A stretch of 64,000 nt of DNA from Sulfobacillus benefaciens (GTDB taxonomy: Bacteria; Bacillota; Sulfobacillia; Sulfobacillales; Sulfobacillaceae): the NCBI GenBank assembly GCA_003023725.1, contig PXYT01000001.1:186001-250000 (forward strand), written 5' to 3'. The position numbers and the translations under genes are program-made. Numbering within the stretch: position 1 is the stretch's first letter; the number at the start of each line of letters is the position of its first letter. Below are positions 1 through 64,000 of the stretch, piece after piece. The notes under the pieces are model-generated. The model was given only the letters and a program-made list of their open reading frames with translations, was not told where the DNA came from and searched no databases.

Positions 1-765
1 CGGCTTCACGGTTTGACCGGATTTCCCGACCTGTCGGGCCTTAGGCAGCCATCCGGCATCTACCACAGGCCGGGAGCAACTTACCACCCCACCGATAGCC
101 TCCGCGAGTTCTTCCGCCATGGGCAAATTGTCAGGACTTTCGATGCCACGTCCCACACTGATCAAAATATCGGCCTTGGTGATATCCACATCACCCTTTT
201 CCGGTTCAATGGTTTGCAAAATGTTCATAGCTTGGGAAATCTCCACGGACGTGACGGAAACTTCGGGATCCCCGGAGCCTGTGTCTATAGACCACGCGCC
301 AGGCACTACGGTAATGACGGCACCGGATTCGGGAAGGGCAATCTCCGCCATCAGTTTCCCAGCAAAGACCTGCGACGTCGCCACAACATCACGACCTTCA
401 ACCGTTAATTCGCTGCAATAGGCGACTAAGGGCAAAGACCTCCGAGCTGCCACTCCGGCCCCCAGATCCATCCCCATGGTGGTATTCGGTATCAAGGTCA
501 GAAAGGGTTGGTTGTCCTCCAAAATTTTGCTCAAAGCTTTTTCGTATGCTAACGGGTTGTACTGCGATAATTCCGGGTTGGAAACAGCTATACCCCGGTC
601 AACCGGAAGATGCCTCAGGTGGCTCTCGGCATCCGGGCCAAACCCTACCGCCACCGAAGACGTACCCAAAGTGTCGGCCAGTTCCCGTGCTTTAGCGACC
701 AGTTCCTTGCTGGAATCCGTAAAACCGGCTTCTCCATTTTCCATCACCATGAGTATGGGTCCCAC
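1..765 (-). CDS. etfA: Electron transfer flavoprotein alpha subunit (partial, 3' end outside window)
   Basis: The first 255 codons of an EtfA-like protein are visible; the C-terminal FAD-binding part lies beyond the left edge. I place the start at a GTG (763-765) because a GGAGG motif stands just upstream and the etfB stop is only 5 bp away. That gives an N-terminus GPILMVMENGEAGF, the usual EtfA opening. Visible family features are the early helix that counts through ELVAKARELAD and the later ADILISVGRGI stretch that precedes the FAD domain. EtfA pairs with EtfB to carry electrons between flavin and iron-sulfur enzymes. As the last gene of an sHdr operon, it probably accepts or donates electrons for the sHdr complex rather than serving fatty-acid oxidation; that role is inferred from context. 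Confidence 0.9.
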   Translation of the reverse strand, partial: MGPILMVMENGEAGFTDSSKELVAKARELADTLGTSSVAVGFGPDAESHLRHLPVDRGIAVSNPELSQYNPLAYEKALSKILEDNQPFLTLIPNTTMGMDLGAGVAARRSLPLVAYCSELTVEGRDVVATSQVFAGKLMAEIALPESGAVITVVPGAWSIDTGSGDPEVSVTSVEISQAMNILQTIEPEKGDVDITKADILISVGRGIESPDNLPMAEELAEAIGGVVSCSRPVVDAGWLPKARQVGKSGQTVKP

Positions 766-770
766 AATAT

Positions 771-1538
771 CTACCTCCTCAATAAGTTCCGTTCTTGAAG
801 AATCTCAATAATCCGTGAAGCCACTTCTTCGACGTCCCCGTCGATCATTTCGGCATGGCCGGATGCCACAGGCTTGTAAAAGCGACGCACAGCCAAGGTC
901 GGAACATCCGGAGACTCGGCTTCCACCTCTTCTATTTGCTGGGTCTTCGCCACCTGCCTCACCTTCGCGATAGACGCATAACGGGGTGGCTTCCGGGCTG
1001 CCTGAATACCAATGACTAGAGGTGTTGATGCCTCGATTTCCGCGACCAGCCCGCCGGCATATTCCTGGCGAAGAACCACTCCTTTGTCCTTCGAATGAAC
1101 CTCGGTGACAACAGAAGCATGCGGCCATCCCATAATGCCGGCAACCAGTCCCGGAACCTGCCCGTCGATATCGTCGATGGCCTGAACTCCGGACAAGACC
1201 AAGTCAAATGCCTGATCCCGGAGATAATCGGCGAAAATTTGCGCCCGCCTTCGATTAGTCAGGGACGGATCATAGTCGCCCACTAACTTCACCGCATGGT
1301 CGGCACCCTTGGCCAGTGCTGTAAAGAGAATGTTGTCACTATCCCCCGTATCGACGGTGACAGCTGTCACTTCGGCTCCAGACTCCTCCTTTATCAACAG
1401 CGCCTCTTCGAGGGCCTGGTCATCCCATTCACTGGGCACATAGGTCATTTCATCAAACAACACCTGACCCGAATCTTCGTCCAATGCGATGTCCTCCACC
1501 AAATCCGGAACGGATTTCATCAAAACCGCTATGCGCAT
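771..1538 (-). CDS. etfB: Electron transfer flavoprotein beta subunit
   Basis: This 255-residue protein has the normal EtfB length and fold signature: an N-terminal MRIAVLMKSVPD strand, an AMP/FAD-binding-type core with DTGDSDNILFTALAKGADHAV, and the VLSGVQAIDDIDGQVP loop. It would form a heterodimer with the EtfA encoded 5 bp downstream. It is the sixth gene of the sHdr operon, 24 bp after shdrB3, and has its own ribosome binding site (AGGAAGG). Association of etfAB with shdr genes is, to my knowledge, the mark of the type II sHdr arrangement. Identification as EtfB is secure; its redox partner is inferred from gene order. Confidence 0.93.
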   Translation of the reverse strand: MRIAVLMKSVPDLVEDIALDEDSGQVLFDEMTYVPSEWDDQALEEALLIKEESGAEVTAVTVDTGDSDNILFTALAKGADHAVKLVGDYDPSLTNRRRAQIFADYLRDQAFDLVLSGVQAIDDIDGQVPGLVAGIMGWPHASVVTEVHSKDKGVVLRQEYAGGLVAEIEASTPLVIGIQAARKPPRYASIAKVRQVAKTQQIEEVEAESPDVPTLAVRRFYKPVASGHAEMIDGDVEEVASRIIEILQERNLLRR

Positions 1539-1562
1539 AATCGTCCTTCCTCCTCGTCATCT

Positions 1563-2846
1563 CTAATTGGCCATCGCTAATGAATCGACAAGCCCCATCG
1601 AGTAAGCCAACAATTCCGCGATATCCATTACCGCCAGTTTTCCGGCATTGCCGGTAGACTTGACGGCATCTTCAAATCGGGGAACCTCGTAAGGGCAGGT
1701 CACGGCCAAAATTTCCGCTTCATATTCTACGGCCTCCCGGACCCTTCTTTCCGACAAACGTTCACTGGCGTAGTCCCTGGTAAAACTGTCGAGCCACATG
1801 CCCCCGCCTCCTCCTCCGCAGCAGTACGACGTTTCCCGGCAATGTCCCATTTCCACCAATTCCATACCCGGTAACGCGTTCAAGAGTCTCCGGGGGGCCT
1901 CGTACTCCCCGTTGTGGCGGCCCAAATAGCAAGGATCATGGAACGTCACGCGATAAGGAATTTCACGCGTAAACTGTATATCCCCCAGGTGCTCGGACAA
2001 ATATTGCGTGTAATGCTGAACGGGCCACTCTCCGCCATACTTGGGATATTCGTGAAGAAACGCGTTGTAGGCGTGCGGGTCAGTCACGACAATCTGGTTA
2101 AAAGAATATTTGGACAACATTTTGATGTTGTGCTCCGCAAGCATTTCAAAGAGCCCGTGCTCTCCCGCCATGCGCTGAGAATCTCCGGCACATTTCTCCT
2201 CGTTTCCCAATATGCCAAAATCGATATGGAGCGCATCAAAAATCCGCGCCAGTGCAGCCGACGCTTGTTTTCCGCGGGGATGATAGGATGGATAACATTC
2301 AACAAACCAGAGCACATCGACGGGCGCCTTTTTCTGCGACATGATGGGGATCGGCACTCCGGCCGATTTCGTCCACTCCACTCGTTTGCGGGGAGACTCT
2401 CCGATGGGATTTCCGTATCTGGCCGTGTTTTCAAACGCTGTGAGCAATTCCTCGGGAGCCTTGCCCTCCAACACCGCCTGTTCCCGAACGGCCGGCATGA
2501 TGTCTATCATATTAACTTCTTTCGGACAAACCCGAAGGCAGTTTCGGCATGTCGTACACAACCACAAATCAGGTGAGTCTATCAGGGAAATGCCCAGTTG
2601 TGTCCGGCGAAAAATTTTACGGGGAGAATAGTCCCCAACCGTATCGACAGGACAAACCCCGGTGCATTTGCCGCATTGGTAGCAATATCCAAGTGATTCA
2701 GCCCCCGGAATGGCGGTTATCTCCTCCAAGACCGATAAATCGTATTCCGATATGGCTCTGGGCTCGAACATCCGGTTCCAGGATCCTTTTAATTCGACCC
2801 CATCTACCACTGCCACGTCCAATTCAATGGCTTTTGCTTTTTGCAA
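1563..2846 (-). CDS. shdrB3: sHdrB3: fused HdrC-like ferredoxin and HdrB-like CCG protein
   Basis: A 427-residue fusion. Residues about 50-110 hold two [4Fe-4S] motifs, CYQCGKCTGVCP and CTTCRNCLRVCP, as in HdrC. The rest carries two CCG domains, as in HdrB/HdrD. The second CCG domain keeps the double cysteine (SYCCGGGGGG) and an upstream HDPCYLG, but its last motif reads TCPYEVP, so only one of the usual two cysteines is present. The first CCG domain is more degraded, with TDPHAYNAF where CPHC-type residues normally sit. Translation begins at a TTG with GGAGGG 8 bp upstream, inside the end of shdrH. In type II sHdr systems this fusion stands in for separate HdrC2 and HdrB2 subunits. Cytoplasmic; proposed role in oxidation of protein-bound sulfane sulfur. 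Confidence 0.9.
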   Translation of the reverse strand: MQKAKAIELDVAVVDGVELKGSWNRMFEPRAISEYDLSVLEEITAIPGAESLGYCYQCGKCTGVCPVDTVGDYSPRKIFRRTQLGISLIDSPDLWLCTTCRNCLRVCPKEVNMIDIMPAVREQAVLEGKAPEELLTAFENTARYGNPIGESPRKRVEWTKSAGVPIPIMSQKKAPVDVLWFVECYPSYHPRGKQASAALARIFDALHIDFGILGNEEKCAGDSQRMAGEHGLFEMLAEHNIKMLSKYSFNQIVVTDPHAYNAFLHEYPKYGGEWPVQHYTQYLSEHLGDIQFTREIPYRVTFHDPCYLGRHNGEYEAPRRLLNALPGMELVEMGHCRETSYCCGGGGGGMWLDSFTRDYASERLSERRVREAVEYEAEILAVTCPYEVPRFEDAVKSTGNAGKLAVMDIAELLAYSMGLVDSLAMAN

Positions 2847-3534
2847 CGGTATAACCCTCCCATCTTGAAATCCCTAAAAGGTTAGCCACCACTTTGGGAA
2901 AAGGGGGCAGGACCTGAGTAAATTCATCCGTCAAACGCCATGAAGACAGGGTAAAAAGATAGACCGCATACACCATCGCCAGAGCTACCGTATGGCGAAA
3001 CGGAGGCTCAATGAAAGAAGGACGACGCCATCCCTCGAGCACCTGCTCGGCAAAATGACCGGCTTGAAGGATCTGAGAATATAACAGGGGCGGCTCAACC
3101 GTTAAACAACCAGGATCCGTTACCACCAGCGCAATTGACCCTGTCTTAGTATCCGGGCGATACATCCAGCGCGACCACCAGACATAGTCTTCGGGAAAAG
3201 CATTGGCCAGCCAAAAGGTTCCCCATTCCCAAAGCCACGGTGAGGCGCCAAACCGTGACAAAATGTCAATGACCTCTTCTGGCCTCTTTTCCACCGCTTC
3301 CCGGATGGGAGCTTCAACTTCCCGCCATGTCTCTTTCTGTTCCGAATTGATTCGCGCCGTCGCAGGAACAACCCGCAGGGATTGTTCGGGATCGCGCAGA
3401 GCCATGAGAACAGATTGCGAGCGAAGAGTTAGTACCCGGTTCCAATGTTCACAATCGGCATTGGAGACCATTGATTCTGCCTTATCCAAAAATTCAGCCA
3501 TGGCCTCGGCATCAATCACCGGCGCGCTCATCAC
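2824..3534 (-). CDS. shdrH: sHdr operon hypothetical protein (sHdrH-like)
   Basis: A 236-residue soluble protein with no motif I recognise. It lies between hdrA and the hdrCB fusion, exactly where sulfur oxidisers carry the conserved 'hyp' gene of the hdrC1B1A-hyp-hdrC2B2 cluster. It is rich in Trp and Leu and has only two cysteines, so it is unlikely to bind a cluster alone. It begins at GTG (or the following ATG) overlapping the shdrA stop, and its 3' end overlaps shdrB3, which implies translational coupling on both sides. The symbol is assigned from position, not from a sequence motif. A structural or assembly role in the sHdr complex is the likeliest guess. Confidence 0.75.
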   Translation of the reverse strand: MMSAPVIDAEAMAEFLDKAESMVSNADCEHWNRVLTLRSQSVLMALRDPEQSLRVVPATARINSEQKETWREVEAPIREAVEKRPEEVIDILSRFGASPWLWEWGTFWLANAFPEDYVWWSRWMYRPDTKTGSIALVVTDPGCLTVEPPLLYSQILQAGHFAEQVLEGWRRPSFIEPPFRHTVALAMVYAVYLFTLSSWRLTDEFTQVLPPFPKVVANLLGISRWEGYTVAKSKSH

Positions 3535-4589
3535 ACCTGTAAAGTCAAGCGGTTTAAAACGCCAACGGCTTTCGCCGCTGCCGCCGCTCCCATCGAGACG
3601 GAATCTTCAATATCTTTGGGCCCCGCAGCCGCACCCGCTACAAATATTCCCGGAACTGGCGTGGAAACAGTGTTCAGCGGACCGCCGACCACTTGTAGGA
3701 AGCCATGTTCTTCCCGGGGAATCTGGAAAATGCGGGACATTTCTATGGTGCCTTTCGACGGTTCCATTCCCACGGACAAAATGACCAAATCCATCAAGAC
3801 TTCCATGGGACGGCCCATCGTGGTGTCTTCGCCTTTAACCAGCAATTTATCGCCTTTTTTGATGATTTCCGTCACAATTCCGCGAATGTAATTGACCTTA
3901 TATTCTTCCTGGGCCTTCCAGTAAATCTGGTCTTCCCAGAAGCCATACATCCGCATGTCAATGTAAAAGATGAAGACTTTGGAATTTGGCAGCATGCGCT
4001 TTATTTCGATAGACTGTTTGGAGGCAATACCACAACACACCTTGGAGCAGTATTTGTTGCCTATTTGACGGTCCCTGGACCCGACACACTGGATAAATGC
4101 GACCTTCTCAGGAGGCTGAGAGGTAGAAGGACGGACAACCTTTCCTTCCTTGAACATTTTTTCGGCATCGACCAGAGTAATTACGTCATCGTATTCGTAA
4201 TATCCGTACATCTGGGTTTCCCGCCCGGGATCAAAGTGTTGGAAACCCGTGGCCACAACAATAGCTCCGACCTCTTCCACAGTTTCGGTGCCATCACGGG
4301 ACAAGCTCACGTGAAAACTACCAAGTTCTCCCTCGCTGTTGACAATCCGAGTATTCATCCGGACATCCACCGCGGGGTTGTTTTGTACCGCATCCAGCAT
4401 GTGTTTCATGCTGTGCTCAGTTTCCTGCAAGTCTGGCGTCAACGTGGCATACGACGCATAAGGTGTTCCTCCCAGTTCCGCTTTGGCCTCAACCAATATA
4501 GCCCGTTTTCCCAGATCCGAGACCGTCCGGGCTGCTTCCAACCCGGCTGGTCCTGCTCCGACAATCAGTACTGTATCCGCCTTTGCCAT
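3531..4589 (-). CDS. shdrA: sHdrA: HdrA-like FAD and [4Fe-4S] subunit
   Basis: A 352-residue HdrA-type flavoprotein. The N-terminal FAD-binding loop VGAGPAGLEAA is at about residues 10-20. A four-cysteine cluster motif (CVGSRDR...YCSKVCC) lies near the middle, and a C-terminal PGIFVAGAAAGPKDIEDSV segment closes the FAD fold. I start at the ATG at 4589, which has AGGAG 8 bp upstream, rather than at the ATG 60 bases earlier. It is shorter than methanogen HdrA because the extra ferredoxin domains are absent, as is usual for the sulfur-oxidation form. It would be the electron-bifurcation-like or relay subunit at the core of the sHdr complex, encoded 41 bp after shdrB1 and overlapping shdrH. Confidence 0.92.
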   Translation of the reverse strand: MAKADTVLIVGAGPAGLEAARTVSDLGKRAILVEAKAELGGTPYASYATLTPDLQETEHSMKHMLDAVQNNPAVDVRMNTRIVNSEGELGSFHVSLSRDGTETVEEVGAIVVATGFQHFDPGRETQMYGYYEYDDVITLVDAEKMFKEGKVVRPSTSQPPEKVAFIQCVGSRDRQIGNKYCSKVCCGIASKQSIEIKRMLPNSKVFIFYIDMRMYGFWEDQIYWKAQEEYKVNYIRGIVTEIIKKGDKLLVKGEDTTMGRPMEVLMDLVILSVGMEPSKGTIEMSRIFQIPREEHGFLQVVGGPLNTVSTPVPGIFVAGAAAGPKDIEDSVSMGAAAAAKAVGVLNRLTLQV

Positions 4590-4630
4590 TGGATTCGATC
4601 TCCTGCCTTTCCGCTCTTTGTGGCCTGAAT

Positions 4631-5830
4631 TTAGAGCACGTGTTCCCACGTCAAATAGTCCATTTCACCCTGTTTCACTTTCTCCACATCAGACTGGAAT
4701 TCGGCCCAGGCCCGATCGACATCGATACCCATCTTTTCCAGCAGTGAGCGGTAGTCGACCGCGTGCCAGTGCAATTGGGTTACGCGAAAGGGATGAGCCC
4801 CCAGCGCCAAGGCTGCGAACTGAGATTCCGACATCACCGGCACCCCGACGTTCCGCCCATGGGCCTGAGCCGCGAACTGGCTCTTGTCCAGCGAGGTCAC
4901 ACACCCGGTATCATGCGTTAACACCACATCCGGATTGGCTTCTTGCTTCATCACTTCGATTTTCCGGAGGGTGGCAAAGCTGCGAGTAAAGTCACGTTGC
5001 ACCAATATATGCCGAAAGCCAAAACCACAGCAGTCATACCACGTAGAATAGTCGGCCACGTGAGCGCCAAGTGTCTGAACCACTCCAGTCACCGCTGCAG
5101 TCCGTTGTCCTCCGTAAATTTCAGGGTCGTAAATAGCATCGCCCGTTTGTAACTTGTAATAATGGCAGGCCGGGTGAACGGTAGCCGTGATTCCAGACAC
5201 ATCCAGCTGCCGCCGTTTGGCCAGTTCTTCCCGTACGGCGTACATCCATTCACTGTAGTGAACGATCTCCTCCGGCATCACGAATGGCCGGCCGAGCTTT
5301 TCAATGATACTCCGCACCTGACGGCGCAATTTGGCATCATGCACCAGTTCATGCCTGACTTCTTTGTAATGGCCAAAACTGGTTCCACAATGAATAAGCG
5401 GAAAGTACCCGGTTTCATAGGCTGCCGAAAAATTCCGCATGGCTACAGCTGCCTGCGCAGCTTGGTTGGATGTCGCCGACGCATAGTAATTCCAGGCTGT
5501 GCATGAGGTTTGGTCGCGCGGGTCGAAATAATCGTATCCCAGTACCCGGTTTAACCAAAAGATCGACGTGGAATAACCGGGTATGTGGCCGCATTGCCCA
5601 CAACTCTTATGGTGCCACGTGTGTTCCAGTGGAATCTTTTTCATTCGGCCGTATTTCGTCGGCGCCAGGTAGTAGGGCTCGGGTACCGGCTGAACAATCC
5701 ATTCTCCCTCGCGGCCTAATTCCCAGATGGCTTCACGCAGGTCTTCATCACGCACCGTCTCGGGATCGCGCTCAAATTTCCGCGAAGTTTCGACCTTGGT
5801 ACCGTTTACTGGAAGTTCCATGGATTCCAT
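4631..5830 (-). CDS. shdrB1: sHdrB1: HdrB-like CCG-domain subunit
   Basis: A 399-residue HdrB-type protein with two CCG regions. The N-terminal region has SCGQCGHIPGYSTS followed by TSCTAWNYY and IHCGTSFGH. The C-terminal region has HPACHYYK, then YDCCGFGFRH, then HDTGCVTSLD; the last motif has one cysteine where classical HdrB has CxxC. Such domains bind the noncubane [4Fe-4S] cluster that handles disulfides in methanogens. Here the substrate is probably sulfane sulfur on a carrier protein. The start at 5830 has AAGGAGGG at good spacing. It is the second gene of the operon, 38 bp after shdrC1. Confidence 0.9.
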   Translation of the reverse strand: MESMELPVNGTKVETSRKFERDPETVRDEDLREAIWELGREGEWIVQPVPEPYYLAPTKYGRMKKIPLEHTWHHKSCGQCGHIPGYSTSIFWLNRVLGYDYFDPRDQTSCTAWNYYASATSNQAAQAAVAMRNFSAAYETGYFPLIHCGTSFGHYKEVRHELVHDAKLRRQVRSIIEKLGRPFVMPEEIVHYSEWMYAVREELAKRRQLDVSGITATVHPACHYYKLQTGDAIYDPEIYGGQRTAAVTGVVQTLGAHVADYSTWYDCCGFGFRHILVQRDFTRSFATLRKIEVMKQEANPDVVLTHDTGCVTSLDKSQFAAQAHGRNVGVPVMSESQFAALALGAHPFRVTQLHWHAVDYRSLLEKMGIDVDRAWAEFQSDVEKVKQGEMDYLTWEHVL

Positions 5831-5868
5831 CTTCGTTTGCCCTCCTTATTTTGAATTTCTTAACACTG

Positions 5869-6555
5869 TTACTCACTCACAATGCCGCTTTCTTCCAAAG
5901 CATCGTCCATAATCTCCTCCATGATGTCGTGGAGGCCTTCGTCGAGCTCACCGATCATGTCAAGAGTGCCGGTCATTTTCCAAATTGCGTATAGCTCATG
6001 CATCGTCCGTTCTTCGACCTGCCACGACAAACCGGTGGTGTGCAGCGTCTCCGGCGGAAGCACACGCCGCCACACATCCAGATTCTCGGACACTTGTTTG
6101 ACTTGTGGTCCCCAGTCTGGAAAAGCATCCTCCTGCAGCATGTCCGGGGAAACCTGGGTACCGGTCGTCATAATTTTGTAAATAATCCGGGTATAGCCCG
6201 CCAAGGCCTCTTTGGTGGTTCGCAAGCCATTTTTCACCGCCACCTCTCGCATAATGGTTATAAGCCCGCCAGGGCTGTTTTGTCTGGGGCAGCGATTGCA
6301 AGAAAAACACTGGGAACAGTTCCACACATCGTCATTGAGTTGTTCGTAAAAGAGTTCTACATCTTCTCGGGCTAGAGTTTGGGTGATCTTTCGAGGAGAA
6401 AAATCATAAAACCGAGCGGAAGGACAGGCCGCTACACAGATCCCGCATTCATAACACCCGTACAAATACGTCTTATACCGTGAGTCCGCTTTCACCTCGT
6501 CAAACAGTCGCTGCTTTTCTTCCAACGCAACATCCCCATACCGATCAGAGGGCAT
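5869..6555 (-). CDS. shdrC1: sHdrC1: HdrC-like di-[4Fe-4S] ferredoxin subunit
   Basis: First gene of the operon, 228 residues. Two [4Fe-4S] motifs are visible: CYECGICVAACPSARF at about residues 34-49 and CSQCFSCNRCPRQ at about residues 79-91. The second lacks the standard CxxCxxCxxxC spacing, since its last two cysteines are separated by only two residues. The C-terminal half is helical and rich in acidic residues. HdrC passes electrons between HdrB and HdrA. The ATG follows AAGGAGG with ideal spacing. No other gene lies immediately upstream, so the operon promoter should be within 6556-6830, where a 13-bp repeat is present. Confidence 0.9.
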   Translation of the reverse strand: MPSDRYGDVALEEKQRLFDEVKADSRYKTYLYGCYECGICVAACPSARFYDFSPRKITQTLAREDVELFYEQLNDDVWNCSQCFSCNRCPRQNSPGGLITIMREVAVKNGLRTTKEALAGYTRIIYKIMTTGTQVSPDMLQEDAFPDWGPQVKQVSENLDVWRRVLPPETLHTTGLSWQVEERTMHELYAIWKMTGTLDMIGELDEGLHDIMEEIMDDALEESGIVSE

Positions 6556-6738
6556 TATCGTACCTCCTTAACCTGGATACCTGCGTAAATGCATACAAAA
6601 GTCACTTGCGGGCGTCACGCCTAAACTCTCCTTACAACCTCTATGTCCCCCGAGTCCTCAGTTGCCGGCCGACTCACGGACAATGCAGGATCCCCTTCGG
6701 ACGAGGTCCTATGCGAGGCGCCGACGAGACCGGATCCC

Positions 6739-6791
6739 ATATTTAAGTTGAGACCACCAGCATTCTTTTGGACCACGGATATTTAAGTTGA
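6739..6791. repeat. Two-copy 13-bp direct repeat upstream of the shdr operon
   Basis: ATATTTAAGTTGA occurs at 6739-6751 and again at 6779-6791, exactly 40 bp apart. On the shdr coding strand each copy reads TCAACTTAAATAT. The position, about 185-235 bp upstream of shdrC1, would suit a pair of regulator sites or tandem AT-rich promoter elements. The rest of the 6556-7120 gap shows no open gene; its right half (6900-7100) is strikingly AT-rich compared with the surrounding genes. Confidence 0.55.
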
Positions 6792-7120
6792 TGTGAGGCA
6801 AAAACATCATAATAAGCCTTTTCCCATGCTGTGTTGGTGATTTTCCAAATCAGAAAAGGCCAGGGAACACGGAGCGCCTGGGGTAGTCATGGCGATTACC
6901 CAACAATGTTGTTCCACTCCGACATCTCTCCTTTCCTAACACCTCTCACCTATGCCTTACTATCTAGTTATTTTGACTGTCTTAATGATATAGTGTTTAA
7001 GATAAAAATACAATCCATTATATTTTGTGAATTCAGTAACTTGATTTTTTTTATTGAAGTCGTTCACGTCTTAACCGTTGTTAGTCTTGCACATAACCAA
7101 AATTGAAAGGGGCGACGAAC

Positions 7121-7489
7121 ATGAAAGTTCTTGGTATTAGTTTATTGCGTCTCGATGAGTGGATTCCCGGGATATCTCAAACTTTGATTGAGGTTAATCA
7201 GGCTTTACGCAATATTAACCGAGGGAAAATGGATTTTTTACCTTATAGTAAACCGATTGGTTCTTTAGAGTGGTATATGGAAGCTCTCTTGACTCCCCAG
7301 GGGTCTAATCTACCACCAGCTGTCGGTCATTGGCAGATTCGTATTGCGCAAAGTGAGAACATGCCGGATATTGTTCTTCAGGGTAAGTCACGGGCTCAGG
7401 ATGAAAGGGGTCGACTCCTCTTCCACTGTGAAGGAACACACTGGCAGACACTCGCCTCGAAATGGCCCGACACCGAAGATGAGTTTTGA
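7121..7489 (+). CDS. Hypothetical protein (orphan small gene)
   Basis: A 122-residue protein I do not recognise. The ATG at 7121 has AAAGGGG upstream at suitable spacing, which supports translation. The sequence is soluble and mixed in character, with no cysteine pair, membrane segment or coiled coil, and it ends in an acidic tail (WPDTEDEF). It stands alone, divergent from the shdr operon and preceded by a very AT-rich stretch, so it could be horizontally acquired or a lineage-specific gene. No function is proposed. Confidence 0.55.
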   Translation: MKVLGISLLRLDEWIPGISQTLIEVNQALRNINRGKMDFLPYSKPIGSLEWYMEALLTPQGSNLPPAVGHWQIRIAQSENMPDIVLQGKSRAQDERGRLLFHCEGTHWQTLASKWPDTEDEF

Positions 7490-7993
7490 GACGGCGTGGC
7501 CTAATTCATGGTGTCCTCCGATGTCCGTCGCGTGCATTGACTCAGTCGTTTGGGCACGCGAGGCATCGATTGATACCTGAGTCTTCTTCCACGGCTGTCC
7601 GTGGTCCCCTTCGCGATGGGCGATGTCATGAACAATGCAATTCCCGAAATGATACGGCAGCAGCTGTCCCCTCACAGAGACTCATGAGAGGACAGCTGCC
7701 CATTACAGACTCAGCCGAAATATTGCCGGTGTCGCGTCCCGTCCTCCCATTACCTCTGGCGGACCGCCCTCACACAACCGGTACCCATCCCGTCCTTGCA
7801 GATTACAGAATCGGACGGCTGAAAATCCGGTTAGCGCCGTCCAACATCATGTGGCTCGCGTTGGCCTCCGGGGTGTCGAAATGGTATCAATTTGCCGGCC
7901 GCGTCCGTCACGCATCACCCGGATCCCGTGGACAGGTGAGCGAATCCCTTCAACCGCTCAACATTCGTTCCGGCCCGCAATCTCAATGCCGGT
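7490..7993. other. Gene-free stretch with one strong hairpin
   Basis: No open reading frame here has a ribosome binding site and protein-like composition. An open frame crosses most of it on the plus strand, but its translation is rich in Arg, Ser and Pro and looks like non-coding sequence. The one clear structure is an inverted repeat, 7660-7674 against 7685-7699 (GCAGCTGTCCCCTCA and its near-complement, one mismatch, 10-base loop). It has no T-run, so it is not a standard terminator. Confidence 0.4.
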
Positions 7994-8551
7994 TTAATCC
8001 ATCGCTGCGAACCATTCTCTTACCGTCATAACCTCGGCTTGCCGTGGAAAAACCTTTTCCATCAACACCCGGTGGACCCAGGGATCGTCATCCACACAAG
8101 CGTCCGACAGGACCAACAGGCGATAATCCAAGTCAGCTGCCTGCCTGAGAGTGGACAACACCACTCCGCTGGTTGAAATGCCGGTCAGCGTCAAATGCTC
8201 AATGTCCAGCGACCGCAACAATAATTCCAATCCACTTCCGGCGAAGGCACTGACGCGCCGTTTAACAACCACCAGTTCATTTTCCCGGGGGCCGACACCT
8301 GCCCAAATTTGGGTATTGGAGCTGGTCTCCTCCATTCTTCCACGTTCCTTAATGGCAGAAAAAGATTGATTCCGGGCACTGATATCAGGATAACCCGGCC
8401 GAAATGCCGTACGGACAAATATAACAGGCCACCTCATCTGACGGAACGCCTTCAAAGCCATTTGAATTGATGTTAAAGCAGCAGAACGCGCGTAGCGTTC
8501 CACAATGCCGTTTTGCACGTCCATTACCAACAAAGCGTGCTTCTCCGCCAC
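7994..8551 (-). CDS. Isochorismatase-fold hydrolase lacking the usual cysteine
   Basis: A 185-residue member of the isochorismatase-like superfamily. Asp11 (in LLVMDVQNGI) and Lys98 (VVVKRRVSAF) match two residues of the catalytic triad. At the third position, where cysteine hydrolases have GxxTxxCV, this protein reads GISTSGVV, so the nucleophile is missing. Such variants are common and poorly characterised. It starts at GTG with AAGGGG upstream. It stands alone on the minus strand. The substrate is unknown; a nicotinamidase or ureidoacrylate-type activity is not supported because the cysteine is absent. Confidence 0.8.
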   Translation of the reverse strand: MAEKHALLVMDVQNGIVERYARSAALTSIQMALKAFRQMRWPVIFVRTAFRPGYPDISARNQSFSAIKERGRMEETSSNTQIWAGVGPRENELVVVKRRVSAFAGSGLELLLRSLDIEHLTLTGISTSGVVLSTLRQAADLDYRLLVLSDACVDDDPWVHRVLMEKVFPRQAEVMTVREWFAAMD

Positions 8552-8708
8552 CTTATGTTCCCCTTCCCAAATCCTATCCTTGTCTATCTAAAGTTCTGCA
8601 GCCTTGTTGGCGATTTGGCAAAATCGTCACACACCCGGCGGGCCGAAAACTCTCTGCCCGCTCTTTCGCCAGGACTACGCGGCTTTCGCGAAAAATGCTC
8701 CTGCCCTC

Positions 8709-9698
8709 CTAACCGGGTCGAGAATTCGTCTTTTCATGCAACGCGGGGACAAAGTGACCCGAAGCGTTGGACACGCCCCATGCCTGGCCATAGCCGTTGA
8801 GCACGACCGCATCAGCAGGAAGGTTCGCCACCGGACCGCTGAATGTTTCATGCTGCCAGTGCCCCTGTGCATGCCAGACAACGACGTCGTTGCTGCTCAA
8901 ATTCCCCGGCACCAGCGACGACAGTCTTGAGGAAGCGCCTGGCCCTCGCAGTAATGTGAGGTGATGGAAGGTTTTGATAGCACCGATTCGGGTATGGTCG
9001 GTCGTCCACGTAATCCAGCGCCGGGTCAGCCATGTTGAGTGGGAATAGAATGGCGAAAAATACATCGGCGCATAGAGCGTCTTGTTAATGTTATAGGCGA
9101 TCGCACTCTGAACATGATCCACCGGCGCAAACAACCCCATTCCACCCCGACTCCACAAATGGCCCTGTACGAGTGTGGCCGCTTCTTCTGCCCGCCGTAT
9201 GATGGCTGCGGTAGACAAAAATGTTTGACCGCTATGGGGCTGACTCACGGGACCCTGGCCTGCTTTGTTGCCTGAAGCAATCCAGTACGTGTAACGGCGG
9301 TCCGGTTTCACCGACAAATCGACAAATTCAATTAGATTTGCCGATTGACTGACCTGAGCCAGCGTTTTGGCATGCGAGAAGCCTTGATCTCCCTGACTCC
9401 GATATATTGTATAAGTGCTTGCGCCAGATACCCGTGGCCACATCAGTACAACCTTTGAACTTCCCCATGTCACATGAATATTTTGGGGGCTGTTCCCAGG
9501 GGGTTCTTCGGGAGAGGAAATGGATTGCTTTGCGGTTGTCTGCTGAGCGTGCCCCAGCTCGGCCAGTACCGGGCGGACTTGACTCAAGTCTGACAGCCAT
9601 CCGACGACAAACGCCAACGGAAGCAGCACCATGAGAACTGCAGCCACAATAATGTAACGCCAGCCAGCCCAGGTGCGTTTACGCGAAATGTTTATCAC
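8709..9698 (-). CDS. Membrane-anchored protein with a fibronectin type III domain
   Basis: A 329-residue protein. A short basic N-terminus is followed by one membrane helix (YIIVAAVLMVLLPLAFVVGW, about residues 15-34). A fibronectin type III domain then covers roughly residues 70-160, with the typical VVLMWPRVSGASTYTIYRS strand and RRYTYWIAS near its end. The C-terminal 160 residues have no motif I know; they contain many Trp and His residues. The orientation places the bulk outside the cell, so it may be a surface or adhesion protein. It starts at GTG with GGAG 6 bp upstream. Monocistronic by appearance. Confidence 0.65.
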   Translation of the reverse strand: MINISRKRTWAGWRYIIVAAVLMVLLPLAFVVGWLSDLSQVRPVLAELGHAQQTTAKQSISSPEEPPGNSPQNIHVTWGSSKVVLMWPRVSGASTYTIYRSQGDQGFSHAKTLAQVSQSANLIEFVDLSVKPDRRYTYWIASGNKAGQGPVSQPHSGQTFLSTAAIIRRAEEAATLVQGHLWSRGGMGLFAPVDHVQSAIAYNINKTLYAPMYFSPFYSHSTWLTRRWITWTTDHTRIGAIKTFHHLTLLRGPGASSRLSSLVPGNLSSNDVVVWHAQGHWQHETFSGPVANLPADAVVLNGYGQAWGVSNASGHFVPALHEKTNSRPG

Positions 9699-9988
9699 AT
9701 ATCTCCAGCCTTTCCACGCGAATCACCGTACCCAATTCATCCTCTTTAAAAACAATTCCTCAAGAACTGTCGAATACTTTTGGCGAAAACCACAAAATCA
9801 GTATACTATACCGTCCTAGAGAGCGCCTTGGGGTTAGGCCGATGTCAGTAATAAGAAAGGCTTTGATCATAATTCAGAAATGCTTTACACTTTACAGAAC
9901 CGGAAAAATTTCCATTCACTCTTTGATTCACCCTGGTGCTGAGCGCCAATCAAGCCGCACGACTGGCACCGTCTAAGAGGCTGTCAAT

Positions 9989-10016
9989 TTGCGGTGATAT
10001 TTGTCAATTCTATAAA
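9989..10016 (+). promoter_or_regulatory. Candidate promoter for cimA
   Basis: TTGCGG (9989-9994) and TATAAA (10011-10016) are separated by 16 bp and lie about 35 bp before the cimA ATG. The match is moderate. The 350-bp gap from 9699 to 10049 holds no other gene and no T-box sequence that I could find. Confidence 0.35.
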
Positions 10017-10049
10017 TATTATTTCACTAAGGAAGTGACGAGGTCATTG

Positions 10050-11639
10050 ATGTCCACCCCAGTCCAGCTTTATGACACGACACTGCGAGACGGTACTCAG
10101 CGTCGCGGCATTTCACTGTCTGTAGAAGACAAACTACAAATCGCCCAATTGTTAGACGAATTTGGCTTCGACTATATTGAAGGTGGATGGCCGGCCTCAA
10201 ATCCCAAAGATACGGCGTTCTTTCAAGCCGTAGGGGCACGTGTCAAGCATGCCAAAATTACGGCATTCGGCAGTACACGACGGCGCGGCGTCACTGTCGA
10301 CGCAGACGCCAGCCTGCGGGCCATCTTGGATGCCAGATGCCCGGCCGCCACCTTGTTTGGAAAATCCTCGGTGTTTCAGGCCACAAAAATCCTGGGACTC
10401 ACCCCGGACGAAAATCTTACATTAATCGAAGAGTCCATACGATATCTCATCAATCACGGGCTGGAAGTCATTTTTGATGCCGAACACTTTTTCGATGGCT
10501 GCAAAGAGGATTTAACATATGCGCTGAAAGTGCTGACAGCAGCCCAAAACGGCGGTGCGAACTGGATTGTCTTATGTGACACCAATGGAGGAAATCTTCC
10601 GGATCAAATTGAGGGTTATGTCAAACAGGCGCAGTCGGTGACCCAAGTTCCTTTGGGCATACATGCCCATAATGACGGCGGCCTGGCTGTGGCCAACTCT
10701 CTAATTGCGGTCCGCGGTGGGGCCACAATGGTGCAGGGTACCATCAATGGCTATGGAGAACGTTGTGGAAACGCCGATCTGTGCACAATCTGGCCCAATC
10801 TCGTATATAAAATGCATAGATCCGCCGGCTATGACCACATGCTGCCGGAGTTGACTCGATTGTCCCGCACTGTCGCGGAAATCGCCAATTTGATTCCCGA
10901 TGACTCCGCCCCGTTTGTGGGAGACAATGCTTTTGCTCACAAGGCTGGCGTTCACGTCGGCGCAGTCCGTAAATATGCTGAAGCTTATGAACACATCCGA
11001 CCGGAACAGGTAGGCCAGACGCGTCGCATTTTGGTGTCGGAACTAGCGGGACGTTCTAACTTGTTGTACCACTTCCAAAATCTCGACGCCTCGTCGGAGA
11101 CGGTCAAAGAACTTGTTCAAACCGTAAAACGTATGGAGGCACGGGGCTATCAATATGAAGACGCTCCGTCATCTATGAAATTGCTTGTAGAGCGATCCTT
11201 AGGGAATGTTCCCGATTATTTTGTGGTGGACCGCTTTCATACATCCGTTACCCATGATCAAAGGACCATTGCCGAAGCCACGGTCCGCATCATCGTCGGC
11301 GACTCGCATTTTGTTGAAGTTGGAGAAGGTGACGGGCCCGTTCATGCCCTTGATGTTGCCTTGAGACGCGCTTTAACCCGTATCTATCCGGTCATTGCCA
11401 GCCTTCGTCTGCAAGACTACAAGGTGCGGGTACTGGACGGACGGGATGGAACCCGGTCCCAAGTCCGTGTCTGGATTCTCTCAGAATTCCGCGACGAGCC
11501 GGTTCGTACTGTGGGCGTGTCACGCAATATTCTGGAGGCATCATGGCTGGCCTTGCTCGATTCGGTGAACTACACGCTTTGGACATCGCATGTCATTCCG
11601 GCTACCATGAGCGGGCCCCAGGCACAACCTTTATCTTAG
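10050..11639 (+). CDS. cimA: (R)-citramalate synthase
   Basis: A 529-residue member of the alpha-isopropylmalate/homocitrate synthase family of the CimA type. It condenses pyruvate and acetyl-CoA to citramalate, the first step of the threonine-independent isoleucine route. The TIM-barrel signature YDTTLRDGTQRRG lies near residues 7-19, IHAHNDGGLAVANS carries the metal-binding HxH, and GYGERCGNADL follows. FAHKAGVHV is the family's conserved helical segment. The last 130 residues form the LeuA-dimer regulatory domain (VGVSRNILEASWLALLDSVNY). I chose the ATG at 10050 for its fit to the family N-terminus; an upstream ATG would add 38 unlikely residues. Confidence 0.92.
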   Translation: MSTPVQLYDTTLRDGTQRRGISLSVEDKLQIAQLLDEFGFDYIEGGWPASNPKDTAFFQAVGARVKHAKITAFGSTRRRGVTVDADASLRAILDARCPAATLFGKSSVFQATKILGLTPDENLTLIEESIRYLINHGLEVIFDAEHFFDGCKEDLTYALKVLTAAQNGGANWIVLCDTNGGNLPDQIEGYVKQAQSVTQVPLGIHAHNDGGLAVANSLIAVRGGATMVQGTINGYGERCGNADLCTIWPNLVYKMHRSAGYDHMLPELTRLSRTVAEIANLIPDDSAPFVGDNAFAHKAGVHVGAVRKYAEAYEHIRPEQVGQTRRILVSELAGRSNLLYHFQNLDASSETVKELVQTVKRMEARGYQYEDAPSSMKLLVERSLGNVPDYFVVDRFHTSVTHDQRTIAEATVRIIVGDSHFVEVGEGDGPVHALDVALRRALTRIYPVIASLRLQDYKVRVLDGRDGTRSQVRVWILSEFRDEPVRTVGVSRNILEASWLALLDSVNYTLWTSHVIPATMSGPQAQPLS

Positions 11640-11732
11640 CGTCACGTTGGTCCTGAGCCGAGATGCGGTTCACGGGAAGCAGATTCTCAGGCAGGCGAAC
11701 AGCCATCATGTTTTCACAAGGAGTACGAGATC

Positions 11733-12566
11733 ATGGAACCGATTATTCAGCTCACCGACATCAATTTTTCCCAACACGGTTTGCCTATTCTTCAGGACAT
11801 ATCCTGGGAGGTCAACCCCGAACAGCACTGGGCTGTCATCGGCGCTAACGGTTCGGGCAAGACCACCTTGCTAAAAATTGTCACCGGTTACTTATGGCCT
11901 TCTTCAGGCCTGGTTAAAGTCCTCGGCCAGAGCTATGGACAGGTCGACTTGCGCGAAACAAGAAAACAAATCGGATGGGTCAGTATTTCTCTGGGAGACT
12001 GGTTCACCGCGCATCATGGCGATAATACGGTTTTACAAGTTGTCGCCAGCGGCCAGGATTCCTCTATCGGCGTCCCATACCGGAACATATCCGAAGAAAC
12101 CAGGCAAAGAGCTGTCCAAGCGTTGGAGAAAGTGCGGCTGGATACGAAAAGAGACAGGGAATACCGTCTGCTATCTCAAGGCGAGAAACAACGAGTCTTA
12201 CTGGCGCGCGCCTCGATGGCGTCCTTTCGCCTGTTGATTCTCGACGAACCCTGCTCCGGTCTGGATATCCCATCTCGTGAGCTATTTCTGGACGGCATCG
12301 AGCATCTAGCCCATGAAAGCCACAGTACACTTCTTTACGTGACTCACCATGTGGAAGAGTTGCGAAATATTTTTTCTCATGCCCTGTTAATGGCCAACGG
12401 TCGTGTGCTGGGACAGGGTCTGCTGGAAGAAATCATTACAGACCATTCACTAACCGCTGCCTTTGGGATGCCGATTGAAGTACAATGGGATCGTGGTCGT
12501 CCATGGGTTAAAGTTGCTCGTACAACAACATCCACAAGACAGTACGGATCGACCCGGACACGTTAG
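11733..12566 (+). CDS. ABC transporter ATP-binding protein (ModF/YlmA-like)
   Basis: A 277-residue single-domain ABC ATPase. Walker A GANGSGKT is at residues 37-44, the signature is LSQGE at about 147-151, Walker B LLILDEP is at 167-173, and the H-loop VTHHVEE follows. The signature and the LSQGEKQRVLLARA stretch resemble YlmA/ModF-type proteins more than importer ATPases. No permease or binding protein is adjacent, so its partner is unknown. The start follows AAGGAG. It shares orientation with cimA and the MalK-like gene but is separated by about 90 and 55 bp. Confidence 0.8.
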   Translation: MEPIIQLTDINFSQHGLPILQDISWEVNPEQHWAVIGANGSGKTTLLKIVTGYLWPSSGLVKVLGQSYGQVDLRETRKQIGWVSISLGDWFTAHHGDNTVLQVVASGQDSSIGVPYRNISEETRQRAVQALEKVRLDTKRDREYRLLSQGEKQRVLLARASMASFRLLILDEPCSGLDIPSRELFLDGIEHLAHESHSTLLYVTHHVEELRNIFSHALLMANGRVLGQGLLEEIITDHSLTAAFGMPIEVQWDRGRPWVKVARTTTSTRQYGSTRTR

Positions 12567-12620
12567 AGAGTAGATCCTTGCCGATACAGGCAACATTACT
12601 CATAAAAGGAGTCATTTCTC

Positions 12621-13718
12621 ATGGCTAGTGTAATACTAGAGCACGTAACCAAGCGTTACGGCTCCGTGGAAGCTGTTCACGACGTGAATTTGGATATCCA
12701 AGACCAAGAATTTTTGGTGTTTTTGGGACCCTCCGGTTGCGGCAAAACCACGACACTGCGAATGGTAGCCGGTCTGGAGGAGCTATCTGGTGGCGAAATC
12801 TTTATCGGCAATGAAAACGTCAGCCAAAGACCTCCCAAAGATCGCGATATTGCTATGGTTTTTCAAAACTATGCTCTGTACCCTCACATGACGGTCTATG
12901 AAAATATGGCGTTTGGCTTGAAACTGCGTAAAACGCCGAAATCGGAAATCGATCGACGGGTGAAGGAAGCCGCCGAAATCTTAGGACTCGGCCAGCTGCT
13001 CACCCGCAAACCCAAAGAATTATCCGGAGGTCAACGCCAGCGAGTCGCTTTGGGACGGGCCATTGTCCGCGAACCCAAGGCCTTTCTCATGGATGAGCCA
13101 TTATCGAATCTGGATGCCAAATTACGTACTCAAACGCGGGTTGAATTGAAGAATCTGCATCGGCGGCTTGGGGCCACGATCATCTATGTCACGCACGATC
13201 AAACCGAGGCCATGACTATGGGCACTCGCATTGTTGTTATGCGGGACGGAGTGGTGCAACAAGTGGATACCCCCGACGGCATTTACAACAAACCTGCCAA
13301 CCAATTTGTCGCCACGTTTGTCGGCACTCCGGCCATGAATCTGATTAAAGGTACTCTGGAAACTCAAGGTGATCGCCGAATCTTCCACGTGGGCACCCAA
13401 TCTCTCGTGCTTCCAATCGCCATAGCCCATACCGCTTCCAATTTGCTCGGCAACAATCTCACGATTGGGATCAGACCCGAAGACATTTTTCTCCACAATT
13501 ACCCAGACTCAGGCGCCGTCATGAACGCCACGGTTCAGGTCATTGAACCTATGGGCCATGAAAATATTGTCTATCTTGATTTGGAAGGACAGCCTTTAAC
13601 AGTGCGCACCGACAATTCTTGGAATGCTCATGTTGGAGAAACGGTCAAGATGGCCATCAATTTGACGCGCTTACATGCATTTGACCCGACCACGGAACTC
13701 TCTTTGCTCTATTCCTAA
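12621..13718 (+). CDS. Sugar ABC transporter ATPase (UgpC/MsmX/MalK-like)
   Basis: A 365-residue CUT1-type ATPase. Walker A GPSGCGKT is at residues 36-43, the LSGGQ signature at 134-138 and Walker B FLMDEP at 155-160. A C-terminal TOBE/OB region (LTIGIRPEDI) is typical of MalK/UgpC. It is encoded without permeases or a binding protein, which is common for multitask ATPases such as MsmX that energise several sugar importers. AAAGGAG lies upstream of the ATG. A strong intrinsic terminator follows the gene. Confidence 0.85.
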   Translation: MASVILEHVTKRYGSVEAVHDVNLDIQDQEFLVFLGPSGCGKTTTLRMVAGLEELSGGEIFIGNENVSQRPPKDRDIAMVFQNYALYPHMTVYENMAFGLKLRKTPKSEIDRRVKEAAEILGLGQLLTRKPKELSGGQRQRVALGRAIVREPKAFLMDEPLSNLDAKLRTQTRVELKNLHRRLGATIIYVTHDQTEAMTMGTRIVVMRDGVVQQVDTPDGIYNKPANQFVATFVGTPAMNLIKGTLETQGDRRIFHVGTQSLVLPIAIAHTASNLLGNNLTIGIRPEDIFLHNYPDSGAVMNATVQVIEPMGHENIVYLDLEGQPLTVRTDNSWNAHVGETVKMAINLTRLHAFDPTTELSLLYS

Positions 13719-13734
13719 AATTCTGCTGGCCCGA

Positions 13735-13761
13735 GCCGTCCTTCAGGGGGACGGCTTTTTT
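13735..13761 (+). terminator. Intrinsic terminator after the MalK-like gene
   Basis: GCCGTCC (13735-13741) pairs with GGACGGC (13749-13755) across a 7-base loop, followed by six T residues. Confidence 0.9.
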
Positions 13762-13792
13762 CTCGTGGGCCGTTGGCCCCTAAGGGAAAGAA

Positions 13793-14692
13793 CTACATCA
13801 ACTCATCCAGCATTCCGTCGTGGCGAAGCAATAGCTCCCGTGATCGGGCCGCATCTATTTTCAGAAATTGCATTAAAATAGCCGTTTTAACCTCGTAATC
13901 CGACTCTTCCAGAAGAGAGACCGCCGTTTGGTAATCCACATTGGACGCCAGCATAACCATACGGCGAGCCCGCTCTTTTAACTTCAAGTTGGTGGCCTTT
14001 ACATCCACCATCAAATTATGGTACGTCTTACCCAGCCGAATCATGGCCCCGGTTGACAGCATATTCAAAACAAGTTTGGTGGCGGTGCCCGCCTTAAGGC
14101 GAGTTGAACCCATAATGACTTCCGGTCCCGTGGGCACAACGATAGAGACATGCGAATAACGCACCGCTTCCGGATCCGCGTTACAACTCACGGAAATGGT
14201 ATGCGCCTGGATTTGTTGGGATTTTTGCAAGGCCCCCAGCACAAACGGGGTCCGGCCAGACGCAGACAGCCCGACAACGACATCTCGGGCGTTAATGCCA
14301 TGATTCATCACCGCCTGACCGCCTGCGTCAAAATCATCTTCGGCCCCTTCGATCGCCTGCTGCAAAGCGTCGTCTCCCCCTGCTATAATAGCCTGAATCA
14401 TTGACGGATCGGTGTTAAAGGTCGGCGGACATTCGGCAGCGTCAACGATCCCCAATCTGCCGCTGGTTCCTGCCCCCACGTAAAACAACCGTCCTCGTCT
14501 CCGCAATTGTTCCACCACCAGATCAACAGCTTTGGCGATTTCCCCCGTCTGGTTTCGCACCAGTAGCGGAACTTGTTGATCCGCCTCGTTAATGACCATG
14601 AGCATCTCTTCCGTGGATAACGCTTCCAGCCAGGGTATGACCGGATTCCACATTTCTGTGCCCAAACGTTCTATCGATTTGTCGGGTTCCAT
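13793..14692 (-). CDS. murQ: N-acetylmuramic acid 6-phosphate etherase
   Basis: MurQ cleaves the lactyl ether of MurNAc-6-phosphate to GlcNAc-6-phosphate in cell-wall recycling. About 299 residues, a normal length. The SIS domain is clear: FYVGAGTSGRLGIVDAAECPPTF, then GLSASGRTPFVLGAL, and the MGSTRLKAGTATKLVLNM stretch typical of MurQ. I start at the ATG at 14692, which has GGGGAGG 6 bp upstream; two earlier in-frame ATGs at 14707 and 14698 are possible. It is the second gene after cysQ. No MurP, AnmK or AmgK gene is nearby, so the source of MurNAc-6P is not shown. Confidence 0.93.
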   Translation of the reverse strand: MEPDKSIERLGTEMWNPVIPWLEALSTEEMLMVINEADQQVPLLVRNQTGEIAKAVDLVVEQLRRRGRLFYVGAGTSGRLGIVDAAECPPTFNTDPSMIQAIIAGGDDALQQAIEGAEDDFDAGGQAVMNHGINARDVVVGLSASGRTPFVLGALQKSQQIQAHTISVSCNADPEAVRYSHVSIVVPTGPEVIMGSTRLKAGTATKLVLNMLSTGAMIRLGKTYHNLMVDVKATNLKLKERARRMVMLASNVDYQTAVSLLEESDYEVKTAILMQFLKIDAARSRELLLRHDGMLDELM

Positions 14693-14715
14693 GAGCATCC
14701 TCCCCATCTTACCTG

Positions 14716-15525
14716 TTAGTCAGTGAATGCGGCCTGAGAAGCAAAATAACGGGACCACGCCTCCCAGTCTCCCACTGCCACAAATCCGTTATTATGCAAA
14801 TCCGGCTTGTTGTAGTGAAGGGGTTGACCATGAAAATCGACAACCTGTCCTCCGGCCTCGGCCACTAAAATATGTCCAGCCGCGCTGTCCCATTCCATAT
14901 TCGGAGTGAGCCTGGGATAGATATCGTTGCGGCCCTCGGCTATACGGCAAAATTTTAAGGCACTGCCCACATAGTCGACGGATTCAATATCCAAGAGGCA
15001 CTGACGAACCCACTGCACCTCGGACTCCCGATGTGAGCGGCTGATTACGACTTTAACCGTTGGAGAAAATTGTTTGCCAAAGAGACGCGTGGCCTTGCCC
15101 TCTTGGATGCGGTAGGCTCCCTGACCGCGAATGGCCATGTAGGTGACATTCCCTACCGGCCAGTCAATAATCCCGACAACCGGTTGATGGTTTTCAATTA
15201 GCGCGACATTGATGGTAAATTCGCCGTTTCCTCGAACAAATTCCTTAGTCCCATCCAACGGATCCACCATCCACAAACGCGTCCAGTTAAGGCGCTGATC
15301 ATAAGCCGTATCCGCCAGTTCTTCAGACACCACGGGAGCCGAAGGTTCTATGGATTGTAACTTTTCCAACAAAATGGTTTGGGATGCCACATCGGCATCC
15401 GTCACCGGTGAGTGGTCTTTTTTGTATTCCACAACATATGAACGTTGCATGACGGCCAACACCTCCATGCGCGCCAGTTGTACCGCATTCATGGCGCCTT
15501 GAGCCAGTGCTTCCCAGTCGTTCAT
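14716..15525 (-). CDS. cysQ: 3'(2'),5'-bisphosphate nucleotidase (CysQ-like)
   Basis: A 269-residue member of the inositol monophosphatase superfamily. The metal-binding motifs are SPVTDADVASQ, the VVSEE acidic loop, WMVDPLDGTKEF (the DPxDGT signature) and MEWDSAAGH. The LDGTKEFVRGNGEFTINVAL segment favours CysQ, which hydrolyses PAP to AMP in sulfate assimilation, over SuhB. The start follows GGCGGTGG. It ends about 25 bp before the preferred murQ start, so the two are probably co-transcribed although their pathways are unrelated. Confidence 0.87.
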   Translation of the reverse strand: MNDWEALAQGAMNAVQLARMEVLAVMQRSYVVEYKKDHSPVTDADVASQTILLEKLQSIEPSAPVVSEELADTAYDQRLNWTRLWMVDPLDGTKEFVRGNGEFTINVALIENHQPVVGIIDWPVGNVTYMAIRGQGAYRIQEGKATRLFGKQFSPTVKVVISRSHRESEVQWVRQCLLDIESVDYVGSALKFCRIAEGRNDIYPRLTPNMEWDSAAGHILVAEAGGQVVDFHGQPLHYNKPDLHNNGFVAVGDWEAWSRYFASQAAFTD

Positions 15526-16173
15526 TGTCCACCGCCTTTAGCCCGGTGTTGCCGTGATCCACCGAATTGATTGGCGTCGAAGCACGAATGAAGCCAACAT
15601 CCACATCCGAGCCTTTGCCATCCATTTCATCATACCCGGAACCTCCACAGACGAAAAGTTACCTGGATGGCAGCCGATGATTATTTGAATCCGTGGTTTC
15701 CATATGGACATGTTCTTCGAGGAAGAACAACCGCTAAGTTCCCGGAAATGAAAGGTGTTGCAGCCTGCATTGTTATGAGCGCCCTGCCGTGACTTGGCCC
15801 CAAAATGTCCGACGGAAAAAAGCCAAAACACGAGAACTTTCGATAAAAACCGCGACACCTTGACATGCCGACGGACGAAATCACCAATAAAATTCGCCCC
15901 GGCACCCGATTAACATCATTGCGCTGATAATATACTATCGAGAGACCTTGGAACCTCAATTCCTAAACTAGCCTTCCTGCCACGACCTCCTTGATCTGTA
16001 CTTCCGCCGCGAAATGACGATGGCCACCTTCCATCGTTTGTGGAATACTCCGTCTGATAAGTCGTTCAATTTTGTGAATTCCTCAATTAATGAGATTGTG
16101 AAATAATTACTGTGGTATGTTCTTTATAACACCTTATGCAGAACAACATCCGCTAAGAAAGGGCGTGAAGAGA
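15526..16173. other. Long intergenic region between cysQ and prpC
   Basis: About 650 bp between divergent transcription units. Overlapping minus-strand open frames of about 100 codons exist here, but they lack good ribosome binding sites and recognisable domains, and I do not call them genes. The last 100 bp are AT-rich and should contain the prpC promoter and any propionate-responsive control. I could not identify a defined operator. Confidence 0.4.
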
Positions 16174-17286
16174 TTGGCAGACAACACATATCGTCCGGGT
16201 TTAGAGGGTATCATCGCGACAGAAACCTCACTGTCTTATCTTGATGTGGAACATGAACAAATTGTGATTCGAGGTTATGACCTCATTGAGCTAACCACAA
16301 AAGTCGATTATTTACGAGTGGCCTATCTGCTGGTTTCAGGCCATTTGCCGAGTTCCGAGGAATATCAGACATTCATCCGGCAGTTAAACGAATTTCAAAG
16401 CATCCCGCCAGAAATTTACAATATTATGGGCTCTCTTGGCAAACATGTTCACCTGATGGATTCTCTGCGCACCGCCCTTTCCGCATTGGCGACGTTTGAT
16501 CCGTCATTAGATCGCCGTGACGCAGATACTACCTGGCGCCAGTCCCTAATGCTCCTGGCCACCATGCCGGGAATAGTCGCCAACAGTTACCATATCAAGA
16601 ACCACGAGCCGATTATCGAGCCGGATCCCCAACTCAGTTACTCTGCGAACTTTCTCAAAATGATTACGGGCCGAGTCCCTGATGAGATTGAAACTCGCGC
16701 ATTTGACCAGTTATTGACGGTGTATATTGAGCATGAAATGCCGAATTCCACATTCAGCGCCATCGTGATTGCCTCAACTTTGTCCGACATGTACGGAGCT
16801 TTGGTGGGCGCCGTTGCCTCTTTGAAGGGGACTTTACACGGAGGTGCCAACGAGGCGGTGATGAAAATGTTGCTGGAGATGAAAACGCCCGAGCAAGTCG
16901 AGCCCTATTTGATGGCAAAACTCGCACGCAAGGAACGCATCATGGGATTCGGACATCGAGTCTACATGAAGAAAGCGGACCCCCGGGCCATGTTGATGAA
17001 AGAATCTTTAAAACAGCTCGTTGCGATTAAGGGCCACGCAGATCTCTATGACATGTGCGTCAAAGGGGAAGAAGTCATGCAACGTGAAAAAGGGTTATTC
17101 CCAAATCTGGATTATTACGCTGCTCCAGTCTATTATCTGCTGGACGTGCCAGTCGACTTGTACACCCCGATTTTTTTTGCCGCCCGCACCGCCGGATTGG
17201 TTGCACATGTCCGCGAGCAATACGAACATAACCGGCTGTTCCGTCCACGGGTCCTTTACACGGGTCCTCGTGGGCTCCATCCCTGA
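16174..17286 (+). CDS. prpC: 2-methylcitrate/citrate synthase
   Basis: Citrate-synthase family, 371 residues from the preferred start. That start is a TTG at 16174 preceded by AGAAAGGGCG, giving the usual N-terminus ADNTYRPGLEGIIATET; an ATG at 16117 would add 19 atypical residues. Catalytic-site motifs are the two histidine regions KGTLHGGANEAVMKML and MGFGHRVYMKKADPRA, plus the final aspartate in LFPNLDYYAAPVYY. On sequence alone it could be either enzyme. Because prpD and prpB follow directly, condensation of propionyl-CoA and oxaloacetate to 2-methylcitrate is the likelier main role. Confidence 0.85.
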   Translation: MADNTYRPGLEGIIATETSLSYLDVEHEQIVIRGYDLIELTTKVDYLRVAYLLVSGHLPSSEEYQTFIRQLNEFQSIPPEIYNIMGSLGKHVHLMDSLRTALSALATFDPSLDRRDADTTWRQSLMLLATMPGIVANSYHIKNHEPIIEPDPQLSYSANFLKMITGRVPDEIETRAFDQLLTVYIEHEMPNSTFSAIVIASTLSDMYGALVGAVASLKGTLHGGANEAVMKMLLEMKTPEQVEPYLMAKLARKERIMGFGHRVYMKKADPRAMLMKESLKQLVAIKGHADLYDMCVKGEEVMQREKGLFPNLDYYAAPVYYLLDVPVDLYTPIFFAARTAGLVAHVREQYEHNRLFRPRVLYTGPRGLHP

Positions 17287-17330
17287 TGCCAGTGATTCCT
17301 CAAAATGACGACTGGAAAGGACTGTTGTGA

Positions 17331-18779
17331 TTGCCGCAACCACACAATGTTAATAGCGCACCCAAGAATCTTGACCGCGTATTGAGCGACATCGCCGATT
17401 ACGTGGTCGGCACCGAGGTGACCAGTCATGAAGCCTATCGGATGGCCAGATGGGTGTTGTTTGACGCCATGGGTTCGGGAATTCTCGCTCTCAATTATCC
17501 CGAATGCCGCAAGTTAATTGGTCCTTGGGTACCAGGAAGTTCGGCAGCCGGAGAGGGCTGTCGAATTCCCGGGACGTTTTTGGAACTCGATCCCATTCAA
17601 TCCGCTTTTAGTATTGGCTGCATGAACCGTTGGCTTGACTATAATGACACCTGGCTGGCACAAGAATGGGGACACCCGTCGGACAATATCGGTGCCATTT
17701 TAGCTGCAGCTGTGTGGAAAAGCCAGCAAAACATGCGTGCCGGGTACGCCCCATACACCATGCACGACGTGTTTACGGCGATTATAAAAGCCCATGAGAT
17801 TCAAGGTGTCCTGGCTCTAGGCAACAGTCTCAACCGAGTCGGTCTCGATCATGTCCTCTTTGTGAAAATCGCATCCACCGCTTTGAGTGCCTATTTGCTG
17901 GGAGCAACCCACCAGCAAATACTGAATGCGCTCTCCAATGCCTGGATAGACAACGGAAGCCTGAGGACATACCGACACTTTCCCAACACCGGATCCCGCA
18001 AGTCATGGGCCGCGGCAGACGCCACCAGCCGTGCTTTATGGTTGGCCTTTATGGCTTTGCAAGATGAAATGGGCTACGGCACCGCTCTCACAGCACCTGA
18101 GTGGGGTTTTAATGACGTGGTTATGCGCGGTCACCCGGTCGAATTGGCCCAACCCCTGGGTTCCTATGTTGTCGAGAACGTCTTGTTTAAAATTTCATAT
18201 CCCGCTGAATTTCACGGTCAGACAGCGGTCGAAGCCGCCATTCAGCTTCATCCTGATGTCTCAAAACGCCTCGGCGACATTACACAAATCGTCATTGAAA
18301 CCCAGGAATCAGCGATGCGCATTATCAATAAAACCGGCCCTCTCAATAATCCCGCTGACCGAGATCATTGTTTGCAATATATGACAGCAATTGGATTATT
18401 GAAAGGCACCTTAAATGCCGAAGATTATCTTGATGAGGCGGCGCGGGATCCCGAAATCGATCGTTTGCGTGACAAAATGGTTGTAGAGGAGAACCCACAA
18501 TTTTCCCAAGACTATCTTGACCCCGACAAGCGGTCGATAGCCAATGCCATTCAGATTTATTTCAACGACGGAACCCGAACGCCCAAGGTGACAGTAGAAT
18601 ATCCCCTGGGACACCGAAATCGCCGCCATGAAGCCGAATCCCCTTTAAAGAACAAATTCCGCAGCAACCTTGAATCATGGTATGTTTTGGACAAAGCTGA
18701 GCGCATCGTCACACTGTTCGACGATTCGGGGTTAGAGAGCATGAGTGTGGTCGATTTCATGCGCTCATGGGCCCTATAA
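17331..18779 (+). CDS. prpD: 2-methylcitrate dehydratase (MmgE/PrpD family)
   Basis: A 482-residue MmgE/PrpD protein. The N-terminal helical domain has [24 protein letters not shown], which contains the conserved D-Y-N-D and GHPSDN motifs. The [17 protein letters not shown] helix and the [18 protein letters not shown] segment follow. It converts 2-methylcitrate to 2-methyl-cis-aconitate without an iron-sulfur cluster. Translation begins at TTG, with GGAAAGGA 9 bp upstream. The gap from prpC is 44 bp and the gap to prpB is 27 bp, so these form one operon. Confidence 0.9.
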
Positions 18780-18806
18780 ACCAGAAAAGAAAGGGGATGT
18801 TTTGAC

Positions 18807-19733
18807 TTGGCCTGGCTTTTCGAAGAACCGTCAACCCAGAAGGAACTGGCCGATAAATTTCGCGCTTTAATGGATGATAGGGAGATTTTAAAGATCCCAG
18901 GAGCCCACGATGCCATGGCTGCACTCGTTGCCAAATCTGTCGGATTCCAGTGTCTCTATCTTTCGGGGGGGGCCTATACCGCTAGTCGCGGTCTTCCGGA
19001 TATTGGTCTGGTCAGTTCATCCGAAGTCGCGGTGCGGGCATCGGATATTGTGCGGGCCACCAACTTGCCCCTATTGGTGGACATTGACACCGGGTTTGGC
19101 GGCGTCATTAATGCCGCGCGAACCGCCAGAGAAATGGCAGAGGCCCGCGTGGCAGCAGTTCAAATTGAAGATCAAGAGCTGCCCAAGAAATGCGGGCACC
19201 TCAACGGAAAGGCCCTAGTCTCGGCCGACGAAATGGCCGCGAAGATCCATGCCATCAAGCGGATGGTTCCGGACATGGTTGTTGTCGCCCGCACAGATGC
19301 TTATGGCGTCGAAGGGTTTTCCCAGGCCGTAGCCCGCGCTCAACAGTATGTCGAAGCTGGAGCCGATGCAATCTTTCCGGAGTCGCTCGATTCTGCACAG
19401 AGCTTTCAGAACATGGCTCGCGCACTCTCGGCGCCATTGTTGGCAAATATGACCGAATTCGGCAGGACCCCCTATTTTTCGGCCCAAGAGTTTGAACAGT
19501 GGGGATATCACATGGTCATCTTCCCAGTCTCCTCGCTTCGCGTTGCCGCGAAGGCCTATGAAGGTCTGTATCGCACTCTTGCGGAAAGCGGAACCCAAGC
19601 CAGTCTCTTGGACCAGATGCAAACCCGCAAGGAACTTTATGATCTCATTCGCTACTGGGACTATGAATCACTCGACGCACATATTGCCGAAACCATTCTG
19701 CCAAAAACCCCAGATAAGCCGACAACGGGTTGA
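18807..19733 (+). CDS. prpB: 2-methylisocitrate lyase
   Basis: A 308-residue isocitrate-lyase/PEP-mutase family protein. The loop KKCGHLNGKALVS carries the catalytic KKCGH motif of PrpB. Substrate and metal residues are in LVDIDTGFGG, the IEDQ segment and VARTDAYGVEGF. It splits 2-methylisocitrate into pyruvate and succinate, ending the methylcitrate cycle for propionyl-CoA. It starts at TTG with AAAGGGG 10 bp upstream. All three genes of this operon start at TTG. An intrinsic terminator overlaps the stop codon. Confidence 0.92.
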   Translation: MAWLFEEPSTQKELADKFRALMDDREILKIPGAHDAMAALVAKSVGFQCLYLSGGAYTASRGLPDIGLVSSSEVAVRASDIVRATNLPLLVDIDTGFGGVINAARTAREMAEARVAAVQIEDQELPKKCGHLNGKALVSADEMAAKIHAIKRMVPDMVVVARTDAYGVEGFSQAVARAQQYVEAGADAIFPESLDSAQSFQNMARALSAPLLANMTEFGRTPYFSAQEFEQWGYHMVIFPVSSLRVAAKAYEGLYRTLAESGTQASLLDQMQTRKELYDLIRYWDYESLDAHIAETILPKTPDKPTTG

Positions 19734-19760
19734 TCCGCCCGGATCAACCCGTTGTCTTTT
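19721..19760 (+). terminator. Strong intrinsic terminator of the prp operon
   Basis: A perfect 16-bp stem: 19721-19736 pairs with 19741-19756 across a 4-base loop (GCCC), followed by TTTT. The 5' arm includes the prpB stop codon. Confidence 0.93.
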
Positions 19761-19790
19761 CATAATGCCTCACCATGAAGGCTCCCCTGA

Positions 19791-21185
19791 TCATACTTCA
19801 TCCAATTCGCGAAGAAGCCGGGTGAGAGACGCTTTCGCGTCGCCGAACAACATAGAGGTTTTCGGATTGATGTAAAGAGGATTATCGATACCCGCAAATC
19901 CCGGATTCATGCTCCGTTTTAACACAATGACGCGCTGAGCCTGATCCACGTTCAAGATGGGCATTCCATACAAGGGACTGCCCGGTTGGTTTCGTGCAGC
20001 AGGGTTAGTGACATCGTTCGCTCCAATAACAAGGACAACATCGGTCTGCGGGAATTGCGGGTTAATGGCATCCATCTCGAATAAACTGTCGTAAGGCACA
20101 TCCGCCTCAGCCAATAAGACGTTCATGTGACCGGGCATACGCCCCGCTACGGGGTGAATCCCAAAGCGCACGGTAACGCCGCGCTGGCCGAGCTTTTCCA
20201 TCAGTTGCCGCACTTCTTGTTGCGCTCGGGCCACGGCCAGTCCGTACCCAGGAACCACGACCACATTCCGCGAATAAGCAAGAATCGTCGCCACATCCTC
20301 TACAGTCGCCGTCTGCACGACTCCATCGGCGTCGCCCACGGTACCGCCACCGCCTCCTGCAGCCACCTTGCCGAAAGCTCCGAAGAGAATATTTTGGATG
20401 GGCCGGTTCATGGCGCGGCTCATTGCCTGGGTCAGAATGGTTCCAGAGGCCCCGACCAATGCCCCGGCAATAATCAGCACATTGTTCGTCAGCAAGAACC
20501 CTGTCGCAGCTGCAGCCAGACCCGTAAAGGCGTTTAAGAGCGAAATGACCACAGGCATATCCGCGCCACCGATGGGCAACACGACAAGAACGCCCAATAC
20601 CGCCGAAATAATCACGTAAATGGTTAGCACAAGAAAATCATGGCTCCCCCCGGAAATCGCCATGGCAATGCCTAAGACGACCGCCAAGGCCAATAATATC
20701 CCGTTCAGAAGTTTCTGCGCACCAAAAGTAATCGGACGGCCTGTGATTAACTCTTGCAGTTTGATAAACGCGAGAAGGCTCCCAGTAAAACTGATCGACC
20801 CAATCAGAATGGTCAAAAGCGCACTGATCGAGCTGCCGGGAGTTGATATTCCGTGAGACCAACTGGAGTGCAGTGCTCCAATCGAAATGAGGGATGCAGC
20901 ACCTCCCCCCATCCCGTTGAATAAGGCCACCATTTGTGGCATCGCTGTCATCCGGACTTTTTTGGCTGCGTACGTGCCCACAAAAGCCCCCACAATGATC
21001 GTGACACCAATCAAAAGCCAGGAATAGGAATGGTACCGGAGCACTGTGACGATAAACGCAATCACCATACCGCTGGCAGCCGTTAAATTCCCTGAGCGTG
21101 CGGTGGCAGGCGATCGTAAGCGCATTACACCCATAATGAATAACACCGCAGTTAGCAGATAGCCAACTTCCAAAACAGTATTCAT
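19791..21185 (-). CDS. pntB: NAD(P) transhydrogenase subunit beta
   Basis: A 464-residue integral membrane subunit with about nine helices followed by the NADP(H)-binding domain dIII. The dIII signature runs VVVPGYGLAVARAQ, then IHPVAGRMPGHMNVLLAEA, then VVLVIGANDVTNPAAR. With PntA it couples the proton gradient to hydride transfer from NADH to NADP+, supplying NADPH for biosynthesis and CO2 fixation. It is the last of three adjacent genes, 7 bp after the small alpha-2 gene. Confidence 0.95.
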   Translation of the reverse strand: MNTVLEVGYLLTAVLFIMGVMRLRSPATARSGNLTAASGMVIAFIVTVLRYHSYSWLLIGVTIIVGAFVGTYAAKKVRMTAMPQMVALFNGMGGGAASLISIGALHSSWSHGISTPGSSISALLTILIGSISFTGSLLAFIKLQELITGRPITFGAQKLLNGILLALAVVLGIAMAISGGSHDFLVLTIYVIISAVLGVLVVLPIGGADMPVVISLLNAFTGLAAAATGFLLTNNVLIIAGALVGASGTILTQAMSRAMNRPIQNILFGAFGKVAAGGGGGTVGDADGVVQTATVEDVATILAYSRNVVVVPGYGLAVARAQQEVRQLMEKLGQRGVTVRFGIHPVAGRMPGHMNVLLAEADVPYDSLFEMDAINPQFPQTDVVLVIGANDVTNPAARNQPGSPLYGMPILNVDQAQRVIVLKRSMNPGFAGIDNPLYINPKTSMLFGDAKASLTRLLRELDEV

Positions 21186-21192
21186 CTATTAT

Positions 21193-21495
21193 TCACTCCG
21201 TAGGCCGTTCGGCGGATTTTGTCTTAAACATGCCCAATATTCTATCAGTAACCACGTAACCTCCCACAACATTCAGTGTGGCTAAAAACACTGCAGCCAC
21301 TGCAATCACTACGTCCAAAGTGCCGTGAACCGATGAAGCCAGCGCAATAGCCCCAACCAAGATAACGCCGTGAATGGCATTGGTAGCCGACATGAGCGGA
21401 GTATGCAGCACCGACGGGACCTTTGAAATGAGTTGAAAACCGACAAAGACGGCCAGTACAAAAATATACACTTCTATTAGCAAATGACTGAGCAT
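21193..21495 (-). CDS. pntAB: NAD(P) transhydrogenase subunit alpha-2 (membrane part)
   Basis: A 100-residue protein with three membrane helices (IEVYIFVLAVFVGFQL, IHGVILVGAIALASS, VVIAVAAVFLATLNVVGGY). It matches the transmembrane C-terminal part that is fused to PntA in E. coli but is a separate gene in many bacteria. The MSATNAIHG motif between helices 1 and 2 is characteristic. It lies between pntAA and pntB in a tight operon, with 10 and 7 bp gaps. Confidence 0.92.
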   Translation of the reverse strand: MLSHLLIEVYIFVLAVFVGFQLISKVPSVLHTPLMSATNAIHGVILVGAIALASSVHGTLDVVIAVAAVFLATLNVVGGYVVTDRILGMFKTKSAERPTE

Positions 21496-21505
21496 TTGTT
21501 ATCCA

Positions 21506-22669
21506 TCAACTCCTCACTTGTTCCATACGTTGAGCAAGGACCTCATGAAGAACCTTCCCGCCGCGAAGAATCATGGTGCGGGAAACGATTTCATCGTTGA
21601 CGTCGAGGTCTTTGCCCTCCTCACCCAAACCCATAGCAAACAGATGGTTCAGGAAATTCAGTACGTTGCGCGAGTACAACTGGCTCGCATGCGGGGCTAA
21701 TTGCGAAGCAATGTTGAGGGGGGCGTCAATAGTGACCCCGTTATCTGTTACTATGCGCTGTCCTGGTTGGCTCAATTCGCAATTCCCGCCAGTTTCCGCG
21801 GCCAAATCGACAATCACCGAACCCGCCCGCATGCTGGAAACCATTTCCTTTGTGACCAACAAGGGGGCCGGTTTTCCGGGAATGAGTGCGGTTGTGATGA
21901 CAACGTCGGCTTCGGACACGGGTTTCGACAGCAGGTTGATTTCCTGCTGATGGATGTCCTCTGCGAGGGCTTGTGCATACCCTTCTGTCGTCTGTTGCGT
22001 TTGAATCTCCAACGTCAGAAACGATGCCCCCAGACTCTCGACCTGTTCCCGTACTACGGGACGAGTATCGAAGGCCCGCACAATGGCTCCCAATCTATGT
22101 GTCGTCGCAATAGCCTGCAACCCCGCCACACCGGCTCCAAGCACCAGAACATGCGCCGGGGTAATGGTCCCGGCCGCTGTCATTAAAAGGGGGAAAAGTC
22201 TGGGCAGCTGCTCAGCCCCGATAATAGCCGCACGGTAGCCAGCGATGGTACTCATGGATGATAGCACGTCCATGCTCTGTGCCCGGCTGATGCGCGGCAT
22301 TACATCCATACTAAAGGCTGTCAACTTATTTCTGAGAAGGACTTCATACATCTCTGGGGGCGAAGACAAGGGACCTAGCATTCCAATAATATAGGCTTCC
22401 TCGCGCAAGAAGGCAAAAGGAGATGTCGGACTGAAATCGGTGTTTTGCACCGTGACGACGAGATCCACCGACTTCATCCATCCCTGTTCAGACCTGGCTA
22501 CTTCTGCTCCGGCATCACGGTATTGCTGATCTGAAAATCCGGATGCCATTCCCGCCCCTTCTTCTACAAGAACCCGGTGATTCATTTTGGTGATCCGAGC
22601 GACCGTCTCCGGGACAAGCGAAACACGGCGCTCCCGAGGACCCCGCTCACGGGGAACGGCAATAAGCAT
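21506..22669 (-). CDS. pntAA: NAD(P) transhydrogenase subunit alpha-1 (NAD-binding)
   Basis: The soluble dI domain, 387 residues from the ATG at 22669. That ATG has GGAGG about 10 bp upstream and yields MLIAVPRERGPRERRVSLVPE, the typical family start. The alanine-dehydrogenase/PntA fold is shown by VLVLGAGVAGLQAIATTHRLGA (NAD-binding loop), the AFDTRPVVREQVESLGA segment and the VIVDLAAETGGNCE loop. It binds NAD(H). It leads the pnt operon. Confidence 0.93.
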   Translation of the reverse strand: MLIAVPRERGPRERRVSLVPETVARITKMNHRVLVEEGAGMASGFSDQQYRDAGAEVARSEQGWMKSVDLVVTVQNTDFSPTSPFAFLREEAYIIGMLGPLSSPPEMYEVLLRNKLTAFSMDVMPRISRAQSMDVLSSMSTIAGYRAAIIGAEQLPRLFPLLMTAAGTITPAHVLVLGAGVAGLQAIATTHRLGAIVRAFDTRPVVREQVESLGASFLTLEIQTQQTTEGYAQALAEDIHQQEINLLSKPVSEADVVITTALIPGKPAPLLVTKEMVSSMRAGSVIVDLAAETGGNCELSQPGQRIVTDNGVTIDAPLNIASQLAPHASQLYSRNVLNFLNHLFAMGLGEEGKDLDVNDEIVSRTMILRGGKVLHEVLAQRMEQVRS

Positions 22670-22800
22670 GTGTCGAATTACCTCCAAACCGCGCTTGCGG
22701 TAAAATGGCAAACACTTCCGCGAATATTATACAATTTATCTCCGATTGCGAACTTCCTGTCAACGCTAAGCGTGTATAATTGCAGAATAATCACCCAATG

Positions 22801-23025
22801 AGGGTTCAGCACGTTAGACGATAGCATAAGGCCTTCTATGTGGCAAATACGCGTTCACGGGGGACTTTATCACATTCCAAGCGCTCTGACATGTGTGCCT
22901 CATATGTCAGTCGTAGTTTCAGCGTGGCCGACAAGGCTTGAAGTTCCACACTATCGTAGAGATCAAGCTAGTTAAGGTGTGGAACGGAACGCACGGAAAA
23001 AAATACGGAAGGGACTGTTGCAGGA
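22801..23025 (+). promoter_or_regulatory. Structured untranslated leader upstream of the kinase gene
   Basis: A gene-free leader of about 225 bases follows a TATAAT box (22775-22780). It contains a 10-bp hairpin with one G-U pair (22886-22895 with 22901-22910, loop TGCCT). It also has a 9-bp inverted repeat, GTTCCACAC (22943-22951) with GTGTGGAAC (22977-22985). The loop of the second element includes CTATCGT (22951-22957), which is complementary to ACGATAG at 22818-22824, so a long-range or pseudoknot contact is possible. It matches no riboswitch class I know. The -35 region is unclear. Confidence 0.45.
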
Positions 23026-23895
23026 ATGCTGCCATGGCAAGAAACAGTGGTGAAACACTTTGGCCAAGCCGTCTTGATCCCCATAGCCGGAGGATCATTA
23101 GCTGCCAGTTATGAACTGCGTACCAATCAGGGACGTTACTTCCTTAAATACTACGACCCCGCCACTGTTTACGATTCGGCGATCACATGGCGTGAAACCT
23201 CAGCGCTGCAGGCACTTAAGCAATCCGGCTGGCCAGTGCCGGATGTGATTCTTAGCCACGACTCGTGTATTGTTTTGTCGTGGATTGAGCATGGTTCCCC
23301 AAATCGCCGAAATGCCGCAGGAGAAATTTTAGGTCGAATATTGGGGAAAGTTCATCAACACCGTGCCGACAGTTATTCTCTTCCGTGGGGTAACGCAATA
23401 GGCGTGCTGCAACGGCCTTCCGAACCGTATGCACGAGGCGGCGACTTTTATTGGTTGGTTCGTCTGCTTCCATTGCTCGAGGATTTGATACCGGGTTTTC
23501 CTTTTCTCCGTGAGATTATTCACTGGGAACAACCCATTCGCAATTTTCTTAACCATTCAATCAGGCATCCGACGCTGGTTCACGGTGATTTGTGGAGCGG
23601 AAACTTTCTCTGGCGTCCGGATGCAAGCCCTTTTGTCATCGACCCCGCGGGATACTTCGGAGACCCGGTTTCGGACGTAGCCTTTGCCGAATTATTTGGC
23701 GGCTTCCCGCAGACTTTTTATGACTGCTACTGGGCGTCGTTTGGAAGAGACGAATATTACGAGTGCAAAAAACCTCTATATCAACTCTATCATGCCTTAG
23801 TCCATCTCAAATTGTTCGGACAAAGCTATTGGGGACTAACTCAGAGTCTTGCAGAGCAAATTCGCCATAGCCCGTGTTTGAAGGGCGCAGAATAA
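23026..23895 (+). CDS. Fructosamine-3-kinase family protein
   Basis: A 289-residue aminoglycoside-phosphotransferase-fold kinase of the fructosamine kinase type. The N-terminal ATP lobe has GGSLAASYELRTNQGRYFLK with the conserved lysine. The catalytic loop is VHGDLWSGNFLW, and the metal site is VIDPAGYFGDPVSDVAFAELF, which is diagnostic of this family. Members phosphorylate ketoamine adducts and so start deglycation. The ATG follows GGAAGGGA at about 10 bp. It is preceded by an unusual structured leader and is not in an evident operon. Confidence 0.85.
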   Translation: MLPWQETVVKHFGQAVLIPIAGGSLAASYELRTNQGRYFLKYYDPATVYDSAITWRETSALQALKQSGWPVPDVILSHDSCIVLSWIEHGSPNRRNAAGEILGRILGKVHQHRADSYSLPWGNAIGVLQRPSEPYARGGDFYWLVRLLPLLEDLIPGFPFLREIIHWEQPIRNFLNHSIRHPTLVHGDLWSGNFLWRPDASPFVIDPAGYFGDPVSDVAFAELFGGFPQTFYDCYWASFGRDEYYECKKPLYQLYHALVHLKLFGQSYWGLTQSLAEQIRHSPCLKGAE

Positions 23896-24023
23896 AGACC
23901 GGCGGTTGTACCTCTTGGGCAAACCAGGTACACTGAAAAGGTGCGATTGGATCGAAACAATTTTGCAATATCAGTATGACAGCATGTTAAGGTATCAACG
24001 GTATCAACGAAGGAGAGTGCAAC

Positions 24024-24983
24024 ATGGCAAATCCGCAGCGGGTTACGAAAGCGATAGGTGCAGGCCTTGTCGTATCATTGGGTGCGGTGGCACTGGCAGG
24101 CTGTGGACAATCTTCAACAACATCATCGTCCAAACCTTTGGCAGTTGTCAACGGACAGGATATTACCAATTCACAGCTCGGCACAATGGTCCGCATGACT
24201 GAATTATTTAATGGCTCCACCTTGCCCAACACTAAGTCGGAAAAAGTCAACGAGGTCAAATACCTGGTTCAGGAACAAAGCGTAGCGGACTGGACGCTGT
24301 CGCATCACCTCATTACCACATCCAAAGCCAAGGCGTCTGCAGCCAAAGTGATAAGCAAATCGATCGAACCACAAGTTGGAGGAAAGAGCGGACTGAACAA
24401 GTTGCTAAAAAGCAAAGGGGTAACTTTCCAACAACTCAGCAACTATTTGACCCAGCAAATGATCTTGCAACAAGCTTATAAAAAAGCCACAGCGCACGTG
24501 AAACCGATTACTACCACTGCCGCCAAATCATTTTATAAGGCTCATCCGCAATATTTTACCGGAACGCCTCAAGTGGAACTGCGGGAGATTACCGTGAAAA
24601 CGCAGTCCGAAGCTAACAACATTGTCACGCAACTTAAAGGCGGTGCGAGTTTTTCAACTTTAGCCAAAAAGGATACTACAAACACGGCGCTCAAGAGCAA
24701 AGGCGGAGAAATCGGTTGGACTGCCGATTCTCTGCAATCTCTGTCTCCGGCCGTGTATAAAGAGGTCAGCGCCTTAAAGACCGGACAATACGGAGTGACC
24801 AAGGGCTCCCATGGATATGACGTTATCCAGGTTCAAGGCACCAAACCCGCTAAAGAAAGTCCCTTTAGCCAAGTTGAAAGCCAGGTCAAGACAAATTTGC
24901 TGCAAACTGAGCAGAGCAGCGCGTATCAAACCTTTGCAGGGAAGATTGTCAAACAGTCCAAAGTCCACATCTATTTCAAGTAG
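24024..24983 (+). CDS. PrsA-like lipoprotein peptidyl-prolyl isomerase
   Basis: A 319-residue secreted foldase. The signal peptide ends in the lipobox LAGC with the lipidated cysteine at residue 27. A SurA-N-like helical region covers about residues 40-170. A parvulin (PpiC) domain lies at about 175-290 and shows VELREITVKTQSEANNIV, the KGGEIGW loop and GYDVIQVQG. It would help fold exported proteins at the outer face of the membrane. GGAGAG lies upstream of the ATG. A terminator follows. Confidence 0.88.
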   Translation: MANPQRVTKAIGAGLVVSLGAVALAGCGQSSTTSSSKPLAVVNGQDITNSQLGTMVRMTELFNGSTLPNTKSEKVNEVKYLVQEQSVADWTLSHHLITTSKAKASAAKVISKSIEPQVGGKSGLNKLLKSKGVTFQQLSNYLTQQMILQQAYKKATAHVKPITTTAAKSFYKAHPQYFTGTPQVELREITVKTQSEANNIVTQLKGGASFSTLAKKDTTNTALKSKGGEIGWTADSLQSLSPAVYKEVSALKTGQYGVTKGSHGYDVIQVQGTKPAKESPFSQVESQVKTNLLQTEQSSAYQTFAGKIVKQSKVHIYFK

Positions 24984-24997
24984 ACTCCCCCCAAAAC

Positions 24998-25025
24998 GAA
25001 ACCGCCTCCATGTGGGGGCGGTTTC
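24998..25025. terminator. Bidirectional terminator between prsA-like and LCP genes
   Basis: GAAACCGCC (24998-25006) pairs with GGCGGTTTC (25017-25025). The genes on either side converge here. The minus-strand exit has a short T run (GTTTTG), while the plus-strand exit is less T-rich. Confidence 0.75.
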
Positions 25026-25034
25026 AATGTATCT

Positions 25035-26318
25035 TTAAGGCTTAGCGACATAGTCACTGCCAACCGTGATTTTCACATCCCACGGCGTGGTGTGATACGC
25101 TGTGAACGAACTAAGGGACGGTCCCGTAAGAGCTGCAAGCCGGCTTCCCAGCCATTTATCGCCGGTTGTGTTCAAGATCACAGTGCGGTGGTGATTATGA
25201 TGATTGGCCCAGCCAATACCGACAACCGTGTAACCCTGCGCACTCAATTTGTGGGCCAGTGCCTGTGCGGGAGCCAATGTACCGGTTCCGCTCGCCACAA
25301 AGATTTTTACGCTCTTTTTTTGACTTTTGGTAAGCGGAGACGCCAATAACACGTCCTGAATAAGGACGCGGCTGAGATGCGGATCATACGTCCAGTAACT
25401 CAACTGTTGGTGCATGTACGGATCCATATGAGTCGATCCGTAACCTGGCACGGTAGCATATCGGACCGTGCTAAGGGGCACATGACGCGCGGCCAATCCG
25501 AGGGAAATCAACTGATTCGCGGAAAGATTGGTGTAGCTTAAAGCATGGATAACATCGCCCGCCAATGTTGGCCAGTGAACAATGTTTTGCGGTTTCAACA
25601 ATTGTTGGGCCATATCGTGCAACAACTGCTGCTGTTGCTGGATGCGGCCGATATCTCCGGTGGCCGTCTGCCGAAACCGTGCAAACTCCAGCACTTGCTG
25701 CCCGTTTAAGTGATGAACGCCTTTTTTGAGGTTGATGCCCAAAGGTCCGCCGGGCTGGTACACTTCGTTTTGCGGCACATTAACCGTGAGTCCGCCCATG
25801 TCGTTAATAATTTTTTCGAATTGAAACATGCTGACATAGGCGTAATAATCCACAGGAACATGAAAGGTTTTTTGAATCGTCTGAACCATTTCCTGCACGC
25901 CGCCAAAATACGTCGCTTCCGCAATCTTTGTCTTGCCAATTCCCGGGAGCGCCACGCGGGTATCTCTCGGGATCGACATCACACCGATCTGTTTGGTTTT
26001 TGGGTCAAATGACACTAAAATAATGGTATCGGACCTGTCGCGCACTTTTCCATTCTTGATGACGTGATTATTCACGGTCGCCAACGAATTTCCCATTAGC
26101 AGAAAAGTAATGCGATGATCAAAGGCCGGGTTGCCAGACGCCTGATTATAATGAACAACTTTCGGAGTCAGCAACAAATTCTTCGGATTCGCATAATAGC
26201 GATAGATGGCATAACCGCCCGCAGCAAGCACGACAAGAATGGCAATTATCCAGGCCAAAACTTTTCCTGTTTTTCGCTGTGTCTTTCTCGTCGCGTCCGC
26301 ACGTCTCTGTGAAACCAC
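25035..26318 (-). CDS. LytR-CpsA-Psr (LCP) family cell-wall ligase
   Basis: A 427-residue membrane protein. After a basic N-terminus comes one helix (VLAWIIAILVVLAAGGYAIY, about residues 19-38). The LCP domain covers roughly residues 80-260, with RSDTIILVSFDPKTKQIGVMSIPRDTRV holding the conserved Arg/Asp residues that bind pyrophosphate-lipid substrates. NLKKGVHHLNGQQVLEFARFRQ is the second signature. The last 100 residues match a LytR_C domain (IFVASGTGTLAPAQALAHKL). Such enzymes attach anionic or other polymers to peptidoglycan. It starts at GTG with GGGAGG 8 bp upstream. Single gene. Confidence 0.88.
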   Translation of the reverse strand: MVSQRRADATRKTQRKTGKVLAWIIAILVVLAAGGYAIYRYYANPKNLLLTPKVVHYNQASGNPAFDHRITFLLMGNSLATVNNHVIKNGKVRDRSDTIILVSFDPKTKQIGVMSIPRDTRVALPGIGKTKIAEATYFGGVQEMVQTIQKTFHVPVDYYAYVSMFQFEKIINDMGGLTVNVPQNEVYQPGGPLGINLKKGVHHLNGQQVLEFARFRQTATGDIGRIQQQQQLLHDMAQQLLKPQNIVHWPTLAGDVIHALSYTNLSANQLISLGLAARHVPLSTVRYATVPGYGSTHMDPYMHQQLSYWTYDPHLSRVLIQDVLLASPLTKSQKKSVKIFVASGTGTLAPAQALAHKLSAQGYTVVGIGWANHHNHHRTVILNTTGDKWLGSRLAALTGPSLSSFTAYHTTPWDVKITVGSDYVAKP

Positions 26319-26509
26319 GATTTAACCTCCCAGTTATGGTCCCAACCATTGCAAATCGGAGAGACAATACCACAATATTATCTACTATACACTGTCCTCA
26401 ATTAATACGTATCGACATTTTGTTGAAAATGCCGAGGCTTGTCAGAAAAATTCTTGCCCATTATACTTCATTATGATTTCAATACCGTTTCAAGGAGAGG
26501 GTGGGTGTT

Positions 26510-27133
26510 GTGCGTCAGCGAACACTGAGCATTGTGATGGGCGTCCTTGCCGGGTTGACGCTTGCGGGCTGCGGAGCATCCGCTCCTATTCAGATTTCCG
26601 CAATAAACAGCCGTCAAATTGCACGGACGGTTAATCAGTGGTCCCTACCCCTCATAACCGGCAAAACGGTTAAAAGTTCACAGACTTTAATCAATCCGCT
26701 GACCTCAGCCCCCTCCTCCCCTTATGCCGCCCTCATAAAGAACACCTTGGCCGACCCGGCCATGGGTGTGACTAGCGATTGGCACGGATTAACGGTCCCG
26801 GCCGTGTGGATAACGGACGGACGGACCACCTTCAATGTCAATATGTACCGGGGTATTACCAACAATCCCAGTATCACGACGCCCGTTCGAGTCACTCGTG
26901 CGCGCGTGCACAATCTCGTCCTGCGCATCATGCACAACCATTACATGCTGTTGTCACGGCATTCCTACATTGTGGTCATCCAGAAGATTTCCGCCAGAAT
27001 CGCCAACCAGCTCACCAAAGCCGGCAGTAGCATAGTGGAAAACATAGACACCAGCACCAACAAACCAGCCTACATGATCCTGTGGGTCGGTCAAAGCACA
27101 ATTAAGAAGCACGTCTCCCCCGTCAAGTTATAA
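26510..27133 (+). CDS. Hypothetical lipoprotein
   Basis: A 207-residue secreted protein of unknown function. The signal peptide runs to lipobox LAGC, with the lipidated cysteine at residue 21. I prefer the GTG at 26510 over the one at 26501 because AGGAGAGG then has a normal 9-bp spacing. The mature part has no domain I recognise; it is Thr- and Asn-rich with several short beta-like segments. It lies between the LCP gene (divergent) and another lipoprotein gene, with about 190 bp on the downstream side. Confidence 0.7.
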   Translation: MRQRTLSIVMGVLAGLTLAGCGASAPIQISAINSRQIARTVNQWSLPLITGKTVKSSQTLINPLTSAPSSPYAALIKNTLADPAMGVTSDWHGLTVPAVWITDGRTTFNVNMYRGITNNPSITTPVRVTRARVHNLVLRIMHNHYMLLSRHSYIVVIQKISARIANQLTKAGSSIVENIDTSTNKPAYMILWVGQSTIKKHVSPVKL

Positions 27134-27325
27134 ACACTCATCGTTCGAGAACCAATTCCTGTTTTAGGGAAAATTTCATTAATTTTTTAAGGAGAGTAAA
27201 AGAAAATCTGCTCACTTTTCCTCAATATATGGTATGGTTTTTAAGTACTAATCTATTATCATCTCTACTTTGGGATGATACGAGTTGCTTCAATAACTTG
27301 ACACGTGTATTCAGGAGGCAAGTCA

Positions 27326-27844
27326 ATGAAACCTGTCGCAAAGTGGGGAGCCGTGGCTGTCATTGGGCTCGCAACCGTAGGCTTGGCGGGCTGTGGCGCA
27401 TCTCCCATTGATGCATCACAATTCATGCAAGTTCATCCTGCTTCGAAAACCATAGACCTCAAAATCATCGGTGAATACAGCAGCAGCCAGCAGGTCAACA
27501 CCTTCAATGGTTACACCAACGGCAAAATGGTTGTCACAATTCCCCTCGGCTACCATGTTAACATGAGCTTTAAAAATCAGGGCCCCATTCCGGAAGCTGT
27601 CGGAATTTATAATCACAACCACTTGGCCTTTTCCCATGCGGGAATGCCCTACAGTCAAGTCATGATCAGTCCCACTGCAGGACTGCTACCGGGACAGTCG
27701 CAAACCTTTCGATTTACGGCAACTCAAGTCGGGACCTACAAGTTGGCCAACGTGCTTAACGGCAACCCCAACGGCACACCAACTAGCGGACAGTGGGACA
27801 TCGTCCGGGTGGTTTCTTCGGGAAGTCCGAACCTATCGAGTTGA
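27326..27844 (+). CDS. Sulfocyanin-like cupredoxin lipoprotein without copper ligands
   Basis: A 172-residue lipoprotein (lipobox LAGC, Cys23; ATG with AGGAGG 7 bp upstream). The mature part resembles sulfocyanin. FNGYTNGKMVVTIPLGYHVNMSF with NQGPIPEAVGI matches the first strands, and GQSQTFRFTATQVGTYKLAN with TSGQWDIVRV matches the C-terminal strands. Sulfocyanins bind type 1 copper through a His after 'PH' and a Cys-His-Met set in a LACGIPGHAxxGMW-type loop. Here those places read PEAV and LANVLNGNPNGTPTSGQW, so the cysteine, histidines and methionine are absent. A non-copper structural or regulatory role is likely. Similarity is judged by eye. Confidence 0.65.
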   Translation: MKPVAKWGAVAVIGLATVGLAGCGASPIDASQFMQVHPASKTIDLKIIGEYSSSQQVNTFNGYTNGKMVVTIPLGYHVNMSFKNQGPIPEAVGIYNHNHLAFSHAGMPYSQVMISPTAGLLPGQSQTFRFTATQVGTYKLANVLNGNPNGTPTSGQWDIVRVVSSGSPNLSS

Positions 27845-27871
27845 TAGACCCAATATTCTTACTATTACGTC

Positions 27872-27902
27872 AATAGGGCGGTCGGCTTGTGGCCGCCCTA
27901 TT
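27872..27902. terminator. Hairpin downstream of the cupredoxin gene
   Basis: A perfect 10-bp stem: AATAGGGCGG (27872-27881) with CCGCCCTATT (27893-27902), 11-base loop. No T-run follows, so it may be a weak terminator or an mRNA 3'-end stabiliser. Confidence 0.5.
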
Positions 27903-28040
27903 CCGACTAGACTCCACTTTACAAAACCAGTGTGATAAAATTATCCAATGTAATACAATTTTCGGACGGTAGCTCAGGCGTTGTTTCTTTCGTAGGTGGC
28001 ACAGGCAATAAGTTTATAGGCTAGGCCAGAGAGGACGGCG

Positions 28041-28328
28041 ATGAAAACAATTTACTGCCCCACCAAAGGTCTCAGACCGGTCATCGTCGATATTGCCCAG
28101 GCCATGCGCACCGTTAATCAGGGAGATTTTTTGCAAATCATCTCGGATCAGGCGTTCATGGTACGCGAGGCGCGCGCATTTGCGCACATGCACGGATGCG
28201 AGGTCGTGCATGTGGCAGACCGCGAAGTTAAGACTTTAACTTTCTCATCGGACCCAGGAGGGCAGTTTAGATGGGATGACAGCCGCCCTGCAACGAACCA
28301 TGAGTGGCTGATATGGCTGAAAAAGTAA
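28041..28328 (+). CDS. TusA-like sulfur carrier protein with an altered active-site loop
   Basis: A 95-residue protein with the TusA/SirA-like pattern. A short first strand ends in a CP motif at residues 6-7, followed by a helix (IVDIAQAMRTV), the NQGDFLQIISD strand and a second helix (REARAFAHMHGCEVV). In canonical TusA the motif is LRCPxP. Here it is IYCPTKGLRP, so four residues stand between the first and second proline. Cys6 could carry persulfide sulfur. Such carriers feed sHdr systems, and this genome has an sHdr operon, but the two loci are 21 kb apart. The next gene follows after 17 bp and is probably co-transcribed. Confidence 0.65.
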   Translation: MKTIYCPTKGLRPVIVDIAQAMRTVNQGDFLQIISDQAFMVREARAFAHMHGCEVVHVADREVKTLTFSSDPGGQFRWDDSRPATNHEWLIWLKK

Positions 28329-28345
28329 AGTAAGGAAGGTGAGTC

Positions 28346-28657
28346 GTGGACGATAAACTGGATGAAATCGACATCAAGCTCCTCAAATACTTTAAAACTC
28401 TCGGACCGGACTATGCCAAACTTTTGGCTACACGCTTTAATATGGATATCACCGTGATGCGCGACCGCCTTGAGCACCTTGAGTCTATTCAATTTATCGA
28501 GCGGGTGGAGGGACGCATCGTTAAATACTATCATCGACGCATGAAAAGCGTTAAACACCGTAATCACACATATTACATGATATCAAGAGAAGGCGATCAC
28601 TTTCTGCGAGAACAGGACCATGTCCCGGATATCGTCTGGAAAAAGCCGCGCCGTTAA
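28346..28657 (+). CDS. DUF2250-like winged-helix protein
   Basis: A 103-residue protein that begins at GTG with AAGGAAGGTGA upstream. DEIDIKLLKYFKTLGPDYAKLLATRF and the following DITVMRDRLEHLESIQFIERVEG form a winged-helix pattern. The GPDYAK motif is what I associate with DUF2250 proteins. The basic C-terminus could bind nucleic acid. It follows the TusA-like gene by 17 bp, so the pair is probably an operon and this protein may regulate a sulfur-related function. That link is inference. Confidence 0.65.
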   Translation: MDDKLDEIDIKLLKYFKTLGPDYAKLLATRFNMDITVMRDRLEHLESIQFIERVEGRIVKYYHRRMKSVKHRNHTYYMISREGDHFLREQDHVPDIVWKKPRR

Positions 28658-28796
28658 GATGAGTGATGCCGACTTTCCCAACCACGCCGAGCGGTACTGA
28701 CATGTCGCGGACGTCCCGGCACCACATTACGGTACTTACGAACTCGCTCAAGCCCCGCAGTATGCAAAGTCTAGGGTTAAACGCCGCGAAACGTTT

Positions 28797-28952
28797 CTAA
28801 AGCCATGCCATGACAAAGTATCCGGCCATTATCACAAAGAGAACGCTCAGCAACAACATAGCACCAAATACCGCCACATCAATGACCTCGGAAGCTTTCC
28901 CTGAGAGCTTTCCCACCGTTGGTGCATCAAGTTGAGATTCGTAACGGGCCAT
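28797..28952 (-). CDS. Small single-helix membrane protein
   Basis: A 51-residue protein from the ATG at 28952, which has AGGAGG 8 bp upstream; a longer form from 28985 is less likely. The N-terminal half (ARYESQLDAPTVGKLSGKAS) is polar and the C-terminal half is one membrane helix (DVAVFGAMLLLSVLFVIMAGYFVMAWL). It is not recognised. It could be a small subunit of a membrane complex, but no complex genes adjoin it. It stands alone on the minus strand. Confidence 0.55.
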   Translation of the reverse strand: MARYESQLDAPTVGKLSGKASEVIDVAVFGAMLLLSVLFVIMAGYFVMAWL

Positions 28953-29151
28953 TTTGGTTTCCTCCTGTCCCTCTTTCCTTAACACTCTCTTATGCCTTTA
29001 TTGTAGCTCTTTATCACTAGTCGATCTAGTCAATATCATAATATTTTTTTCTTAAGTTTTCTCCTGCCATTGGTCGTATAGAACCTACCCATAGTTTCTA
29101 ACACCATTTGCCTGTGTAGTTTGTTCGCCTGAATAAAATAAAAAATACTAA

Positions 29152-29182
29152 GGCCGGTTTGTGAAGTCATCACAAACCGGCC
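29152..29182 (-). terminator. Strong terminator for the PucR-HTH / CxxC operon
   Basis: A perfect 13-bp stem: 29152-29164 with 29170-29182, 5-base loop. Read on the minus strand, the stem is followed by a T-rich tract (complement of 29133-29151), so it ends leftward transcription. Confidence 0.88.
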
Positions 29183-29212
29183 CTATTCTTTCTCTTCATC
29201 CACAGGCTAAAA

Positions 29213-29437
29213 CTACGACTGCACGGCAATCCATGTAAACTCATCAGCATGCACCTCGCCTAACCCGCGACACATGCGGCATATGCTGTATCCTCTCTGG
29301 TCGCAGAGCAAACACCCTTCACCTTCACATTCTTCACACACGTCCTCCCCGTATCCGAAGCACTGATCGCAATCTCTCCATTCCTCGCGCGCCGATGATT
29401 TGAATAAATTCGGAATTCGCCTGGACTTACGCATCAT
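29213..29437 (-). CDS. Small DnaJ-type zinc-ribbon protein
   Basis: A 74-residue protein whose centre holds four CxxC knuckles: CDQC, CEEC, CLLC and CRMC. They are spaced with Gly in the CxxCxGxG-like manner of the DnaJ cysteine-rich domain, which binds two zinc ions. The basic N-terminus (MMRKSRRIPNLFKSS) could contact nucleic acid or membrane. The start at 29437 or 29434 follows GGAAGGGAGAGAGG and overlaps the 3' end of the PucR-type gene by about 10 bp, so translation is coupled. Function unknown; a redox-sensing or chaperone-adaptor role is possible. Confidence 0.65.
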   Translation of the reverse strand: MMRKSRRIPNLFKSSAREEWRDCDQCFGYGEDVCEECEGEGCLLCDQRGYSICRMCRGLGEVHADEFTWIAVQS

Positions 29438-29774
29438 CCTCTCTCCCTTCCTCATCTTCAACTCCATCTCGGTAAAAATCCAAAGCCAACCGCAGATCAA
29501 TTATGGTATCGAGTTCCTTCAAGTCACACCCCAATAAGTCCTGTAGACGTTCCAAACGGTATGCGAGGGTGTTACGGTGCACGTACAAACGCTTGGCTGC
29601 TTCTCTAACCTGACCATTGCAGTCCAGATACACCTGCAGAGTCCACAATAATTCGCGGCTATAGGGGCCATTTTTCAACAATGCACCCAATTTTTCGCGT
29701 ACAAATGTCGTCCGCACCGACGTCGGAATCGTATCAAACAAACTTGTCAATGGAGCTAACCCCCCTATACGCAA
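29427..29774 (-). CDS. Stand-alone PucR/CdaR-type HTH domain protein
   Basis: A 115-residue protein consisting almost only of the C-terminal helix-turn-helix domain of the PucR/CdaR family: LLWTLQVYLDCNGQVREAAKRLYVHRNTLAYRLERLQDLLGCDL. Normal members have a few hundred more residues with sensor domains at the N-terminus. Those are absent here, and the reading frame is closed by a stop about 40 bp upstream of the TTG start. Either this is a genuine minimal regulator or a truncated gene. It is co-transcribed with the zinc-ribbon gene, and repeated TGTCAG sites lie upstream. Confidence 0.7.
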   Translation of the reverse strand: MRIGGLAPLTSLFDTIPTSVRTTFVREKLGALLKNGPYSRELLWTLQVYLDCNGQVREAAKRLYVHRNTLAYRLERLQDLLGCDLKELDTIIDLRLALDFYRDGVEDEEGREDDA

Positions 29775-29808
29775 CTTATCGCGAATACCTTTCCTTGGTG
29801 TTATTTGA

Positions 29809-30018
29809 TGTCAGATTTTCTTGCTTCTATGTCAGACAAGCCATTATGGATTCTCTCTCGGAACGTGACAACAATGCATCACTTCGCGTTTTGTGGGCAA
29901 TTTCTTGGGGAAACCCATGACGATAGTGTACACGAACTAATGTCAGAGTTCAATAGGTTTGTAAGTTTTTTATTCTAATATATGCTAGTATCTGTCAGTT
30001 ATAGTAAATAACCTGACA
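29809..30018. promoter_or_regulatory. Cluster of TGTCAG motifs upstream of two divergent genes
   Basis: TGTCAGA occurs at 29809-29815, 29830-29836 and 29941-29947, and TGTCAG at 29993-29998. CTGACA at 30013-30018 forms an inverted pair with the last copy (TGTCAG-TTAT / ATAAC-CTGACA). The first two copies are 21 bp apart, two helical turns. They lie between the PucR-type regulator (leftward) and the acylphosphatase gene (rightward). The gap 29775-30098 contains no gene. Confidence 0.45.
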
Positions 30019-30098
30019 ATATCTATGTAATGAAATCATGGTACAATGCGCATAGATATTCGCATCGCTGACGATCTTCATATCGAGGTGAGGGTTAG

Positions 30099-30377
30099 AT
30101 GGTTCGGAAACGATTGCGGCTGGAAATTGTCGGACGGGTTCAAGGTGTTGGATTCCGGCAGAGCACTTGGGACGTTGCTCAGCGTTACGGGATTACCGGC
30201 TGGGTACGCAACACTGAGGACCGTCGTTGTGTTCGGGTCGAAGCTGAAGGTGAGGACGAACAACTGATTCGTTTTCTGGAGTGGATTAGACATGGTCCGC
30301 CCCTGGCACGCATCGATCACATTTCCCAGCAGGAGGTTCCTGTGCAAAGAGACCAGGACTTTGAGATACGGCAATAG
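30099..30377 (+). CDS. acyP: Acylphosphatase
   Basis: A 92-residue acylphosphatase. The phosphate loop is VGRVQGVGFRQSTWDVAQRYGITGWVRN, which includes the conserved arginine (Arg20) and the catalytic asparagine (GWVRN). It hydrolyses acyl phosphates such as acetyl or carbamoyl phosphate. The ATG at 30099 has GAGGTGAGG upstream. It converges with the next gene with only four bases between stop codons. Confidence 0.9.
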   Translation: MVRKRLRLEIVGRVQGVGFRQSTWDVAQRYGITGWVRNTEDRRCVRVEAEGEDEQLIRFLEWIRHGPPLARIDHISQQEVPVQRDQDFEIRQ

Positions 30378-30381
30378 CCAC

Positions 30382-31011
30382 TCACGGCTTTGGGGGCCAC
30401 TGCAACATTGCCTTATGAGCCCATGAAGCAGCAGGATATTTGTCCCGTAAAATGCGCCAAATCCGTGCGGTTTGGCGCGGCTCCTGGTTTAAATGACTCG
30501 CAACGCCAATGTAATATAAACACTCCGGCATCAATCCACTGAGAGGATACGTCTTCCATGTCTTCATCAACACACTCCGCGAATTCTCGTAGGCATGCTG
30601 GTTCAACAGCTCTCTGGCCTCGGCCAGGCGCAAAAATACCATGAATTCATAGGCAGGGATAAATCCTTCTTCGCGCCTTAAAACGGCAAAGTTCCTATCA
30701 TACGCTACTGTTGTGGGATACCAAATGAGGTCCGTGATACCGTGAGGCCCCTTTTCATCAACCGAATGCACTTCCCACTTGGCTTCAAGTTCCTGTTCAA
30801 CTTCAGCAGAGGACAGCGTCTTTCGGTACATCAGCTCGCATCCCGAGCAATCGTTTTTGGTTACCACGACCAGCGTCATGCCTTTCAAGAATAGCTCCCC
30901 TTCCCGATTCACGGCTATCTTACTTGAATCACGATCTCCTGAACCCCATCCACCGTACAGCAAGAACTCCGCGGGACTAAAGACCGAAAATTTCCGGTCT
31001 GTTGGCGCCAA
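30382..31011 (-). CDS. Thioredoxin-like protein with C-terminal helical repeats
   Basis: A 209-residue protein. Residues about 45-120 have a thioredoxin-like pattern: a strand TLVVVTKNDCSGCEL with a CSGC redox motif (Cys55, Cys58), then WYPTTVAYD, where the proline fits the cis-Pro site. The C-terminal half (FLRLAEARELLNQHAYENSRSVLMKTW...CLYYIGVASHL) looks like TPR-type helices. No signal peptide is visible, so it should be cytoplasmic. It starts 5 bp after the sugar kinase gene and is probably co-transcribed with it. Role unknown; thiol-disulfide exchange is the likely chemistry. Confidence 0.65.
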   Translation of the reverse strand: MAPTDRKFSVFSPAEFLLYGGWGSGDRDSSKIAVNREGELFLKGMTLVVVTKNDCSGCELMYRKTLSSAEVEQELEAKWEVHSVDEKGPHGITDLIWYPTTVAYDRNFAVLRREEGFIPAYEFMVFLRLAEARELLNQHAYENSRSVLMKTWKTYPLSGLMPECLYYIGVASHLNQEPRQTARIWRILRDKYPAASWAHKAMLQWPPKP

Positions 31012-31016
31012 TCCCG

Positions 31017-32408
31017 TTAACCCACGTTCTTATCATGCAGAAAGGATACCATGTCGTCGACTCGGCTCACCCACCCATCGGGAAGAAGTGCGTTCTCGAC
31101 AGACTCTTGGGACAAAGCTTCCGGCACATCCATCAAGACCGTCCACCCTTGCCGCCGTGCAGCCAGTTTGGCCGCCCCAAAAGCCGACGCGTCTTCATCC
31201 GGGACCGAAAAAACCGGTACATCGAAAAGCCGGGTTACGAGTCGTCCCCACGGAGTCATTGGGGACAGGTTCGAACCGGTATGAAGTGACTTCAGAGGAC
31301 CTACAGAGGTTTCCAGACGTTTGTACGCTGCGCGGATCAACGCCAATAACGATAAAACGACGGCTCCGGCAAAATGGCCCACATCATGCTCGGGAAGAAT
31401 GTTCTCAAATCTAGCCGTTCGCGTTTCATCCCAAAAAGGAGAGCGCTCTCCAAAGAGATATGGAATGAAAAGAGGAAGCGGCTCCCTGGATTCAATCGAA
31501 GACACGGCACGGGCAATGACTTCCTCAATGGGCATCTTCAGCACTTTTGACGTCCATGCCATGACGTTGCCAGCATTGGACAATGCCTGCCCGATCAAAT
31601 ATCCCCGCATGGGTCCCAAAAAATAGGCAAAGCTTCCGCTAGACATAAACTGTTGCGGCGTGAGGGCGTCCGTTGACACCCGAATCGCAGCCGATGTCCC
31701 CCATGTCATCACGCCGGAATGGTCCTGCAACAGAACATTTAAGCCATAATGCGCCAATGCCCCGTCAGTTCCTCCCAGAACGACATCGTTGACATTGTAA
31801 TCCCAGGGGTGAATCGCCGGGAGCATGTTCGGAGTTAATCGTAACGTGTTCAGGATCTCTTCGTCCCACACGCCCGACAACGCCAACATGCCGCTTGCCG
31901 CAGCCGTGGAAAAATCAGTGGCCCAACAGCCCGTAAGTTCATGAAAAATCCAGTCCTTTAAGGCGACAGGCCTCAGTGCGCCAGTAAAATGGCCGAAGTA
32001 AAGCCATTTCACCGCCGGTGACATAGCGTGGACCGGACACCCGGTACGCTGGTACCATTGTTCCGCTGTTCCTTGAGTTCTGAGCCTTTGTGCCGCCGTG
32101 CTGGCCCGCCGATCCATCCAGGTCCATACCCTTGTTACAGGTTCAGAATGTTCGTCGACCGCGATAAAGGTATGCATGGCTCCGCTCAGTCCAATGCTAA
32201 GAAGAGACGCATGACTTCGACAACATTTAATCAAGGACTGCACCATGGCCATGATTTCGTGAGGGTCTTGCTCATATCGGCCATCCGCAGATGTGTAAAG
32301 CCGGGGAGTCAGATTTTCCTTGAATACGACCTGTCCCGTATTATCGAGGGCCAGAGCTTTCACATGAGTCGTACCCAGGTCAATTCCCAGGACCCATTTT
32401 GGCTGCAT
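31017..32408 (-). CDS. FGGY-family sugar kinase (gluconokinase-like)
   Basis: A 463-residue FGGY carbohydrate kinase. GIDLGTTHVKALALD is the N-terminal phosphate motif, followed by SIGLSGAMHTFIAVDEH, TWMDRRA and VVLGGTDGALAHYG. HTGSNLSPMTPWGRLVTRLFDVPV and ASAFGAAKLAA are close to the FGGY C-terminal signature. The order of motifs fits gluconate kinase best; xylulose or glycerol kinases remain possible. AAGGGG precedes the ATG. It is followed at 5 bp by the thioredoxin-like gene, with no sugar transporter adjacent. Confidence 0.8.
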   Translation of the reverse strand: MQPKWVLGIDLGTTHVKALALDNTGQVVFKENLTPRLYTSADGRYEQDPHEIMAMVQSLIKCCRSHASLLSIGLSGAMHTFIAVDEHSEPVTRVWTWMDRRASTAAQRLRTQGTAEQWYQRTGCPVHAMSPAVKWLYFGHFTGALRPVALKDWIFHELTGCWATDFSTAAASGMLALSGVWDEEILNTLRLTPNMLPAIHPWDYNVNDVVLGGTDGALAHYGLNVLLQDHSGVMTWGTSAAIRVSTDALTPQQFMSSGSFAYFLGPMRGYLIGQALSNAGNVMAWTSKVLKMPIEEVIARAVSSIESREPLPLFIPYLFGERSPFWDETRTARFENILPEHDVGHFAGAVVLSLLALIRAAYKRLETSVGPLKSLHTGSNLSPMTPWGRLVTRLFDVPVFSVPDEDASAFGAAKLAARRQGWTVLMDVPEALSQESVENALLPDGWVSRVDDMVSFLHDKNVG

Positions 32409-32560
32409 CTCGAGTGTAATCCCCTTCGATTTAGGTTATGGTACCATGTATCCGAGCTGCCCATGGTGGTTCTTCGTGCCCCATAATTCATGGTAAAGCT
32501 CGGGGCGCTCTTTTTGAACACTTTTTCTCAGTGCCATCCAACAATTTCTTGACGGGGTGA

Positions 32561-33316
32561 ATGCCAGTGAGCACATTGATCAATAAAGTGGTTGTCATAA
32601 CCGGGGCCAGCAGCGGAATCGGAGAAGCTACGGCGAGAATTTTAGCCTCCCGGGGTACCCGTCTGGTCATTACAGCGCGCCGCAAAGACCGGCTCGATGC
32701 CATTGCCAGCGAATTGGTTGCAGCTGGTTGTGAGGTTGAACCAATGGAGGTGGACGTAACTAACCTGAAACAGGTCGAAAAAGCCAGAGATCTGGCCTTG
32801 GAGCGCTTTGGCCGTATTGATGTATGGATTAACAATGCAGGGCTTATGCCACTCGCCTACATGGAAAAGCTGCATGTCGACGAATGGGAGCGCATGGTCG
32901 ACGTCAACATCAAAGGCGTTCTATATGGGATTGCAGCCGCTCTCCCGGCTATGATCCGGCAAGATGACGGCCACATCATCAATATTGCCTCCGTTGCGGC
33001 ACATAAAGTCGGGTTGGGGGGAGTCGTATACAGTGGCACCAAATTTGCCGTCAGAGCCATCACCGAGGGTTTGCGAATGGAATTGGTTTCCAATCATCGT
33101 CACATAAGAACCACTCTGATTTCTCCGGGGTTGGTCGAAACGGAACTGCTACATACCACCACGGACACCGAAGCGCTCGAGGCCCTTAAAGCGCGGGCCT
33201 CCGGCCAGCCGCTCAGCGCCCGGAACGTGGCCGAAGCCATAGTCTACGCCATTGAACAACCGCCGTTCGCAGCCGTTAACGAAATTCTCGTTCGACCCAC
33301 AGAGCAGCTCAACTAA
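32561..33316 (+). CDS. Short-chain dehydrogenase/reductase
   Basis: A 251-residue classical SDR. The cofactor loop is TGASSGIGEA (residues about 14-23), with an Arg-rich ARRKDRL that favours NADP(H). NNAG, the catalytic Ser (IASVAAHK) and the YxxxK pair (VYSGTKFAVRA) are all present. The sequence resembles the YdfG/clavulanate-dehydrogenase-like group of unknown substrate. It is monocistronic and closed by a strong terminator. Confidence 0.87.
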   Translation: MPVSTLINKVVVITGASSGIGEATARILASRGTRLVITARRKDRLDAIASELVAAGCEVEPMEVDVTNLKQVEKARDLALERFGRIDVWINNAGLMPLAYMEKLHVDEWERMVDVNIKGVLYGIAAALPAMIRQDDGHIINIASVAAHKVGLGGVVYSGTKFAVRAITEGLRMELVSNHRHIRTTLISPGLVETELLHTTTDTEALEALKARASGQPLSARNVAEAIVYAIEQPPFAAVNEILVRPTEQLN

Positions 33317-33398
33317 CGTCACTATAATTGCGTTCCGGCTCTCGCATCAACTAATCCCATCGTCCTGATCTCATCACCGGCACTCCGATCACATTTTT

Positions 33399-33437
33399 CC
33401 CGGGCAGAGAATTCATTGGCTCTGCCCGGGTTTGTTT
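33399..33437 (+). terminator. Intrinsic terminator after the SDR gene
   Basis: CCCGGGCAGAG (33399-33409) pairs perfectly with CTCTGCCCGGG (33420-33430), followed by TTTGTTT. Confidence 0.92.
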
Positions 33438-33499
33438 ATGATTTTCTTCTTCATTGCAGTGAACGAACCGGGAAAGATGTGCCGAGGCACAGTGCCGGC

Positions 33500-34651
33500 T
33501 TAATCCTGATAACGGAGGAAATACCTTTCAAGGGCGTCAGTGGAATTTTCCCAATGAAATTTTGCCAAAGTTCTTAAGCCCTCTTCTTGAAGGCGTTGTT
33601 GCAACACCGTGTCTTCCATAACATGAGCGACTCTTTTCACCAATCCCTCAGTGTCTCCGGGTTCAACCAGCACAGAATTAACTTCTGGCACCGCATAATC
33701 CCGGTTGCCTCGACTATCGGTTCCGACAAATAGACAGCCGGAAGCCATCGCTTCGGCCGGAGGTAAAGCCCATCCTTCGAGGTAGCTGGTATGAACAAAA
33801 ATCGCATAGGTTCGGTAGAAATCCGCCAGAGTCTTTTGGGCAGGATTTTGGACATAATCGATGGACAAGGGTAAATCCGGTGGTCGTTCCGTCACCCCAA
33901 ACAGCAAAATCGGAACCGCCGGATACAGGTCCCGAAGCTGGCCCATCACGGCGATCAAATCTCGTCCCCCTTTCCATGGAGCCGGATTGTACATTCCTAA
34001 AATGCTGATGTTTCGGAGGCCCAGGGTATTTCCCGGATGAAAAATTTCATGATCAACGGCAATGGGGATATGAATCATATCATCCAGTCCACGTTCCATA
34101 CCCTGGGTGTAAAGCCAACGAGACACCACAATCTTGTGAAAGGGCAACTGCCATGTGGCTAAAGCCCGTGCTTCTTTCCCTTGCCAAGTTTCCAGATGCT
34201 GTATGAGGTAAAAGCGTTCACCCTTGTCCTGGCTATAGTGTTGCAGATATTCCGCAGTGGTCCACGCCGTGGCGACCACGACATCGGAGGACGGCATCAC
34301 CCGGTTTATGGGTTCTCCCTTGAGAAACACCAGTTTTACACGGGGATGAAATGTGTGCCACGATACCCGAGGCGGAAAAATGGCCGGCTTTAGCCTGGAC
34401 CAATACCGGTACGCCTTCCGAAGAGTCTTCCATGCCGTTGGCTCTGGCGGTTCAAACTGTCCCAACTTGCCTGCATGGACAACATTCACCCGGTGTCCTC
34501 GTTGCGCAAGCCGGTTGGCATACGTATAAACCACACGGTACCCACCCACAGGCACGGAGGGCGGACCCGGCAGCAAAAAAGTGATACGTAAAACCCGATT
34601 GGCGATTGTGCCCTCACTCCCGAATTTCTCATTTGTGTCAGCAAAACGCAT
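33500..34651 (-). CDS. Glycosyltransferase, GT4-type
   Basis: A 383-residue GT-B glycosyltransferase. The N-terminal domain opens with ITFLLPGPPSVPVGGYRVVYTYANRLAQRGH, the typical acceptor-side loop. The C-terminal donor domain has ILGMYNPAPWKGGRDLI, then YAIFVHTSYLEGWALPPAEAMASGCLFVGTDSRGNRD, which contains the GT4 E-x7-E motif. The true start may be downstream of 34651, because no clear ribosome binding site precedes that ATG. No polysaccharide cluster surrounds it. The 336 bp upstream (34652-34987) hold nothing I can recognise. Confidence 0.8.
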   Translation of the reverse strand: MRFADTNEKFGSEGTIANRVLRITFLLPGPPSVPVGGYRVVYTYANRLAQRGHRVNVVHAGKLGQFEPPEPTAWKTLRKAYRYWSRLKPAIFPPRVSWHTFHPRVKLVFLKGEPINRVMPSSDVVVATAWTTAEYLQHYSQDKGERFYLIQHLETWQGKEARALATWQLPFHKIVVSRWLYTQGMERGLDDMIHIPIAVDHEIFHPGNTLGLRNISILGMYNPAPWKGGRDLIAVMGQLRDLYPAVPILLFGVTERPPDLPLSIDYVQNPAQKTLADFYRTYAIFVHTSYLEGWALPPAEAMASGCLFVGTDSRGNRDYAVPEVNSVLVEPGDTEGLVKRVAHVMEDTVLQQRLQEEGLRTLAKFHWENSTDALERYFLRYQD

Positions 34652-34987
34652 TTTTTTGCCAACAGACGATATAAAGAAGACATGTCGCAGAGACCCATGG
34701 GGCAGCCAAGTATACCGATAGCGAGCCTTGTATTACTAGGCTTCCCTTGGATACCATCCGGTGAGACTCACCTAGACGCTAATGTGGCTCCTCTTCATCA
34801 ATAGACGTGTCTTCTGTATCCTCTTGCAACGCCAGTGATCTTTTCCTGGGCGATGGAAAAATTGACGTCTTCAGGTTCAGGATCAAGCGAAATACCACCC
34901 TCTCACTCCTCATCATATCTCTGCCTGGCTAAGCAAACAGAGTCCTTCGCACCCTCTTCGGAGACACATCCGGCTTCCCCATCCTCT

Positions 34988-35524
34988 TCAGTTCGGTCGG
35001 GACAGTGAAGAGCCGGGCACATAAATGACGGATTGTTCAGGAGTACGTACCGCTAGTTTCGTTGCAGAAATAATATCTGCAGGCATAATCCCGCCTGCCC
35101 TGTCTGGTCTTCGAGCATCTTGCAGAATGACCCGTTGAGTGTGACAGGGTCCGGGAAGCTGAACGGTCGACGGACCAAAACTGCCAATGACATCAATCAA
35201 CCGCCAGGAGTCATGACGATAAGCGGCAATCTCATCAAAAATCGCTGTCAAAACAGGTTCTTTGGGTTCGTGGATCCAACTTACCACCAGATCTAACGGT
35301 CCCTGCATCAACTGCACATGCTCTATCCATTTTCGAAGCCTCGCCCTGTCGTGATAGTCCAGAGCCAACGGCGTCAGGTACCGCGATGTTTTGGCTTGCC
35401 GCACCACATTGGCCAGTTTTTCCGAAGACTGGCCAATCACCGTTACCCAATATCCCTGTTCTATGAGCCATGGTGTTAAAGGAGCTAAAATCCCTGTCCC
35501 ACCGACAACTAAAGATTGTTTCAT
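34988..35524 (-). CDS. NAD(P)-binding short-chain dehydrogenase-like protein
   Basis: A 178-residue protein from the ATG at 35524, which has AGGAA 6 bp upstream and gives the family-like start KQSLVVGGTGILAPLTPWL. That GGTGxL loop and the next strand (WVTVIGQSSEKL) indicate a Rossmann fold. It is shorter than classical SDRs and lacks a YxxxK motif that I can find. Such short proteins occur widely in Firmicutes and are uncharacterised. Confidence 0.65.
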   Translation of the reverse strand: MKQSLVVGGTGILAPLTPWLIEQGYWVTVIGQSSEKLANVVRQAKTSRYLTPLALDYHDRARLRKWIEHVQLMQGPLDLVVSWIHEPKEPVLTAIFDEIAAYRHDSWRLIDVIGSFGPSTVQLPGPCHTQRVILQDARRPDRAGGIMPADIISATKLAVRTPEQSVIYVPGSSLSRPN

Positions 35525-35599
35525 CGCATGTTCCTGCAAGCAATCCGCAGATATCCTCCTGGCACTATGTTCAATTACCGTCACGTATAAAGTATATAT

Positions 35600-35642
35600 C
35601 AAAAATAAGAAAGGGCAGCTAGTGAAAGACTGCTGCCCTTTC
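35600..35642 (-). terminator. Terminator of the acs-satP unit
   Basis: GAAAGGGCAGC (35609-35619) pairs perfectly with GCTGCCCTTTC (35632-35642). On the minus strand it is followed by TTATTTTT, so it ends leftward transcription from the acetate transporter gene. Confidence 0.9.
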
Positions 35643-35656
35643 TTGCAAAACATTCC

Positions 35657-36253
35657 CTAACTGGCAGAACGCTTTGCCGATTTCGACTCGGCTTCCTTCG
35701 AATAGGGATGGAGAGGAAGAATGTCCCGTCCAAAAGCCGGATTTATGACATCAGCAGCCGATGCGTAAAACGCTAGAATAGCCGTAATCAATCCCAAATA
35801 GCCGCCAATTTCGGTCGTTAGCGTGGAATGAATCCATGTTCCCACTCCCAGAACGACAAACGTTAACCACAGGAACAGGAAGACCAATTGTAAGCCGCGG
35901 TTAATACGAAATGTCGCGAACCACATATATAATGTAAAAATTCCCCACATGAACAAATACCAGCCGACAAAAGCCGCCGGCACCGCAGCGCCGAAATAGT
36001 GAGCAAATAAAGCAAAGGACCACCAGAAGGCACCGTATGAAAAGAACGCGACCGTCCCGAAAGTATTTCCGCGCGGATATTCCAATACGCCAGCAACGAG
36101 TTGTGCGGTCCCCCCATATGCCATAGCCAGCGCTACGACCATGCCCAAGGACTTGGCGTCAAACCAGCCGGCATTGATCATGCTTAGCATCCACGTGGTA
36201 AATGCAAAACCCGCAAGACCCAATGGTCCAGGATTGGCTAATTTTCCTGTCAT
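35657..36253 (-). CDS. satP: Acetate uptake transporter (GPR1/FUN34/YaaH family)
   Basis: A 198-residue membrane protein with six helices. The N-terminal NPGPLGLAGFAFTTWMLSM carries the family's NPxPLGL motif. AMAYGGTAQLVAGVLEYPRGNTFGTVAFFSYGAFW is the second hallmark. It would import acetate or succinate with protons. It lies downstream of acs in the same orientation, 113 bp apart, so uptake and activation of acetate are linked. A strong terminator follows. Confidence 0.9.
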   Translation of the reverse strand: MTGKLANPGPLGLAGFAFTTWMLSMINAGWFDAKSLGMVVALAMAYGGTAQLVAGVLEYPRGNTFGTVAFFSYGAFWWSFALFAHYFGAAVPAAFVGWYLFMWGIFTLYMWFATFRINRGLQLVFLFLWLTFVVLGVGTWIHSTLTTEIGGYLGLITAILAFYASAADVINPAFGRDILPLHPYSKEAESKSAKRSAS

Positions 36254-36366
36254 CTGTTTCTAGCCTCCATTCAAAGAATTTTTGAACAAGACCAATAAAA
36301 CTGATGAGGTGCAGCGCAAAAAGCGGTAAGCTTCTTGCGCCTTTTCGGATCTTGACGATCCGTCAA

Positions 36367-38448
36367 TCAAGAACGCACCATCTGGTTTATCGTTTCGACG
36401 ATCTCTGGATTCGCCAGTGTGGTTACGTCCCCAATCTCTTTATTATTGGAGATAGAGGCCAAGATCCGGCGCATGATCTTTCCTGATCGAGTCTTCGGCA
36501 GATCTGGCACAATCCAAACCTTGCGCGGCCGGGCAATTGGCCCGATCTCGCTCACGATGGCCTGAACGATGCGCTGGCTCAACTCATCGGACGGCAGGAC
36601 ATTGGACTGAAGAGAAACATAAAGTTCCGGCACCATCCCTTTGACATCGTCATGGGCGGCAATCACGGCAGCTTCGGCCACCTCGTCCAATTTCAACACC
36701 GCCGACTCCAGTTCTTTCGTGCCCAGCCGATGCCCTGCCACATTGATGACGTCATCAATACGGCCAAGAATCCTGAAATATCCGTCCGAAGCCAACATTG
36801 CCCCATCTCCGGCCATATACGGCCAGTCTCGCCAATCCTTGCTGTTCGGATCCTTGCAGTACTTGCTGTAATAGGTATTCACAAATCGGTCAGGGTCTTT
36901 CCAGATTGTCTGCAGACAACCGGGCCAGGGATTACGAATACAAATATTTCCCCCGCGCCCCGATCCAGCGGCAATTTCATTGCCACCATCATCAAAAATT
37001 ACGGGATGAATGCCCGGCGCGCCGGGACCGGTACTCCCAGGCTTCATCTTCTCCAGTGCCGGAATTGTGGTTCCTAAGAATCCGCCATTTTCCGTCTGCC
37101 ACCAGGTATCCACAATGACAGCCTCATCCCGCCCGACGACGTGATAATACCAGCGCCACACATCCGGCTCAATCGGTTCTCCAACGGTCACCATGAGTTT
37201 GAAATGGTAGTTGTACTTCTCTGGAGTGATATCTTTTACCGTGCGTAGTCCTCGAATAGCTGTAGGAGATGTGTGGAAAATATTTACACCCAGTTGTTCG
37301 GCTATTTCAAACGGACGATTTCCATTGGGGTACGCCGGAACGCCTTCATAGATAACCGAAGATCCTCCCAAAACCAAGGGACCGTACACGATATAGGAGT
37401 GTCCCGTAATCCATCCGATGTCAGCCATACACCAATAGACATCTTCTGGTTTAATGTCCAAAATATATTTGCTGGTTCCGGCCACATACGACAAGTAGCC
37501 AGCCGTACTATGCTGAACTCCCTTGGGTTTCCCTGTCGACCCACTCGTATACATCAAAAACAAAGGGTCTTCGGCCCGCATAATTTCAGGATCAACCCGA
37601 GCACCCCGAAATTGCGGCAGCACATCATTGATGACGGCATCACGCCCCTCCACCAAGGGTGTAGCGCTCGAATAACGACCCGAGTGCCTTTCAAAAATTA
37701 AGACCTTACTCACATGGTGGCCAGCCTCTTCGGACCGCGTCACCGCAACATCCGCTTTTTCTTTGTGGTCCAGCCACTTCCCGCTCCGGTAGTAGCCATC
37801 CATGGTAATCAGCACACTACTTTCGGAGTCAACAATACGGTCAGCACACGCCTGGCCGCTAAATCCTCCAAAGACAACGGAATGAATGGCTCCCAATCGG
37901 GCACAGGCCAGCATGGCGATGGGAAGCTCCACCACCATCGGCATGTGAATTGTCACCCGGTCCCCTTTCTTGACCCCCGCAAAGTCTCGCAGCAGCGCCG
38001 CAAACTCGTTAACCCGAACATAGAGATCTTGATAGGTAATGACTTGTTTTCCTTCATTCGGGTTTTCGGGGATAAAATAGAAAGCGGTTTTATTGCGATT
38101 TGTTTGAAGGTGCCGATCTATACAGTTCACAGACGCATTGAGAGTTCCTCCGACAAACCACCGCCAAAAGGGCGGATTGCTGCCATCAAATATTTGATCC
38201 CACTTCCGCTCCCACTGCAGCAATTCACCGTAATCCTTAAAATACTCGGGAAAATTTTCTATGGCAAAGGTCTCCCGGACCTTTGGGTCTTTCATATTGG
38301 CCTGCTTAACAAAACTCTCCGGCGGTGTAAAGTACTCTTCCTCGTGCCAATGGACAGCAATTTCGGTTTCGGAAATCCCTGCATCCTCGTTTGCCACGTT
38401 TCCCGTCCCCCTTCGTTCACTTTTGATGCTTGCTTCGATAATTATCAT
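36367..38448 (-). CDS. acs: Acetyl-CoA synthetase (AMP-forming)
   Basis: A 693-residue Acs. The start is taken at the ATG at 38448, which has AAGGA five bases upstream; an ATG 18 bases earlier overlaps the likely -10 box (TATACT). The AMP-binding core is LFLMYTSGSTGKPKGVQHSTAGYL, followed by VDTWWQTENGGF. The C-terminal LPKTRSGKIMRRIL contains the catalytic lysine that is often regulated by acetylation. It converts acetate, ATP and CoA to acetyl-CoA. The transporter gene satP is downstream. Confidence 0.95.
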   Translation of the reverse strand: MIIIEASIKSERRGTGNVANEDAGISETEIAVHWHEEEYFTPPESFVKQANMKDPKVRETFAIENFPEYFKDYGELLQWERKWDQIFDGSNPPFWRWFVGGTLNASVNCIDRHLQTNRNKTAFYFIPENPNEGKQVITYQDLYVRVNEFAALLRDFAGVKKGDRVTIHMPMVVELPIAMLACARLGAIHSVVFGGFSGQACADRIVDSESSVLITMDGYYRSGKWLDHKEKADVAVTRSEEAGHHVSKVLIFERHSGRYSSATPLVEGRDAVINDVLPQFRGARVDPEIMRAEDPLFLMYTSGSTGKPKGVQHSTAGYLSYVAGTSKYILDIKPEDVYWCMADIGWITGHSYIVYGPLVLGGSSVIYEGVPAYPNGNRPFEIAEQLGVNIFHTSPTAIRGLRTVKDITPEKYNYHFKLMVTVGEPIEPDVWRWYYHVVGRDEAVIVDTWWQTENGGFLGTTIPALEKMKPGSTGPGAPGIHPVIFDDGGNEIAAGSGRGGNICIRNPWPGCLQTIWKDPDRFVNTYYSKYCKDPNSKDWRDWPYMAGDGAMLASDGYFRILGRIDDVINVAGHRLGTKELESAVLKLDEVAEAAVIAAHDDVKGMVPELYVSLQSNVLPSDELSQRIVQAIVSEIGPIARPRKVWIVPDLPKTRSGKIMRRILASISNNKEIGDVTTLANPEIVETINQMVRS

Positions 38449-38648
38449 AATATTCCTTCTTACCATAGTATACTAGATTTAAACTCATAGTGACTTCTTG
38501 CGACTATTTTCCCAATCTTCCTTCTATTCAAGCGACTATTGCCACCTCTACGATTCCGCGACTCAATAGCCTTTGCTGATGTCCGCGCAGGTTACAAAGT
38601 ACTACTCACGACTTTGCCAGGGATCTTTTTTATCCCTCCCGGCACAAA

Positions 38649-38676
38649 TTGACGCCACGCACCCCATCAGTATAAT
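38649..38676 (+). promoter_or_regulatory. Sigma-A-type promoter of dut
   Basis: TTGACG (38649-38654) and TATAAT (38671-38676) are 16 bp apart, about 43 bp before the dut start codon. This is the clearest housekeeping promoter seen in the window. Confidence 0.75.
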
Positions 38677-38718
38677 TGTACAAGCGGATAACCGACAATA
38701 AGACAAGGAGTTTGCCTG

Positions 38719-39162
38719 ATGCGAACATTTGCCGTCATAAGGCAATACCAGGACGCCAATCTCCCCCTTCCCAAACGGCATACTAAAGAATCAGCGGGAT
38801 ATGATCTGGCTGCCGCCGAAAGCTGCACTATCCATCCCGGAGAGATTTGTCTGGTGCCAACGGGGTTGAAGGCTTATATGCCTCAGGGCGAGGTTTTACT
38901 GATCATTATTCGCAGTTCCTGGGCTATTAAGAAACGTTGCGTCTTAGCCAATCAAGTCGGCGTCATTGACAGAGATTACGTCGACAATCCGGACAACGAA
39001 GGGCATATCTTCATTCCTCTGGAAAATCGAGGCACAGACCTCGTTATTATTCAGGCCGGGGAGCGTATCGCTCAAGGGCTCTTTATTCCTTTCGCGGTCA
39101 CCGACGGCGATGACGCCCAAACACCGCGCTCGGGAGGTTTTGGGAGCACGAGCCGTTTGTAA
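38719..39162 (+). CDS. dut: dUTP diphosphatase
   Basis: A 147-residue trimeric dUTPase. All five motifs are visible in order: SAGYDLAA; RSS; NQVGVIDRDYVDN; ERIAQGLF; RSGGFGST. It hydrolyses dUTP to dUMP, keeping uracil out of DNA and feeding thymidylate synthesis. Motif 3 has an Asn-Pro-Asp insertion after DYVD compared with the classical DxxYRG form. AAGGAG precedes the ATG. It is a single gene with its own promoter. Confidence 0.93.
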   Translation: MRTFAVIRQYQDANLPLPKRHTKESAGYDLAAAESCTIHPGEICLVPTGLKAYMPQGEVLLIIIRSSWAIKKRCVLANQVGVIDRDYVDNPDNEGHIFIPLENRGTDLVIIQAGERIAQGLFIPFAVTDGDDAQTPRSGGFGSTSRL

Positions 39163-39213
39163 TGGCGCAAAAACCAAAAGGGAGGCTTTTAGCCCCCCTT
39201 TCTACTGATTGCG

Positions 39214-40185
39214 CTACGAAATGCCGCGTTTCTCGTTTTCCTTCTTGGCATGAGCTCTATTGTAATAGAAATCCTTCCAAACCAGTTTATAAACACCAAG
39301 GTAGCGCGGTACACGGTTCCATCCGGGAATCCACGGGGTGAGGGCAAGGGCGAGCCAGAAAACGAATCCAATACTTAACGCTAGCGCATCGGTGGCTGGA
39401 GAGTTAGCCACAAACGGCCATTGATAGATCCATGTCGGTATCGTCATCCACCAAGCTGCCGGATAACCGGGAACAGCCGCGTGGATAATCCCCCACTGTT
39501 CGCCTTTCAATTGCAGCGGAGCGGCCGCGTTGTGCATTGGTGCTCCCTGCAAAAAGAGCAGGTAATTCAGGTTGTTGAAACGCGTTATCACATTCGGATT
39601 ACGAATCAAGGCGCCCGACATCAATCCACTTTTCCCCAGCTGCAAAGTTGCGTTCATAAGCGTTGGCACAGGACCGTAATTTCCGGCAGGAACTACCACC
39701 TTACCCCCAACATAGCGGCCGTGCGTAGTGACAGCCTTCTCATAATTATTGGCCCAAACAATTTGCTGAGCCCTGGATGCGCTCTCAAAAGTCCGCAGTG
39801 CGGGAGATATTGCCGGATTGATTGAAGACGCCATATTCAACGGCTTAAGAATAAAATCCTGTTCGGCATTGATCGGATGCCAAATTCCTGAAATCTTCTG
39901 CAGATCCGATTCCACATATCCTGTGCCGTTGTTATAAGGGGGGCCATAATTTGCAATCTCACCCTGGCCGTTTAAGTCGCGGGTAGCCACTGCTTCAAAG
40001 GCCACAGGATGCTGTGTTGCGTAACCCTTAATGGTCAACGGCGGTTTTTCCGGCACACCGAATAATGCCGACAAAACCAATACCAGCACGATAATGATTC
40101 CTAAAGTGGCCATCAGGTGTTTCATGAAGTCTTCCGGCACATATTTATAATCCTGCACCATGTCATCGTCCATACGTGTCGCCAT
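39214..40185 (-). CDS. Cytochrome b C-terminal subunit with an external domain
   Basis: A 323-residue membrane protein. One helix near the N-terminus (ATLGIIIVLVLVLSALFGV, about residues 26-44) resembles the first helix of cytochrome b6f subunit IV. A polar region of about 200 residues follows, predicted to be outside. At least one further helix is near the C-terminus (LALSIGFVFWLALALTPWI). The KPPLTIKGYATQHPVAFEAVATRD segment gives no haem-binding CxxCH. It starts two bases after the cytochrome b gene, so the pair forms one quinol-oxidising unit. The Rieske partner is not encoded here. Confidence 0.75.
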   Translation of the reverse strand: MATRMDDDMVQDYKYVPEDFMKHLMATLGIIIVLVLVLSALFGVPEKPPLTIKGYATQHPVAFEAVATRDLNGQGEIANYGPPYNNGTGYVESDLQKISGIWHPINAEQDFILKPLNMASSINPAISPALRTFESASRAQQIVWANNYEKAVTTHGRYVGGKVVVPAGNYGPVPTLMNATLQLGKSGLMSGALIRNPNVITRFNNLNYLLFLQGAPMHNAAAPLQLKGEQWGIIHAAVPGYPAAWWMTIPTWIYQWPFVANSPATDALALSIGFVFWLALALTPWIPGWNRVPRYLGVYKLVWKDFYYNRAHAKKENEKRGIS

Positions 40186-40186
40186 G

Positions 40187-40804
40187 TTATTGCCCCTCCT
40201 TTACGTGAGTCGTACTGCGTTCAGGATAAGGTGGCACGACCCCTTTCATCCGGACACGGACAATATGGCCAAAAATCACGATGCTTAAGGTTAAAGGCAA
40301 GACCACAACATGCATGCCAAACATTTGTCCGGCATTAGGCAAGTTCACCCATCCCAATCCCAGAGCGTTTAATCCGTCTTTGGCCTGCACGGCGTTCCAC
40401 TGGGAATAAAAATCACCGTTAATAAGAAAGCCGGTAAATGCCGTTGGAATAGCAATAATCAAGGCCACGGCACCCAAAAGCCATGTTTCCCGCCGTCCTC
40501 CTCGCCATGCCCCGGTAAAGAAAACACGCCACAAGTGCATCATCATAAAAAAGAAGAAAGCTTGCACTGCCCAAAAATGGGTCGCGGCCACGAACCGCAT
40601 GGGGCCGTTATAGGACCAGGTGGCCGGTCCGTTAGCCACTAAGATTACTCCCGAAATGATTAATACCACAAAACTGGAGGCTGTGAGAGAGCCTAGCATG
40701 TACATAAAACCCTGCGCATATTCCGGCATTGTCTCCGGCAACCAGGTGTCGACGGATAATACCGCCGAACTTGCCTTGCGTGCAGTGGTTGTCCAGTTTG
40801 CCAT
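40187..40804 (-). CDS. Cytochrome b N-terminal subunit (b6-like)
   Basis: A 205-residue di-haem cytochrome b with four membrane helices. Haem ligands are His76 and His90 (13 residues between them) in helix B, and His165 and His180 (14 between) in helix D. The 13/14 spacing is that of the cytochrome b6 type. The Q-site region includes GRRETWLLGAVALII. It should oxidise quinol and pass electrons to a Rieske protein or cupredoxin. It is co-transcribed with the C-terminal subunit and probably with a tiny peptide upstream. Confidence 0.9.
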   Translation of the reverse strand: MANWTTTARKASSAVLSVDTWLPETMPEYAQGFMYMLGSLTASSFVVLIISGVILVANGPATWSYNGPMRFVAATHFWAVQAFFFFMMMHLWRVFFTGAWRGGRRETWLLGAVALIIAIPTAFTGFLINGDFYSQWNAVQAKDGLNALGLGWVNLPNAGQMFGMHVVVLPLTLSIVIFGHIVRVRMKGVVPPYPERSTTHVKEGQ

Positions 40805-40844
40805 TGTGTACTCCTCCCCTATCTCGCCAGAATCCTATAACCCA

Positions 40845-40943
40845 TTAGTGCCGTTTCCGTGGCAGTAACAAACCTCCGACAAAAGTCAAAAGGAAAATAA
40901 TTTCAACGATGTAGTTACCTGTTGCCGTCGTCACCAGTCTCAT
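40845..40943 (-). CDS. Very small single-helix peptide upstream of cytochrome b
   Basis: A 32-codon open frame (or 29 codons from the GTG at 40934, which has AAAGGGG at better spacing). After a short polar start (TTATGNY) it forms one membrane helix, IVEIIFLLTFVGGLLL, and ends in a basic tail (PRKRH). It lies 40 bp upstream of cytochrome b, in the same direction. Size, topology and position recall the one-helix PetL/PetG/PetN subunits of cytochrome b6f. There is no sequence proof of homology. The basic tail predicts the C-terminus inside the cell. Confidence 0.5.
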   Translation of the reverse strand: MRLVTTATGNYIVEIIFLLTFVGGLLLPRKRH

Positions 40944-41658
40944 CCCCTTTTCACTGGTTTAGCATGACCTGCCACTCTCGAAGTTATTCCCATGGATGAT
41001 GGCGTCTTGCCGCACCGTCCTTGCAGCGACAGTTTTAGTTTAGAAGAAGCGACATCACGTCGTCATAGGCAGACGGTCCTTCTTCCATGGACCTGTAGAT
41101 ATGCATTAATAGGGTCATTTGGTCCCCGTTCCTGACCCTAACGGACTACGCTGAGTTCCGGCACAGGTGGCCTTTTGTCCAAAAATTTCATTCGTTTGGC
41201 TTACGCCCAAGAGCTCCACGGCTTGTTTGACCGCGTCCAATACTGGCCTTTTCGCCTTTAGGATCGGTCTCGTTTTTTCGGACCTATGCAACTTTCATTC
41301 AGAAAGAAGAGCACCCCGTACCTCTACTCCTCCAGCAGAACAAGAACCGTCTTTTCAAGAAGAATGCCGTCAACTAACAATAAAGTAATAACGTATGCCA
41401 TAATAGTCGTTCCACCCAATTATGTATAACGTCTTTGGAATCATCATCAGCTTTAAAGACTTCATAGGTATTAGTGGGTTTGCACCACATATGTGCGGCA
41501 ACGGGGATGTTGGGGGTAGCTTCCGTCGAAAAGAATATTGCACGTAATGGGGATTGATGTAACCAATTCCTGCGATGTTGCGTTACTGTATGTAGAGGAA
41601 CGTGAAATTCTACAGTGTTTTTCAATGTTCATTATTAAATTTGGCGGGTGATCTGTCT
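40944..41658. other. Gene-free region between the cytochrome b operon and the L,D-transpeptidase
   Basis: About 715 bp without a supported gene. Short open frames (about 70-80 codons) occur on both strands but lack ribosome binding sites and protein-like composition. The promoter of the cytochrome b operon should be at the left edge and that of the transpeptidase at the right. The stretch could be a decayed gene; no recognisable remnant was found. Confidence 0.4.
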
Positions 41659-43353
41659 GTGTCAAAGAGTCGAACCGCAAAACGTCAATCAAATCGTTGG
41701 GTTAAAACGTTGTGGGTTCTCCCTGTTGTCGCAGTCGGGGGCTTTTTATACGGGGCTTGGCCCAACGCCTCTTTAACGGCAAGTTCCAGTGCCCTGGCCC
41801 GTCTCAATACCAACGGCACCTTAAAGTCCGCCGTGGCAGTGGGTCCCCAAAGCCAAAAAATCAAGCTAATGGACAAACATGGGCAGTTGTGGCCCTTGTC
41901 TTCCATGACTGCTGGCACTCGTTATCAAGTCCATTTAGTAATAGCGGGCCCATCGTGGTGGCCCTTTGGCTCGCGTACGTTGTCCCAATCCATCACGACG
42001 CCAAAAGACCCAATGGTCCGGGCAACCGATTTGACGGTATCACCGAACACTCCGGTCTCATTGTCCTTATCGTCTCCGGCCTCTAGTCTTCATATCATCA
42101 GTCAGCATCATCATGCTGTAATCCGGTCCTCCGTGCCTCAAGACACCTATTCCATTCACAGTCTGGGAACGGCTCCCGGGGAACAGGGCACCTTAACCGT
42201 ACAAACTCAAGCGAGGGCATGGGAAAGCGTGTCAACCCCCAAAACCTTAAGCTGGAGGACGCCGGGATGGTTGAAGGTTCAGCCCTCACCGTCAACGAGT
42301 GCGGCAATCGGCCTCACCCAACCCCTGACGCTCCACTTTTCCCATGCCGTTGCCAATACCAATCTCCAACCCACCTTAACACCAAACATCAAAGGGCAGT
42401 GGGTCTGGAAAAACTCGACGACGGAAGAATTTGTTCCCAGCTCCTCATCGCCGTGGGGTTGGGGACCGAATCAGGTTATCAAGGTCGTTGTTCCGGGTGG
42501 ACCTCACGGTTATCACAGCCCAACCGGCGCGTACTTGCCTAAAAATAACACAGTGTCCTGGGCGACGAGTTCCGGATCAACCTTGCGCCTTCAAGAACTG
42601 TTGGCCAAATTGGGATATCTGCCTCTTACCTGGACGCCGTCCTCTCCGGTTTCCGCCACCCTCTCCGCCCAAGTCGGCGCCATGATGAAGGCACCAACCG
42701 GCAAGTTCCAGTGGCGGTACCCCAACACACCTCCCCCATTACAAGCCTTGTGGACGCCGGGTCAGTACACGGTCATGGTGAAAGGGGCGGTCATGAATTT
42801 CGAGCGGGTTCACAATCTTCCTGTAGACGGCATCGCCGGGCCCGCAGTCTGGAAAGCGTTAATTCAGGCAGATCTAGCCAACCAAATGAATCCGGATGGT
42901 TACTCCTACGTCTATGTGTCAGAAACATTGCCCGAAACGTTAACACTATGGCACAACGGCCAGGTTATTCTGAGATCCCCAACCAATACCGGTATCCCAC
43001 AATCTCCCACTTACTTGGGGACGCACGCGGTATATGTTCGTTACTTGTCGCAAACCATGAAGGGAGTCAACCCCAACGGGGTACCCTACAATGACCCCGG
43101 AGTTCCGTATGTCAATTACTTCGACGGTGGAGACGCTGTTCACGGCTTCCCTCGGGCCAAATACGGATTTCCTCAGAGTCTTGGGTGCGTCGAACTTCCG
43201 ATTCCGGAAGCGGCTAAAGTGTGGCCTTACTTGCACTATGGATCATTGGTAACCGTTGATCCTCCCGGTTCCCCTTCAACCTATCCCACGTCGGTACCGT
43301 CGTCAGCCTTAACATCCACAGCACCCTTCCAACAGTTCGCTTACGACTCATAA
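41659..43353 (+). CDS. L,D-transpeptidase with a peptidoglycan-binding domain
   Basis: A 564-residue exported protein. A basic N-terminus precedes one helix (TLWVLPVVAVGGFLYGAW). The middle part contains Ig-like beta regions. A peptidoglycan-binding segment at about residues 310-410 has LRLQELLAKLGYL and NFERVHNLPVDGIAGPAVWKALIQ. The C-terminal YkuD domain has the catalytic motif AVHGFPRAKYGFPQSLGCVELP, with His and Cys in the HGx(8)SxGC pattern. It forms 3-3 cross-links or attaches proteins to peptidoglycan. The start is a GTG; the upstream ATG at 41602 would add 19 residues. A strong terminator follows. Confidence 0.85.
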   Translation: MSKSRTAKRQSNRWVKTLWVLPVVAVGGFLYGAWPNASLTASSSALARLNTNGTLKSAVAVGPQSQKIKLMDKHGQLWPLSSMTAGTRYQVHLVIAGPSWWPFGSRTLSQSITTPKDPMVRATDLTVSPNTPVSLSLSSPASSLHIISQHHHAVIRSSVPQDTYSIHSLGTAPGEQGTLTVQTQARAWESVSTPKTLSWRTPGWLKVQPSPSTSAAIGLTQPLTLHFSHAVANTNLQPTLTPNIKGQWVWKNSTTEEFVPSSSSPWGWGPNQVIKVVVPGGPHGYHSPTGAYLPKNNTVSWATSSGSTLRLQELLAKLGYLPLTWTPSSPVSATLSAQVGAMMKAPTGKFQWRYPNTPPPLQALWTPGQYTVMVKGAVMNFERVHNLPVDGIAGPAVWKALIQADLANQMNPDGYSYVYVSETLPETLTLWHNGQVILRSPTNTGIPQSPTYLGTHAVYVRYLSQTMKGVNPNGVPYNDPGVPYVNYFDGGDAVHGFPRAKYGFPQSLGCVELPIPEAAKVWPYLHYGSLVTVDPPGSPSTYPTSVPSSALTSTAPFQQFAYDS

Positions 43354-43367
43354 CGGGTCCCATTACC

Positions 43368-43413
43368 GACCAGATGGCCCATAAGATCTACGCCATCTGG
43401 TCATAGTTTTTTT
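43368..43413 (+). terminator. Intrinsic terminator after the L,D-transpeptidase gene
   Basis: GACCAGATGGC (43368-43378) pairs perfectly with GCCATCTGGTC (43392-43402), followed closely by seven T residues. Confidence 0.92.
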
Positions 43414-43471
43414 GCGGGAACTTCGCGTTAATGAATATGCAATAATTAACGCGGGAAGCCGGGTGACGATC

Positions 43472-44128
43472 GTGCAGAGCATCGTAAAAAGTCATCTTGT
43501 TGCTACGGACAAAGAGCCTCGACGTTCTCGGCACATGTGGCCGTGGCAGAAATGGGCTCTGGAGCAAATGCAGCCATCAAAAGCGGAAACAATTCTGGAC
43601 CTTGGTTGTGGCAAAGGGGATATGGCGCGTCACTTAATTACTGAAATGGGGCCCCGGGGAGAAATCGTCGCTGTTGACCCGTCTCCGGAATTGGTACACG
43701 AAGCGGAGACGCTATCCTATAATAATGACATGGAACGACGAATTCAATGGATGATTGGAACACATCACCACATTTTTTATCGTGATAAGAGTTTTGACAA
43801 GATACTCAGTGAGTTTGTCCTGAAGAGCGTGGATCCCGACGATAGCCTGGGGGAGTTGCAGCGACTCGTCAGCAACCACGGCCGGGTAGTTTTATTGTGT
43901 TACGGCGCGGCTAATAATCAGGTGGCGCGCATTTCTCGGAAATTATGGGAATGGGTGGTGTCTTATCATCGGTTTGTCGGACTACCCGTCCGCGAGTATT
44001 TAAGCAATCCCCTCGACCAGTCGCGTCTGGAGTCGTTGCTGCCTGCCTACCACTTTTCTCGTCTTTCTTCGAGAACATGGTTAGGTGGATTCATATACGG
44101 ATTAACCATGGAATATCACGAACCCTGA
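43472..44128 (+). CDS. SAM-dependent methyltransferase (class I)
   Basis: About 218 residues from the GTG at 43472, where GGTGA stands five bases upstream. The open frame extends back to 43412, but that start lies in the preceding terminator. Motif I ILDLGCGKGDMARHL and motif II EIVAVDPSPELVHEA are clear, and KILSEFVLKSVDPDDSLGELQRLV follows, as in UbiE/COQ5-type methyltransferases. The substrate is unknown. The downstream gap 44129-44502 holds nothing recognisable. Confidence 0.75.
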   Translation: MQSIVKSHLVATDKEPRRSRHMWPWQKWALEQMQPSKAETILDLGCGKGDMARHLITEMGPRGEIVAVDPSPELVHEAETLSYNNDMERRIQWMIGTHHHIFYRDKSFDKILSEFVLKSVDPDDSLGELQRLVSNHGRVVLLCYGAANNQVARISRKLWEWVVSYHRFVGLPVREYLSNPLDQSRLESLLPAYHFSRLSSRTWLGGFIYGLTMEYHEP

Positions 44129-44502
44129 CATCGTGCACAAAAAGGCAGCTGAGAATCCGGTTGCAGCCTGTTTTGTATTTTGTCGGTGAACCGAATGAAC
44201 CAACCGAATGTGTTGTTCTTGCCAGTCAGGCTCGTAGATCTCGAAAGATGTGTATATCTCACTCGGTCAACCGTCAGTTTTGCAATTCGTTTCCAGGCCA
44301 CGGCCCCACTGACATGTTTCAAATTCGATCAACCATCTTGCAGCTTGCCTGCGGCAAAGCAACCAAAGTACCAACACACTCCCTTTACAAACTTCGCCTC
44401 TCTTTACAGGCTTCCTCATGAACCGTAATATTTGATCAGAGTGTTTATTCGGGAAGTTTGCTAAAATACGGGTAGACCTTGTCTTGAGAGGGAAAGAGAG
44501 GC

Positions 44503-44802
44503 ATGCCAATGGAGTGGGGTACTATCGTATTTCTTCCGTTCATGATCACCATGATGATCCTGGCAGCCAGTACGGCCTTCTATCATCAGTCCCCCCATGA
44601 ACACGACGGCGAAATATCCATGAGTTCACGGCATCCGCAGTACCTTTATCGAGAGAGTACTGCAGACCTCGAGAAGTACCAGGGCAAAACGCCTCTGGAA
44701 ATCGCTCAAGAACGATATGCGCGTGGTGAAATGACCCATGAAGAATTCGACATTATGGTAAAAAGGTTGCAAGAATCCCGCCACAGCTGGCAAAAATGGT
44801 AA
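44503..44802 (+). CDS. Membrane-anchored SHOCT-domain protein
   Basis: A 99-residue protein. One N-terminal helix (TIVFLPFMITMMILAAST) is followed by a polar linker. The C-terminal SHOCT motif is TPLEIAQERYARGEMTHEEFDIMVKRLQ. SHOCT domains are short helical pieces that mediate oligomerisation, and they often end small membrane proteins. AGAGAGG precedes the ATG. The next gene, a methyltransferase, follows after 39 bp in the same direction. Confidence 0.75.
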   Translation: MPMEWGTIVFLPFMITMMILAASTAFYHQSPHEHDGEISMSSRHPQYLYRESTADLEKYQGKTPLEIAQERYARGEMTHEEFDIMVKRLQESRHSWQKW

Positions 44803-44841
44803 GGATTCAAAAGACAATTACCTTGCGAGGAGGCTTTTTGC

Positions 44842-45426
44842 GTGCCCCATGACCATCATTTTGATCCGCAACAGTTGGCTCAAATGGAAGAGTTCCGCCG
44901 CAGCATTTTCCCACCGGAAGAGGCTCTGCAACACTTTATAGTCCGATCCGACATGGTGATAGCCGACATCGGCTGCGGGCCGGGATTCTACACAGTGGAA
45001 GCCGCCCGAATGCTGCCTGCGGGAACAGTCTATGCTATTGACAAGCAGGAAGACATGATCGATTGGACGCAACGCCGGGCTCGAGAAGCCAGTTTAACCA
45101 ACGTCACCACCATTTTGGCATCTGCCGAATCTATTCCGTTGCCCTCGGAAAGTCTGGATGCCATCCTCATGGCTAATGTGCTGCATGACGTGCCGGAGCA
45201 GGTGCACATATTAAGAGAGGTCCAGCGTCTGTTGAAACCGGGAGGAGTATATTTTCTGATAGAATGGGACAAAATTGCCACAGACTTTGGCCCCCCGCTG
45301 GAGATTCGTTTTCGTCCCTCTGATCTTAGGGATACGCTTCTCGAGCATCATTTTAATCCCGTTCGGCAAATCCCCGCCCCCCAGCCGTGGTTTCAAGTAC
45401 TGGCTATCAAGCCCGCTCTACAATAA
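44842..45426 (+). CDS. SAM-dependent methyltransferase (class I)
   Basis: A 194-residue methyltransferase that begins at GTG with AGGAGG 8 bp upstream. Motif I is VIADIGCGPGFYTVEAARML, the acidic residue is in VYAIDKQEDM, and LDAILMANVLHDVPE with LLKPGGVYFLIEW completes the fold. The N-terminus DHHFDPQQLAQMEEFRR is typical of UbiE-like proteins in Firmicutes, often linked to metal or metalloid resistance, but the substrate cannot be told. The stop codon is inside the terminator hairpin. Confidence 0.82.
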   Translation: MPHDHHFDPQQLAQMEEFRRSIFPPEEALQHFIVRSDMVIADIGCGPGFYTVEAARMLPAGTVYAIDKQEDMIDWTQRRAREASLTNVTTILASAESIPLPSESLDAILMANVLHDVPEQVHILREVQRLLKPGGVYFLIEWDKIATDFGPPLEIRFRPSDLRDTLLEHHFNPVRQIPAPQPWFQVLAIKPALQ

Positions 45427-45443
45427 GAGCGGGCTTGATTTTT
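45409..45443 (+). terminator. Terminator between the methyltransferase and prk
   Basis: AAGCCCGCTCT (45409-45419) pairs with AGAGCGGGCTT (45426-45436), followed by GATTTTT. The two neighbouring genes converge here. Confidence 0.88.
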
Positions 45444-45449
45444 AACACA

Positions 45450-46397
45450 TTACAGCTGGTGTAACATTTGTTCGTCATGATGGAAATTCCGGTCCAGCAG
45501 CAAAATCATACTGGCAACCAAAATCCGCGAAACACCTATGGGATCATAATCGAGCTTCTTTCCCAACCGGGTAATATGCTCATGAAACAACTGACTGTCG
45601 GAAACCATTTCCACTAAGGACTGCAATGCCGATTGCTGGGTGGTTCCCCATAACGAGGCCACTTCCATCTCTTCGCCTTCCACAATATCATGGACGTGTT
45701 CAGCATGAATCAGTCCCAAACGCGCTCCCAGCGCCAGCCATTTTACAAGGATCCGCTTATTCCGGCGTAACCGTTCAGCAAATACCACGCGAACCGGTTC
45801 CGGATACTCAGGGGTGGGTGGAAGCGTCTTGTCAGGCATGTAATGAATCACCAAGTCGGCAAACGCCTTCTGCGGTTCGATGTACCGCATAACGTCCGGA
45901 CGCCTTCGTTCTATTTCATTCAGAACCTCTTCGGGTGTATATCCGCGCGCTCCGGAATCTCTTCGGACCTTCCACCTTACCCGCAATTCATTGTCTGTAT
46001 CAAAGTAAATCCGCAAATCCAGGGCTTCCCGCAATTTCTCCAAATACAGAGTGTGCAATCCTTCCAAAATAACGATGTCTGTAGGAACAATTTCCTCCAT
46101 CGGCCCAAATCGCCCAGTTGTATGATCATACGTCGGCTTGATTATGGGCTTGCCGTGCCGCAGTGCCCATAGATGATCAATCAACAGTCCCAAATTATTG
46201 GCCTTCCACGGATTCAACGCGGTAACGCCAATAGCATTGCGTTCGTCACGATCGAGCGAATGGTAATCGTCCAGCGTCAAAACTGTCACCCGATCCACCC
46301 CTAGGAGCTCTTGCAGGGCTGCCGCATATGTTGATTTGCCGGCACCACTGTCTCCCGCTATTCCAATCATAGAAATTCGATGACGCCTTGCTACCAT
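45450..46397 (-). CDS. prk: Phosphoribulokinase
   Basis: A 315-residue kinase from the ATG at 46397, which has AGGAGGG 8 bp upstream. The P-loop GIAGDSGAGKST opens the protein. VTVLTLDDYHSLDRDERNAIGVTALNP is the Ru5P-binding signature of the plant/cyanobacterial PRK type, and DIVILEGLHTLYLEKLREALDLRIYFD carries the Walker B-like region. The enzyme makes ribulose-1,5-bisphosphate from ribulose-5-phosphate, which is specific to the Calvin cycle. It lies downstream of the aldolase gene in the same direction. RuBisCO genes are outside the window. Confidence 0.9.
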   Translation of the reverse strand: MVARRHRISMIGIAGDSGAGKSTYAAALQELLGVDRVTVLTLDDYHSLDRDERNAIGVTALNPWKANNLGLLIDHLWALRHGKPIIKPTYDHTTGRFGPMEEIVPTDIVILEGLHTLYLEKLREALDLRIYFDTDNELRVRWKVRRDSGARGYTPEEVLNEIERRRPDVMRYIEPQKAFADLVIHYMPDKTLPPTPEYPEPVRVVFAERLRRNKRILVKWLALGARLGLIHAEHVHDIVEGEEMEVASLWGTTQQSALQSLVEMVSDSQLFHEHITRLGKKLDYDPIGVSRILVASMILLLDRNFHHDEQMLHQL

Positions 46398-46460
46398 TCG
46401 AAATCCCTCCTGTCTTAACGAACTGTTGGCATCCACTCTGCCCTATTTCCTATTTATAAT

Positions 46461-47315
46461 TCAAACACGGTTTACGGAACCAGTTAAGGCAAGCTTTTTC
46501 TTGACCATCGCCTTAATTTCTTCACGACCAGGTCCCAGATATTTGCGGGGATCATACACTCCAGGATTCTCCGCCAGCACTTCTCGGACTTTAGCCGTAA
46601 AAACTTCCTGGTTATCCGTGTTAATATTCATTTTGGCGATGCCAAGACTGATTGCTTCACGCACGTCGTCGTCGGGAATTCCCGAACCTCCATGTAAGAC
46701 GAGAGGAATCCCCGTAGCCTTTCTAATCGCCGAAAGTCTGGCAAAATCCAGTTGCGGTTTGCCTTTATAACGCCCGTGAGCAGAGCCGATAGCCGCCGCC
46801 AAGGCATCAACATGGGTTTCTGCAACAAACCGTTCCGCATCCTCAGGCCGGCATAAAGTCGCCAAACGCTCATCAACCGTCAAATCGTCATCCGTACCGG
46901 TTATCCTGCCAAGTTCTGCTTCCACTTCGATGCCCAATGGATGACAAAGATCCACAACCTGTTTTGTGAGAGCAATATTTTCTTCCAATGGCAGCCGCGA
47001 GGCGTCAATCATGACCGAGGAGAAGCCGTTGCGGATCGCTTTGAGAACCCAGTCCAGGTTTGGACCATGGTCGAGATGCAGCATAACTGGAACTGTACTG
47101 CGTTCTGCCGCGGTTCGCGCTATAGCTACGGCATAGTCCAATCCCATGTATTTCAGGGCTCCTTCACTTGCTCCCAAAATAACCGGCGCATGTTCTTCTT
47201 CCGCGGCCTCCACTATGGCCTGAACGAATTCCAGATTATTGATGTTGATTTGCGCCACCGCATACCCCTTGTCTAAACCATCTCTAAGCCAATAATTATA
47301 AGAACCGAATCCCAC
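46461..47315 (-). CDS. fba: Class II fructose-bisphosphate aldolase
   Basis: A 284-residue zinc aldolase. The metal and substrate motifs are VMLHLDHGPNLDWVLKAIRNGFSSVMIDAS, EVEAELGRITGTDDD, IGSAHGRYKG and LVLHGGSGIPDDD, with AKMNINTDNQ near the C-terminus. I choose the GTG at 47315, which places AAGGAG at 8-9 bp; the GTG at 47324 would be too close. It serves both glycolysis/gluconeogenesis and, being followed by prk, regeneration of Calvin-cycle intermediates. Confidence 0.92.
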   Translation of the reverse strand: MGFGSYNYWLRDGLDKGYAVAQININNLEFVQAIVEAAEEEHAPVILGASEGALKYMGLDYAVAIARTAAERSTVPVMLHLDHGPNLDWVLKAIRNGFSSVMIDASRLPLEENIALTKQVVDLCHPLGIEVEAELGRITGTDDDLTVDERLATLCRPEDAERFVAETHVDALAAAIGSAHGRYKGKPQLDFARLSAIRKATGIPLVLHGGSGIPDDDVREAISLGIAKMNINTDNQEVFTAKVREVLAENPGVYDPRKYLGPGREEIKAMVKKKLALTGSVNRV

Positions 47316-47639
47316 GCGTTCCACTCCTTTTCCAATTTTTAGCGAAATTTCTCAAGGGGTCTGACCCGCATTCCAGGGTGTCTGCCATTTTTAGTTATTG
47401 CAAATTTTCTGCTATCTTAACGTACAACGAAAAAGCTCATGCCAAATCATGCGGCACGCCCTCGGAAACGTCACAATTATTCTAGAGGTTTTTGTGAAGG
47501 CAATCACATGTTTTCGTCGAAATACCTCGTCATGGATGTGAAATGTTGCCCTAGCAGCGTGAACAGCATAAATAATACCCGTTTCTGCATTAAGAATCAA
47601 GAGTATAGCGAAATGAATATCGATTAAGAATTATAAGCC

Positions 47640-47850
47640 GTGATACTAAAGTCCGGCGGCTAACGGCCAGGCCGGGAGGGCTCACCGGATGGCGCGGTGT
47701 AAAGCCTGGCCTGGCATCTTACCCATGACTGACTGGTGTAGCTTAATGGAAGCCGATCTTCAAGCTGACGTTTATCGGCATGTTCCATTTGCATCCGGCA
47801 GGCTTGATTCTCCACACGCCTTTCTATTTAATATTGCGAATACTCCGCCC
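47640..47850. ncRNA. Candidate structured non-coding RNA or regulatory region
   Basis: This is the gene-free gap between fba and sigH (47316-48003). Nested hairpins occur at 47665-47715: GCCAGGC pairs with GCCTGGC, then GGCT with AGCC, then CACCG with CGGTG. A second long stem is ATGGAA-GCCGAT paired with ATCGGC-atg-TTCCAT (about 47745-47788), 12 bp with one 3-base bulge. No open frame fits. The strand is undecided. It matches no RNA family I can name, and the tRNA-like stretch inside does not fold as a tRNA. Confidence 0.4.
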
Positions 47851-48003
47851 ATTTAGAGATTGCTTTCCTTGGCAGGAGCACCCGGCTTCGTCGTCCCGCA
47901 AGCATTCAGAGACGAAATAACACAGGGCGCTTATTGGCTCATGCCCGCCCAAGTCCAATGAGACGGAAATTCCGTTACCCTTAGGCAGATATGTTGTATC
48001 CAG

Positions 48004-48630
48004 TCAGAGTGCGTGATGGCTGGCAAAACTAGCTTTGGCACGAATTCGTTGCAGGGCATTATCCACAGATTTTTGGGACCGACCTAGTTTAACGGCAATT
48101 TGTTGGTAAGTAAAACCAGCCAAATACAAACGGAGCACGTCACGCTCCAACGACGTGAGACGTCGCTGCAGCAACGTCTTCCATCGTTTCTGGCTTTCTT
48201 GTTCCATTACCCAGTGTTCGGGATTTGTGGCCCCGTGATCAACGAGTCTGCCGATAAACGGACGGGAGTCAGGCGCATCTGACGGTGTCTGATACAGCGA
48301 AAAAGCTGTGTTTAATGGTTGTTGTTTTTTGCGTGTGGCGCGAATCACCGCGCTGATAATGCGCCGATTGACACACAAGTCGGCAAAAGCCTGAAAAGGC
48401 ACGCCGTGATCCTCCCGAAAATGACGGATGGCGTAAAACAGCCCTAACATGCCTTCCTGATGCAGATCATCATATTCCAAACCCGTCACAAAATAGGACC
48501 GGGCTTTCGCAGTGACGAGTCCCTGATATCGCAGGAGTAGTTCCTCTGTTGCGCCCATATCCCCGTTCCGGTCACGCACCAGTAAATCGTCGTCTGACTC
48601 TTGAACCTTGCCCACCGTCAATACCGTCAT
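48004..48630 (-). CDS. RNA polymerase sigma factor, SigH-like
   Basis: A 208-residue sigma-70-family factor of the SigH (Spo0H) type. Region 2 shows LLLRYQGLVTAKARSYFVTGLEYDDLHQEGMLGLFYAIRHF, including the YDDLHQEG core-binding motif, followed by CVNRRIISAVIRATRKKQQPLN. Region 4 shows LTSLERDVLRLYLAGFTYQQIAVKLGRSQKSVDNALQRIR. The start has AGGGAGGG 8 bp upstream. In Bacillus, SigH controls entry into stationary phase and sporulation. A second SigH-like gene is encoded at 59.7 kb in this window. Confidence 0.88.
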   Translation of the reverse strand: MTVLTVGKVQESDDDLLVRDRNGDMGATEELLLRYQGLVTAKARSYFVTGLEYDDLHQEGMLGLFYAIRHFREDHGVPFQAFADLCVNRRIISAVIRATRKKQQPLNTAFSLYQTPSDAPDSRPFIGRLVDHGATNPEHWVMEQESQKRWKTLLQRRLTSLERDVLRLYLAGFTYQQIAVKLGRSQKSVDNALQRIRAKASFASHHAL

Positions 48631-48835
48631 CCATTAATCCCTCCCTTTGTTCCATCATTATACGGTAAGATTCTTTAGGGGATCTATCCCAAAAATAACC
48701 GCTCTCCGTTCACGGCCGATTTCTCTTGTAATTCGTTCGGAAGTGAGGAAAAATTTGTACCATAGGCTTCACGCACCAAATATACCGTGCAGTAGTCAGT
48801 AACACCCATGTGACTAAGGTAGGAGGTACAACGAG

Positions 48836-50026
48836 ATGGAACATTACGACTATCTGATCATAGGCGGGGGAATGGCCAGCCTGTCTGCAGTCCAAGGGAT
48901 TCGTCGCCGAGACCGGCAAGGCACTGTGGCTATTTTTTCCAACGAGCGATATCCCGTCTATAACCGTCCCCCCTTATCCAAGAAGCTTTGGGCCGGGGAA
49001 CCGTTTGAAAGTGTTTGGATGCGCCCTGATACCCGTGATTTGCATGTGGTGGAGCGTCTGACGACAACAGTGTCATCCATCAATCCCCGCGACAAAACCA
49101 TCACAGATGAGTACGGTAATATATCCCACTATACCAAGCTTTTGCTGGCTATCGGCGGGAAGCCCGTTGAACTGCCTTTTCACGATGTCCCTATTCTATA
49201 CTTTCGCACCTTGGACGACTATTTTTCTCTTCGGCGGCTAGCCGACACCAAAACAAAATTTCTCGTGATTGGGGGTGGGTTTATCGGGTCGGAAATTGCA
49301 GCGGCCTTGAGCATAAATCAAAAAGAGGTAAGCGTGATCTATCCCGAACCCCATCTCGTAGACCGATTTTTTCCAGAAGACCTCAAACGAATCATCGACG
49401 CAAAATATGTGGAAAACCACGTACAACTGCTTGCCAATGATGCCCTTCAAAGTTTAACGCGCGACGGCGACACAATTTCCGCCGTGACTCGGAGCGGAAA
49501 AACGTTAAATGTCGAAGCGGTTGTCGCCGGAATTGGAATTCGTCCCAACACTGAATTGGCCCATGCAGCAGGACTTCAAATCAACGATGGTATAGTCGTT
49601 AACGAATATTTACAGACGTCTGAGCCTGATATTTATGCCGCAGGGGATGTTGCCTCGTTCCGCTACCCCTACCCTGATCAAAGAAGCCGTGTGGAGCACG
49701 AAGACAACGCCTTGGTCCAAGGCCGCTGGGCCGGAGAAAATATGGCTGGCGCCAACAAGATATACACCCACCTGCCTTTTTTCTACTCGGATATGTTTTC
49801 TTTCGGATATGAGGCCATTGGCAATTTGGACTACCACTTCGACATCTTTGCCGACTGGGTGAATGTCGGAGAAGAAGGGGTGCTGTATTACTTACACAAC
49901 AAGAAAGTGGTCGGCATCCTCAACTGGAATGTCTGGGATGGCATCCCCAAAGCACGTCGTATAATTGAAGAACAAAAAAGTTATGATGATCCCCAAGAGC
50001 TGAAGGGAAAAATTCGGAACGCCTAA
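48836..50026 (+). CDS. FAD-dependent NAD(P)H oxidoreductase (AIF/ferredoxin reductase-like)
   Basis: A 396-residue pyridine-nucleotide-disulfide-type oxidoreductase. The FAD loop YLIIGGGMASLSAVQGI opens the protein, PVYNRPPLSKKLW follows, and the NAD(P) loop FLVIGGGFIGSEIAAAL is central. The second FAD motif is EPDIYAAGDVASF. The CxxxxC disulfide is absent, so it belongs with ferredoxin or rubredoxin reductases and AIF-like proteins. The C-terminal part (residues 300-396) matches the AIF-type dimerisation region. AGGAGG precedes the ATG. Its electron acceptor is unknown. Confidence 0.82.
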   Translation: MEHYDYLIIGGGMASLSAVQGIRRRDRQGTVAIFSNERYPVYNRPPLSKKLWAGEPFESVWMRPDTRDLHVVERLTTTVSSINPRDKTITDEYGNISHYTKLLLAIGGKPVELPFHDVPILYFRTLDDYFSLRRLADTKTKFLVIGGGFIGSEIAAALSINQKEVSVIYPEPHLVDRFFPEDLKRIIDAKYVENHVQLLANDALQSLTRDGDTISAVTRSGKTLNVEAVVAGIGIRPNTELAHAAGLQINDGIVVNEYLQTSEPDIYAAGDVASFRYPYPDQRSRVEHEDNALVQGRWAGENMAGANKIYTHLPFFYSDMFSFGYEAIGNLDYHFDIFADWVNVGEEGVLYYLHNKKVVGILNWNVWDGIPKARRIIEEQKSYDDPQELKGKIRNA

Positions 50027-50034
50027 AAACACCA

Positions 50035-50070
50035 GGATGACGGGAGAGATCCACACACTTCCCGTCATCC
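50035..50070. terminator. Hairpin between convergent genes
   Basis: GGATGACGGGA (50035-50045) pairs perfectly with TCCCGTCATCC (50060-50070). It lies between the FAD oxidoreductase and htrA-like genes. The T-run is weak on both sides. Confidence 0.6.
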
Positions 50071-50117
50071 TTCCGGTACGTTCCCCTCCCGCGGTCTCAA
50101 ATAAGGCTTCACAACCC

Positions 50118-51212
50118 CTAAAATAATGAATGCGGAACGGATATTGGCCCATTGGGAGCTTCGCCCAAAGTCACGGACTTGGATACGGAACCATGATGGG
50201 TCTGAACGGTTATGGTAATTTTTTGTCCCACCCGCTCCTGATCGATAGCACGTTCCAAACCGGTGGCGGATGTCACTGAGTGATTATTGATACGGGTTAT
50301 TACTTCCCCCGCTTTGAGTCCCGCCTTTTGTGCCGCGCTATGGGGAATAATGTAACTTATTGCCACTCCTTGCTTGGCCGGTAATTGATAGTGTTGAGCC
50401 AATCCCGCCGTATCGGTTAATACCGCCACACCCAACCAGGGCATACGAGCATGTCCGTATTTTAGTAATTGAGGCCAAAGTTTCTTAACGGTAGATGAGG
50501 GAATCGCAAAGCCGATGCCTTGCCCTTGCGTTGAGACCGCCGTATTGATTCCTATGACCTGTCCCTTGAGATTTAACAGCGGTCCACCGCTGTTGCCGGG
50601 ATTTATGGCGGCAGATGTTTGCAGTAAGTCCGGATATTGCCGCTGACCAATCGTGAGCGGTCGTCCCTTAGCACTGATAACTCCCACTGTAACGGTGTGG
50701 TTTAAGTTATACGGATTTCCGATGGCAATGGCCCACGCGCCCACCGGCGTTCCGGACGAGCTTCCTAGCGGCAGTGTAGGCATTGGTTTTGGTGCCGATA
50801 TTTTTAAGGCTGCGACGTCAGAGATGTAATCGGTTCCCACCACGGTAGCGGTAAACGGCTTGGAATACCCGGGAACCTGGACTTTAATGTTATTAGCTCC
50901 ATAGATAACGTGGTCGTTGGTGACTAGATCGCCGGAGGACGTCAAAAAGAACCCGGTACCAATGTCCACTTGGCCATTCTTGTGAGTCGCAACAATTTTC
51001 ACAATGGCAGGACTAACACGTTTGACGACGTTGGACATGGTATCAGGGCCAATGGGCAAGGTTGGCGTCGTATGTGTCGCAACTTTTCTATAGGTCGGTG
51101 AAGCCGTAACACTATGGTGGGATCCCAGAACCAAGGCCCCGCCACCAATCAGCCCTGCTCCGGCCACAAATCCGGCCGCCGAAACACCCAATGTTTTCAG
51201 CATTGCAGACAT
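50118..51212 (-). CDS. HtrA-like serine protease (trypsin-PDZ)
   Basis: A 364-residue membrane-tethered protease. One helix is near the N-terminus (AAGFVAGAGLIGGGALVLG). The catalytic triad is His101 (TNDHVI), Asp132 (SDVAAL) and Ser208 (GNSGGPLLN). A single PDZ domain fills the C-terminus (LKAGEVITRINNHSV). It should degrade or refold damaged proteins outside the membrane. GGAGGTGAT precedes the ATG. It is not adjacent to a two-component system as many htrA genes are. Confidence 0.9.
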   Translation of the reverse strand: MSAMLKTLGVSAAGFVAGAGLIGGGALVLGSHHSVTASPTYRKVATHTTPTLPIGPDTMSNVVKRVSPAIVKIVATHKNGQVDIGTGFFLTSSGDLVTNDHVIYGANNIKVQVPGYSKPFTATVVGTDYISDVAALKISAPKPMPTLPLGSSSGTPVGAWAIAIGNPYNLNHTVTVGVISAKGRPLTIGQRQYPDLLQTSAAINPGNSGGPLLNLKGQVIGINTAVSTQGQGIGFAIPSSTVKKLWPQLLKYGHARMPWLGVAVLTDTAGLAQHYQLPAKQGVAISYIIPHSAAQKAGLKAGEVITRINNHSVTSATGLERAIDQERVGQKITITVQTHHGSVSKSVTLGEAPNGPISVPHSLF

Positions 51213-51296
51213 TAAAAATCACCTCCAGAACACGTGAGCTTATGTATTCTGGAGGATCATCCCACAAAAATGTTGCCAAACCGTTTCCGCTTCCGA

Positions 51297-51893
51297 TTAC
51301 TGTGCCAATTTCCCTGCCACTTCCGCTAAACGGCGGCCCAAAAACAACGCAACCGATCGTTCATCCTCCGACAATTCACTTTTGTTCCCCAGTTCGCTAG
51401 GACCATAAGGGCTTCCTCCCGTGGTCGTACTATGGATTGCCGGGACCAGGTACCCCGTAGGAACGATAATCATCCCGTGATGGTACGCAAAAGTAGACAT
51501 GGTTAAAATCGTTGATTCATGACCTCCGTGCATGGTCGCTGCCCCAGTAAAAAATCCTGCGGCTTTTCCCGCCAGTTTTCCTTCACCCCATAAAGGTCCG
51601 GTCTGGTCGAGGAAATTCTTAAGTTGAGCCGTAATATTTCCGTAACGCGTAGGAGAACCAAAGGCGATGCCATCAGCCCACACCAAATCCTCCAGTGTCG
51701 CCACCGGCACTTCTGCTTGCGCCGCCAAACCTTGTTTGATGTGCTCATTGCTTTCGATGACTTCTGGAGGCAACAAATCGGGGACTCGCCGCAGCCGCAC
51801 TTGAGCCCCCACCTCACGAGCTCCATCGGCAATGACTTGTGCCAATTTAAATACCGAGCCGGTCATAGAATAATAAATCACGCTGATTTTCAC
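51297..51893 (-). CDS. wrbA: NAD(P)H:quinone oxidoreductase (WrbA family)
   Basis: A 198-residue flavodoxin-fold protein. The FMN phosphate loop is YYSMTGSVFKLAQVIADG, and the GSPTRYGNITAQLKNFLDQTGPLW segment is diagnostic of WrbA; TGAATMHGGHESTILTMSTFAYHHGMIIV is its third FMN loop. It reduces quinones by two electrons and protects against oxidative stress. It starts at GTG with AAGGT-type pairing upstream. Monocistronic. Confidence 0.92.
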   Translation of the reverse strand: MKISVIYYSMTGSVFKLAQVIADGAREVGAQVRLRRVPDLLPPEVIESNEHIKQGLAAQAEVPVATLEDLVWADGIAFGSPTRYGNITAQLKNFLDQTGPLWGEGKLAGKAAGFFTGAATMHGGHESTILTMSTFAYHHGMIIVPTGYLVPAIHSTTTGGSPYGPSELGNKSELSEDERSVALFLGRRLAEVAGKLAQ

Positions 51894-52132
51894 GCTACCT
51901 TCATCCTTTCCCTCACATCATAGCCAACAGAAGTCAATGCCTAAATGCTTCCCTCAGCTTACGTCTTTTCGAGATGCCTTACTCACATCTCTCATACTAT
52001 TTGACGTAGCTGGGCCACTTTAGATATGCTGTGCTCATGAAAAATTTTGCATATTACTCATTTCATGGCGGACCAGCCGGGACGGTGCGGAAATTTAGGG
52101 GCCTTAGACACCCATGTTGAGGAGGACGGTTA

Positions 52133-52774
52133 GTGAGTGATACCCACCTGACACCAGAAATAATAAAAAGAGGAAACGTCGCGAGAATGATGAATGATCC
52201 GGTATCCGGGAAGTCCAACCGGTTTATCGAAGATCTGTTTGTGAGATCACGGCCCAGGTTGTGGCGTATGGCTTTTAATATGTTGAATGACAAGACTTTG
52301 GCCGAAGACGCCGTCTCCGAGATCTGGATTCGTGTTCTCAGCCATCTGCCGGAGTTTCGCGAAGAGGCGAAACTCACCACGTGGATTTACCGAATCGCGA
52401 TGAATACCATCATTGACATGGCTCGGTCCAGGAATCGGGTGACATCTTATCAGTGGTCCGAAGTTGCGTCGGAACCGGCCGACCTGCGAGAAGACCCCGA
52501 CAGCAACTGCGAACGGTCGCTCAAAGACGCATTTGTTCATTACGGCTTAAGTCAGTTGCCGCCGCCCCAACGATCCCTGATCATCATGCGCGATATTGAA
52601 GACTTGCCGATCAAACATATAGCCGCGATTCTGGACTTGCCTCAAAGCGCTGTCAAATCACGCTTACATCGTGCCAGGAGGTCACTTAAGCATATCCTTC
52701 AACACCGAACCCGTGTACCGGGAAAAGAAGCCATCGGGGTTGTTTCCATTTCCGAAGGCGGGAGACTATCTTGA
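52133..52774 (+). CDS. ECF-type RNA polymerase sigma factor
   Basis: A 213-residue sigma-70 factor with only regions 2 and 4. Region 2: NRFIEDLFVRSRPRLWRMAFNMLNDKTLAEDAVSEIWIRVL and TWIYRIAMNTIIDMARS. Region 4: LPPPQRSLIIMRDIEDLPIKHIAAILDLPQSAVKSRLHRARR. It starts at GTG after AGGAGGACGG. No anti-sigma gene follows; the next gene is on the other strand after a GC-rich hairpin (52812-52841). The N-terminal 30 residues are longer than in minimal ECF factors. Confidence 0.88.
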   Translation: MSDTHLTPEIIKRGNVARMMNDPVSGKSNRFIEDLFVRSRPRLWRMAFNMLNDKTLAEDAVSEIWIRVLSHLPEFREEAKLTTWIYRIAMNTIIDMARSRNRVTSYQWSEVASEPADLREDPDSNCERSLKDAFVHYGLSQLPPPQRSLIIMRDIEDLPIKHIAAILDLPQSAVKSRLHRARRSLKHILQHRTRVPGKEAIGVVSISEGGRLS

Positions 52775-52811
52775 GGAAAGAAGTCAGTCCTTCAAGGACA
52801 AAGAAATAGCG

Positions 52812-52841
52812 GGCGCGGTACGGCTTTTCTCGCCGCGCCCA
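52812..52841. terminator. GC hairpin after the ECF sigma gene
   Basis: GGGCGCGG (52812-52819) pairs with CCGCGCCC (52834-52841). No T-run follows on the plus strand, so termination may be weak. Two convergent genes end on either side. Confidence 0.5.
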
Positions 52842-52874
52842 CCGAATTAACCGTGTTAAATAACACCCATGAAT

Positions 52875-53141
52875 TTACAGACGGCGCCTGGTCAGAGTAA
52901 AATCCAAATCTTGTAACGACTGTGTATTAAGGCTTTTTACCCGAACGCGGCCAGGTCCCGCAGATTCAACCAGGCCCATGGTAACAAGAATTTGCATAGC
53001 TTGTTTGAGTTGTGCAGGCTTTATACCCAAATCGCGAGATTCCTGAACAATATCAATGCTTGTGCCCGGCGAAAGCCGTCTCGTTAAAATAGCGTCCCGG
53101 TATCGTGCGGCAAGGGTTCCGGGATTATCGATCAGTCCCAC
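52875..53141 (-). CDS. Small GntR-like winged-helix protein
   Basis: An 88-residue protein that begins at GTG with GAGGTGA upstream. LAARYRDAILTRRLSPGTSIDIVQESRDLGIKPAQLKQAMQILVTMGLVESAGPGRVRV has the pattern of a GntR-type DNA-binding domain with the wing at GPGRVRV. No effector domain is attached. It may be a small regulator. The substrate or target is unknown. Confidence 0.6.
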   Translation of the reverse strand: MGLIDNPGTLAARYRDAILTRRLSPGTSIDIVQESRDLGIKPAQLKQAMQILVTMGLVESAGPGRVRVKSLNTQSLQDLDFTLTRRRL

Positions 53142-53342
53142 TCATTTCACCTCGATCATGTAACCTTTTCTTCATTTGAAACGTTCAATGCTAGTATAAC
53201 GGGTTCACAAGACAAAAGACAGCAATTCACCACCGCTCCCGAATAATCGGTTGAAATTAGCGCAAATGGATATACTTAGAAAACAACCCTCTTGACGAAC
53301 CATGTATTATGTTAACAGAATAGTGAAAGGGAAGGTGAAACT

Positions 53343-54107
53343 GTGTCCGAACTTGGTTCCCACATGACTCCGGCAAAGACGTCTGACGAGACAACCAGCC
53401 GAAAAAGGAAACTGTGGCATCTTGAACGCCCGCATCTGTACTGGCCTTGGTGGGTCATGCTGACCATGGTCGTAATGGTGGCACTGGCCGCGTCTTATTT
53501 CATGGGAATGCTCTCCACTCTTTCCTCGGCCCATTCATTATTAACCAGTTTGCACAACCAATTGAATGCCGTGGACAGAGAAAAAGCCCGTCTCGGAAGA
53601 GAGGCCCAACTACTGGGCGTGCTGCAGAGTCTGCGGACGGGGCACTGGGATTCGCCTCTTGCGTGGCTCATCCTCGCACCCCAGGCTTTATGGCTGGGTA
53701 TAGGCCTTGTGGTAGGTGTAGGTGTTAGCGCAGTCTTTCACCGTCGGCGGTATAAAGCCTTGAAAACCGCTTCTTCCAATACCAGGTATTCCGAGAGTTT
53801 CACCTCACCCAATACCAGGCAATCCGAGAGTTTCACCTCACCCAATACCAGGCAATCCGAGAGTTTCACCTCACCGCCGCCTCCCCCCGCCGATCCCCCC
53901 TATTCCCATTCATACACCCAAAACTCTCCTACAACCGAACAGGGCGGCAAGGCTCGCTCAACGGGTCCCCAGTGGCTCAAAGAATTTGTTGGACTGGTCC
54001 TATGGGTCATTGTAGTGGCGGGCTTAGCCTTTGTTATTGTTCATGTCGCATTAGTGTGGGGCAGCAACTTCCCTGCTCATTTTTCCAATTTTTCGCGGTT
54101 GTTCTGA
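53343..54107 (+). CDS. Membrane protein with an in-frame 11-residue repeat
   Basis: A 254-residue protein that begins at GTG after GAAGGTGA. Three membrane helices are predicted: WWVMLTMVVMVALAASYFMG, ALWLGIGLVVGVGVSAVF and LVLWVIVVAGLAFVIVHVAL. Between the second and third helix is a Ser/Thr/Pro-rich linker with three copies of an 11-residue unit ending in SESFTSP, then a polyproline run. A short coiled segment (LLTSLHNQLNAVDREKARLGREAQLL) follows the first helix. Function unknown. Its 3' end overlaps the convergent gene by 31 bp. Confidence 0.65.
   Translation: MSELGSHMTPAKTSDETTSRKRKLWHLERPHLYWPWWVMLTMVVMVALAASYFMGMLSTLSSAHSLLTSLHNQLNAVDREKARLGREAQLLGVLQSLRTGHWDSPLAWLILAPQALWLGIGLVVGVGVSAVFHRRRYKALKTASSNTRYSESFTSPNTRQSESFTSPNTRQSESFTSPPPPPADPPYSHSYTQNSPTTEQGGKARSTGPQWLKEFVGLVLWVIVVAGLAFVIVHVALVWGSNFPAHFSNFSRLF
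53778..53876 (+). repeat. Three tandem 33-bp repeats inside a membrane protein gene
   Basis: Units at 53778-53810, 53811-53843 and 53844-53876. Copies two and three are identical except at the last base; copy one differs at two positions (GGTATT for GGCAAT). Each unit encodes 11 residues and keeps the frame, so copy number can change without breaking the gene. Confidence 0.9.
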
Positions 54108-54364
54108 TACCGCCGAATATCAAGTTGTCGGCTTTTTAACGCCGCGGCAACCGAAGCGACCATGACAATAAGGCCACCGAGTTCCGTGCCCATAACCGCC
54201 ATTAACGATAACCGTCCTGACAAGGCCCTGAAAATGGCCCAGTAACCCACTCCCAGTGCCAGCACCGTGAGAATCCCGGCCAGACGAAAGCGCCAAATCG
54301 TTGCACGGGAGTAGGGAGCCTCCTGTTTCAATAGATCCATCCATGGATATTGTGGTTTGCTCAC
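54077..54364 (-). CDS. Small two-helix membrane protein
   Basis: A 95-residue protein. Two helices are predicted: FRLAGILTVLALGVGYWAIF and LMAVMGTELGGLIVMVASVAAAL. The C-terminus is charged (KSRQLDIRRYQNNREKLEK) and may form a coiled coil. It is not recognised. The gene converges with the repeat-containing membrane protein, sharing 31 bp, and is divergent from ppx. Confidence 0.55.
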   Translation of the reverse strand: MSKPQYPWMDLLKQEAPYSRATIWRFRLAGILTVLALGVGYWAIFRALSGRLSLMAVMGTELGGLIVMVASVAAALKSRQLDIRRYQNNREKLEK

Positions 54365-54492
54365 CGCTACCCGCCCCCTGTGAATAGTTGTTATCTCTTG
54401 GTGCCATTATATCAAGGTTCGCTCCAAAACAGGGATTTAAGGGATTTTCGCCTATATCCGATATAATAATAAGAGCCGTAGACAATAGGGAG

Positions 54493-55995
54493 ATGGTTAT
54501 CATTACCGAAAACCCGATACTTGCCATCATAGACATCGGGTCTAATTCACTGCGATTGATGGTTGCCAAACGCCTCAAAGAAGGAGGCGCCGTCATCGTC
54601 GATGAACGAAAAGAAACGCCCCGGCTGGCACTGGCGAAAGACACGGAAGGGTTTCTCACCCTCGATGGGTTTTCGCGCCTTATCCAGGCTCTGCAGTATT
54701 TTCGCGACGTGGCTCAGGCCTTTAACGCCGATCCCATTATTGTTCGCGCCACCGCGGCTCTTCGCAACCTTGCCAACCAGCAACAGGTTCTGCAGGAAAT
54801 CAATCGGCAAACCGGGTTAACGGTGGAAGTTTTGTCCGGCGATGAAGAAGCCGCCATTGGGTTTCTAGCCGTCAAGAATTCCATCCCGCTTACCAAAGGA
54901 TGGACCATTGATGTCGGCGGCGGAAGCACCGAAATTGTCAGCTACGAGAACGGAGACATTCGTCATCAGCGTTCATTCGCGTTTGGAGCGGTGTCCTTGT
55001 CCTCTCTCAATCTTTCCCTCACAGATATGATGTCCTGGGTCCAGGAACAGTATGCGCAGGTTAACTGGTTGCAGACGAGATCCCCGCAATCGATTGCTCT
55101 AGGGGGAAGCGCCCGCGTCATGGCGCGATCAATCCAGCATGAATCGGAATACCCGCTCCAGCAAATTCATGCGTTCCGAGTACCGACCGTGGTTATTGAC
55201 GCCTGGTTGGCTAAAATTGCACTCATGACGCCCGACCAACGAAAAAAAGTCGCCCACATACCCAAAGATCGGCTAGACATTATTGTTCCGGGAATCGCTA
55301 TTATTCTGGGCTTATTAAAAACTACCCAATCGGATACGTTAACAATAAGCGGCTATGGTCTGCGTAACGGATTATTATTGCAACACATGGAATCCAATAC
55401 CCCGACCTTTCCCTCCCTAGCGCTGGATAGTGCCTGGAATGTTGCCTTGCGCAGTGAATGGCCCTCGGGACTGACTAAAGCGCTTCAGGAGCAGGTATCG
55501 CAGCTGGGAAAAGCCGTCAAAGGACTTCTGGGACTGTCCGAGCGCTCCATGGAATTGGTTCAGTCCGCCGCACTGCTTCGCTACTGCGGACGTAATGTCA
55601 ATATGTATCATTGGGATCGGCACACATTTTACCACATCTTGGGTTCCTCTTTGACGGGGCTCAATCACCAAGAATGGGTATCAGTGGCGTTAATAGCGTC
55701 CTACCGGTCGTCCAAACGTCTGCAAAAGTTTTGGAGCCCGTTCTCAAGTATTGTCAGTCGTGAACAACTTGTCCTGGTTCGCAAATTGGGAGTACTGCTG
55801 CGTCTTGCCGAAATTTTTTCGGCGCCATCCATGAATGGAGTGGAACGGCTGAGTGTGCAACACAGTAATAAACAACTGATTATTACGGTGTCTGGTACCG
55901 GTATTTCCTGCCCCATTGAGGAACTGAAAGATGTAGCCAAAGACATCAAAAAAAGTTGGCAAATGAAACTCGTTGTGCCAGGATTACTGAACTAG
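54493..55995 (+). CDS. ppx: Exopolyphosphatase (Ppx/GppA family)
   Basis: About 500 residues. The N-terminal ASKHA-fold phosphatase domain shows AIIDIGSNSLRLMVAKR, VRATAALRNLANQQQVLQEI, LSGDEEAAIGFLAV and DVGGGSTEIVSYENGD. A central IIVPGIAIILGLLKTTQSDTLTISGYGLRNGLLL follows. The C-terminal part, about 170 residues, is HD-like but without a clear HD pair. It removes phosphate from polyphosphate or pppGpp. The ATG at 54493 has AGGGAG very close, so the exact start is uncertain. It leads a four-gene run with two kinase-like genes and a free HD domain. Confidence 0.88.
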   Translation: MVIITENPILAIIDIGSNSLRLMVAKRLKEGGAVIVDERKETPRLALAKDTEGFLTLDGFSRLIQALQYFRDVAQAFNADPIIVRATAALRNLANQQQVLQEINRQTGLTVEVLSGDEEAAIGFLAVKNSIPLTKGWTIDVGGGSTEIVSYENGDIRHQRSFAFGAVSLSSLNLSLTDMMSWVQEQYAQVNWLQTRSPQSIALGGSARVMARSIQHESEYPLQQIHAFRVPTVVIDAWLAKIALMTPDQRKKVAHIPKDRLDIIVPGIAIILGLLKTTQSDTLTISGYGLRNGLLLQHMESNTPTFPSLALDSAWNVALRSEWPSGLTKALQEQVSQLGKAVKGLLGLSERSMELVQSAALLRYCGRNVNMYHWDRHTFYHILGSSLTGLNHQEWVSVALIASYRSSKRLQKFWSPFSSIVSREQLVLVRKLGVLLRLAEIFSAPSMNGVERLSVQHSNKQLIITVSGTGISCPIEELKDVAKDIKKSWQMKLVVPGLLN

Positions 55996-56017
55996 ACAAG
56001 ATGAGGAGTGTTTCACA

Positions 56018-56713
56018 GTGCCTGATGAACACCATATATTTCCTGGACGCTTAGTTGTGGTGGAAGGAACTGACGGTTCGGGCAAAAGCACCGCGATCAA
56101 CCTGCTGGAGGACTGGCTCAGAGCAAAAGGATATCCGGTGTACCGCACCGCATGGAACAGTTCACCATTGATAAAGCCCTTCATGCGCCATGCCAAGAAG
56201 AAGCAGTGGCTGGATCCAGCGGCATTCAGTCTGTTGCATGCAAGCGACTTCTATGACCGTCTTGATCGCCTGATTGTTCCGCGCCTCCATGCGGGCTTCG
56301 TTGTTTTAGCCGACCGATGGGTCTATACGGCCTGGGTGCGAGATCATGTCAGAGGACTCGATTTGAATTGGGTTAAGACACTCTACAATGATGTGCCCCG
56401 TCCCGACTTGGCCATCTATTTTTCAACGCCCCCCGACATTGCGATTGCGCGCCTCAAGCATGCTTCCCGGAAGCTGAAGTATTATGAAAGCGGTCAGGAC
56501 ATTAGCGGATTGCGAGACCCGTGGAGCAGTTTCCTGTGGTTTCAGGAACAGATGCGGGAAGCGTACCTGGTTCTCGTCGAACAAGGACACCTGCAGTTGC
56601 TGGACGCCACCTTGCCCATATTTGAACAGCAAAAAATCGTCCGAAGCTGGATGACGCCAATGCTGGATTCCCTCGCGTTGTTGCCGCAGTTTCTGGACAG
56701 TCCCCATCAATAA
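56018..56713 (+). CDS. Thymidylate-kinase-like protein, intact P-loop
   Basis: A 231-residue P-loop kinase of the thymidylate kinase fold. Walker A is GTDGSGKS (residues 17-24). VVLADRWVYTAWVRDHVRGLD is the DRW/Y motif near the substrate site, and PDLAIYFSTPPDIAIARL is the following strand. The LID region KHASRKLKYYESGQD is basic. Sequence past this point departs from true Tmk. It starts 23 bp after ppx. The location suggests that it phosphorylates something linked to polyphosphate; dTMP is not certain. Confidence 0.75.
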   Translation: MPDEHHIFPGRLVVVEGTDGSGKSTAINLLEDWLRAKGYPVYRTAWNSSPLIKPFMRHAKKKQWLDPAAFSLLHASDFYDRLDRLIVPRLHAGFVVLADRWVYTAWVRDHVRGLDLNWVKTLYNDVPRPDLAIYFSTPPDIAIARLKHASRKLKYYESGQDISGLRDPWSSFLWFQEQMREAYLVLVEQGHLQLLDATLPIFEQQKIVRSWMTPMLDSLALLPQFLDSPHQ

Positions 56714-56745
56714 CCCCTAATGCCGACGAAAGGAGGACAACAGTT

Positions 56746-57438
56746 ATGCCGAAACCTGTTCATACCGTCCAGCCAGAGTGGTCCCGTGTTCCTCCTTACT
56801 ACGACGGTCTTTACGTCGGAATCGACGGACTCGATGGTTCAGGACGCACGACTCTCGCTTTGGCATTGAAAACCCGGTTGCAATCGGAAGGTTATCCCAC
56901 CGTGGTTGTGACGCCGTTCCCCAACACCCGAACCCACCAATTCATCACGCAAGTCAAACACGATCGGCGTTTGCACGCCAAGAGCCGGCATTTACTGTAC
57001 GCCAGTCTCTTTGCCATGACAACCCAACACGTCATCCTGCCCCATCTCACCGCAGGATATGTCGTCTTGTCCGATCGTTCATGGCTTAGCCTCTATGCCC
57101 GTGCTGTGGCACAGGGATTGGACACAGCCTGGGTGCGTACGACTCTGGGATTTGCGCTGGTTCCCGATATGATCATTGAGCCTCAATCGGATCCATTGTC
57201 GGTTTCCAGGCGAAAACTTACGGTATCGGATTCCTTAGATACCCTCGAATCCGCTCCTAATCGCAACAGTTTCGAAGGATTTGTGGAATTTCAGACGCAG
57301 ATCCATGACATTTTGGAAGGGCTCAAAGGAGAGGCAGACTGGCATCTTCTGAATCTTCAACCGGACCCTTCCCTGGAGATAGACCGTATCGCGCACCATA
57401 TTATTTCGCAATTGGAAGGAAGCGATGCGCCATCTTAA
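56746..57438 (+). CDS. Thymidylate-kinase-like protein with an altered Walker A
   Basis: A 230-residue paralogue of the preceding gene product, 33 bp downstream with AAAGGAGG. The P-loop reads GLDGSGRT (residues 28-35): Arg34 replaces the Walker A lysine, which is nearly invariant in active kinases. VVLSDRSWLSLYARAVAQGLDTAWVRTTLGFALVPDMIIEP follows the same order as in its neighbour. It lacks the tyrosine-rich LID of that protein. It may be a non-catalytic partner of its neighbour, though an Arg-based active site cannot be excluded. About 17 bp separate it from the HD gene. Confidence 0.7.
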   Translation: MPKPVHTVQPEWSRVPPYYDGLYVGIDGLDGSGRTTLALALKTRLQSEGYPTVVVTPFPNTRTHQFITQVKHDRRLHAKSRHLLYASLFAMTTQHVILPHLTAGYVVLSDRSWLSLYARAVAQGLDTAWVRTTLGFALVPDMIIEPQSDPLSVSRRKLTVSDSLDTLESAPNRNSFEGFVEFQTQIHDILEGLKGEADWHLLNLQPDPSLEIDRIAHHIISQLEGSDAPS

Positions 57439-57455
57439 CCTATACGGAGCACTTA

Positions 57456-58019
57456 ATGCGAAGGTACCAGGTCGATCTTCCCCACGCGGTTCACGTTGCT
57501 CGTTTGTCATTGCAATTGTATAACCCGCTCATGGCTCTTTTAGACTGTCCCTTGGACAATTTATGGCGGGAATGTCTGGAAACAGCCGCTCTTCTTCACG
57601 ATGCCGGCTATTTTGTCAATCAAAAGGGGCATCATCGGCATAGCCGATATCTCATCCGTCACGCCGAAGAAACCCAATACTGGGAGCCATCGACGCGCGA
57701 ATGTATCGCCGGGCTGGCCTATTACCACCGCAAGGCATTGCCCGCAAAAAAATTGCGGGAGCTATCCAAAAATCCGACATGGATGGCATTAGCCGCGATT
57801 TTAAGAATCGCGGACGGACTGGATCGTTGTCATTGTCAAAAAGTGACCGTTCAACACATTAAAATAAGCTCCCATACTGTCGAACTTATCGTCACGGGGC
57901 TACAAAGAGAGCCTTGGGACCATGTTCTGCGTATAAAGTCCCAAGGCTTCCAAGAGGCCTTTCATCGTCAGTTCCTTATTCGCGACCCCACCTTAACTAA
58001 TTTCCCGCTGCGCGTCTAA
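57456..58019 (+). CDS. Stand-alone HD-domain protein of the Ppx/GppA C-terminal type
   Basis: A 187-residue protein. RRYQVDLPHAVHVARLSLQLYN and ETAALLHDAGYFVNQKGHHRHSRYLIRH carry the HD pair (HD in LLHDAG) and the H-x-x-H-S motif of the domain that normally ends Ppx/GppA proteins. IADGLDRCHCQKV completes it. Here it is a separate gene: the start ATG has GGAG 6 bp upstream, and the frame differs from the previous gene. It may act with the upstream Ppx or as a phosphohydrolase of its own. It ends 22 bp from the convergent malic enzyme gene. Confidence 0.75.
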   Translation: MRRYQVDLPHAVHVARLSLQLYNPLMALLDCPLDNLWRECLETAALLHDAGYFVNQKGHHRHSRYLIRHAEETQYWEPSTRECIAGLAYYHRKALPAKKLRELSKNPTWMALAAILRIADGLDRCHCQKVTVQHIKISSHTVELIVTGLQREPWDHVLRIKSQGFQEAFHRQFLIRDPTLTNFPLRV

Positions 58020-58040
58020 ACGCAATAGCTGCAGCCAGCG

Positions 58041-59456
58041 CTAAACTTTGGTCAGACGGCGGGAAACGTTATCTTTTTCAGCAGCCTGAATTACTGCCTT
58101 GGCTATCCGTTCCGACACTTCCCGGTTAAACACGCTGGGAATGATGTACTCCGGACCGAGTTCCTCATTTTTCACCACCGAAGCCAGGGCATGGGCTGCG
58201 GCAACTTTCATGCCCACTGTCACGCGCTTGGCCCGGGAATCCAGGACTCCCCGAAACAATCCTGGAAAACACAATACGTTATTAATCTGGTTAGGATAGT
58301 CCGACCGTCCGGTGGCCACCACCTTAGCATGCAACTGGGCTATTTCTGGGGCCATTTCTGGTGTCGGATTCGCCATGAGAAACAAAATAGCATCTTTGGC
58401 CATTCCTTGAATGTCTTCCGGAGTGAGGAGATTGCCGGTAGATACACCAATAAACACGTCGGCACCGACCAACAATTCTTTTATCGTTCCCGTTCGGTGA
58501 TGGGGATTGGTTTGTTTGGCAAGCGTTTCCCATTGCGGGTGACCAGGGTAGGACTCACCCTCTACGATCGCTCCCATTCGGTCATACCCGACGATGTCGT
58601 GAACTCCCATGTGCAAAAGCAATTCCGCAGTAGCCGTGCCAGCCGCGCCAATCCCGGCAATCACCACGCGCATAGATTCAAGAGGTTTTCCGACCACTTT
58701 CGCCGCATTGATAAGCCCTGCCAGAATTACAACCGCCGTGCCATGCTGATCATCATGAAAGACGGGAATGTCGAGACGTTCAGTCAACTGCCTTTCCACT
58801 TCAAAGCACCGGGGTGACGCAATATCTTCTAAGTTGATCCCGCCAAACTCTGGTGCAATCCTGACCACAGTTTCCACAATTTCATCGACGTTCTGAGTAT
58901 CCAAACACAAGGGAATGGCATCGACATTTGCCAGCCACTTAAAGAGAACCGCCTTCCCCTCCATAACCGGAAGAGCGGCTTTCGGTCCCAAATTGCCCAA
59001 CCCCAAAATAGCGGAACCGTCGGTGACAATAGCTACAGTATTCCTCTTCATTGTCAGCTGAAAAGCTTTCGAAGGATCCTCGGCAATTGCCTCGACGACT
59101 CGGGCTACTCCTGGCGTATAGACGTGCGACAAATCCGCCCGGGTTTTGATATGGACACGGGGCCGGATTTCAATTTTTCCGCCCAGATGCATGAGGAATG
59201 TCCGGTCCGACACATTTTCCACACGTACGCCCTCAAGCCCGGAGAGCTGGTTCACTAACGCACGGAGTTTTTCGGCCGTGGCAATCAGAACCGTGAGGTC
59301 CCGAATTGTTCTTTGGTCTTCTGCCCTGACCAAGTCCCACGCAATAATGTCTCCCTCAAGGTCATCTACCATTTGGACGATTTTCCGAAACGGCAGCCCA
59401 TCGCGTTGCATGTCCAGCCGAATAATGTATTGAACACCATCTTGTACCACGCCCAT
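58041..59456 (-). CDS. NAD-dependent malic enzyme with an N-terminal ACT domain
   Basis: A 471-residue malic enzyme from the ATG at 59456, where GGAAAGG stands 6 bp upstream. An ACT domain covers the first 80 residues (YIIRLDMQRDGLPFRKIVQMVDDLEGDIIAWDLV), as in Firmicute ytsJ/maeA types. The core has YTPGVARV, VAIVTDGSAILGLGNLGPKAALPVMEGKA, VFHDDQHGTAVVILAGL (metal site) and VVIAGIGAAGTATAELLL (nucleotide loop). It decarboxylates malate to pyruvate. The ACT domain suggests allosteric control by a small ligand. Confidence 0.9.
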   Translation of the reverse strand: MGVVQDGVQYIIRLDMQRDGLPFRKIVQMVDDLEGDIIAWDLVRAEDQRTIRDLTVLIATAEKLRALVNQLSGLEGVRVENVSDRTFLMHLGGKIEIRPRVHIKTRADLSHVYTPGVARVVEAIAEDPSKAFQLTMKRNTVAIVTDGSAILGLGNLGPKAALPVMEGKAVLFKWLANVDAIPLCLDTQNVDEIVETVVRIAPEFGGINLEDIASPRCFEVERQLTERLDIPVFHDDQHGTAVVILAGLINAAKVVGKPLESMRVVIAGIGAAGTATAELLLHMGVHDIVGYDRMGAIVEGESYPGHPQWETLAKQTNPHHRTGTIKELLVGADVFIGVSTGNLLTPEDIQGMAKDAILFLMANPTPEMAPEIAQLHAKVVATGRSDYPNQINNVLCFPGLFRGVLDSRAKRVTVGMKVAAAHALASVVKNEELGPEYIIPSVFNREVSERIAKAVIQAAEKDNVSRRLTKV

Positions 59457-59708
59457 CGTCATCCTTTCCGCCAATCTTCTTCGGTGTAAACATCTTCATC
59501 ATACCGTAATGCTTTTGATACTTACGAATAATGACCTATTTTCTAAAAATTTACCATTATGTCGCCATCGAGAAGGTCCTCGAAAAATTGACCATGCCCT
59601 CGTTTTTTTATCAAGACTTTGCTCAATTGGCATCTACAACAGTTTAAGGGATCTCTCAGGGACTGTATAATGCAAAATGTAACGCTTCGTTAAGGGGAGA
59701 GGATTCCT

Positions 59709-60326
59709 ATTTCGACCCAACTTGAGCAATTGCATGATGAATCCACGCTGATCATGCAGGCAAAAAGTGGCCAAGAAGATGCGATTGTAGTGCTCATGGC
59801 GCGATACGCCTCATTGATCAAGGCGACAGCGGGGCGCTACTTTTTACCCGGAGCCGAACATGAAGATGTTGTGCAGGAAGGCTGGATAGGGTTTTGGAAC
59901 GCAATCCAACATTTCGATCATCGGCGTCACGGTTATTTTTCCGGATTTGCCAAACTCTGTGTGAGTCGTCAAATTGTTTCCGCCGTGGTCCGCGCCACCA
60001 GAGCCAAACATCAAATTTTGAATTCGGCATGGTCTTTGGATCAGCCAGGGCGGGATGCCAATAGCGATGCTTCATGGCTTGACAGTCTCCCAGGCCATCA
60101 CGAACCGTCGCCTGAATTATTTGTCACTGACCAAGAAACGTCATTCCAGCTAATCCAAACGCTCAAGACCGAATTAACGCCCTTAGAAAGTATGGTCTTT
60201 GATGCCAGGCGGCATGGGAAAACCTACGAGGAAATTAGCCGATATGTTAAACGGCCGCGGAAAACCATCGACAATGCATTGCAGCGTATACGGCGTAAGC
60301 TAAAGAAGACCCGCAAGGACATTTAG
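59709..60326 (+). CDS. Second SigH-like RNA polymerase sigma factor
   Basis: About 205 residues if translation starts at ATT (59709), the codon six bases after AAGGGGAGAGG. The TTG at 59730 is the first standard start in frame, but it lies 27 bases from that site. Region 2 is LMARYASLIKATAGRYFLPGAEHEDVVQEGWIGFWNAIQHF; region 4 is LTPLESMVFDARRHGKTYEEISRYVKRPRKTIDNALQRIRRKL. It is clearly paralogous to the factor at 48.0-48.6 kb, but the two share only the family pattern. A TATAAT box lies at 59675-59680. It converges with ctaA, overlapping by 4 bp. Confidence 0.82.
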   Translation: MSTQLEQLHDESTLIMQAKSGQEDAIVVLMARYASLIKATAGRYFLPGAEHEDVVQEGWIGFWNAIQHFDHRRHGYFSGFAKLCVSRQIVSAVVRATRAKHQILNSAWSLDQPGRDANSDASWLDSLPGHHEPSPELFVTDQETSFQLIQTLKTELTPLESMVFDARRHGKTYEEISRYVKRPRKTIDNALQRIRRKLKKTRKDI

Positions 60327-61333
60327 CCCTGCGGGTTATGCACCTGTTCCGACGGCCATCCTACCGGAACTTCACGTCGAGACCATTCCACGTTACCAGG
60401 TGAAACCACTTGCAGCACCAAATAGCTGATATCGGCAAACAAGAGCATCAACGTGCCAATATGCAATAAATATGGTCCTGTGGCCACATGACTCAAGGCC
60501 AGATTAGCACCGGTGATAATTTGGGCTATGACGGCGATTAAGAGCCAGAAAGCCCCTTTATATAAATCAGGACGGATTCCCTTATACTTTCGCAAGCTCC
60601 ACAGCAGAGCCAGTGTTATGATAGCCAGACCAACCGCAGCCAGACGATGGATAAAATCCAGACCTACGAGTCCCTGGAACCCAGGAAAAACCTTTCCATT
60701 GCATAAGGGCCATGTGGGACATGCTTCACCCGCTCCGCGAAATGCGACATAGGAACCCCAGTATATGGCCAAATAGGTATAAATCCAGGTAGCCCACACA
60801 CCACGCCTAATACCCGCCGGCGTGTGTTGGCGAAAGGATATTCCCGATGGCCGTCCCGTCGCTTCCGCAGCCAGCTGAAACAGAAACACGGTGAGCAACG
60901 CGACGCCAACCATGGCCAGCAGGCCAAAACCCAAATGCAAAGCCAGAACAGTCGGAGGATTCACAAACACCACCGCCAAAGCCCCCAAAACCGATTGCAC
61001 AACGATAAATCCGATTCCGATCCAGGCAAACACCCGAACTTCCGCAAACTGCCGATATCTTATCAGAGCCCAGATCATATAAACCGTTGCCAAAAGAGCA
61101 AATCCGCCCACCAACATGCGGTGCGCAAATTCAATGATCACATGGATGTTGTTGAGATTAGGAATCACTTTCCCGTTACATAGAGGCCAATCCGGCCCGC
61201 ATCCCAGTGCCGATCCTGTCTGCGTATCCAAAAAACCCACCATATTGACGACATACATCCCGATAGCCGCTATGACACCGATAATTTTCATCGTCTTCGA
61301 TGGCGGATTGAACTGATAATCTCTCCTCTTCAT
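60323..61333 (-). CDS. ctaA: Heme A synthase
   Basis: A 336-residue membrane protein with about eight helices in two four-helix halves. Each half carries a cysteine pair between helices: ALGCGPDWPLCNGKV and GEACPTWPLCNGKVFP. The haem-ligand histidines are in IIEFAHRMLVGG, LALHLGFG, LDFIHRLAAVG and LLHIGTL. CtaA oxidises heme O to heme A for aa3-type oxidases. The oxidase genes and ctaB are not in the window. AAGGGGCG is upstream of the ATG. Confidence 0.93.
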   Translation of the reverse strand: MKRRDYQFNPPSKTMKIIGVIAAIGMYVVNMVGFLDTQTGSALGCGPDWPLCNGKVIPNLNNIHVIIEFAHRMLVGGFALLATVYMIWALIRYRQFAEVRVFAWIGIGFIVVQSVLGALAVVFVNPPTVLALHLGFGLLAMVGVALLTVFLFQLAAEATGRPSGISFRQHTPAGIRRGVWATWIYTYLAIYWGSYVAFRGAGEACPTWPLCNGKVFPGFQGLVGLDFIHRLAAVGLAIITLALLWSLRKYKGIRPDLYKGAFWLLIAVIAQIITGANLALSHVATGPYLLHIGTLMLLFADISYLVLQVVSPGNVEWSRREVPVGWPSEQVHNPQG

Positions 61334-61550
61334 CGACTGTGTTCGCCCCTTAACAACACTTCACGGTCGCAATCAGCAGTATTATTCCCTGCGCCCAGTC
61401 TACCATAAAACATTTGCCAAGTGAGGGGAAGATGATTGTCTGCGTGGCGATCCTGAAACTGGTCGTCGGACCTACGATTTCCGTGTGTGAGATATAATAT
61501 ACTGCGGTGGTTTTTCTTACCCTAAAACGACATGTGGAGGTTATGTTAAG

Positions 61551-62120
61551 ATGGGATTGCGATTGAATCGGCAACACCTTGGCGTGATGTTTATTGACAT
61601 GCAAAACTCGATTGCGGGACATGAACAGTTTCAAGGCACCGTCGCAGCGTGCCAGCAACTGTTAAACCTTGCTCATGTGCAACATTTGCCGGTAATTTTT
61701 GTACACGTTCGGCCTTATGAACACGTGGTTCGCTCAATGCGGGGCGAATCTGAAGTTCTCCTCGCCCGAAGGGCATCCGATCCCGCCGATCCGAAACAGT
61801 ACGACATTATCGATGCCTTGCCTGTCCGCCCTGAGGACCACGTGGTGACCAAACATGTGCGCAGCGCTTTTATCGGGACGGAATTAGACCATCTCCTGCG
61901 CGCTCTGGACATTAATACTGTAATCATTGGCGGAATTGCCACAAACATTGGCGTGGAAAGCACAGTCCGCGTGGGAGCCGACCTAGGTTATAATTTTGTG
62001 GTTGCCGAGGATGCCTGTGCCGCTCTTAGTCCCGAAGCACACGATGCCTCTCTAAAATACGCTTTGCCATTCTTTGCCCGCATTACTACCGTGAGTGAAC
62101 TGGAATTTGGCGTCGAATGA
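61551..62120 (+). CDS. Isochorismatase-fold hydrolase lacking the usual cysteine
   Basis: A 189-residue isochorismatase-like protein. Asp16 (GVMFIDMQNS) and Lys101 (VVTKHVRSAF) fit two triad residues. The third position reads GGIATNIGVESTVR, so Gly134 stands where cysteine hydrolases have Cys. The IATNIGV pattern is common among family members of unknown substrate. GGAGG precedes the ATG. It resembles the protein at 8.0-8.6 kb in fold and in the missing cysteine, but the two are distant in sequence. Confidence 0.8.
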   Translation: MGLRLNRQHLGVMFIDMQNSIAGHEQFQGTVAACQQLLNLAHVQHLPVIFVHVRPYEHVVRSMRGESEVLLARRASDPADPKQYDIIDALPVRPEDHVVTKHVRSAFIGTELDHLLRALDINTVIIGGIATNIGVESTVRVGADLGYNFVVAEDACAALSPEAHDASLKYALPFFARITTVSELEFGVE

Positions 62121-62175
62121 ATCTTCACCGCACATAATGCATGTGTCGCGGAATAAGGGCGTCGAAAACACCCCC

Positions 62176-64000
62176 TTATTCCGTGAACAATGGCTTGACG
62201 TGCTGCAATATATAGTCCATGGCATGCGGATTGCTCATGGTCCCGGGATTAAATGCTTTCTTGGGATCTCCGCCCGCCAGTATACGTTTTAGCGGAACCT
62301 CCATTTTCTTTCCATTCAGCGTTTTCGGAACTTCGGGAATAAAGATGATGTTGTCGGGCTCGTGACGGGGAGACAGCTGCTTCCTGAGCCGTTTCCGGAC
62401 ATTTCTCTCCAGTTCCGCCTTGTCGGCCCCGGGATCAGCGGCGACAATAAACAAAATAAGACGATTGGGTTTCTCGGGTGAGCTGAGGTCAACAACGATG
62501 CTGTCCGCAACTTGTGGATCTGCGTCCACGACACGGTAAAAATCGCTGGTTCCCATTCTAATCCCGCCCCGGTTGATCGTCGCGTCAGAACGGCCGAAAA
62601 TCACCACGCTGCCGTCTTCATGAATGAGAATCCAATCTCCGTGCCGCCAAATACCAGGGTAGGTATCGAAATAACTAGCCCGGTAACGTTGCTTGTCCTT
62701 GTCTCCATACAAATACACAGGCATAGAGGGAATAGGCTCCGTCAGCACCAATTCGCCCACCTCATTCACCACCGAACGTCCCTCAGGATCGAAAGCCTCG
62801 ACTTTCGATCCCAGGTAACGGCACTGAATTTCCCCACTGCGTACCGGGAGAGTCGGAACACCTCCCACCACTGCCGTACAGACGTCGGTGCCTCCACTTA
62901 GAGAACTCAGCCAAACAGTCGGAGAAAGATGACGATAGACCCATTCAAAAGATTCGGGGCTCAAGGGCGACCCGGTTGACCCGATTCCCCGCATCGCACT
63001 CAAATCCCTGCGCTCAGGTTCCAATCCCATTTTGTGACACATTGTTAGATAAGCAGCGCTCGTCCCAAAGAATGTCATACGAGTCTCTTCGGCTAACTGC
63101 CACAATGTGTCGGAGACAGGATAGCTCGGGCTTCCATCGTATAGAACAATGGTTGCACCGACCAGCAATCCTGAAACCAGCATATTCCACATCATCCATC
63201 CTGTTGTTGTAAACCACATAAAGCGGTCTTTGGGACGCAAATCGAGATGAAATGTCAGTGCCATCAGGTGGGACAGTAAGATACCCCCATGACCCTGCAC
63301 GATAGCCTTGGGCAGCCCTGTTGTGCCGGACGAATAGAGAATCCACAGGGGATGTTCAAAAGAAACCGCTTGGAATTCCAAGGGATCGGAGGATTCGAGA
63401 TGGTTATATAACAGCATTCCACCTGGTTGGACTCCAGGCTGCAGATAAGGCACTAATACCGTTGCAACAAGCGAAGGCAATTTTTCCTGCAGTGTCTCGA
63501 TAACTGGCATACAGTTATAACTCTTGCCTCCATAGTAATACCCGTCAACGGCCAATAGGATCTTAGGCTCAATTTGCAAAAACCGATCCATCACCGCCTG
63601 AATGCCGAAATCCGGGGAACAACTCGACCACACAGCACCAAGACTGGCAGTGGCCAGGAAAGCCGCAACAGTCTCGGGGATATTGGGCAGATAGGCCGCG
63701 ACCCGGTCACCCGCACGCACACCCAACTTCTTAAGCGCTCCCCGGACTCTTTGCACTTCATGCTCTAAATCCTGCCATGACCACTGCGTTTCCCGCCCGT
63801 CTTCGCGGCGAAAAATCACTGCGGGCCCCAAGTCCTTGGAACGAAACGCGTGCTCTGCATAATTCAGTTTGGCTCCTTCAAACCAGTGGATATCCGGCAT
63901 TTCTGTACCGGATTGAACTGCCTTGTACGGACTTCGGGCTGCAATCCTAAAGTAATCAAAGAGCGACGCCCAAAAGTCGGTGACGTGGGTCACGGACCAA
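62176..64000 (-). CDS. Acetoacetyl-CoA synthetase (partial, 5' end outside window)
   Basis: At least 608 residues; the frame stays open to the right edge and reads WSVTHVTDFWASLFDYF there, an internal part of this family, so the true start lies beyond. The AMP-binding core LWILYSSGTTGLPKAIVQGHGG and the MMWNMLVSGLLVGATIVLYDG segment follow the AacS pattern. The C-terminal EVPKTLNGKKMEVPLKRIL has the catalytic lysine. It activates acetoacetate to acetoacetyl-CoA. A general acyl-CoA synthetase is possible but less likely. With acs and prp genes it extends the set of short organic acids usable by this cell. Confidence 0.85.
   Translation of the reverse strand, partial: WSVTHVTDFWASLFDYFRIAARSPYKAVQSGTEMPDIHWFEGAKLNYAEHAFRSKDLGPAVIFRREDGRETQWSWQDLEHEVQRVRGALKKLGVRAGDRVAAYLPNIPETVAAFLATASLGAVWSSCSPDFGIQAVMDRFLQIEPKILLAVDGYYYGGKSYNCMPVIETLQEKLPSLVATVLVPYLQPGVQPGGMLLYNHLESSDPLEFQAVSFEHPLWILYSSGTTGLPKAIVQGHGGILLSHLMALTFHLDLRPKDRFMWFTTTGWMMWNMLVSGLLVGATIVLYDGSPSYPVSDTLWQLAEETRMTFFGTSAAYLTMCHKMGLEPERRDLSAMRGIGSTGSPLSPESFEWVYRHLSPTVWLSSLSGGTDVCTAVVGGVPTLPVRSGEIQCRYLGSKVEAFDPEGRSVVNEVGELVLTEPIPSMPVYLYGDKDKQRYRASYFDTYPGIWRHGDWILIHEDGSVVIFGRSDATINRGGIRMGTSDFYRVVDADPQVADSIVVDLSSPEKPNRLILFIVAADPGADKAELERNVRKRLRKQLSPRHEPDNIIFIPEVPKTLNGKKMEVPLKRILAGGDPKKAFNPGTMSNPHAMDYILQHVKPLFTE

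Follow-up and report, generated by a model that had tools for sequence, protein, structure and literature searches.

A conserved four-gene cluster in Sulfobacillus benefaciens as a probable polyphosphate cycle module

Here, we present an analysis of four adjacent genes, PPX, KA, KB, and HD, in a 64,000-nt stretch of the Sulfobacillus benefaciens genome (the window). We conclude that these genes probably constitute a polyphosphate (polyP) cycle module, in which KA, a kinase resembling the family 3 polyphosphate kinase (PPK3), works with the partner protein KB, the phosphatase PPX, and an HD protein acting in trans. We base this conclusion on the observed conservation, orthology, motif changes, gene neighborhood, and absence of PPK1 and PPK2, from which we infer the reaction, the KA-KB heterodimer, and what the HD protein does. 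New in our findings are (i) the conserved KB partner with its K-to-R substitution; (ii) the breadth of the pair across bacteria; and (iii) the split HD domain.

The cluster and its conservation

The four genes (Table 1) all lie on the plus strand and are separated by 22, 32, and 17 bp. Positions, spacing, and Pfam domains agree with the initial annotation, which described a tight set of ppx, two kinase-like genes, and a free HD gene; the sequence also confirms the normal P-loop that was read in KA and the Walker A Lys-to-Arg change in KB. A promoter scan gave no promoters above shuffled sequence; terminator-like sites were slightly more frequent than in shuffles but were dispersed, lay largely on the minus strand, and were set aside. 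Upstream, at 53776-53875, a 33-bp unit occurs three times in tandem (97% matches) within a membrane-protein ORF (53343-54107) and gives a repeated SESFTSPNTRQ.

TABLE 1 Features of the cluster (positions in the window)
Gene	Description	Position	Strand	Domain matches and motifs
PPX	Ppx/GppA exopolyphosphatase-like, 500 aa	54493..55995	+	PF02541 5e-49; Ppx-GppA_III 2e-6
KA	Thymidylate-kinase-fold protein	56018..56713	+	Thymidylate_kin 2e-22; Walker A GTDGSGKS; WNSS motif
KB	KA paralogue, thymidylate-kinase fold	56746..57438	+	PF02223 3e-14; GLDGSGRT, Arg for Walker A Lys
HD	Free Ppx domain III protein	57456..58019	+	Ppx-GppA_III 2e-23; HD 4e-7 (Pfam)

The order PPX-KA-KB-HD is found in all eight genomes of the genus that were searched (this genome and seven others), and the genes flanking the cluster also agree among them wherever the sequence extends that far. 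In two genomes from other families of the class (G057 and G047), the order is KA-KB-HD-PPX. The same order recurs in further families (L199-L204), often with PPK2 close by; some of these loci lack a separate call for every gene, and the second kinase of L202 comes from the genome search only. Thus, the conserved neighborhood that the initial annotation proposed to look for exists within the genus and in other families, with a changed order in the latter. Because the set is kept while its order changes, a joint function is indicated. Recurrence of the four genes in the seven congeneric genomes and, elsewhere in the class, in other families argues that the cluster is more than a chance arrangement. 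Based on the least saturated genome pair, dN/dS is ~0.06-0.10 for all four genes, indicating purifying selection.

A kinase pair outside the canonical thymidylate kinases

KA and KB are most likely mislabelled by family as thymidylate kinases (TMKs). The search for a true tmk elsewhere, advised in the initial annotation, identified a canonical one on contig C112 of the same genome (138.7 bits). In a tree of 110 proteins, KA and KB fall outside 37 canonical bacterial and archaeal TMKs (split 100/100); KB forms one group with a support of 99/98, and KA one group with a weaker support of 66/83. The REP/EP motif of the dTMP site, which follows the second strand and is present in the canonical TMKs examined, is missing in both proteins; at this site, KA has WNSS (W, N, and S in 89/89), while KB has other residues. 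Because of the canonical tmk on C112 and the tree position of KA, KA as the housekeeping Tmk is ruled out, and the earlier view of KA as unlike canonical Tmk is supported by a clade of its own in a genome in which it is not the only tmk.

The predicted structures of KA (pLDDT 91.5) and KB (pLDDT 91.3) are both TMK folds. The top Foldseek match of KA is Sulfolobus tokodaii ST1543 (TM 0.84), which is also its best PDB match by sequence (E 1.6e-52). ST1543 is itself a KA, with a sequence identical to that of the KA in locus L190; both its deposition and its publication describe it as a thymidylate kinase. That publication, the fold, and a score for KA barely above the cut-off of the dTMP kinase model TIGR00041 (84.0 versus 83.25 bits) would fit a reading in which KA serves as an additional Tmk, either a plain nucleoside monophosphate kinase or one of broad specificity, with KB as a decaying, redundant copy. 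We regard this reading as very improbable given the separate canonical tmk, the lost REP/EP motif, and the distinct KA clade; moreover, polyP genes adjoin the pair, and KB, which is under purifying selection, retains its Arg across phyla.

We scanned 84,980 species with a KA alignment and kept the best 80 loci, which are the most query-like and not a random sample. These loci come from more than 10 bacterial and archaeal groups, including Acidobacteria, Chloroflexi, Nitrospira, planctomycetes, Thaumarchaeota, and Melainabacteria. Of the best 80, 79 have another kinase-like gene adjacent or close to KA; KB is downstream of KA in 77 of these 79 tandem loci, most commonly with a 4-nt overlap, and a PPX gene sits between KA and KB in one of the best 80. 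The Walker A Lys is present in all KA proteins compared (89/89). At the same position, KB has Arg in 76/89, Lys in 11/89, and Gly or Cys in 2/89, the last two being members of the class. Most KB proteins in the clade keep the Arg, in bacterial as well as archaeal phyla; in Sulfolobales, KB has Arg or Lys, and the KB of Sulfolobus acidocaldarius reads SSGKT. This conservation and the dN/dS values rule out that KB is a decaying copy.

Pairs with Lys in both proteins are found at L065, L080, L099-L101, L109, L110, L113, L114, L119, and L120, with no polyP gene nearby. Their hosts are Gastranaerophilales and, in addition, a single Clostridiaceae genome. A polyP gene is nearby in none of these 11 Lys-type pairs, compared with 55 of the 69 other loci, a contrast whose p value is too favorable because the 11 are related to each other.

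As far as the sequences go, Lys in 89/89 KA and Arg in 76/89 KB support the suggested pairing of a catalytic protein with one having an altered active site. We suggest that KA is the catalytic subunit, a PPK3-like polyphosphate kinase on a thymidylate kinase fold, and that KB arose as an ancient KA paralogue in which a conserved Arg replaced the Walker A Lys, giving a non-catalytic or altered subunit. TMKs pair with themselves, and KB probably associates with KA in a similar way; its proposed role would be to bind the chain, complete the lid, or regulate activity. A competing view that concerns only the role of KB, and otherwise overlaps with the polyP module, is that KB is an active kinase using Arg in place of the P-loop Lys, perhaps with polyP as the donor, so that the pair would be two enzymes. 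KB retains the DR motif in 88/89, the lid Arg in 89/89, and the lid Glu in 88/89, and the 11 KB proteins with Lys as well as the SSGKT of S. acidocaldarius also fit an active enzyme. However, P-loop kinases usually cannot do without the Walker A Lys, the two class members have Gly or Cys at this position, and the Sulfobacillus KB is also changed at several positions that are invariant in KA; we therefore consider an active KB possible but doubtful.

Polyphosphate genes around the pair and in the genome

Within 6 kb of the best 80 loci, we found PPX at 39, CHAD at 31, SixA at 31, and PPK2 at 4. At least one of these four genes is present at 55/80, and 25/80 have none of them in the available sequence, some of these loci being short. 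Pfam checks on example neighbors agree, with the CHAD of S. acidocaldarius below the curated cut-off. A thaumarchaeal pair (L198) lies near genes for a PHO4 phosphate transporter and a PhoU-like protein and also near PPX, CHAD, and SixA. With polyP genes adjoining the pair, KA outside Tmk, and tmk elsewhere in the genome, our data support the earlier proposal of a polyP-linked set as opposed to plain dTMP phosphorylation. That proposal also invoked a new phosphate-rich signal or nucleotide; because polyP itself fits, this addition is superfluous.

In this Sulfobacillus genome, we detected no match to PPK1 (TIGR03705), none to PPK2 (PF03976), KA and KB included, and no CHAD protein at an E value of 0.001. 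The genome has a second, weak Ppx/GppA-like match (G000 C86:32994-33311; L005). PPK2 is present in 22 of 154 genomes of the class, of which 20 are among the 29 with a KA-KB pair (p 3e-16), often a few kb from the pair; by family, all five families with PPK2 also have the pair (p 1e-5). PPK1 was not found in the class except for one partial match, and PPK1 as the source of polyP is ruled out on this basis. Among 50 pair-bearing genomes elsewhere, PPK1 is missing in 38, a count uncorrected for MAG completeness, and complete in at least 11; thus, the pair is not always the sole synthase.

The linkage to PPX and PPK2, together with the likely reversibility of the reaction, could also mean that KA/KB is PPK2-like, using polyP as the phosphate donor for a particular nucleotide and consuming rather than synthesizing polyP. 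This is unlikely in our opinion, as it would leave this genome and three relatives without a polyP synthase yet with PPX. Under the preferred polyP module, KA would catalyze a reversible phosphate transfer linking ATP/ADP with the polyP chain end. More tentatively, and with somewhat less than even confidence, we speculate that KA and KB represent an ancient heteromeric polyP kinase of bacteria and archaea with an obligate KB partner, in which the Arg would hold polyP, and that it is the main synthase in many PPK1-less bacteria.

The genome that we take to be S. thermotolerans Kr1 (G005) has PPK2 at C1:2741738-2742409 (L158) and gave no PPK1. By its authors' account, this strain contains polyP granules (PMC6803676). 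Since no PPK1 was found, the published "ppk" of S. thermotolerans in that report is probably the PPK2 gene at L158.

In Sulfolobales, the pair lies in a SixA-PPX-KA-KB-CHAD operon (L192, the genome of which we take to be S. acidocaldarius), and KA overlaps ppx by 4 nt at this locus. The thymidylate-kinase-like gene directly 3' of ppx in S. acidocaldarius and S. tokodaii belongs to the KA clade (66/83). Hofmann et al. reportedly described an archaeal PPK3 from S. acidocaldarius (2024 preprint; J Biol Chem 2026); this enzyme is presumably the ppx-adjacent KA gene. The initial statement that no role had been described for such a set is not supported, as the KA clade holds the ppx-adjacent kinase of the source species of this PPK3. 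The ppx of S. acidocaldarius is Saci_2018 (PMC7831078), and PPX, dTMP kinase, and CHAD appear in a similar neighborhood in a figure legend (PMC10892726). A family 3 polyphosphate kinase from S. acidocaldarius is cited to Hofmann et al. in the context of polyP synthesis (PMC11677633, PMC13318637). For the PPK2 of Francisella, the nearest non-PPK2 structures include 2PLR and 4NZY, the S. tokodaii KA (PMC4748334).

The free HD protein and relation to known systems

PPX matches the exopolyphosphatase model TIGR03706 at 1e-71, under the model cut-off, and within the module it would take phosphate off the ends of polyP chains. The initial annotation listed a separate copy of the HD domain usually fused to Ppx. 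The free protein is confirmed, with intact motifs (LLHDAGYF, HHRHSRY, and ADGLDR); in addition, PPX itself still carries the C-terminal domain III and has lost the HD residues (LLRYCGRN versus LLHDAGYF in the free protein). The same holds for every class member examined that has a free HD gene: the HD residues are lost in PPX and intact in the free copy. In bacteria, many of the PPX proteins encoded next to KA-KB carry domain III in fused form and retain its HD residues; none of the HD motifs were seen in the PPX of Sulfolobales. Most simply, this would mean that one function has been divided between two proteins, and we suggest that the free HD protein provides in trans the chain-binding domain III function lost in PPX, supplying a chain-binding or hydrolytic site.

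PPK1 is lacking in many of the bacteria and archaea in which polyP genes are present. If KA/KB is the polyP kinase of these organisms, then proteins that are usually given the name thymidylate kinase would represent a missing polyP synthase across many phyla, and the partner with Arg in Walker A would make the idea of a catalytic/pseudo-enzyme pair directly testable. In the acidophilic, metal-resistant Sulfobacillus, KA/KB would then supply the polyP that has been proposed to contribute to metal tolerance.

Among known systems, the PPK3 of S. acidocaldarius is linked to the cluster by the ppx-adjacent kinase of that species, which is in one clade with KA; however, the archaeal operon includes SixA and CHAD, whereas the bacterial Sulfobacillus cluster lacks CHAD and has a free HD protein. 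PPK2 (PF03976) is a P-loop kinase with a related fold and keeps genomic company with the pair in the class, but neither KA nor KB gives a PF03976 match, and the substrate-site motifs differ. PPK1 (TIGR03705) presumably catalyzes the same reaction, the synthesis of polyP from ATP, but belongs to an unrelated family that is absent from this genome. With thymidylate kinase (TIGR00041), KA shares the fold, Walker A, and DR motif; it differs in lacking REP/EP, in its separate clade, and in coexisting with a canonical tmk. Finally, compared with exopolyphosphatases with a fused domain III, Sulfobacillus has the same domains in total; here, however, domain III is duplicated, with the HD residues absent from the PPX copy and intact in the free one.
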